The notes under the pieces are model-generated. The model made no database searches and was not told where the DNA came from. It worked only from the letters and a program-made list of their open reading frames with translations. DNA of 20,764 nt from a virus, in the IMG/VR virus record IMGVR_UViG_3300009181_000438, positions 1 through 20,764 of that record; one strand, 5' to 3'. Below, in pieces: positions 1-20,764 of this stretch (positions within the stretch are counted from its first letter, which is position 1; each line of letters opens with the position of its first letter). The position numbers and the translations under genes were made by a program.

Positions 1-547
1 GATTAAACAAACCTTTCATGCCTTCAACCAAACCAGCATTAGCCGCAGGATTAACTGTTGCATAACGTGGTGACATTGTGGCAGCCGCTTCGTTTAACTT
101 TTGTTGAGCTTGCAACAAAACTAAAGAAGTTGAAGGTGTAGTGCCAGGTGTGCCAACAGTGTTACCAATACTTTGATACGCATTAGCAACGTCAGCATCA
201 ATAGAAGATGCCAATTGGCTAATACGAGGCTTTAACACGCGCTCTGCAAAGTCGTCCAATTGCATGGTGAGTTCAGCAGTTGTGAAGTTAACACCAATGT
301 GCTTTTGTGAAGCAACGCTTAGGGTTGTGTACTGTTCGTTGTCGTCTTGCACTTGCAAGGCGGCGCCGTCAGTTACCAAAGCGCGATCGGGTAAACGGAT
401 ACGGAGAGTTGAACCAATCTTTGCACCTTCAACAGCAAAGCTGTCGTCGTACTGACGGTTCACGTTACGGGTGAGCACTAGGTTGTTCTCAAGAATCTCA
501 AGAGCCTTTCTAGTGATCATGTCAATGGTAAGAATCGAATTACTCAT
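1..547 (-). CDS. Major coat protein, P22 gp5-like (3' end cut by window)
   Basis: The first 182 residues of a protein that runs off the left edge. It begins MSNSILTIDMITRKALEILE and continues with an N-arm followed by residues reading DDSFAVEGAKIGSTLRIRLP. This start resembles P22-type coat proteins (HK97 fold), which form the icosahedral shell. The Shine-Dalgarno AAAGGA lies about 9 bases before the ATG at 547. The gene follows a scaffold-like gene and a P22-type portal, the normal order for this head module. The call rests on recognition of the N-terminus plus context. The C-terminal half, including any insertion domain, is not in the window. Confidence 0.82.
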   Translation of the reverse strand, partial: MSNSILTIDMITRKALEILENNLVLTRNVNRQYDDSFAVEGAKIGSTLRIRLPDRALVTDGAALQVQDDNEQYTTLSVASQKHIGVNFTTAELTMQLDDFAERVLKPRISQLASSIDADVANAYQSIGNTVGTPGTTPSTSLVLLQAQQKLNEAAATMSPRYATVNPAANAGLVEGMKGLFN

Positions 548-568
548 GAAAAAAATCCTTTAAAAATT

Positions 569-1345
569 TTAGCGGGTTGCCTGCGCCTGCCATTTTTTCA
601 TTTGTCGTGCTCTTTCGGCTTCAATCCACTGCGAATCCGTCATGGTCTTGGTAGACCGTGGGTCCGTAGTGTCATAAGCAGGTGATCCAGTAGATCGAGC
701 AGTGACAGGTGAAATCGGTGCGGGTGCAGATGTCGTTCGTTTGACTGGTGGATTATCAGCCAGTTTGGCCTCAATCTTTCCAATCTCTTTTGCCTGACCG
801 AGTGGCGTCATGCGTGAGATGCGATCTGCCTCTTTAGGGTTGGAGCCAAGGTAGTAAGCTAACTCAGGGCCAACATCTGAAGATTGAATCGTTTCTGCCA
901 TCACGTTAGTAATTGGAAGTTTGGGATTGTACGCAACTTGTTCAAAGTCATCGTACTTAGTCCTAGCTTCTTCTTCAAGATCGTGATAACTCTCAAGAAC
1001 TGCGGATTGCTGTTTAGCAGCTTCACGTTTGGCGATTAGTTCTTCTGCCTTCTGTAAGGCCAATGCGTCTGCATAGGCTTCAGTAGACTCAAACTGATCA
1101 ACGGATGCTACGGGTGCAGCTCTTAAAACTTGCGTTTCCGCTTGTTTTTGCGCTTGTTCTCGTTCCCATTTACGTTGCTCTCTTGCAAGACGTTTGCCTA
1201 TGGCAGCATCTAATTCTTCTTGTGAGAAGGTTTTAGCAACTACTTCTGGCGTCTCCGGCGTTTGAACTTCAGTTGCAGGAGTGGCCGTCACTTCTGGGGC
1301 TGGCGCGGAGTCAACTTCCGCTAGGTTTTGGACTTCTTCAGTCAT
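569..1345 (-). CDS. Scaffolding protein
   Basis: A 258-aa soluble protein with an acidic, Pro/Thr/Val-rich N-terminus (about residues 1-35). A long charged helical stretch rich in Glu, Gln, Lys and Arg follows (about 40-115), including the segment FSQEELDAAIGKRLAREQRK. The C-terminus is basic (RARQMKKWQAQATR). Phage scaffolds are typically acidic and helical with a basic C-terminal coat-binding helix, and direct coat assembly inside the procapsid. It sits directly before the coat gene and after the portal. There is no good Shine-Dalgarno before the ATG at 1345, and two small hairpins occupy its leader. No protease motif is seen. The role is inferred from composition and position. Confidence 0.75.
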   Translation of the reverse strand: MTEEVQNLAEVDSAPAPEVTATPATEVQTPETPEVVAKTFSQEELDAAIGKRLAREQRKWEREQAQKQAETQVLRAAPVASVDQFESTEAYADALALQKAEELIAKREAAKQQSAVLESYHDLEEEARTKYDDFEQVAYNPKLPITNVMAETIQSSDVGPELAYYLGSNPKEADRISRMTPLGQAKEIGKIEAKLADNPPVKRTTSAPAPISPVTARSTGSPAYDTTDPRSTKTMTDSQWIEAERARQMKKWQAQATR

Positions 1346-1351
1346 GGTTTC

Positions 1352-1383
1352 GATTCTTTAGAATCCCTGGTGAACCTCACCAG
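1352..1383 (-). promoter_or_regulatory. Two tandem hairpins in the scaffold leader
   Basis: Between the 91-aa gene and the scaffold ATG lie two perfect inverted repeats. CTGGTGA (1367-1373) pairs with TCACCAG (1377-1383) across a 3-base loop. GATTC (1352-1356) pairs with GAATC (1361-1365) across TTTA. Neither is followed by a T tract on the coding strand, so neither looks like an intrinsic terminator. Their position just before a start lacking a clear ribosome site suggests control of translation or an RNA-processing site. That function is inference. Confidence 0.45.
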
Positions 1384-1388
1384 TACGG

Positions 1389-1664
1389 TTAATCAAATAT
1401 AACTGTTGCTACTGGGCTTGTTCCTCCCAATACAACATATAGTCCTTTGCTAAAGTATACACCTGCTTCGTCGCCTGGTAAAGGGTAATTACCTGGAGAG
1501 GCTGCAATGAATGTAGCAATCAATGTGGTGCCGCTAGTGCTGGCCGTGTTGGTGTCGTACACAGCAACAGTAGGCGCAGTGCCAGAACTGACAAAAATAC
1601 CTTTGAGTTTGCCCGCACCAACTTTTACCTGAGCAGTAGCAGTGAGAGCTTTATAATTTGCCAT
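1389..1664 (-). CDS. Small beta-rich putative head protein
   Basis: A 91-aa protein with no Cys, rich in Gly, Thr, Val and Ala. Alternating hydrophobic strands (KLKGIFVSS, TVAVYDTNTA, TTLIATFIAA, GLYVVLGG, VATVIFD) suggest a small beta-sandwich. A good Shine-Dalgarno (AAGGAAACATC before ATG) supports the start. It lies between the Dps-like gene and the scaffold in the head operon. Small beta-sandwich proteins in this position can be decoration or head-fibre components. No specific family is recognised, so the structural role is inferred from composition and neighbours. Confidence 0.7.
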   Translation of the reverse strand: MANYKALTATAQVKVGAGKLKGIFVSSGTAPTVAVYDTNTASTSGTTLIATFIAASPGNYPLPGDEAGVYFSKGLYVVLGGTSPVATVIFD

Positions 1665-1673
1665 GATGTTTCC

Positions 1674-2036
1674 TTATGCCAAGAATTTTAATTTATACAA
1701 GGTGCGGAGATAAATTTCAATGATATTGTCAATAAGCTGTTGCAATGACATATCACTTTTATCTACCACGTCATACCGAGCGTCTTCAATCTGCTTGAGT
1801 GAGTCTTCCAAGAACTCGATGATGTTAGCCGTTTTCTTTGCTGAATGCAAAGTAATTGGGCCTATTAAACCATGTCGTCCCTGATAGGATTCCGCAAAAT
1901 CATCTGCCGCACCGATAATTCGATCATAAAATATATTCAAGGCCATGTGTTTGCTAAAACTGCGGGTATTCAAATGTACTGAATGAGCAACATCACGGGC
2001 TAAAAATAAGAGTCCTAAAAAATCGGCTGCTTTCAT
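1674..2036 (-). CDS. Dps/ferritin-like helical protein
   Basis: A 120-aa, mostly helical protein. H18, H30, D45 and E49 have the same spacing as H51, H63, D78 and E82 of E. coli Dps, the ferroxidase ligands. The surrounding text (AHSVHLNTRSFSKHMALN, then DDFAE) also follows the Dps pattern. The residue matching Dps D67 is Asn34, so one ligand is changed. It is shorter than Dps (about 167 aa) and lacks a Lys-rich N-terminal tail. It resembles a phage family of unknown function that I recall as DUF5856. Its ATG overlaps the portal stop codon (ATGA), and AAGGA precedes it, so it is translated with the head genes. Iron oxidation or DNA protection is inferred from the motif only. Confidence 0.72.
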   Translation of the reverse strand: MKAADFLGLLFLARDVAHSVHLNTRSFSKHMALNIFYDRIIGAADDFAESYQGRHGLIGPITLHSAKKTANIIEFLEDSLKQIEDARYDVVDKSDMSLQQLIDNIIEIYLRTLYKLKFLA

Positions 2037-4234
2037 TGTGGCATTCCTTGTTGGGGTGGCATCTCTTGTTGGGGTGCGTATTCAGCAGACTCAGGCATCA
2101 TCTCAGGTTGTTCACGTCCAGGCATCTCGCTAATCAAGTCGCCTGATGTGATCATTCCATGCACAGTGCCTAAAACAATATCTTGAATTTGTTCAGGCGA
2201 CATAGACGCTTGAACCGCAGTTAAACGCTTAGTTTCAGCGTCAAATGCCTTGATTTGAGCCTCAAAGTCTTTGCGTTCTTGTTCTTGCATCTCAATGGAT
2301 TTGCCCACATTTTTGATCATCTGGTGCATTTGTTCCATCTCTTGACCCATGGCTTGAATCTGCTGTTCAGCCGCTTGCAACTCTGGTGGCTTGTCGCCGT
2401 CTTCCATGAGTTTGGGGTCAATCGTCTTAGCAAAGCGTTTGGCCATCTCTTGAGCGCCTGGCCAATCCATGTTTTTAACAAACAAGTCACCTGCCACTTG
2501 CCACAATTGTGGGTTACCCTGTAACAACTGAGCCATTGCTTCCAATGCCTCTTGGCGTTTGGTTGCATAGCCTGGACCTGTTGCCACTACAACGTCGTAC
2601 TTGCCAACATTGGGGTTGTAAACTTTTTCAATCACAATACCCATTTGGTCTGTAATTTTCTTGACGGGCTCTTGCTGAGTCGGGTCAATCTTGACCATGT
2701 TTGTCTCACCATCTAAGCCAATCACACGGGCAATACGCTGTGTGTCGTAAATCTTAGGGATCAGGTCAACAAGCTGGCGCGTAATGTGACGAACACCACG
2801 GGCTAAGTTGTCGCCGTAGTGGTATGTGCCCACATCGCCTTCACGTTGACGTGCAAGGATGGCTTTGCCGCTGCGCTCGTTGGAACCCATGCCTAAAGAG
2901 GCGTTGTATTGCCCTGTTGTGCTCTTAATGTCTTCAGATGCGCCCGCTTTGGCTTGCAACAAGCCGCTAGAAGCCATCGGGGGCTGTGCCCTAGACGGTA
3001 ACGGCAATGCCTGCCCTTGGCCGTCTGTAACGTCAGGATTAACTTCCAAATACGGCCAATTGGTCGTATTGGCTGTTTTCCATTGGTTCTCATAGCCTTC
3101 AAATTGACCGCCATAGCCAATAAACGGTGCTTTGGGCGCCAAAGCAAGCATCTCTGCCTCTTGGCTAACCCAGTAGTTGTACATACGCTGTGCGTCTTTG
3201 GCGTTTCTTACCAATCCTGACACATACAAACGACCGTCTACCTCATACTCATTACCAACGATGCGAACTATCGGGATGTATCTCCCCGCCCAATCACGTT
3301 CTTCAAGAATTTCATAGCCGTTAATCTTGCAGTATTTAATTTTGACACGATCAGATTCACGAGATTTTTTAGGTTTGCCATATATAGCTTTCAATTGTTT
3401 GTCCTCTGGCGTGCCTTCAAAAGCGGTCACATTGCCAGGGTACAGATTAAGGGTTGCAGTGTCGTGATCGACGTAATAATAGTCAGCAACGCGAATAGTG
3501 TCTTCAGTTAGCCATTGCGACAGATTTTGGTCGCCCACGCCTAGAGACTGCAATGTTGTAATAGGCGCAGAATCAGGGTACATGCGCATGTAGTCATCTT
3601 TACTAATATCCTCAGTTACAAAACACCATTTGGCGTCTGCTCCTGTAGGGTCTTGGATAGTCGGGTCCATGTACACGCTAAATGAGTTGCGTACACGGCC
3701 AATTTTGATGTCTTGCTCAAATGTGTCTGCATCGCAGTATTCGGTCAAGATTCGGATATAACCTTCGCCATAGGCAACTTGGTTTTCGCAGGCGGTGTCG
3801 TAAGCAACGTCGGCGTCCGAGATGTATTCGATGTGCCTGACCATGCCGTTGAAGACTTCGGCAACTTCAACGTCGGCGTTGTCATCGACTGGAATAACTT
3901 TGCCACTTGGGCGGTTTTGCCTTTGATCATTGGTCACCTGCTTGACGTGCTGGGGTAACTTGTTAATCGTCAGACATGGACGAGCGTTGATTGATTGGCC
4001 TTGCACCGCGCCGCGCGTTGCCAACACATCCGCTGGCCATTGCCATTGGTTGTCGGGTGAGCCCGCATAAAACTTTAAGTCGTCAATTTCATCTTCACGA
4101 CTTTCAGACAGCGCATCAATGGCTAAATTTAAACGCGAGCGAGCTGTGGCCAATATGTCCGAGCTACTCTTATCCTTAGCCGAACCACCGTTAGCTACGG
4201 CGCCTGCGGCGGCGATGCCTGTGTAATCAGCCAT
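2033..4234 (-). CDS. Portal protein, P22 gp1-like
   Basis: A 733-aa protein, close to the usual size of P22-type portals (about 725 aa). The dodecameric portal forms the DNA channel at one capsid vertex and docks the terminase. Recognisable portions include an N-terminal region with the segment RPCLTINKLPQHVKQVTNDQ, a central wing and stem region (for example NYWVSQEAEMLALAPKAPFI and SSGLLQAKAGASEDIKSTTG), and a C-terminal helical barrel-like coiled coil (about 620-680) followed by a Pro/Gln/Met-rich tail. Such conserved blocks are typical of the P22-like portal family. The ATG overlaps the preceding stop (TAATG), and the stop overlaps the next start (ATGA). It is full length with no sign of frameshift. 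Confidence 0.92.
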   Translation of the reverse strand: MADYTGIAAAGAVANGGSAKDKSSSDILATARSRLNLAIDALSESREDEIDDLKFYAGSPDNQWQWPADVLATRGAVQGQSINARPCLTINKLPQHVKQVTNDQRQNRPSGKVIPVDDNADVEVAEVFNGMVRHIEYISDADVAYDTACENQVAYGEGYIRILTEYCDADTFEQDIKIGRVRNSFSVYMDPTIQDPTGADAKWCFVTEDISKDDYMRMYPDSAPITTLQSLGVGDQNLSQWLTEDTIRVADYYYVDHDTATLNLYPGNVTAFEGTPEDKQLKAIYGKPKKSRESDRVKIKYCKINGYEILEERDWAGRYIPIVRIVGNEYEVDGRLYVSGLVRNAKDAQRMYNYWVSQEAEMLALAPKAPFIGYGGQFEGYENQWKTANTTNWPYLEVNPDVTDGQGQALPLPSRAQPPMASSGLLQAKAGASEDIKSTTGQYNASLGMGSNERSGKAILARQREGDVGTYHYGDNLARGVRHITRQLVDLIPKIYDTQRIARVIGLDGETNMVKIDPTQQEPVKKITDQMGIVIEKVYNPNVGKYDVVVATGPGYATKRQEALEAMAQLLQGNPQLWQVAGDLFVKNMDWPGAQEMAKRFAKTIDPKLMEDGDKPPELQAAEQQIQAMGQEMEQMHQMIKNVGKSIEMQEQERKDFEAQIKAFDAETKRLTAVQASMSPEQIQDIVLGTVHGMITSGDLISEMPGREQPEMMPESAEYAPQQEMPPQQGMPQ

Positions 4235-4413
4235 TATTTAATCTTGTTTAATACTTTGTCTACGGTTGCTTTGACATTGTTGCCCGATGGAATCGTGCCA
4301 TGACAATTAGCCGTAGGTGAATAAGTTTCTTTGTTACCGTTAGGCATCCCGCCGTTTTGAACTTTGGGTTCGCGAGAGTTAATCTTGTTAATCTGTTGGG
4401 TTGTAGATTTCAT
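4234..4413 (-). CDS. Small hypothetical protein, 59 aa
   Basis: A 59-aa polar, basic protein beginning MKSTTQQINKINSREPKVQN and ending in DKVLNKIK. It is rich in Asn, Lys, Thr and Gly, with one Cys and no membrane segment. Its ATG overlaps the preceding stop (ATGA), and its TAA shares one base with the portal ATG (TAATG). It is therefore bracketed by coupled genes, the main evidence that it is real. No family is recognised. Its place directly before the portal suggests a minor head or assembly role, but this is only context. Confidence 0.7.
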   Translation of the reverse strand: MKSTTQQINKINSREPKVQNGGMPNGNKETYSPTANCHGTIPSGNNVKATVDKVLNKIK

Positions 4414-4559
4414 TTTTTACCTTTGGACATGGGTTTTTGGGATGCACGTTTAACTGAATACGCTATTGCCACTGCTTGCTTAATAGGTTTGCCCGCAGCC
4501 ACTTCGGCTTTAATATTCTTGCGAAACGCTTCGGGGGACTTTGATTTAACGAGTGGCAT
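4410..4559 (-). CDS. Small basic protein, 49 aa (MPLVKSKSPEAF type)
   Basis: A 49-aa, strongly basic protein beginning MPLVKSKSPEAFRKNIKAEV, followed by an Ala/Ile/Val helix (KPIKQAVAIAYSVKR) and a Lys-rich tail. This short pattern recurs in environmental phage genomes near terminase and portal genes and has no known function. It follows the previous stop by one base and overlaps the next gene by ATGA. The high positive charge is compatible with nucleic-acid contact, but nothing direct shows this. Confidence 0.75.
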   Translation of the reverse strand: MPLVKSKSPEAFRKNIKAEVAAGKPIKQAVAIAYSVKRASQKPMSKGKK

Positions 4560-4560
4560 A

Positions 4561-4965
4561 TTATTGCGCGTGGATGATTGCGTAGTTGATCACAACAGCT
4601 TCGCTCAAAGTACCAGCAGTAATGTTTCGCAAAGTAATGGTGCAGCTACCGGCCAACATACTGCTGATCCAAGCGTTGTAAGCACCAGCAGTTGCGTTAG
4701 CACTGGCTACATTTATGATGATGACGTCTTTGGCAGTGATCAAATTGTTGGTCAACGTAAAAGTTACGTTAGTCAATGTGGTAAGCGATGCGCCGTTCAT
4801 CGTGATCTGGCCAGCAGACTTGTTCAGAGTCACACCAGTCGATTTGCTTGAGCTTTGCGTTACAGCGCCTTGGGCGGCAGTAGCGTATCCAATTTCTTGG
4901 GTTGCATAGCACGTTGAAAATTCGGGGTCAAGATATGCAACGCCAGTTGCTTGTGAATTAGACAT
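4561..4965 (-). CDS. Beta-rich phage structural protein
   Basis: A 134-aa protein rich in Thr, Ser, Ala, Val and Asn. It has repeated strand-like segments (KSTGVTLNKSAGQITMNGAS, TNVTFTLTNNLI, DVIIINVASANATAG, GSCTITLRNITAG) and ends in EAVVINYAIIHAQ. This looks like a beta-sandwich of the kind seen in phage head fibres, decoration proteins or virion-associated receptor proteins. The AAAGGAAAATAAGT before ATG is a good ribosome site. It lies between terminase and portal, among tiny basic proteins. I recognise the pattern from other phages but not a precise function. Virion location is inferred. Confidence 0.7.
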   Translation of the reverse strand: MSNSQATGVAYLDPEFSTCYATQEIGYATAAQGAVTQSSSKSTGVTLNKSAGQITMNGASLTTLTNVTFTLTNNLITAKDVIIINVASANATAGAYNAWISSMLAGSCTITLRNITAGTLSEAVVINYAIIHAQ

Positions 4966-4967
4966 AC

Positions 4968-5117
4968 TTATTTTCCTTTCTTTGCTGTTTTAGCAGAGTT
5001 TTTAAAATCTTTAGCAGTTGGAGCGCCTTTTGCGCCTACAGGGCGCATTTTCTCTTTACTGCCTGCTGCGATACGTGCCTGTTTTGCATGAATATTTGCG
5101 TAAAGTCCTGGCTTCAT
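4968..5117 (-). CDS. Small basic protein, 49 aa (KPGLYANIHAKQ type)
   Basis: A 49-aa, very basic protein beginning MKPGLYANIHAKQARIAAGS and ending KDFKNSAKTAKKGK, with about a quarter Lys or Arg. Short proteins with a near-identical start occur next to terminase genes in many tailed-phage genomes, function unknown. It is separated by two bases from the genes on both sides, so it is part of the same transcript. The 3' end supplies the AAAGGAAAA ribosome site of the next gene. The charge suggests binding to DNA or acidic protein, but this is inference. Confidence 0.75.
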   Translation of the reverse strand: MKPGLYANIHAKQARIAAGSKEKMRPVGAKGAPTAKDFKNSAKTAKKGK

Positions 5118-5119
5118 GG

Positions 5120-5374
5120 TCAACACTTCCATCTTTTAAGAGCTGCTTTAGCGCGTTCGCCATCTTTGGCGTTGGCCGCTACAGCGCCCATTCTTGCACA
5201 AAATGAATCTTTGCGGCCTTGATCGGCCTTGGTCTTAGGACTAGGTGCTGGCGCTTTAAGGTTAGAGCCTGTCTCACGGTTGTACTTTTCGCGCCCTTTG
5301 GCAGTTAACCCTGCGCCTTTGGCTGTAGATAGTTTCTCACCACGACCCACACTAAGAGATACACTTTTCTTCAT
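5120..5374 (-). CDS. DUF6321-like small phage protein
   Basis: An 84-aa protein when started at MKKSVSLSVGRGEKLSTAKG. Characteristic blocks are GLTAKGREKYNRETGSNLKA, then FCARM and ERAKAALKRWKC at the C-terminus. This matches a small basic phage family that I recall as DUF6321, often adjacent to TerL. I chose the ATG at 5374 because it overlaps the terminase stop as ATGA. An upstream in-frame ATG at 5386 would lie inside terminase. Two Cys (FCARM and the terminal C) are family features. Function is unknown; a packaging or head-assembly role is suggested only by position. Confidence 0.78.
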   Translation of the reverse strand: MKKSVSLSVGRGEKLSTAKGAGLTAKGREKYNRETGSNLKAPAPSPKTKADQGRKDSFCARMGAVAANAKDGERAKAALKRWKC

Positions 5375-6894
5375 GCGCCCATCCATCCAGTTGAGGCCGA
5401 GTTGCCATAACTAGCAACACGACGTGTAGGTTCGACATACTCACGGTGCGCAACAGGAAAAGCAAACGTCACCGCTATTGCATCCGCTGCGTCAGGTGAA
5501 GCCAGACCCCTTGATTTCATATCTTTTTTGCTTTCCAAAAAGATTGTTCCACGTGAATCAGGCTTCATCATAGGTGAAATCAAATCAGTTTTCAAGAACC
5601 GATCTGACGGAATACTAGCAGATTTCAACCATTCGCGCATCTCGCCCCACATCTGAGCTCGCATGTTACCGTACATAATCGGGTTTTTGGCCTTGTTGCC
5701 AAAATTTACACCTTTGATTTTATACCGCTGTTCTTTCAACCTGTCCACAATACCTGCACCCAACCCACCCTCATCAATTACAACCAAGGCGGGTTTAAAC
5801 TCTTCAATCGCCTCAATCACGTGACCCACTACAGTCATCGTGTCGTCCCCTCTGTGGCGCATAATCTTCACAATATCGCGCCCCTGTCTCACCGCTATCA
5901 CTGTTGCATCCGCGCCAAAGCGCGCAGGGTCTACACCAATAATAATGGGCGCTGACTGATCCTTGTACTTAACGCGTTTCATCGCGTCGTCCACAATATC
6001 AGCGCCAATGAACTGATCATCCCCCGCGTTGGGGAACATACCGTAGACCTCAACGTGCGCTTGCGCCGAGTCAGGCCCATACTCCGCAATAATCTGTGTA
6101 TAAACTTGTTTGTCTGTGCCTTCGACCTCGCGCGCGTCCACCACCTTGGTTGTCCAAAACTCGCGTTTGGAGTTAAAGCACTCGTAAAAGTACCCCGTGT
6201 TGCGCCTGGGGTTAGAAAACGCTAACCAAAAGCGGTTAGGTGTGTTTTCTGTAAAAAATCCACTGGTCACCGCCCAAATAGTGTCGTCAATACCGCTAGC
6301 CTCATCAAATATCACTAGCACACCATCAAAGTTGTGCACACCCGCGTACGCGTCGGGGTTCTCCGCCGACCACAGCCGCCCTTCCACGCCCCAGTAACGC
6401 GTGCCTTTTTTCAAATCGCGCTCAACCAGCTCAGTCAGCCATTTTGCAGGCGTCACCCGTGTGGCCGACACTTCAAACCAATGGCTGTTAATTGACATTG
6501 CCAACCACTTAGTAATCTCGGCCCACGTAATCGAGCGCAGTTGATTCTCACTGTTAGCAGAAATAATCGTAGACGAGCCAATCCGTGTAGCCGCCATCCA
6601 AATTGTAATCCAACTTACCAACGCCGACTTGCCAATACCACGCCCAGACGAGATAGCTTCTCTTAACGTATCAAAATCTGCTTTGCCGTTGTTGGCCTTG
6701 ATGTGCGAGGCCATGTCTTGCAAGACATCGCGCTGCCATTTGCGCGGTCCTGTGAAATGCTCTAGCGGCGTGCCTTTGACACCCCACGGAAACACAAACA
6801 TTACAAACGCCAACGGGTTGTCTTTGAGCGCAGGCGCCCAAAGTCTAGCCATTAACTCTTGTTCGTCTTCAGCGCTGTATTTGGTCGTTTGCAT
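5371..6894 (-). CDS. terL: Terminase large subunit (ATPase and nuclease)
   Basis: A 507-aa DNA-packaging motor. The ATPase half has a Walker A GRGIGKS (about 84-90) and a Walker B VLVIFDE with D197 and E198. The RNase H-like nuclease half shows VDPA with D322, VVIDEGG with D374, and SPDAADA near 467-472, supplying the metal-binding acids. It would cut concatemeric DNA and pump it through the portal using ATP. The gene overlaps the small terminase by 26 bases and runs into the next gene by ATGA. The length is normal for a complete TerL and no key residue is missing. Confidence 0.95.
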   Translation of the reverse strand: MQTTKYSAEDEQELMARLWAPALKDNPLAFVMFVFPWGVKGTPLEHFTGPRKWQRDVLQDMASHIKANNGKADFDTLREAISSGRGIGKSALVSWITIWMAATRIGSSTIISANSENQLRSITWAEITKWLAMSINSHWFEVSATRVTPAKWLTELVERDLKKGTRYWGVEGRLWSAENPDAYAGVHNFDGVLVIFDEASGIDDTIWAVTSGFFTENTPNRFWLAFSNPRRNTGYFYECFNSKREFWTTKVVDAREVEGTDKQVYTQIIAEYGPDSAQAHVEVYGMFPNAGDDQFIGADIVDDAMKRVKYKDQSAPIIIGVDPARFGADATVIAVRQGRDIVKIMRHRGDDTMTVVGHVIEAIEEFKPALVVIDEGGLGAGIVDRLKEQRYKIKGVNFGNKAKNPIMYGNMRAQMWGEMREWLKSASIPSDRFLKTDLISPMMKPDSRGTIFLESKKDMKSRGLASPDAADAIAVTFAFPVAHREYVEPTRRVASYGNSASTGWMGA

Positions 6895-7279
6895 CTATGA
6901 CTTCAATAACGCGCGTTTGCGCTTGTTGCAGTGCTTGCGTGATGGAGATGCGCTGATCCACTTCAACCGATATAGCTTGCTTGGCCACCCAGCCGTGTTG
7001 GTGCTTCAATATCTCAAGCGCTGCTTTAGAGTCGCCGTCGTTGGCTGCCTTGTGCAATATGCGTGACATCTCTATTTCGCCATCAGCTTTACCCTTAGCC
7101 TGGGCCATCTCCGCAACTGGGTCGAGTTGGCACAGTTGCCTATATTCGGTTGGCAACATGCCTGCCGCTAACGCAAGCGTATCGCCTTTGAGCCCTAACT
7201 TTGCGGCGTCATATATGCGTTGCAGTCGTGACTCAGTCGCAACAACTTGACGCGGTGTAAAAGGTAAACTTTGAAACAT
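6869..7279 (-). CDS. terS: Terminase small subunit
   Basis: A 136-aa, helical, Gln/Ala-rich protein immediately before TerL and overlapping it. The N-terminal half (about 10-60) has the look of a helix-turn-helix DNA-binding region (RLQRIYDAAKLGLKGDTLAL). A central oligomerisation-type stretch (about 58-95) and a C-terminal helix of Gln and Val follow. Small terminases recognise the packaging site on phage DNA and regulate TerL. The ATG at 7279 is the first possible start, because an in-frame TAA lies 9 bases upstream. No Shine-Dalgarno is visible, and an extended -10 box ends only a few bases upstream. The call depends on position, size and composition. Confidence 0.8.
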   Translation of the reverse strand: MFQSLPFTPRQVVATESRLQRIYDAAKLGLKGDTLALAAGMLPTEYRQLCQLDPVAEMAQAKGKADGEIEMSRILHKAANDGDSKAALEILKHQHGWVAKQAISVEVDQRISITQALQQAQTRVIEVIDANDQIQR

Positions 7280-7284
7280 GTGGC

Positions 7285-7293
7285 TTTATACCA
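7285..7293 (-). promoter_or_regulatory. Extended -10 promoter for the packaging/head operon
   Basis: On the minus strand TGGTATAAA reads as an extended -10 (TGn plus TATAAA). Upstream (7294-7318) is a nearly pure A/T tract that could act as an UP element. No convincing -35 is present. A start site about 7 bases after the -10 would fall at the TerS ATG itself. The promoter is predicted from sequence only. Confidence 0.45.
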
Positions 7294-7483
7294 TAAAAAA
7301 ATAAATAAAAAATAAATTGTTTGCAAGCCCTCCGTCGCTGTGACCTCGGTCGCTCGGCCCTTGGCCGGGGCCTCGAGCAAAAAGCCGATTTCCATTGGGT
7401 CAATTTGTCAAATTGTCAATCGATTTTATGCCGGCGCTTCGCGTCATGCGGCCGGCAGCCGCGTGCTAGTTGCTGGCGCCGCC

Positions 7484-7567
7484 GGCCGGTGGCCATGCGG
7501 CCATATGGCCATGCGGCCGGCGGCCGGTGGCCATGCGGCCGGCGGCCGGTGGCCATGCGGCCGGTGG
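7484..7567. repeat. GC-rich 22-bp tandem repeat
   Basis: The unit is GGCCGGTGGCCATGC followed by GGCCGGC. A first copy at 7484-7502 is interrupted by ATAT, creating the perfect palindrome GGCCATATGGCC (7499-7510). A partial unit follows at 7507-7521, then a full copy at 7522-7543 and a nearly full copy at 7544-7562. The block is almost pure G and C inside an otherwise AT-rich intergenic region and can fold on itself in many ways. It may be a packaging, origin or recombination site, or simple slippage expansion. Confidence 0.85.
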
Positions 7568-7573
7568 CATTGT

Positions 7574-7610
7574 GTCAAATTGTCAAATTATTATCTTTTG
7601 ACAATTTGAC
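7574..7610. repeat. Perfect 14-bp inverted repeat
   Basis: GTCAAATTGTCAAA (7574-7587) is followed after a 9-base spacer by its exact reverse complement at 7597-7610. Each arm contains two of the 8-base repeat units, so this is two arrays facing each other. As RNA it would form a 14-bp, AU-rich stem. As DNA it is a natural dimer-of-dimers binding site. No T tract follows on either strand, so it is not a terminator. Confidence 0.85.
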
Positions 7611-7893
7611 CTAAAATAGAATTATGGGTTTTTTGCGTGCGCGTGGTGGTTTTGGGTTTTTAGGTCAAATTGTCAAATTGTCATGCCGGAAAAATCCGCT
7701 CACACAACGCACGCCTATATTCATATTGTATACAATGTGTAATTCTACTAAGGTATATATAGAATGACAATTTGACCTAATACTATATATTTTCACTCGT
7801 ACGCGCGTTAGGTCATTCGCGCCGATTATCGTGACAATTTAACGACCCAAACAACCCAAACTAGTATTAGGGTAAACACCTATAAAATAACTA

Positions 7894-7921
7894 TTGACAA
7901 TGTAAGATATACCCTTACAAT
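7894..7921 (+). promoter_or_regulatory. Sigma70-type promoter for the rightward cassette
   Basis: TTGACA (7894-7899) and TACAAT (7916-7921) are separated by 16 bases, with a perfect -35 and five of six matches at -10. Transcription would begin near 7928, about 48 bases before the first ATG at 7976. The -35 overlaps a degenerate copy of the TGTCAA repeat family (TTGACAAT), so a repeat-binding protein could repress it. This is the strongest promoter seen in the window. Confidence 0.7.
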
Positions 7922-7953
7922 ATATATACCGGCGCAAGATCGCGGCGGCATCA

Positions 7954-7967
7954 ACTAAACGAAAGTA
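7954..7967 (+). promoter_or_regulatory. Repeated gene leader ACTAAACGAAAGTA, copy 1
   Basis: This 14-base sequence lies 8 bases before the ATG at 7976. An identical copy precedes the next gene (8222-8235), and a variant with AAGGG (8953-8966) precedes the third. Copy 1 has only weak Shine-Dalgarno character (GAAAG). It may be the ribosome-loading sequence of this operon or a protein-binding leader. Confidence 0.6.
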
Positions 7968-7975
7968 GAATCAAA

Positions 7976-8182
7976 ATGAACACACTAAACAAAGCCCAGC
8001 AGCGCGACATCGCTAAAATTATCGTCAACGGCGCAACATTAGGCGATGACTATATCGCGCGCGGATTGTCCGCGCTTTACCGCAGCGCGTTAAAAACCAG
8101 CCAGCAAAATACAATTTTAGGGCTGGCCATTGTCTACAAAGTAGCATCGCACGCCGAATTCATTACCGGCCGCCGCGCTTAA
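7976..8182 (+). CDS. Small hypothetical protein, 68 aa
   Basis: A 68-aa helical protein beginning MNTLNKAQQRDIAKIIVNGA and ending HAEFITGRRA. It has no Cys and no membrane segment. It is the first gene after the strong rightward promoter, so it is probably expressed early and at a high level. It shares its 14-base leader with the next gene. I recognise no family with a known function. It looks like small conserved proteins that accompany the downstream cysteine-rich gene in other phages, but that memory is weak. A small DNA-binding or host-takeover role is possible but unsupported. Confidence 0.7.
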   Translation: MNTLNKAQQRDIAKIIVNGATLGDDYIARGLSALYRSALKTSQQNTILGLAIVYKVASHAEFITGRRA

Positions 8183-8191
8183 ATTCAACCC

Positions 8192-8212
8192 GGCCAGGCG
8201 CGCAGCCTGGCC
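8192..8212 (+). other. Intergenic hairpin
   Basis: GGCCAGGC (8192-8199) pairs with GCCTGGCC (8205-8212) around the loop GCGCA, giving a perfect 8-bp GC stem between two cassette genes. No T tract follows, so termination is unlikely. It may be an RNA-processing or mRNA-stability element. Confidence 0.6.
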
Positions 8213-8221
8213 ACCAAATAA

Positions 8222-8235
8222 ACTAAACGAAAGTA
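8222..8235 (+). promoter_or_regulatory. Repeated gene leader ACTAAACGAAAGTA, copy 2
   Basis: Identical over 14 bases to the leader at 7954-7967. It ends 4 bases before the ATG at 8240 instead of 8, so the spacing to the start differs. Exact conservation without a strong Shine-Dalgarno suggests selection on the leader itself. Confidence 0.6.
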
Positions 8236-8239
8236 AACC

Positions 8240-8899
8240 ATGAACGTACACCTCACACTAAAAAGCGCGAATGTAAAAACCGGTCCAATACCGGTTTCAA
8301 CTACTGAGCGCGACAGTTGCCCGGAAGATTGCAGCATGAAAAAAGAATGTTACGCGGCCAGCGGCCCGTTAGCTCTTCATTGGTCCAAAGTGAGCGACGG
8401 CGCGCGCGGCACTGATTGGCCTACATTCACTCAGGCAATTGCAGCACTACCGGACGATCAATTGTGGCGCCACAATCAAGCTGGGGATCTGCCTAAAAAG
8501 AATAATTCAATTGACGCGGTAAAGCTGGGCCAATTAGTAGCAGCCAATAAGAATAAGCGCGGGTTCACGTATTCGCACCACCGCGATCAAGAATCGATTA
8601 ATTGGATCCGGCACGCGAATGCCTGGGGGTTTACTGTTAACTTGAGCGCCAATGATTTAATCGACGCCGATATATTGGCCAGCCACAATGCCGGGCCGGT
8701 GGTGGTGGTGCTGCCTAGCACGCAAACTGAAAACACGCGCACGCCAGCCGGCCGGCCCGTTGTAATTTGCCCGGCCACACAACGCGACGACGTAAGCTGC
8801 GCGACGTGCCAGCTATGCCAGCGCCAGCGGTCCGCGATTGTAGGTTTCCCCGCGCATGGCACGCGCAAGCGCGTTATTGATATCAAGCTGGCCGCATAA
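8240..8899 (+). CDS. DUF7227-like seven-cysteine phage protein
   Basis: A 219-aa soluble protein of a phage family that I recall as DUF7227. All seven Cys fall in two clusters: C27-x3-C31-x5-C37 (followed by YA) near the N-terminus, and C177, C187-x2-C190-x2-C193 near the C-terminus. A conserved-looking block LWRHNQAGDLP (75-85) and strand-like segments (RGFTYSHH, GFTVNLSAND, PVVVVLPS) suggest an alpha/beta barrel-like core. The N-terminal CPxxC...CYA and the xxGD block recall phage Gp88-like and radical-SAM-like families, so iron-sulfur binding is plausible but the canonical CxxxCxxC is absent. Zinc is the alternative metal. It is the second and largest gene of the rightward cassette. Biochemical role unknown. 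Confidence 0.78.
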   Translation: MNVHLTLKSANVKTGPIPVSTTERDSCPEDCSMKKECYAASGPLALHWSKVSDGARGTDWPTFTQAIAALPDDQLWRHNQAGDLPKKNNSIDAVKLGQLVAANKNKRGFTYSHHRDQESINWIRHANAWGFTVNLSANDLIDADILASHNAGPVVVVLPSTQTENTRTPAGRPVVICPATQRDDVSCATCQLCQRQRSAIVGFPAHGTRKRVIDIKLAA

Positions 8900-8940
8900 A
8901 TTGTCAGTGCATGGCCATTGTGTGGCCATGCGCGGACAAT
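8900..8940 (+). other. Two-tier intergenic hairpin
   Basis: An inner 9-bp stem GCATGGCCA (8909-8917) and TGGCCATGC (8923-8931) closes the loop TTGTG. An outer 6-bp stem ATTGTC (8900-8905) pairs with GACAAT (8935-8940) across a symmetric 3-base internal loop. It begins at the last base of the preceding stop codon. No T tract follows. AAATTGTCA at 8898-8906 also matches the core of the control-region repeat family. Confidence 0.65.
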
Positions 8941-8952
8941 CCGTCCGGTAAC

Positions 8953-8966
8953 ACTAAGGGAAAGTA
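8953..8966 (+). promoter_or_regulatory. Repeated gene leader, variant copy 3
   Basis: ACTAAGGGAAAGTA matches the two earlier leaders at 12 of 14 positions, with GGG replacing ACG. Its last A is the first base of the ATG at 8966. Here the element carries a true Shine-Dalgarno-like AAGGG, which supports its role as the ribosome site. Confidence 0.55.
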
Positions 8967-9196
8967 TGATTAAAATAATGAGAGCAAAATATCCCGGCCG
9001 CTGCAGCCGGTCCGGCGTCGCGATCCGGCCCGGTGATGAGATCGCATTCGACACCGATACGCGGACCGCGTATATCACGTGCGAAGACGACGTGCACACA
9101 ATCACGTTAAACGACCAGGGCCGATACCGTACGTTTACGCGTAACACACGCGGCCGCTGCATCGACTCGCCATGCTGCGGATGTTGCACAATCTAA
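8966..9196 (+). CDS. Small Cys-rich, zinc-finger-like protein
   Basis: A 76-aa protein starting MIKIMRAKYPGRCSRSGVAI. The block PGRCxxSGxxIxPGDxI is a common phage and bacterial zinc-ribbon-like pattern, normally with a second Cys where this protein has Ser16. C39 follows, and five Cys cluster at the C-terminus (C65, C70, C71, C73, C74). It probably binds a metal or is held by disulfides. I chose the ATG at 8966 because AAGGG lies 5 bases upstream and the family-like text begins there. A longer frame from 8918 would start inside the hairpin. Function unknown. Confidence 0.72.
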   Translation: MIKIMRAKYPGRCSRSGVAIRPGDEIAFDTDTRTAYITCEDDVHTITLNDQGRYRTFTRNTRGRCIDSPCCGCCTI

Positions 9197-9205
9197 GGGG
9201 ATCAT

Positions 9206-9397
9206 ATGTTTAGTACTTATTTAAGATTAAACGTGCCAGTGTGGGCGAGCTCGCGCGATGTGATCCGCGCAACATATGGGCGCTTGATGCCGGTCGCGCG
9301 CGAGCGCGCTCACCGGGCGCCGCGGCAAGCTATTTTGCGCGACATGCTGCAGCATCATGCGGCCGCGCAAGATCTACACGCGAGGGTTACAGCATGA
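9206..9397 (+). CDS. Small conserved hypothetical protein, 63 aa
   Basis: A 63-aa basic, helical protein beginning MFSTYLRLNVPVWASSRDVI, with several Arg and a run of His, Ala and Gln (MLQHHAAAQDLHARVTA). A clear ribosome site, AAGGGGATCAT, precedes the ATG. Proteins with a similar start (YLRLNVPV followed by a helix) recur in phage accessory regions with no known role. It overlaps the next gene by ATGA, so both are translated together. Its charge would suit nucleic-acid binding, but no motif proves it. Confidence 0.72.
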   Translation: MFSTYLRLNVPVWASSRDVIRATYGRLMPVARERAHRAPRQAILRDMLQHHAAAQDLHARVTA

Positions 9398-9555
9398 GTA
9401 AGCATTACTACAGCACTAAGGGCGCCGCGCTCGCGCTCGCGGACCGGCTGCATGAGGATGAGGTCCACGGTTGGACCTATGAGGTCCACGCGTGCGCGCG
9501 TGGTTTTTACGTCGCTGTCTTTGATGATGATGGCCATTTTATGGGGACACTATGA
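9394..9555 (+). CDS. Small alpha/beta hypothetical protein, 53 aa
   Basis: A 53-aa protein, MSKHYYSTKGAALALADRLH, then GWTYEVHACARGFYVAVFDD and a Gly-Thr-Leu end. The pattern is one helix followed by a beta hairpin, as in small phage proteins that pack as dimers. Both ends overlap neighbours by ATGA (9394 and 9552), good evidence of a real gene despite its size. No known function. A longer in-frame extension from 9241 would overlap the upstream gene almost entirely and is not preferred. Confidence 0.72.
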   Translation: MSKHYYSTKGAALALADRLHEDEVHGWTYEVHACARGFYVAVFDDDGHFMGTL

Positions 9556-9635
9556 GAGATATTTTTGCTGCTCTGGTAATCGCGGCCGCGCTCACAATTT
9601 GCGCGCTGGCCTATTTTGACATTTTAATTAAATAA
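9552..9635 (+). CDS. Membrane micropeptide, 27 aa
   Basis: A 27-aa peptide, MRDIFAALVIAAALTICALA followed by YFDILIK. Nearly all of it is one hydrophobic helix, with Arg and Asp at the N-terminus and Lys at the C-terminus, so it should sit in the inner membrane. The ATG overlaps the previous stop (ATGA) and the next ribosome site (AAGGGGA) begins right after its stop. Single-span phage micropeptides of this kind may act as holin-like, superinfection-exclusion or membrane-signalling factors. None of these can be chosen here. Confidence 0.62.
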   Translation: MRDIFAALVIAAALTICALAYFDILIK

Positions 9636-9644
9636 GGGGAAAAC

Positions 9645-9944
9645 ATGAAAACAATCACACTAGGGAAAACCCTATACACCGTGCGCGATGACCGCGACGA
9701 TATATCCGCGCATCACGTCAAATGCACCGGCAAGCACCGGCGCGTTAAATCTAAGGGCGCCGAGAAGCGCGACTATCCTATCTATTCGGCCGGGCGTCAT
9801 TCTACGGCCGATTACGTACGCGCCTATGAGTCGATCAACGTAAAGCGCAAGATAATGGCCTGGGACTGGCTGCAGTTGCGGGCCGAGCCATGCCTGGCGC
9901 CTGTAGGTGAAGATAGCTACAGCGAGGCAGCCGAGAATGAATAA
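9645..9944 (+). CDS. Hypothetical protein, 99 aa
   Basis: A 99-aa basic protein beginning MKTITLGKTLYTVRDDRDDI. The middle is Lys, His and Arg rich (HHVKCTGKHRRVKSKGAEKR), followed by aromatic-rich text (DYPIYSAGRHSTADYVRAYE) and an acidic C-terminus. A good ribosome site AAGGGGAAAAC precedes the ATG. It overlaps the next gene by 8 bases. No family is recognised. The basic block could bind nucleic acid. It lies in the cassette of small proteins and is likely co-transcribed with them. Confidence 0.7.
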   Translation: MKTITLGKTLYTVRDDRDDISAHHVKCTGKHRRVKSKGAEKRDYPIYSAGRHSTADYVRAYESINVKRKIMAWDWLQLRAEPCLAPVGEDSYSEAAENE

Positions 9945-10098
9945 TCTTCATCCGATATTTAAGGAAGCGCTCGCGCCTTACGCGCCGCCGCCGGTCGATT
10001 ATGAGGCGCGCGTGCAAGCGCTTGAAGCTGAGGGGTTGACGCGTAGCGACGCCCAGGGCGTCGTTGACGCTGAGGACCTAATGAAGGGGCGCGCATGA
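9937..10098 (+). CDS. Small hypothetical protein, 53 aa
   Basis: A 53-aa acidic protein, MNNLHPIFKEALAPYAPPPV, then DYEARVQALEAEGLTRSDAQ and GVVDAEDLMKGRA. The C-terminal part looks like a short helix-turn-helix-like pair of helices and resembles short phage proteins with an ALEAEGLTRSDAQGVVDAE block. I chose the ATG at 9937 because it overlaps the previous stop region and has GAGG about 8 bases upstream. An in-frame ATG at 9907 would need a longer overlap. It overlaps the following micropeptide by ATGA. Function unknown. Confidence 0.7.
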   Translation: MNNLHPIFKEALAPYAPPPVDYEARVQALEAEGLTRSDAQGVVDAEDLMKGRA

Positions 10099-10154
10099 CA
10101 TTAGTTCTCGCGGTCGTGTTGGCTGCTATAATTGCAGCGCTACTTGATCTGTAG
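10095..10154 (+). CDS. Membrane micropeptide, 19 aa
   Basis: Nineteen residues, MTLVLAVVLAAIIAALLDL, almost wholly hydrophobic and long enough to span a membrane once. The ATG overlaps the preceding stop (ATGA), and GGGGCGC a few bases upstream could act as ribosome site. It is the last gene of the rightward cassette, just before the terminator. Being so short, it could be a chance frame. The coupling and the similar 27-aa micropeptide upstream argue that it is translated. Confidence 0.5.
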   Translation: MTLVLAVVLAAIIAALLDL

Positions 10155-10171
10155 CAGTTGCCAAAACTTTA

Positions 10172-10200
10172 AGGGCCCCATAATCGGGGCCCTTTTTTTT
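10172..10200 (+). terminator. Strong intrinsic terminator
   Basis: AGGGCCCC (10172-10179) pairs with GGGGCCCT (10186-10193) around ATAATC, followed by eight T. This ends the rightward cassette. The T tract overlaps the stop codon of the opposing primase-helicase gene (10199), so the two convergent operons meet here. The reverse orientation has only a weak T run, so it is mainly one-way. Confidence 0.9.
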
Positions 10201-12490
10201 ACTTGACGCGGACCATGCCAAAGCTGGGCCCGTCTTCGACCATCCTGCGCAAGTCTGATTTTTTGCTAGTGGCCAAGTCAGGCGCGCAAAAAATATGCTT
10301 TTTACTGGGGTAATCGCCTGACGCCAAGCGCCCACAATCGATCCAACCGGCCTCTTTAAGCGCGTGTAGTAGTGCGGCCTGGGGAACCTTAACGCCTGAT
10401 GGCGCGGCGCCTGCCAGGCGGTCGCATAGCGCGTGAAAGGGTGATCCGATAACGCCTTTAGAAAACTCGCCGAGTTTATTGCGCATCATCTCGACCAGAT
10501 AGGACTCGGCCAAACTCATGCCATGCTCGATTAGATTTAATTTAAATTCAGTCAACATCGGCGGCGCTGATGGGTTGAACGCTGCTACATCCCTCTGATG
10601 CAACCAACTAGCGATCGCGGCGAAGCCGCCGGCCTTGTACCAGGTCCACATCTGATGCGCAAGCGTTGGCTCCATGCGTGGGGCGTGCGACCATACTGCA
10701 AACCATCGGCGATCTTGAGTGTCTAAGGAGATGGGCACCGGATCGTTAGAAAACGCAAGCACAAACATGCGGTTAACCATCATGTAAGGATGCAGCCCTT
10801 TGCGGTTGATCGGGAGCATCTCAGGGGGCGCGGCGATGATGGGTTTTAACTTGTTGGCAAGCGCTCTTCGCTCTTTCGCGTCGGGCTCTTTTAACTCATT
10901 AATAATCAAGATCTCAGATTCAAGCTGATAGCCCCACTGGCTGCCCAGCGTATCGTTGTCAAGTAAACCCCTGTTTTTAAGATGCGATCCGCATACGGCC
11001 CAAATGAACGGCGCCCACATGGTGTCTTTACCTGAACCCTGGTCGCCTGCGTGCAATACGGCATGATTGATTTTGATCTCTGGGTGTTGGACCTTGAAGG
11101 CCATCACATCGAACAAGTGCTCAAGCTCTCGCGGATCGGGCACAAGCGCGCGACAGTGCGAAAGCCAAGGCTCCACATCGCCTGCGCCTGCTACGGGACG
11201 CGCGTCGCGCCACCGGTTGCCGTAGATGTCACCATCGCGCGCGACGAGCACCGTTTCGCCTGCGGCGTAGGTGATGCCGACAAGCGCCTTGGCGCCTTTG
11301 ACTTGTCTGTTCTCGTCAAAACATATTGACGCCTCTATTTTGCGCCCATTGTGAATTGATTTGCAGGGGATATGACGAAACAAGGCGTTGAAGGTAGAGC
11401 GCGACACTTCGCGCCTGTCGTACATGTCAAAATAAGATTCGTCGTCTTGTACGTATGCAAAACGATCGTACCAGTCGGCCTTCTCGATGCGTCCAAGCTC
11501 TTTGCGCTCGACCTCGGCAATCACGGCTGCAGCGTCATGCGTGAACATGTCGGAGGGTTTTAGCTTGGCGAGCGTGCGCTCCATGGCCGCTGCGAGTAAC
11601 TCATCACGCAAGCCATGCTGATGACGTGGCCCGCCCTGCTCTTCGACCCATTTAAGGTACTTGGCGCTGCCCCACTCGGCGCAGTGCTCATGCAGGCAAC
11701 AGTACGAGCGATTAAGTGGGTGATACCGACCCATGGGGTTGCCGTCGCTATGCTCGGAGCTGTTGGGACAAATGACGCCCCACCAACCCGACGCATTACC
11801 GCGCTCGATTAAGTCGCCGCGCTCGGCGATCCATGCAAGCACGTCGTCGTCGCCGTCGTCTTTGATTCTGATCGGTCCAAGACTAGCTGAGTCTGCAGGC
11901 TCAGGCACGACGCCAAGCGCGTCGCATATTTGAGCAAGGGTGAACTCGCGCGCCTGATCGAATTCGACGAGCGCGGACACAAAATTGTCGCGCCCAGGCT
12001 TTAAGTTGATGGACCCTGGCAAACGAAAGTTGCGCACCGCGTTGATGGCGCCCCCATCGGTGTAACCTGCAATGGCGATGGCCTTGATGGCAGCGCTGAA
12101 GTCTGCTTTGGTCGGTTGATCATCAAGCGCAAACGTGTAACCCCATTGATAGTTATTGGGCGACGTCTCGATCTTCCATGTGGGCGCAAGCGTTGGCACT
12201 TTGGCCTTGGTACCCACGTCGTCAAGCACAAGAAACGCGACGTGCTCGCAGTTGGCTGCGCTCGCGGATACTTTGCCGTCTTTAAAGCGCTCGACAATAA
12301 AGCAGCCGGTGTTGCCGTACCATGCAGCGCCCGCTTTCCATCTGCTGGGCAGATAGGCCGGCCATGTGCACTTAACTGCCCCATCTGCGTGGTATTGTTG
12401 CGCGCCATCAACAAGAATCGGCTTTTGTTTAACAATTAACGTAGTTTCGCCTTCAGGGGCGATTGATGTGATATATTCCAGAAATTCCAA
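10199..12490 (-). CDS. Primase-helicase fusion (AEP primase, zinc finger, D5-like ATPase)
   Basis: A 763-aa replication protein. The N-terminus (about 80-165) has archaeo-eukaryotic primase-like motifs: VLDDVG near 88-93, TSPNNYQW near 109-116 and RLPGSINLK near 156-164. A Cys/His cluster (C241, C264, C265, H267, H269, C270) may bind zinc. The C-terminal ATPase has Walker A GDQGSGKDT (482-490), Walker B ILIINE (527-532) and a sensor-like FSNDPVP, as in DUF5906/D5-type helicases. It would prime and unwind DNA for the adjacent polymerase. The start is TTG at 12490, with AAGGAG 7 bases upstream; no ATG fits as well. Confidence 0.88.
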   Translation of the reverse strand: MEFLEYITSIAPEGETTLIVKQKPILVDGAQQYHADGAVKCTWPAYLPSRWKAGAAWYGNTGCFIVERFKDGKVSASAANCEHVAFLVLDDVGTKAKVPTLAPTWKIETSPNNYQWGYTFALDDQPTKADFSAAIKAIAIAGYTDGGAINAVRNFRLPGSINLKPGRDNFVSALVEFDQAREFTLAQICDALGVVPEPADSASLGPIRIKDDGDDDVLAWIAERGDLIERGNASGWWGVICPNSSEHSDGNPMGRYHPLNRSYCCLHEHCAEWGSAKYLKWVEEQGGPRHQHGLRDELLAAAMERTLAKLKPSDMFTHDAAAVIAEVERKELGRIEKADWYDRFAYVQDDESYFDMYDRREVSRSTFNALFRHIPCKSIHNGRKIEASICFDENRQVKGAKALVGITYAAGETVLVARDGDIYGNRWRDARPVAGAGDVEPWLSHCRALVPDPRELEHLFDVMAFKVQHPEIKINHAVLHAGDQGSGKDTMWAPFIWAVCGSHLKNRGLLDNDTLGSQWGYQLESEILIINELKEPDAKERRALANKLKPIIAAPPEMLPINRKGLHPYMMVNRMFVLAFSNDPVPISLDTQDRRWFAVWSHAPRMEPTLAHQMWTWYKAGGFAAIASWLHQRDVAAFNPSAPPMLTEFKLNLIEHGMSLAESYLVEMMRNKLGEFSKGVIGSPFHALCDRLAGAAPSGVKVPQAALLHALKEAGWIDCGRLASGDYPSKKHIFCAPDLATSKKSDLRRMVEDGPSFGMVRVK

Positions 12491-12506
12491 TTGTGTACTC
12501 CTTTTT

Positions 12507-12528
12507 AAGCCCGCCTGCCAGCGGGCTT
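12507..12528. other. 8-bp GC hairpin in the primase-helicase leader
   Basis: AAGCCCGC (12507-12514) pairs with GCGGGCTT (12521-12528) across a 6-base loop. On the minus strand it starts right after the polymerase stop codon and ends just before the AAGGAG of the TTG-started primase-helicase, so it could tune translation or be an RNA-processing site. On the plus strand it is followed by TTATTT, so it may also stop antisense transcription. Confidence 0.6.
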
Positions 12529-14448
12529 TTATTTGCCATAACGAGACATGATCGACACCTCTGCGTCTAAGGGTAACCCTTCAGCCCACGCGGGTGGCGA
12601 ACACATCACTTCTTTTAGCCTTGTGGCTGTCTCTTCTGCTCTATCCGACTCAATCACTATTTCATCGTGCACGTGAAGTACGACATCATCGAGCTGTCGC
12701 AAAGAATGGCGCAACAAATCGTTGGCTACGGCCTGCGTGATATTTTCACACGCCAAGCCCTTCCACAACCGTGCGCGTGGCCATTCTTTTGCATCTGCTG
12801 CGGGCTTCCACGACGCCTTGGCGTAACTTACACCATCATTGTCAAGTCGTGCGTACGGGTAGCACAGCACGCGGCCAGAGGGCAGAGCGTACCAAAGATG
12901 TTGGCCGTCAAACATATAGGTTACCCTGCCCGCGCTGAACTCATATCCCTTGTTGCGCATCGAACGGGTATACGCCTCTTCTAAAGCCTGCCAATAAGGT
13001 ACAGACCAAGGATTAGCGCGTCTCCATGCGTCTACCATGCGCTTGGCATCTGACTCAGGCAAATGAATACCATAGGCGCGCCCCATGGCAGCAAACGCGC
13101 CAACACCGCCTGCAAAACCGCAGGCCAACTCCTGCACTTTGCCAATTTGTCTTTGATCTTTAGTGACTTGGTCAACAGGCACATGAAAAGTAGCCGATGC
13201 GTTGATGACGTAAACGTCGTCGCCTCTAGCAAATATGTCTAACTTGCGCTCGCCTCGGTTTGATAACCATGGATTGACACGCGCCTCAACTGCAGCCCAA
13301 TCGGCGACTACTAAAGATTTGCCCTTTGCGGGTATCAGTGCGGGCCTGAGCATTCCTTTGAGGACATCAGTAACGCGCTTTCCAAATTTAGGAACAATTG
13401 AATGGCCTCGGACCATTGCAGTTCTAACGTCTTCGGGGAATTCGGCACATCGCCTAGTGAAATTGTGAACTTGGGCTCCGTAGCTAGACGCGCGCCCTGT
13501 GGCCGAGCCTCCTGCGAATACAAACGCTCCTCGAACTCTCTGATCTTCCACGTCTGCCAAGCCTGCAAGGCGGCTGAACTTCGCAACCGACGACGCCCAT
13601 AGGTCGTCTGCGCATTGAATGACCTCGGCAACAGCGGGCGGTACTTCATCTGGGTTCTCCATCGCAAGCAAGTTAGCTCGCACAGTTTTGTCAATCGAAT
13701 ATTTTTTCTCGCCGTCTTTGTAGACAACCATTAGCTCTTTGGCTTGCTCACCAACGCGCTCTAACACCCACTCACGCATTTTAGGCGAGCGCACGCTAGT
13801 AATAACGCCCTCGGTTACTTCGGCCACGATTTGCTCAATCTCGATGAGCTCCTCACTTGCAAACTTAACGGCTGCATGGCACAGGGGCACGTCCACCATA
13901 ACGCCTCGGTCGTTGATGCGCTCGTTGACGTGGTAGTCGGCGAGCTCTTCAGTGCTCAGGGGGCGCATAGCAAGGCTCACAGCGCGCATTGCGCGCACGT
14001 CTTGCTCACAGTATTGAATCATCTCAGCCATGAGCTCAGGCGTGTTTTTAAACGGTGGGATGCACATCAGGCGAATGAGTTGATTGCCTCGGTGATCCTT
14101 CTTCATTGACGCGCCAGCAAACCTGCCCACATCTTCAAGTGAGCCAGGCGCACAGTTGGCGCGTGCTTGTGTGGCCGTGCAATAAAACTGCTCTAACTTA
14201 AAGTCAATTTGTAGCACGTACCAAAAAATTAAACGCTCAAACGCCGCATTGTGCGCGTAGATTAAACCAGTATGATTGCGTACACGTTCAGGGAATTTCT
14301 GTAGGGGCACCCACGTCTGCACGTCTTCATTGTCAAACGCATACGACATGCAAAGCACATCAGTGCTCGCGTCTTGCGCGTAGTTGTAAACGCCTGCGGT
14401 TTTTAGGTCGCAGGCGCTACGGGTCTCAAAGTCAACCCAAAGAGTCAT
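12529..14448 (-). CDS. Family A DNA polymerase with 3'-5' exonuclease
   Basis: A 639-aa replicative polymerase. The DEDD exonuclease domain shows D6 and E8 (VDFET), HNAAFE near 67-72, and YCEQD near 147-151. The polymerase domain has motif A VVADWAAVEAR (Asp near 384), motif B RQIGKVQELACGFAGG (from about 434) and motif C VLHVHDE (near 591-597). There is no 5' nuclease domain, as usual for phage PolA. In motif B the position equivalent to E. coli F762 is Leu. The ATG overlaps the previous stop (TGATG), coupling it to the gene in SSB position. The primase-helicase follows. The protein is complete. Confidence 0.94.
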   Translation of the reverse strand: MTLWVDFETRSACDLKTAGVYNYAQDASTDVLCMSYAFDNEDVQTWVPLQKFPERVRNHTGLIYAHNAAFERLIFWYVLQIDFKLEQFYCTATQARANCAPGSLEDVGRFAGASMKKDHRGNQLIRLMCIPPFKNTPELMAEMIQYCEQDVRAMRAVSLAMRPLSTEELADYHVNERINDRGVMVDVPLCHAAVKFASEELIEIEQIVAEVTEGVITSVRSPKMREWVLERVGEQAKELMVVYKDGEKKYSIDKTVRANLLAMENPDEVPPAVAEVIQCADDLWASSVAKFSRLAGLADVEDQRVRGAFVFAGGSATGRASSYGAQVHNFTRRCAEFPEDVRTAMVRGHSIVPKFGKRVTDVLKGMLRPALIPAKGKSLVVADWAAVEARVNPWLSNRGERKLDIFARGDDVYVINASATFHVPVDQVTKDQRQIGKVQELACGFAGGVGAFAAMGRAYGIHLPESDAKRMVDAWRRANPWSVPYWQALEEAYTRSMRNKGYEFSAGRVTYMFDGQHLWYALPSGRVLCYPYARLDNDGVSYAKASWKPAADAKEWPRARLWKGLACENITQAVANDLLRHSLRQLDDVVLHVHDEIVIESDRAEETATRLKEVMCSPPAWAEGLPLDAEVSIMSRYGK

Positions 14449-15077
14449 CAGGTAGCCCGACGACGACGGCCTGCTGCTGGGGCTGGTTTTTCTTCTGCTT
14501 CAGACTCACCATCCATGCTCACCCATTCGACAACTTCAAACACAGGTGTGTAGATTTTGCCGTAGGACTTGTGCGCGTAGTGATCCTTTTTAAGTTTCAC
14601 GATTGGCACAGGCTTGGTCTGATCTTTCTCGACTTGCTCTGCAAGCAAAGCGGCTAAAGTTGTGACTGCACGTTTTCCCCCGACTGACGTCGTGGTGTAA
14701 CGTGCTTCCAACCCCTTGTCTTCACCGCTGATACATTTCAACGACATTCCAACTTGCGCCTCCCAACCCTTTTTGGCTTGTGGAGGTGCTTCGTCCAACT
14801 CAGGAAGAGGATGGCTTACGCTCGTCATCTTCTCGCCCAACACTTCGCCGTCGCCCCACGCTATGTAGCCGTGGACAAACGAAAAAGGATTGACCGCCCA
14901 AGTTGACTCATCTTCTGCTTCTGTTTGATCTGCACCAAACACCCAGTGGCCTGTCTTATCCATTTTGAGGATTGCGACACCCACAGGGCCTACGTCGGTT
15001 TGAATCGTACGCAAAGCGCTAGAGAGAGTGGAAATTGCGGGCAAGCCCGCCTGAGAGAAAGCTACTAAATTTGACAT
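14448..15077 (-). CDS. Conserved phage replication-module protein, possible ssDNA-binding
   Basis: A 209-aa protein with blocks such as KMDKTGHWVFGADQTEAEDE, NPFSFVHGYIAWGDGEVLGE, KKGWEAQVGMSLKC, TTTSVGGKRAVTTLAALLAE and HKSYGKIYTPVFEVVEWV. I recognise this text from many phage replication operons but know no proven function. Its place between a recombination nuclease and the DNA polymerase, the beta-strand pattern and the coupling to the polymerase (TGATG) fit a single-strand DNA-binding protein. However, the C-terminus is basic (GRRRRAT), not the acidic tail of bacterial SSB. ssDNA binding is therefore inference; the gene itself is certain. Confidence 0.8.
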   Translation of the reverse strand: MSNLVAFSQAGLPAISTLSSALRTIQTDVGPVGVAILKMDKTGHWVFGADQTEAEDESTWAVNPFSFVHGYIAWGDGEVLGEKMTSVSHPLPELDEAPPQAKKGWEAQVGMSLKCISGEDKGLEARYTTTSVGGKRAVTTLAALLAEQVEKDQTKPVPIVKLKKDHYAHKSYGKIYTPVFEVVEWVSMDGESEAEEKPAPAAGRRRRAT

Positions 15078-15086
15078 TACTGTTCC

Positions 15087-16214
15087 TTATTGAAGTTTAG
15101 AGATAGCCCCACGCAAGTGAGAGCTAAGTTGCAACACTGGCGGGCGGGGATCGCTCTCCGCAGCCAATGTTGTGCCTGTAGACACTGACACGACAAGATC
15201 GTCGGGCAATGTCAACTTGCGCTTTTTCAGCACCTTCTCCATTTGAGCAGGGCTGAGTAATTCTTTGCTGTATATTTCATTGGGCTCAAGACCTTTGCCA
15301 TCAAGCCAATGCACCACGTCCTCTTCTTTTGTCCATTGACGTGTACCACGCTTGGCCACTAATTTATAGCCTGGCACTGATGCACCGCTATCAAGGATTT
15401 GGTGTGCCAATGCGCGCAAGTCTTTGATCCAATCTTCTAACATATCAGCGTTGGCCAAGTACGCGCCAAGCATAGGAGCGTCAATGGCTTGGATGGATGA
15501 TTGCAATGCGCGGTCTACGGCACCTGTCATCTGTGGGCACACAGGCTTGGCTGCACACCAACGGCAGTGGTCGCCCGTCTTGAGTGGCGCGTCAGGCTTT
15601 TTCGCCATCTTGACGGCCTGCACTAATTCCAACTCAAACTTGGCAATGCGCTCAGGTGTTGTGACCCAGCGTTTGATTTGAGGCGGTTGCACAATGATGC
15701 ACTCGATTTCAGTTGCGCCCTCAAACGCCCATGATGCTTCAGGTGTGCGCATAGAAGCTGCCGCGTAGAACATCAGTTGTGGGTTTTCTTCGACATCAAC
15801 CGCGACACCATCGCCGAACTTCCAATCAAGCACAATTGCACGCTTACCGATACGGCCAATAAGGTCAGTAGAACCAAAGACGCCAGGCAAAAGATCACCA
15901 AATCCAACGCGAGTCTCAGCTTCAATTTCCATCTCCTTGTTAGGATCAATCTCGTCAAGCGCAGCCAATGCAACTTTAAGTTTATTGTCGATTAACTCTT
16001 GGGTGAGCACTTGGTCTTGGTACTTCGTGCCAAGGTAATGCTCAGGCGGGTTGTCCGACATAATGATGTCGGCAATCACGTTGTGAAGGAGCGTGCCCTC
16101 ATCAGCGTATTTATTACTGGGTTGTGGTGGCATCTTTTGCACCAAAGCCACTGAGCCTGGGCAATTGATGACGCGCTTGGCGGTTGAGCCGCCTACTATA
16201 TTACTGTGCTGCAT
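15087..16214 (-). CDS. DUF2800 Cas4/RecB-like nuclease with iron-sulfur cluster
   Basis: A 375-aa protein when started at MQHSNIVGGSTAKRVINCPG. The PD-(D/E)xK core shows GTLLH (H44), STD (D117) and LDWK (D130, K132), followed by NPQLMFYA. Four Cys (C18, then C217-x2-C220-x5-C226 in the text HCRWCAAKPVC) have the 1+3 spacing of the AddB/Cas4 iron-sulfur clamp. It is probably an exonuclease for recombination or end processing in replication. I chose the ATG at 16214 for its AGAGGA site 8 bases upstream. An in-frame ATG at 16268 would overlap the upstream gene far more. It overlaps that small gene by 14 bases. Confidence 0.88.
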   Translation of the reverse strand: MQHSNIVGGSTAKRVINCPGSVALVQKMPPQPSNKYADEGTLLHNVIADIIMSDNPPEHYLGTKYQDQVLTQELIDNKLKVALAALDEIDPNKEMEIEAETRVGFGDLLPGVFGSTDLIGRIGKRAIVLDWKFGDGVAVDVEENPQLMFYAAASMRTPEASWAFEGATEIECIIVQPPQIKRWVTTPERIAKFELELVQAVKMAKKPDAPLKTGDHCRWCAAKPVCPQMTGAVDRALQSSIQAIDAPMLGAYLANADMLEDWIKDLRALAHQILDSGASVPGYKLVAKRGTRQWTKEEDVVHWLDGKGLEPNEIYSKELLSPAQMEKVLKKRKLTLPDDLVVSVSTGTTLAAESDPRPPVLQLSSHLRGAISKLQ

Positions 16215-16359
16215 CTTTAATTTCCTCTTTAGTGAATGTGAATGTTTTACTGTAGCTGTAGCCGTCAAGCTCTACTGTATTGAACTCATTTGGAAACTTG
16301 GCTTGCGCCCACTCCAACAAGATTTTCTCTGCTTCGGTTTGTGTCATTGTTAATTTCAT
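16201..16359 (-). CDS. Small hypothetical protein, 52 aa
   Basis: A 52-aa acidic protein, MKLTMTQTEAEKILLEWAQA, then KFPNEFNTVELDGYSYSKTF and TFTKEEIKDAAQ. It has a helix followed by a short strand pair and a terminal helix. A near-perfect ribosome site, AAAGGAGAATACAA, precedes the ATG, so this is likely the first gene of the leftward replication operon. It overlaps the DUF2800 gene by 14 bases. No family is recognised. Its position suggests an early regulator or accessory factor, without direct evidence. Confidence 0.75.
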   Translation of the reverse strand: MKLTMTQTEAEKILLEWAQAKFPNEFNTVELDGYSYSKTFTFTKEEIKDAAQ

Positions 16360-16389
16360 TTGTATTCTCCTTTAATTGATTGAAACTGA

Positions 16390-16419
16390 ACTATAGCACA
16401 AAAAATAAATGTGTGTTAA
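16390..16419 (-). promoter_or_regulatory. Possible leftward promoter of the replication operon
   Basis: On the minus strand TTAACA (16414-16419) and TATAGT (16390-16395) are 18 bases apart, each five of six to consensus. A start near 16383 would leave a leader of about 24 bases with the AAAGGAG site before the ATG at 16359. The 70-base gap between the divergent genes must hold promoters for both directions. A rightward one is not clear to me. Confidence 0.5.
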
Positions 16420-16429
16420 ACTTTTTGAC

Positions 16430-16723
16430 ATGAAAGAAAAAGAAATCGAAAAATATTTTGTTTGGACCGTTGAGCGCATGGGTGGACGGGCGTATAAGTT
16501 TACGTCACCTGGGCGTGTAGGCGTGGCCGACAGGATTGCATGTTTGCCTGATGGTAGTACATGGTTTGTGGAACTGAAAACAAAAGGCGGCAAGTTGTCG
16601 GCCTTACAGAAAATGTTTATGTCGGACATGGCGCTGTTAAACCAGCGTTATGCGTGTTTATGGACAAAGGAACAAATAGATGGCTGGGTTAATGTTACGC
16701 GACTACCAAGAAACGGCTGCTGA
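16430..16723 (+). CDS. VRR-NUC nuclease
   Basis: A 97-aa stand-alone VRR-NUC (PD-(D/E)xK) nuclease. Key residues are D34 in GVADR, E48 and K50 in FVELKTKGG, and Q60 in LSALQ. This family includes stand-alone viral proteins that cut branched DNA, and phage members usually sit in replication modules. I chose the ATG at 16430 because the family begins close to MKEKEIEKYFVWTVERMGG; an ATG at 16409 gives seven extra residues. Neither start has a clear ribosome site. It is the first gene of the rightward operon and overlaps the SNF2 helicase by 44 bases, suggesting linked function. Confidence 0.88.
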   Translation: MKEKEIEKYFVWTVERMGGRAYKFTSPGRVGVADRIACLPDGSTWFVELKTKGGKLSALQKMFMSDMALLNQRYACLWTKEQIDGWVNVTRLPRNGC

Positions 16724-18017
16724 CTTCTTGTACGAGCACGACCGCGCCATGATCTTGGCGCCGGTAGGTGCGGGCAAGACGGCCATCACGTTGACGGCTA
16801 TGTGGGAGATGCTACGCGACAACTACACCAAGCGTTACCTAGTGCTAGCGCCTAAGCGTGTGTGCACCGACGTGTGGCCTGTAGAGGCGCCTAAGTGGGC
16901 GCCCATGCTGAGTCTTGCTGTGGCTGTGGGCACGCCTAAGCAACGCCTAGCAGCGCTTAAATCCAAGGCGCAGGTGGTTGTTATCAATTACGACAACATA
17001 CAGTGGCTAGCAGACCAAGAACTAAACTTTGACGCCATTGTGTTTGACGAGCTCACACGTCTCAAGAACCCATCAGGCGCACGTTTTAAAGCGCTCTCAA
17101 AGATTATTGATCCCATGACGGTGCGTTGGGGTCTAACGGGCTCATTCACTAGCAATGGTTTAGAAGACGTGTTTGGCCAATGCAAGATTGTGGACCAGTC
17201 ATTACTAGGACGCGCCAAGGGCGCGTTCATGCAGCAATATTTTGTGCTGATCAATAAAGACTTTGGTGAGTGGGCGCCACGGGTTGGCTCACTTGCGCAG
17301 GTGATGACGCGTCTCAAACCTGCGACATACGTGCTAGACGCGGGTGACTACAAAGACAAACTCCCACCTTTGCATGTGGTTGAGGTGCGTTGTGACATGC
17401 CAGATCGCACGCCCTACGAGAAGATGAAAAAAGATTTTCAAGCGTTGGACGTGACGGCCATCAATGCAGGCGTAGTAACTGGCAAGTTACAACAGATGGC
17501 TAGTGGGTTTGTGTATGACACACGCAAAACGGCGTCCGATGTACCAGGCAAATTCACAACCACGCAGACGCCTGTGTGGTTTAGCACCCATAAATTTGAT
17601 CGACTAACTGAACTATTAGAGGAAAACCAACATGCAAACACCTTGGTCGTTTACACCTATCAGGAAGAGTTGGCGCAGCTTCGCCGTCTCTATCCGAAAG
17701 CTCAGACGCTTGATAACGACAAAGCAATTGAGCGTTGGAATAAAGGAGAAATAGAGTTGCTCCTTGTGCACCCCAAGTCTGCTGGCCACGGATTGAACTT
17801 ACAGCACGGCGGGTGCAAGATTGTGTTTCTGTCATTGCCGTGGAGCTTAGAGCTTTACGAGCAAACGATTGGGCGACTGCACCGGTCGGGGCAGAAACAT
17901 GACGTGTGGTGCTACGTGATGATGACCAACAAAACGGTGGACGAGAAAATTTGGGCTGCGCTTCACGACAAGCGCGCTATATCAGATATTGCAATGGAGG
18001 AATTATGCTCAGAATAA
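16680..18017 (+). CDS. SNF2-family (SF2) DNA helicase/translocase
   Basis: A 445-aa protein with SF2/SNF2 motifs in order: I (VGAGKT, 29-34), Ia (LVLAPK, 54-59), II (DELTRLKN, 123-130), III (LTGS, 152-155), V (HGLNLQHGG) and VI (QTIGRLHRSGQ, 395-405). Motif II reads DEL rather than DEAH or DESH, common in phage members. It would track along double-stranded DNA using ATP. AAAGGAA lies about 9 bases before the ATG at 16680. Overlap with the VRR-NUC gene supports a helicase-nuclease pair for branch processing or replication restart. The pair is widespread in phages. It is complete. Confidence 0.92.
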   Translation: MAGLMLRDYQETAADFLYEHDRAMILAPVGAGKTAITLTAMWEMLRDNYTKRYLVLAPKRVCTDVWPVEAPKWAPMLSLAVAVGTPKQRLAALKSKAQVVVINYDNIQWLADQELNFDAIVFDELTRLKNPSGARFKALSKIIDPMTVRWGLTGSFTSNGLEDVFGQCKIVDQSLLGRAKGAFMQQYFVLINKDFGEWAPRVGSLAQVMTRLKPATYVLDAGDYKDKLPPLHVVEVRCDMPDRTPYEKMKKDFQALDVTAINAGVVTGKLQQMASGFVYDTRKTASDVPGKFTTTQTPVWFSTHKFDRLTELLEENQHANTLVVYTYQEELAQLRRLYPKAQTLDNDKAIERWNKGEIELLLVHPKSAGHGLNLQHGGCKIVFLSLPWSLELYEQTIGRLHRSGQKHDVWCYVMMTNKTVDEKIWAALHDKRAISDIAMEELCSE

Positions 18018-18190
18018 CTTTGTGGAAAGCCAAACTTAAAGCGGCCAAGGCCGAACTCAAGATACGCGAGAAGGATTACAACGCATCTGGACGCATATAC
18101 GTGAAGACTATAAAAACCATTAACCAATTGGAGGAAAAAATCAATGCTTACATGGCGAAAACTAAACGAGCAGCTAAAGACCTTGGATGA
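18005..18190 (+). CDS. Small coiled-coil protein, 61 aa
   Basis: A 61-aa highly basic helical protein, MLRITLWKAKLKAAKAELKI, then REKDYNASGRIYVKTIKTIN and a Lys/Ala/Arg-rich tail. It is probably one long coiled coil. A very strong ribosome site, GGAGGAATT, precedes the ATG, which lies inside the last codons of the helicase. It overlaps the next gene by 47 bases. No family is recognised. The charge pattern suits nucleic-acid or acidic-protein contact, but no motif defines a role. Confidence 0.72.
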   Translation: MLRITLWKAKLKAAKAELKIREKDYNASGRIYVKTIKTINQLEEKINAYMAKTKRAAKDLG

Positions 18191-18332
18191 GGACAAGGTG
18201 CTAGAGATGCTGACCGAAGAGCGCAAGAACGAACAGCGCGTATCCGTGCTTGAGAGACTACACCAACGCTACAACGTGTTGCGTGTGGCTCGCGAGCGTA
18301 TTGAAATTTTACAAGGAGCTAGAAAACCATGA
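18144..18332 (+). CDS. Small helical protein, 62 aa (LHQRYNVLRVARER type)
   Basis: A 62-aa, wholly helical charged protein, MLTWRKLNEQLKTLDEDKVL, then EMLTEERKNEQRVSVLERLH and QRYNVLRVARERIEILQGAR. The pattern is familiar from small phage proteins of unknown function. A strong GGAGG lies 10 bases before the ATG, inside the previous gene, and this explains the unusual 47-base overlap. Its last bases overlap the lipoprotein start (ATGA). It could be a small regulator or an assembly adaptor; nothing direct decides this. Confidence 0.75.
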   Translation: MLTWRKLNEQLKTLDEDKVLEMLTEERKNEQRVSVLERLHQRYNVLRVARERIEILQGARKP

Positions 18333-18607
18333 GAATGATATTATTTGTTTTGTTGTTGAGTGGATGCGCTGCAGGCTCATCTTGGAATGCTAGTTTGGGT
18401 AAGCCATCTGACAGCACGTACCCTGAACAAACAATGGTGCTTGACAAGGAAGTACCCGCCATGAGTCGCAACCAGGTTATTTTGGCTGTGCAAGAATGTG
18501 AGAGCTCAGGCTTGCGGGCGGTGATGATTTTTGCCAAGCGCAAGATTAACAACTACACGGCTGACGTCGTTGCTGATGTGTCGTGTGCCCCTAAGTATAG
18601 GTATTGA
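18329..18607 (+). CDS. Small phage lipoprotein
   Basis: A 92-aa protein with a very short signal sequence, MRMILFVLLLSGC, whose lipobox LSGC puts the lipidated residue at C13. The mature part has two more Cys (in QECESSGL and VSCAP) that could form a disulfide in the periplasm. The block MSRNQVILAVQECESSGLRA and the KRKINNYTADVVADVSCAP end recur in phage genomes without assigned function. AAGGAG is 10 bases before the ATG. It is not next to the lysis genes and has no Rz partner, so an outer spanin is not supported. Superinfection exclusion is one possibility, by analogy with other phage lipoproteins. Confidence 0.75.
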   Translation: MRMILFVLLLSGCAAGSSWNASLGKPSDSTYPEQTMVLDKEVPAMSRNQVILAVQECESSGLRAVMIFAKRKINNYTADVVADVSCAPKYRY

Positions 18608-18608
18608 C

Positions 18609-18788
18609 ATGAAAATAACTCACCCCACCATCGGCGTTAATGATCCTGACTTCAAATACCGCACTGGCGCAGACGTGCAGGCAACGTGGCGCAGGTTTGG
18701 GTGGACGCCATTGCCGCCTAGACCCTTGGCACCCCAAGAAAAGCCCGTGGAAGCCCCGTTGAAACCCCTGCGCGTGGTACGTAGATGA
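18609..18788 (+). CDS. Small Pro-rich hypothetical protein, 59 aa
   Basis: A 59-aa protein, MKITHPTIGVNDPDFKYRTG, then ADVQATWRRFGWTPLPPRPL and a Pro/Lys/Val-rich tail. The middle text (DVQATWRRFGWTPP) is familiar from many phages as a short conserved unit of unknown function. It starts one base after the lipoprotein stop and overlaps the zinc-ribbon gene by ATGA, so it is translated with both. The Pro-rich tail is probably unstructured. Confidence 0.75.
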   Translation: MKITHPTIGVNDPDFKYRTGADVQATWRRFGWTPLPPRPLAPQEKPVEAPLKPLRVVRR

Positions 18789-18979
18789 ACTGTCCTGATT
18801 GTGGAGCCTGGTCTAATGTCAAAGAAACACGTAACAAAAAAACATATCTTTATCGCAGACGTTGCTGCGCAAACGGGCACTGTTTCTCAACCCACGAAAC
18901 CATTGTCCCAACAAGAGTTAGAAAAGTGGTGGCCGTTCCATCGGTTAAACCCCAAGCTGATGCCTCAACCGGAGTATGA
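18785..18979 (+). CDS. NrdR-like zinc-ribbon protein, 64 aa
   Basis: A 64-aa protein. MNCPDCGAWSNVKETR, then YRRRCCANGHCFSTHE, matches the zinc-ribbon half of the transcription repressor NrdR (CPxCG, VxxxR, RRRxC, RFTTxE pattern). Likely ligands are C3, C6, C27 or C28, and H32 or C33. The ATP-cone that follows in NrdR (about 90 residues) is absent, replaced by a short unstructured tail. It could bind DNA as a small regulator, or be a stand-alone zinc ribbon that only looks like NrdR. Both ends overlap neighbours, so it is well placed in the operon. Confidence 0.78.
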   Translation: MNCPDCGAWSNVKETRNKKTYLYRRRCCANGHCFSTHETIVPTRVRKVVAVPSVKPQADASTGV

Positions 18980-18981
18980 AG

Positions 18982-19269
18982 ATGCCCCATTTTAAAACCT
19001 GGAGCCAAGACAACTTGGTTAAGTTTGCGCATGATGCGTACTTGAAAATGCAAGAGCAACAAGATCGCATTGCGCAATTACAAAACGAATTAAAGGACGT
19101 TAAAACGATTGGACCATTATTCGTTTATGAGCCTAGAATGCCCCGTGAGTGGGTAGGGCTGACGGATGATGAAGTGCTTGAGTTTACTCGCGCTTCTTCG
19201 GGTGTAGGTGTGACAGCATCTGAATTTATCCGTGACATTGAAGCCAAAATCAAGGAGAAGAACACATGA
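18982..19269 (+). CDS. Coiled-coil hypothetical protein, 95 aa
   Basis: A 95-aa protein, MPHFKTWSQDNLVKFAHDAY, with a coiled coil (about 20-45, KMQEQQDRIAQLQNELKDVK) and a C-terminal domain with the block REWVGLTDDEVLEFTRASSG. This WxGLTDDE text recurs in phage proteins of unknown role. Two ATGs compete: 18976 overlaps the previous stop, but GGAG ends only one base before it; 18982 has GGAG at a 7-base spacing. I therefore prefer 18982. It overlaps the next gene by ATGA. Confidence 0.75.
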   Translation: MPHFKTWSQDNLVKFAHDAYLKMQEQQDRIAQLQNELKDVKTIGPLFVYEPRMPREWVGLTDDEVLEFTRASSGVGVTASEFIRDIEAKIKEKNT

Positions 19270-19502
19270 CACAAGAAGATATTGAAGAATACATGAGGCA
19301 ATTAAGTATTGGCACAACTATGGATAGATTGCCATCAGAAAAAAGAAAACAGCTATTTCAGCAAAAAGTTGCAATTGCGCCAAAATTTTCTGCCGATCAG
19401 TTTTTAATGCGAGGTTTGAAAGGAACATTTGGGTTAAGCAATCAACACCGTGTAAACATTTCAAACAGTATGAAAGCCAAGCACAAAGAAAAAAATGGAT
19501 AA
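19266..19502 (+). CDS. Hypothetical protein, 78 aa
   Basis: A 78-aa basic protein, MTQEDIEEYMRQLSIGTTMD, then RLPSEKRKQLFQQKVAIAPK and a C-terminal NISNSMKAKHKEKNG. It seems helical with a basic tail. The ATG overlaps the previous stop (ATGA) with AAGGAG 7 bases upstream. Its end overlaps the following membrane gene. No family is recognised. It belongs to the tail of the rightward operon, a zone of fast-changing small genes. Confidence 0.7.
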   Translation: MTQEDIEEYMRQLSIGTTMDRLPSEKRKQLFQQKVAIAPKFSADQFLMRGLKGTFGLSNQHRVNISNSMKAKHKEKNG

Positions 19503-19599
19503 CTATCTGTTGCTCGTTTTTCTGTTGTCGTTTGGCGCGCTGATCGGTTTTCTTGGGTTGGCTATTTTGATTGGCGTGTTGCTATGCAGCCAAGAATAA
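19495..19599 (+). CDS. Single-span membrane peptide, 34 aa
   Basis: A 34-aa peptide, MDNYLLLVFLLSFGALIGFL, then GLAILIGVLLCSQE. One long hydrophobic helix with Gly spacing, acidic at both ends. It overlaps the previous gene by 8 bases and has AAAGAAAAAA as a weak ribosome site. Its 3' end overlaps the endolysin gene on the other strand by 18 bases. It could be an antiholin-like or exclusion peptide, but its opposite orientation to the lysis genes argues against co-regulation with the holin. Confidence 0.6.
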   Translation: MDNYLLLVFLLSFGALIGFLGLAILIGVLLCSQE

Positions 19600-20061
19600 G
19601 GCGCGCTCGTCAATGCGACGGTTCTGTAACCCTTTGAGTATCTTGCCCCCAGCCATGCAATACTTCAGGAGCTCTTGTGCAGCTTGTTCTTTATCTCCGC
19701 GAAGAATCTTTTGACGGAAGGTGCTTCGCTGAAGAGTGCCAAGACCAACATTAAAGCTAAAACTAACACAAGCATCGAACTGGCCCTGGGTAAGACTGAC
19801 TGGTAATAGAGTTGCCACACCGCGCTCAAAACGAGCCAAATCTGATTTAAGTATTCCATTGACTTCTTCCATTGTAAATGTGCGGTTGTCCTCATCGAGC
19901 AAGCACAGCCCCATCCTGTCTTCAATCTTGAGCCTGCCCTGCGCAGGATACAAAACGTGGCCGACACCGATCGTCCAAAGCAATGCTGGGCAACGATATG
20001 GTTTCTGACGCACACCCTCGTGGTGCATCATCATTTTGATGGCTTTACCTGAGACGTTCAT
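19582..20061 (-). CDS. GH24 endolysin (T4-type lysozyme)
   Basis: A 159-aa muramidase that cuts the peptidoglycan glycan chain. The catalytic Glu is E15 in HHEG. T30 in WTIGVGH is the usual Thr. The Asp at +9 of T4 lysozyme (D20) is Cys here (C24 in YRCPALLW). The E-8aa-(D/C)-5aa-T spacing is kept, and Cys at this site is known in many phage GH24 enzymes. The C-terminal part has the usual QFDACVSFSFNVG and RR..E blocks. There is no signal peptide, so export depends on the holin. The start overlaps the holin stop (ATGA). Confidence 0.93.
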   Translation of the reverse strand: MNVSGKAIKMMMHHEGVRQKPYRCPALLWTIGVGHVLYPAQGRLKIEDRMGLCLLDEDNRTFTMEEVNGILKSDLARFERGVATLLPVSLTQGQFDACVSFSFNVGLGTLQRSTFRQKILRGDKEQAAQELLKYCMAGGKILKGLQNRRIDERALFLAA

Positions 20062-20561
20062 TTACCGAATGCCCTGCCGCCAAAGTGGAACGCTATGATA
20101 CTGGCAAATAATGCTTGTGTATTGTCATCCCATAATTGATCTGCTAGCTCATTAAACGGCACGTTGGCGCTAATACCGTGATACGCAAGCGTTGAATCAA
20201 TGGCCACCAAAAGAAAGAAAAACCCGTAGGTAATAATGGGCCTGACACCTGCTCTGAGGTTCTTCATCCATTGGCTTGTGCCTTCATTGAGGCTTGTGTC
20301 GTGGGCGTAGATGGCTTGCATCTCAGCTTGCTGGGCGCCAATCAAGACTTGTTTAGTTTCAATCTCAAGCTGCTCGGTGTGGATGTTTTCCACACGCTCC
20401 TGCGCCTCAAAGCCTGCCTTACGCAGTGCTAGCTCACGCTCGGTCTGCATGGCTGCAAGAGCAAGCTCATGCTTTTTGTCGTTGCGGTCTTGGAAGAAGT
20501 CTAGCAACTTGGGCAGGCCGCCCATTAAAAAACTAATTAGGGTCGATAGTAGTGTCAGCAT
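20058..20561 (-). CDS. Holin, GTA_holin_3TM-like
   Basis: A 167-aa membrane protein. Residues 1-23 form a hydrophobic N-terminal helix (MLTLLSTLISFLMGGLPKLL), 25-95 a long charged coiled coil, and the C-terminal part has the block RAGVRPIITYGFFFLLVAID and a final hydrophobic stretch FASIIAFHFGGRAFGK. This layout matches the three-helix holin family of gene-transfer agents and related phages. It would form lesions that let the endolysin reach the wall. AAGGAAAAA precedes the ATG, which overlaps the previous stop (TAATG). The endolysin follows directly. Confidence 0.85.
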   Translation of the reverse strand: MLTLLSTLISFLMGGLPKLLDFFQDRNDKKHELALAAMQTERELALRKAGFEAQERVENIHTEQLEIETKQVLIGAQQAEMQAIYAHDTSLNEGTSQWMKNLRAGVRPIITYGFFFLLVAIDSTLAYHGISANVPFNELADQLWDDNTQALFASIIAFHFGGRAFGK

Positions 20562-20764
20562 TATTTTTCCTTAATACGTTGAGCTACGCCAAGTTTTTCT
20601 TCCAAAATGGCAATGTGCATACGGTTAACGTGAATGTCGTCACGGTTCTTTTGAACTTCTTTCTCCAAGTCTTGGCGTAATTTTTCTCTTGCTAACTCAG
20701 CACCCGTGTTGCTTGCTTGCTTATTGTCTGAGGTCACCACCAAACTAATCTTGTTATTTAGCAC
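20561..20764 (-). CDS. Coiled-coil protein upstream of holin (5' end at or beyond window edge)
   Basis: At least 67 residues, ending DDIHVNRMHIAILEEKLGVA followed by QRIKEK. The visible part is a helical, charged coiled coil without a membrane span. The first codon in the window is GTG (20764), which could be the start or an internal Val, so the true 5' end is not known. It is coupled to the holin by TAATG. Small coiled-coil proteins in this position may be lysis accessory or baseplate-linked proteins. No family is recognised. Confidence 0.6.
   Translation of the reverse strand: MLNNKISLVVTSDNKQASNTGAELAREKLRQDLEKEVQKNRDDIHVNRMHIAILEEKLGVAQRIKEK

Follow-up and report, generated by a model that had tools for sequence, protein, structure and literature searches.

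A P22-like podovirus carries, beside its terminase genes, short repeats in both orientations that are, with a probability of about 0.85, the iterons of a replication origin; the phage's AEP-SF3 helicase-primase would be the initiator and would bind them through its predicted winged-helix tail. The spelling of the repeat unit tracks this one protein, an AEP primase fused to an SF3 (DUF5906) helicase, and specifically its residues 723-729; we infer that the interval holding the arrays acts as the origin. The window, the whole stretch of 20,764 nucleotides that was analyzed, is a 20.8-kb IMG/VR virus record assigned to a P22-like podovirus. MW202483 is the closest named record; phage DSL-LC05 is close in terL only. 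A search of bacterial genomes returned relatives on two MAG contigs only. The minus strand carries terL (5371-6894) and the putative terS (6869-7279), which starts 115 bp left of the arrays, and also encodes the DUF5906 helicase-primase, a family A DNA polymerase and a PD-(D/E)XK/DUF2800 nuclease. From terS to 7975 there are no conserved genes, in keeping with the gene-free stretch described in a first-pass annotation: all ORFs in 7280-7975 are short and unconserved. A short rightward operon follows beyond 7975, driven by a sigma-70-like plus-strand promoter outside the array (TTGACA-16-TACAAT, 7894-7921). The degenerate repeat that had been read into the -35 element at 7894 is a coincidence; it is simply the TTGACA hexamer, shared by three relatives with quite different units (L014, L056, L013), and the overlap was rejected as a regulatory link since TTGACA is present there irrespective of the repeat unit.

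The plus strand carries array 1 (ATTGGGTCA + ATTTGTCA + AATTGTCA, 7394-7418, 8-bp period), array 2 (ATTGTGTCA + AATTGTCA, 7569-7585) and array 3 (TTTAGGTCA + AATTGTCA + AATTGTCA, 7659-7683); the minus strand carries the pairs TTTAGGTCA + AATTGTCA (7599-7615) and ATTAGGTCA + AATTGTCA (7765-7781) and a degenerate unit, TGACAATTTAAC (7832-7843). Both the phased arrays in two orientations and the period of 8 within them (7399-7419, 7573-7589, 7664-7683), as first proposed, are thus borne out. Each set opens with a 9-mer-like unit (TTTAGGTCA, ATTGGGTCA, ATTGTGTCA) and continues with 8-bp AATTGTCA units. The minus pair at 7599-7615 sits inside a 20-nt arm (7597-7616) that matches 7658-7677 perfectly as an inverted repeat. 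An 81-bp candidate melting region (7684-7764), 70% A+T over its last 60 bp, separates the last plus array from the minus pair that follows. As in iteron origins, the window thus holds several short direct repeats, partly tandem, in a non-coding stretch.

Chance scatter of the element across the genome is contradicted by its distribution: seven copies of AATTGTCA fall inside 7390-7850 (461 bp) and two in the remaining 20.3 kb, an approximately 150-fold difference in density. Searching the window for the 13-mer GGTCAAATTGTCA with at most one mismatch returns seven matches, all within 7398-7777, and none for its reversed control. A loose 9-mer search (one mismatch) gives 13 matches against 7.8 expected, a small excess, and the signal therefore comes from the way in which the units cluster and are arranged in tandem or in pairs. 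Between arrays 1 and 2, the window also contains GC-rich imperfect tandem repeats (7478-7568) that can be read as 22-bp units, GGCCATGCGGCCGGCGGCCGG, or alternatively as about nine degenerate 8-bp units, GGCCATGC; in three relatives (L014, L017, L022), the matching position is occupied by repeats of the CATGTGGCCATG or TGTGGACCA type. These GC-rich repeats are possibly decayed or second-type units.

Among the loci of 80 relatives collected in a first scan (terL 85-100% identical), the window's exact element is mostly absent, and arrays with a spelling of their own were therefore searched for. A second scan extended the set to 160 loci, and about 300 related viral loci were covered overall. Most of them have their own tandem array of 9-bp (some 8-bp) units, in both orientations, in the same gene-poor stretch upstream of terS. 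Conservation in relatives, set as a test by the first-pass annotation, therefore has two sides: the element itself is rarely kept, while the architecture and the matching protein are kept and the letters change. The units include TGTGGACAA, TGTAGGCAA, TGTTGGC(A/T), TTTGGGTCA, TGTGGGCCA and TATGGACAA, among others, and the period is almost always 9. Neighboring cores stand 9 bp apart in 73 GTGGACA and 114 TGGGTCA cases; a spacing of 8 is seen for GTAGTCA (13 cases), ATTGTCA (4) and ATTGCCA (2), in the group around the window. One member of this group, L120, repeats nearly the window's composite, (T)AGG(G)TCAAATTGTCA; the two helicase-primases are about 72% identical. The unusual binding protein first expected from the 8-bp period is not needed: head-to-tail units of 9 (or 8) bp are usual in these phages, and the proposed reader is the winged-helix tail of an ordinary AEP-SF3 helicase-primase.

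The layout is conserved as well. Each of eight near-complete records has a single cluster of cores, with 9-12 exact cores per 700 bp against 0.04-0.19 per 700 bp elsewhere. The strand order, plus units towards terS and minus units away from it, scores 682 against a mean of 585, above all 1000 strand shuffles. In all 71 loci with a plus-gap-minus arrangement of 60-170 bp, the last 60 bp of the gap exceed both flanks in A+T, with a mean of 75% against 51% and 57%. These figures derive from metagenomic contigs and from a core pattern picked from exploratory data; in 4/84 loci, GTTGGC(A/T) arrays were assigned to the wrong strand by the first core caller (xxxGxCA), and a stricter caller left 16/96 and 25/74 loci uncalled; of the new loci, it could not call about one-third. 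No clear array was seen within the searched kilobase of L030, and an Rfam search gave no match. GC skew, suggested earlier as a check, does not support an origin here: in the eight near-complete records the cumulative extremes lie several kb from the array. On the terS side of the arrays, six relatives (L011, L013, L015, L020, L031, L043) carry a second, near-palindromic repeat family, GTTAGTG(G/A)(C/G)CACTAAC / GTTAGTGAGCACTTAC, spaced about 28-29 bp and absent from the window; these repeats are perhaps operators. The interval upstream of terS in DSL-LC05 (L089) contains tandem 8-bp GTGGGTCAGTGGGTCA units at 22651; this phage has an annotated primase/polymerase gene and is itself not among the listed helicase-primase protein matches, and another initiator may read a similar origin there.

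Only terS, terL and the helicase-primase accompany the array in essentially every locus that is long enough. The helicase-primase gene, which would encode the initiator, lies on the minus strand at 10199-12490. Its DUF5906/SF3 domain is recognized by Pfam (PF19263, E 1e-10) and matches the NrS-1 helicase (6k9c) by both sequence and fold; the full model also matches poxvirus D5-type helicases and, weakly, the SaPI5 primase-helicase (7ola, E 0.46). The N-terminus is AEP-type by fold (6zp9, 3h20, 3h25; E 5e-5 to 4e-4), with matches to S-2L PrimPol and RepB', and it hits Pfam RepB_primase below the cutoff only. An AlphaFold2 model built from 42 members has an overall pLDDT of 67, with 83-91 in most blocks of residues 660-750. 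The predicted order of elements in this part is helix 660-670, strand 680-682, helix 685-695, helix 704-713, strand 717-722, a loop, strand 731-735 and helix 744-752, and the C-terminal domain modeled alone adopts the same fold. Residues 660-752 (10235-10513, minus strand) are thus predicted to form a winged helix, in which the variable residues 723-729 would be the wing; helix 704-713 is nearly invariant. A PDB fold search with the C-terminal domain returned nothing significant (best E 0.32, a MarR-type repressor), a PDB sequence profile search nothing credible, and Pfam nothing.

When the proteins are aligned by unit class, a short segment near the C-terminus of the helicase-primase varies with the class, as confirmed on 160 loci. 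In the window, this segment is the putative wing LASGDYPSKKH (residues 722-732; 10295-10327, minus strand), in which residues 723, 725 and 728 covary with the unit. Wing KSR goes with TGTGGACAA (core GTGGACA), KSS with TATGGACAA (core ATGGACA), (V)AS(S/G/A)D..S with TTTGGGTCA (core TGGGTCA; 39/39), M(S/C)R with the 8-bp TGTAGTCA (core GTAGTCA), and ASA(E/D)YM with the 8-bp TATTG(C/T)CA (core ATTG(C/T)CA); AS(G/H)DYPS, found in the window and L120, goes with the 8-bp AATTGTCA (core ATTGTCA), ASR..(S/G)T and YSREYAT with GTAGGCA, and ASREYQT with GTTGGC(A/T). When every column of the two proteins, helicase-primase and TerS, is scored by mutual information with the unit, helicase-primase residues 728, 723 and 741 rank first, followed by 502, 719 and 725; most of the best-covarying columns lie in or adjoin the wing, and the best TerS column is at background level. 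Two correspondences stand out, Arg725 with G at unit position 2 (the first core base) and Lys723 with A at the variable base (the fifth core base).

The two correspondences recur independently. In a phylogeny of 84 loci built from the protein minus its C-terminus, Arg725 and G switch jointly in 7/7 independent pairs on supported branches and never in the opposite sense (sign test, p = 0.0156); Lys723 and A likewise switch jointly in 7/7 independent pairs (p = 0.016). Two clades with only 63-69% identity between their protein bodies share the KSR/TGTGGACAA pairing. In L132 and L144, conversely, the helicase-primase bodies are 98.2% identical and the TerS proteins fully so, yet the former combines ASAEYMN with ATTGCCA (8 bp) and the latter YSREYAT with GTAGGCA (9 bp); L093 and L094, 97% identical, pair KSRDYDT with GTGGACA and ASSDYPS with TGGGTCA, respectively. 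Because wing and unit differ together within such near-identical pairs, TerS and the general background are excluded as the cause. The covariation suggests that the repeats are specific for the replicon's own initiator, as in iteron origins. The residue code is local to the window's phage family, because the 53% identical helicase-primase of MW202483 (L088), which has a 9-bp TGT-type TGTTGGTAG array in the early region (23450-23471), has a wing, GMCFAPELSTKRH, with Pro rather than Arg at the matching position. A 69% identical helicase-primase is encoded on a MAG contig labelled actinobacterium (L329, CAILBF010000201.1; the host label of the bin is uncertain); its wing, ASRDHTTRKH, and the TGTAAGCAA repeats of that contig agree with the Arg-to-G rule.

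Two further scans, made after the rules had been fixed, provided 49 callable loci with new C-termini. Lys723 correctly predicts A at core position 5 in 48/49, and Arg725 predicts G at core position 1, as pre-stated, in 41/49. All eight failures of the Arg rule carry the Arg-bearing wing ASREYQT. One of them has an ATTGAC call; the units of the other seven are T(A/G)GGTCA, and these seven failures arise because the strand-rule caller misaligns TG(T/A)GGTCA-type units by one base. Anchored at the 5' end (T-x-T-N-G), the unit in these loci is TGTGGGTCA or TGTAGGTCA. Site by site, the base preceding T(A/G)GGTCA is T in 257/258 with Gly725, T or A in 85/87 with Ser725, and G in 92/96 with Arg725. 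After re-anchoring, which was post hoc and followed the failures so that this rescue is not blind, the Arg rule holds in essentially all new loci.

The same observations bear on what else the arrays might be. They adjoin terS in a P22-like phage group, as a packaging site (pac or cos) bound by the small terminase would, but L132 and L144 carry different units with an identical TerS and TerS columns covary at background level only, making this the least credible of the alternatives. Hardly more credible is the idea that the units are host DnaA boxes. It arises from the commonest unit, which on the opposite strand reads TTGTCCACA, a DnaA box sequence in many bacteria; other members, however, have TTTGGGTCA, TGTAGTCA, TATTGCCA or AATTGTCA, far from any DnaA box, and unit changes follow the wing of a phage protein. 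As a general account, DnaA boxes are excluded by these divergent units that track the wing. In relatives of the KSR class (e.g., L014, L077, L113), TGTGGACAA is TTGTCCACA on the other strand, and software for origin prediction could misidentify these phage iterons as DnaA boxes. MW202483, whose relatives bear DnaA-box-like units, has a gene annotated 'dnaa protein helix-turn-helix' at 31423-31719.

The helicase-primase could instead bind the arrays mainly as an operator or copy-control element that represses divergent promoters, with the origin elsewhere. The array does lie between the leftward packaging genes and the rightward promoter at 7894-7921, and covariation reveals the reader, not its task. 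Many opposed units around an AT-rich stretch, a single cluster per genome and a helicase-primase as the reader nevertheless amount to the anatomy of an origin, and PICI origins look alike (PMC6092414); this account is improbable, though less so than the two above. The first-pass annotation had offered origin and operator as alternatives; the candidate origin is strongly supported by the covariation with the helicase-primase and by the AT-rich stretch amid opposed arrays, the operator is without positive support, and autoregulation through the arrays is compatible with the data.

The repeat units of phage P4 are short and lie in both orientations. In P4 alpha, one polypeptide combines primase and helicase with a winged helix at the C-terminus; the winged helix binds origin repeats, and the protein then unwinds and primes (PMC4234260). 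The window's protein likewise joins a primase, a helicase and a C-terminal, here predicted, winged helix. However, the P4 primase is TOPRIM (PMC4234260), whereas no TOPRIM primase domain is found in the window's helicase-primase, whose N-terminus matches AEP; membership of the P4 alpha family is therefore not claimed. A further contrast with the P4 alpha winged helix is that no solved structure significantly matches the window's C-terminal domain. In the Pri-Rep origins of PICI/SaPI, two iteron sets flank an AT-rich region and a primase/Rep module initiates (PMC6092414). The window shares two iteron sets around an AT-rich region and a primase-helicase as the proposed initiator; the satellite origin, however, lies just 3' of rep, while the window's, in a P22-like phage and with abutting 8- or 9-bp units, would be separated from the proposed initiator gene by 2.3 kb.

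In the RepA_N system of PLE from Vibrio cholerae, the iterons and the initiator DNA-binding domain covary and have been repeatedly exchanged, and only cognate pairs replicate, as determined experimentally (PMC8263062). Repeats and the putative DNA-binding region of the proposed initiator also covary and switch repeatedly in the window's group, here by computation. By contrast, PLE RepA_N belongs to another protein family and has about 30-bp semi-palindromic iterons and two specificity groups; the phages have at least six, traced to single wing residues. NrS-1 polymerase, the nearest solved helicase, shares the AEP + SF3 DUF5906 architecture: an AEP-type primase-polymerase is joined to an SF3 DUF5906 helicase, and the protein recognizes an 8-nt sequence, TTTGGTTA, thought to mark the origin (PMC7102993, PMC8718748). 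Unlike the arrays of the window's phage, tracked by a C-terminal wing, this site is present in two copies and is read as primase template by the N-terminal part.

In the mechanism that we propose, wing residues 723-729 would read the variable bases of each unit, and the hardly varying neighboring helix would probably supply constant contacts. Head-to-tail units in two opposed sets would then load two SF3 rings flanking the AT-rich stretch, which would melt between them; the rings would unwind and prime outwards, with replication starting at the array site, and the family A polymerase would extend the primers. P4 alpha is described as acting in this manner (PMC4234260). Beyond this, it is a tentative suggestion, at somewhat below even odds, that the initiator wing acts as a module on which there is strong pressure for change and which switches together with the origin repeats to bar use of, or attack on, the origin by foreign elements, and that the residue-to-base code (Arg725-G, Lys723-A) resides mainly in the wing and not in the recognition helix. 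If so, co-infecting phages, satellites and origin-targeting nucleases would be kept off each other's origin. For a large group of uncultured freshwater phages, an anonymous repeat becomes a proposed origin with a named initiator, and approximately 130 natural matched or switched protein-DNA pairs with single-residue correlates allow direct tests of how initiators and origins recognize each other, how this specificity evolves and what part it plays in phage-phage exclusion. The results suggest that origins of other AEP-SF3 phages may be found from wing-repeat covariation alone.
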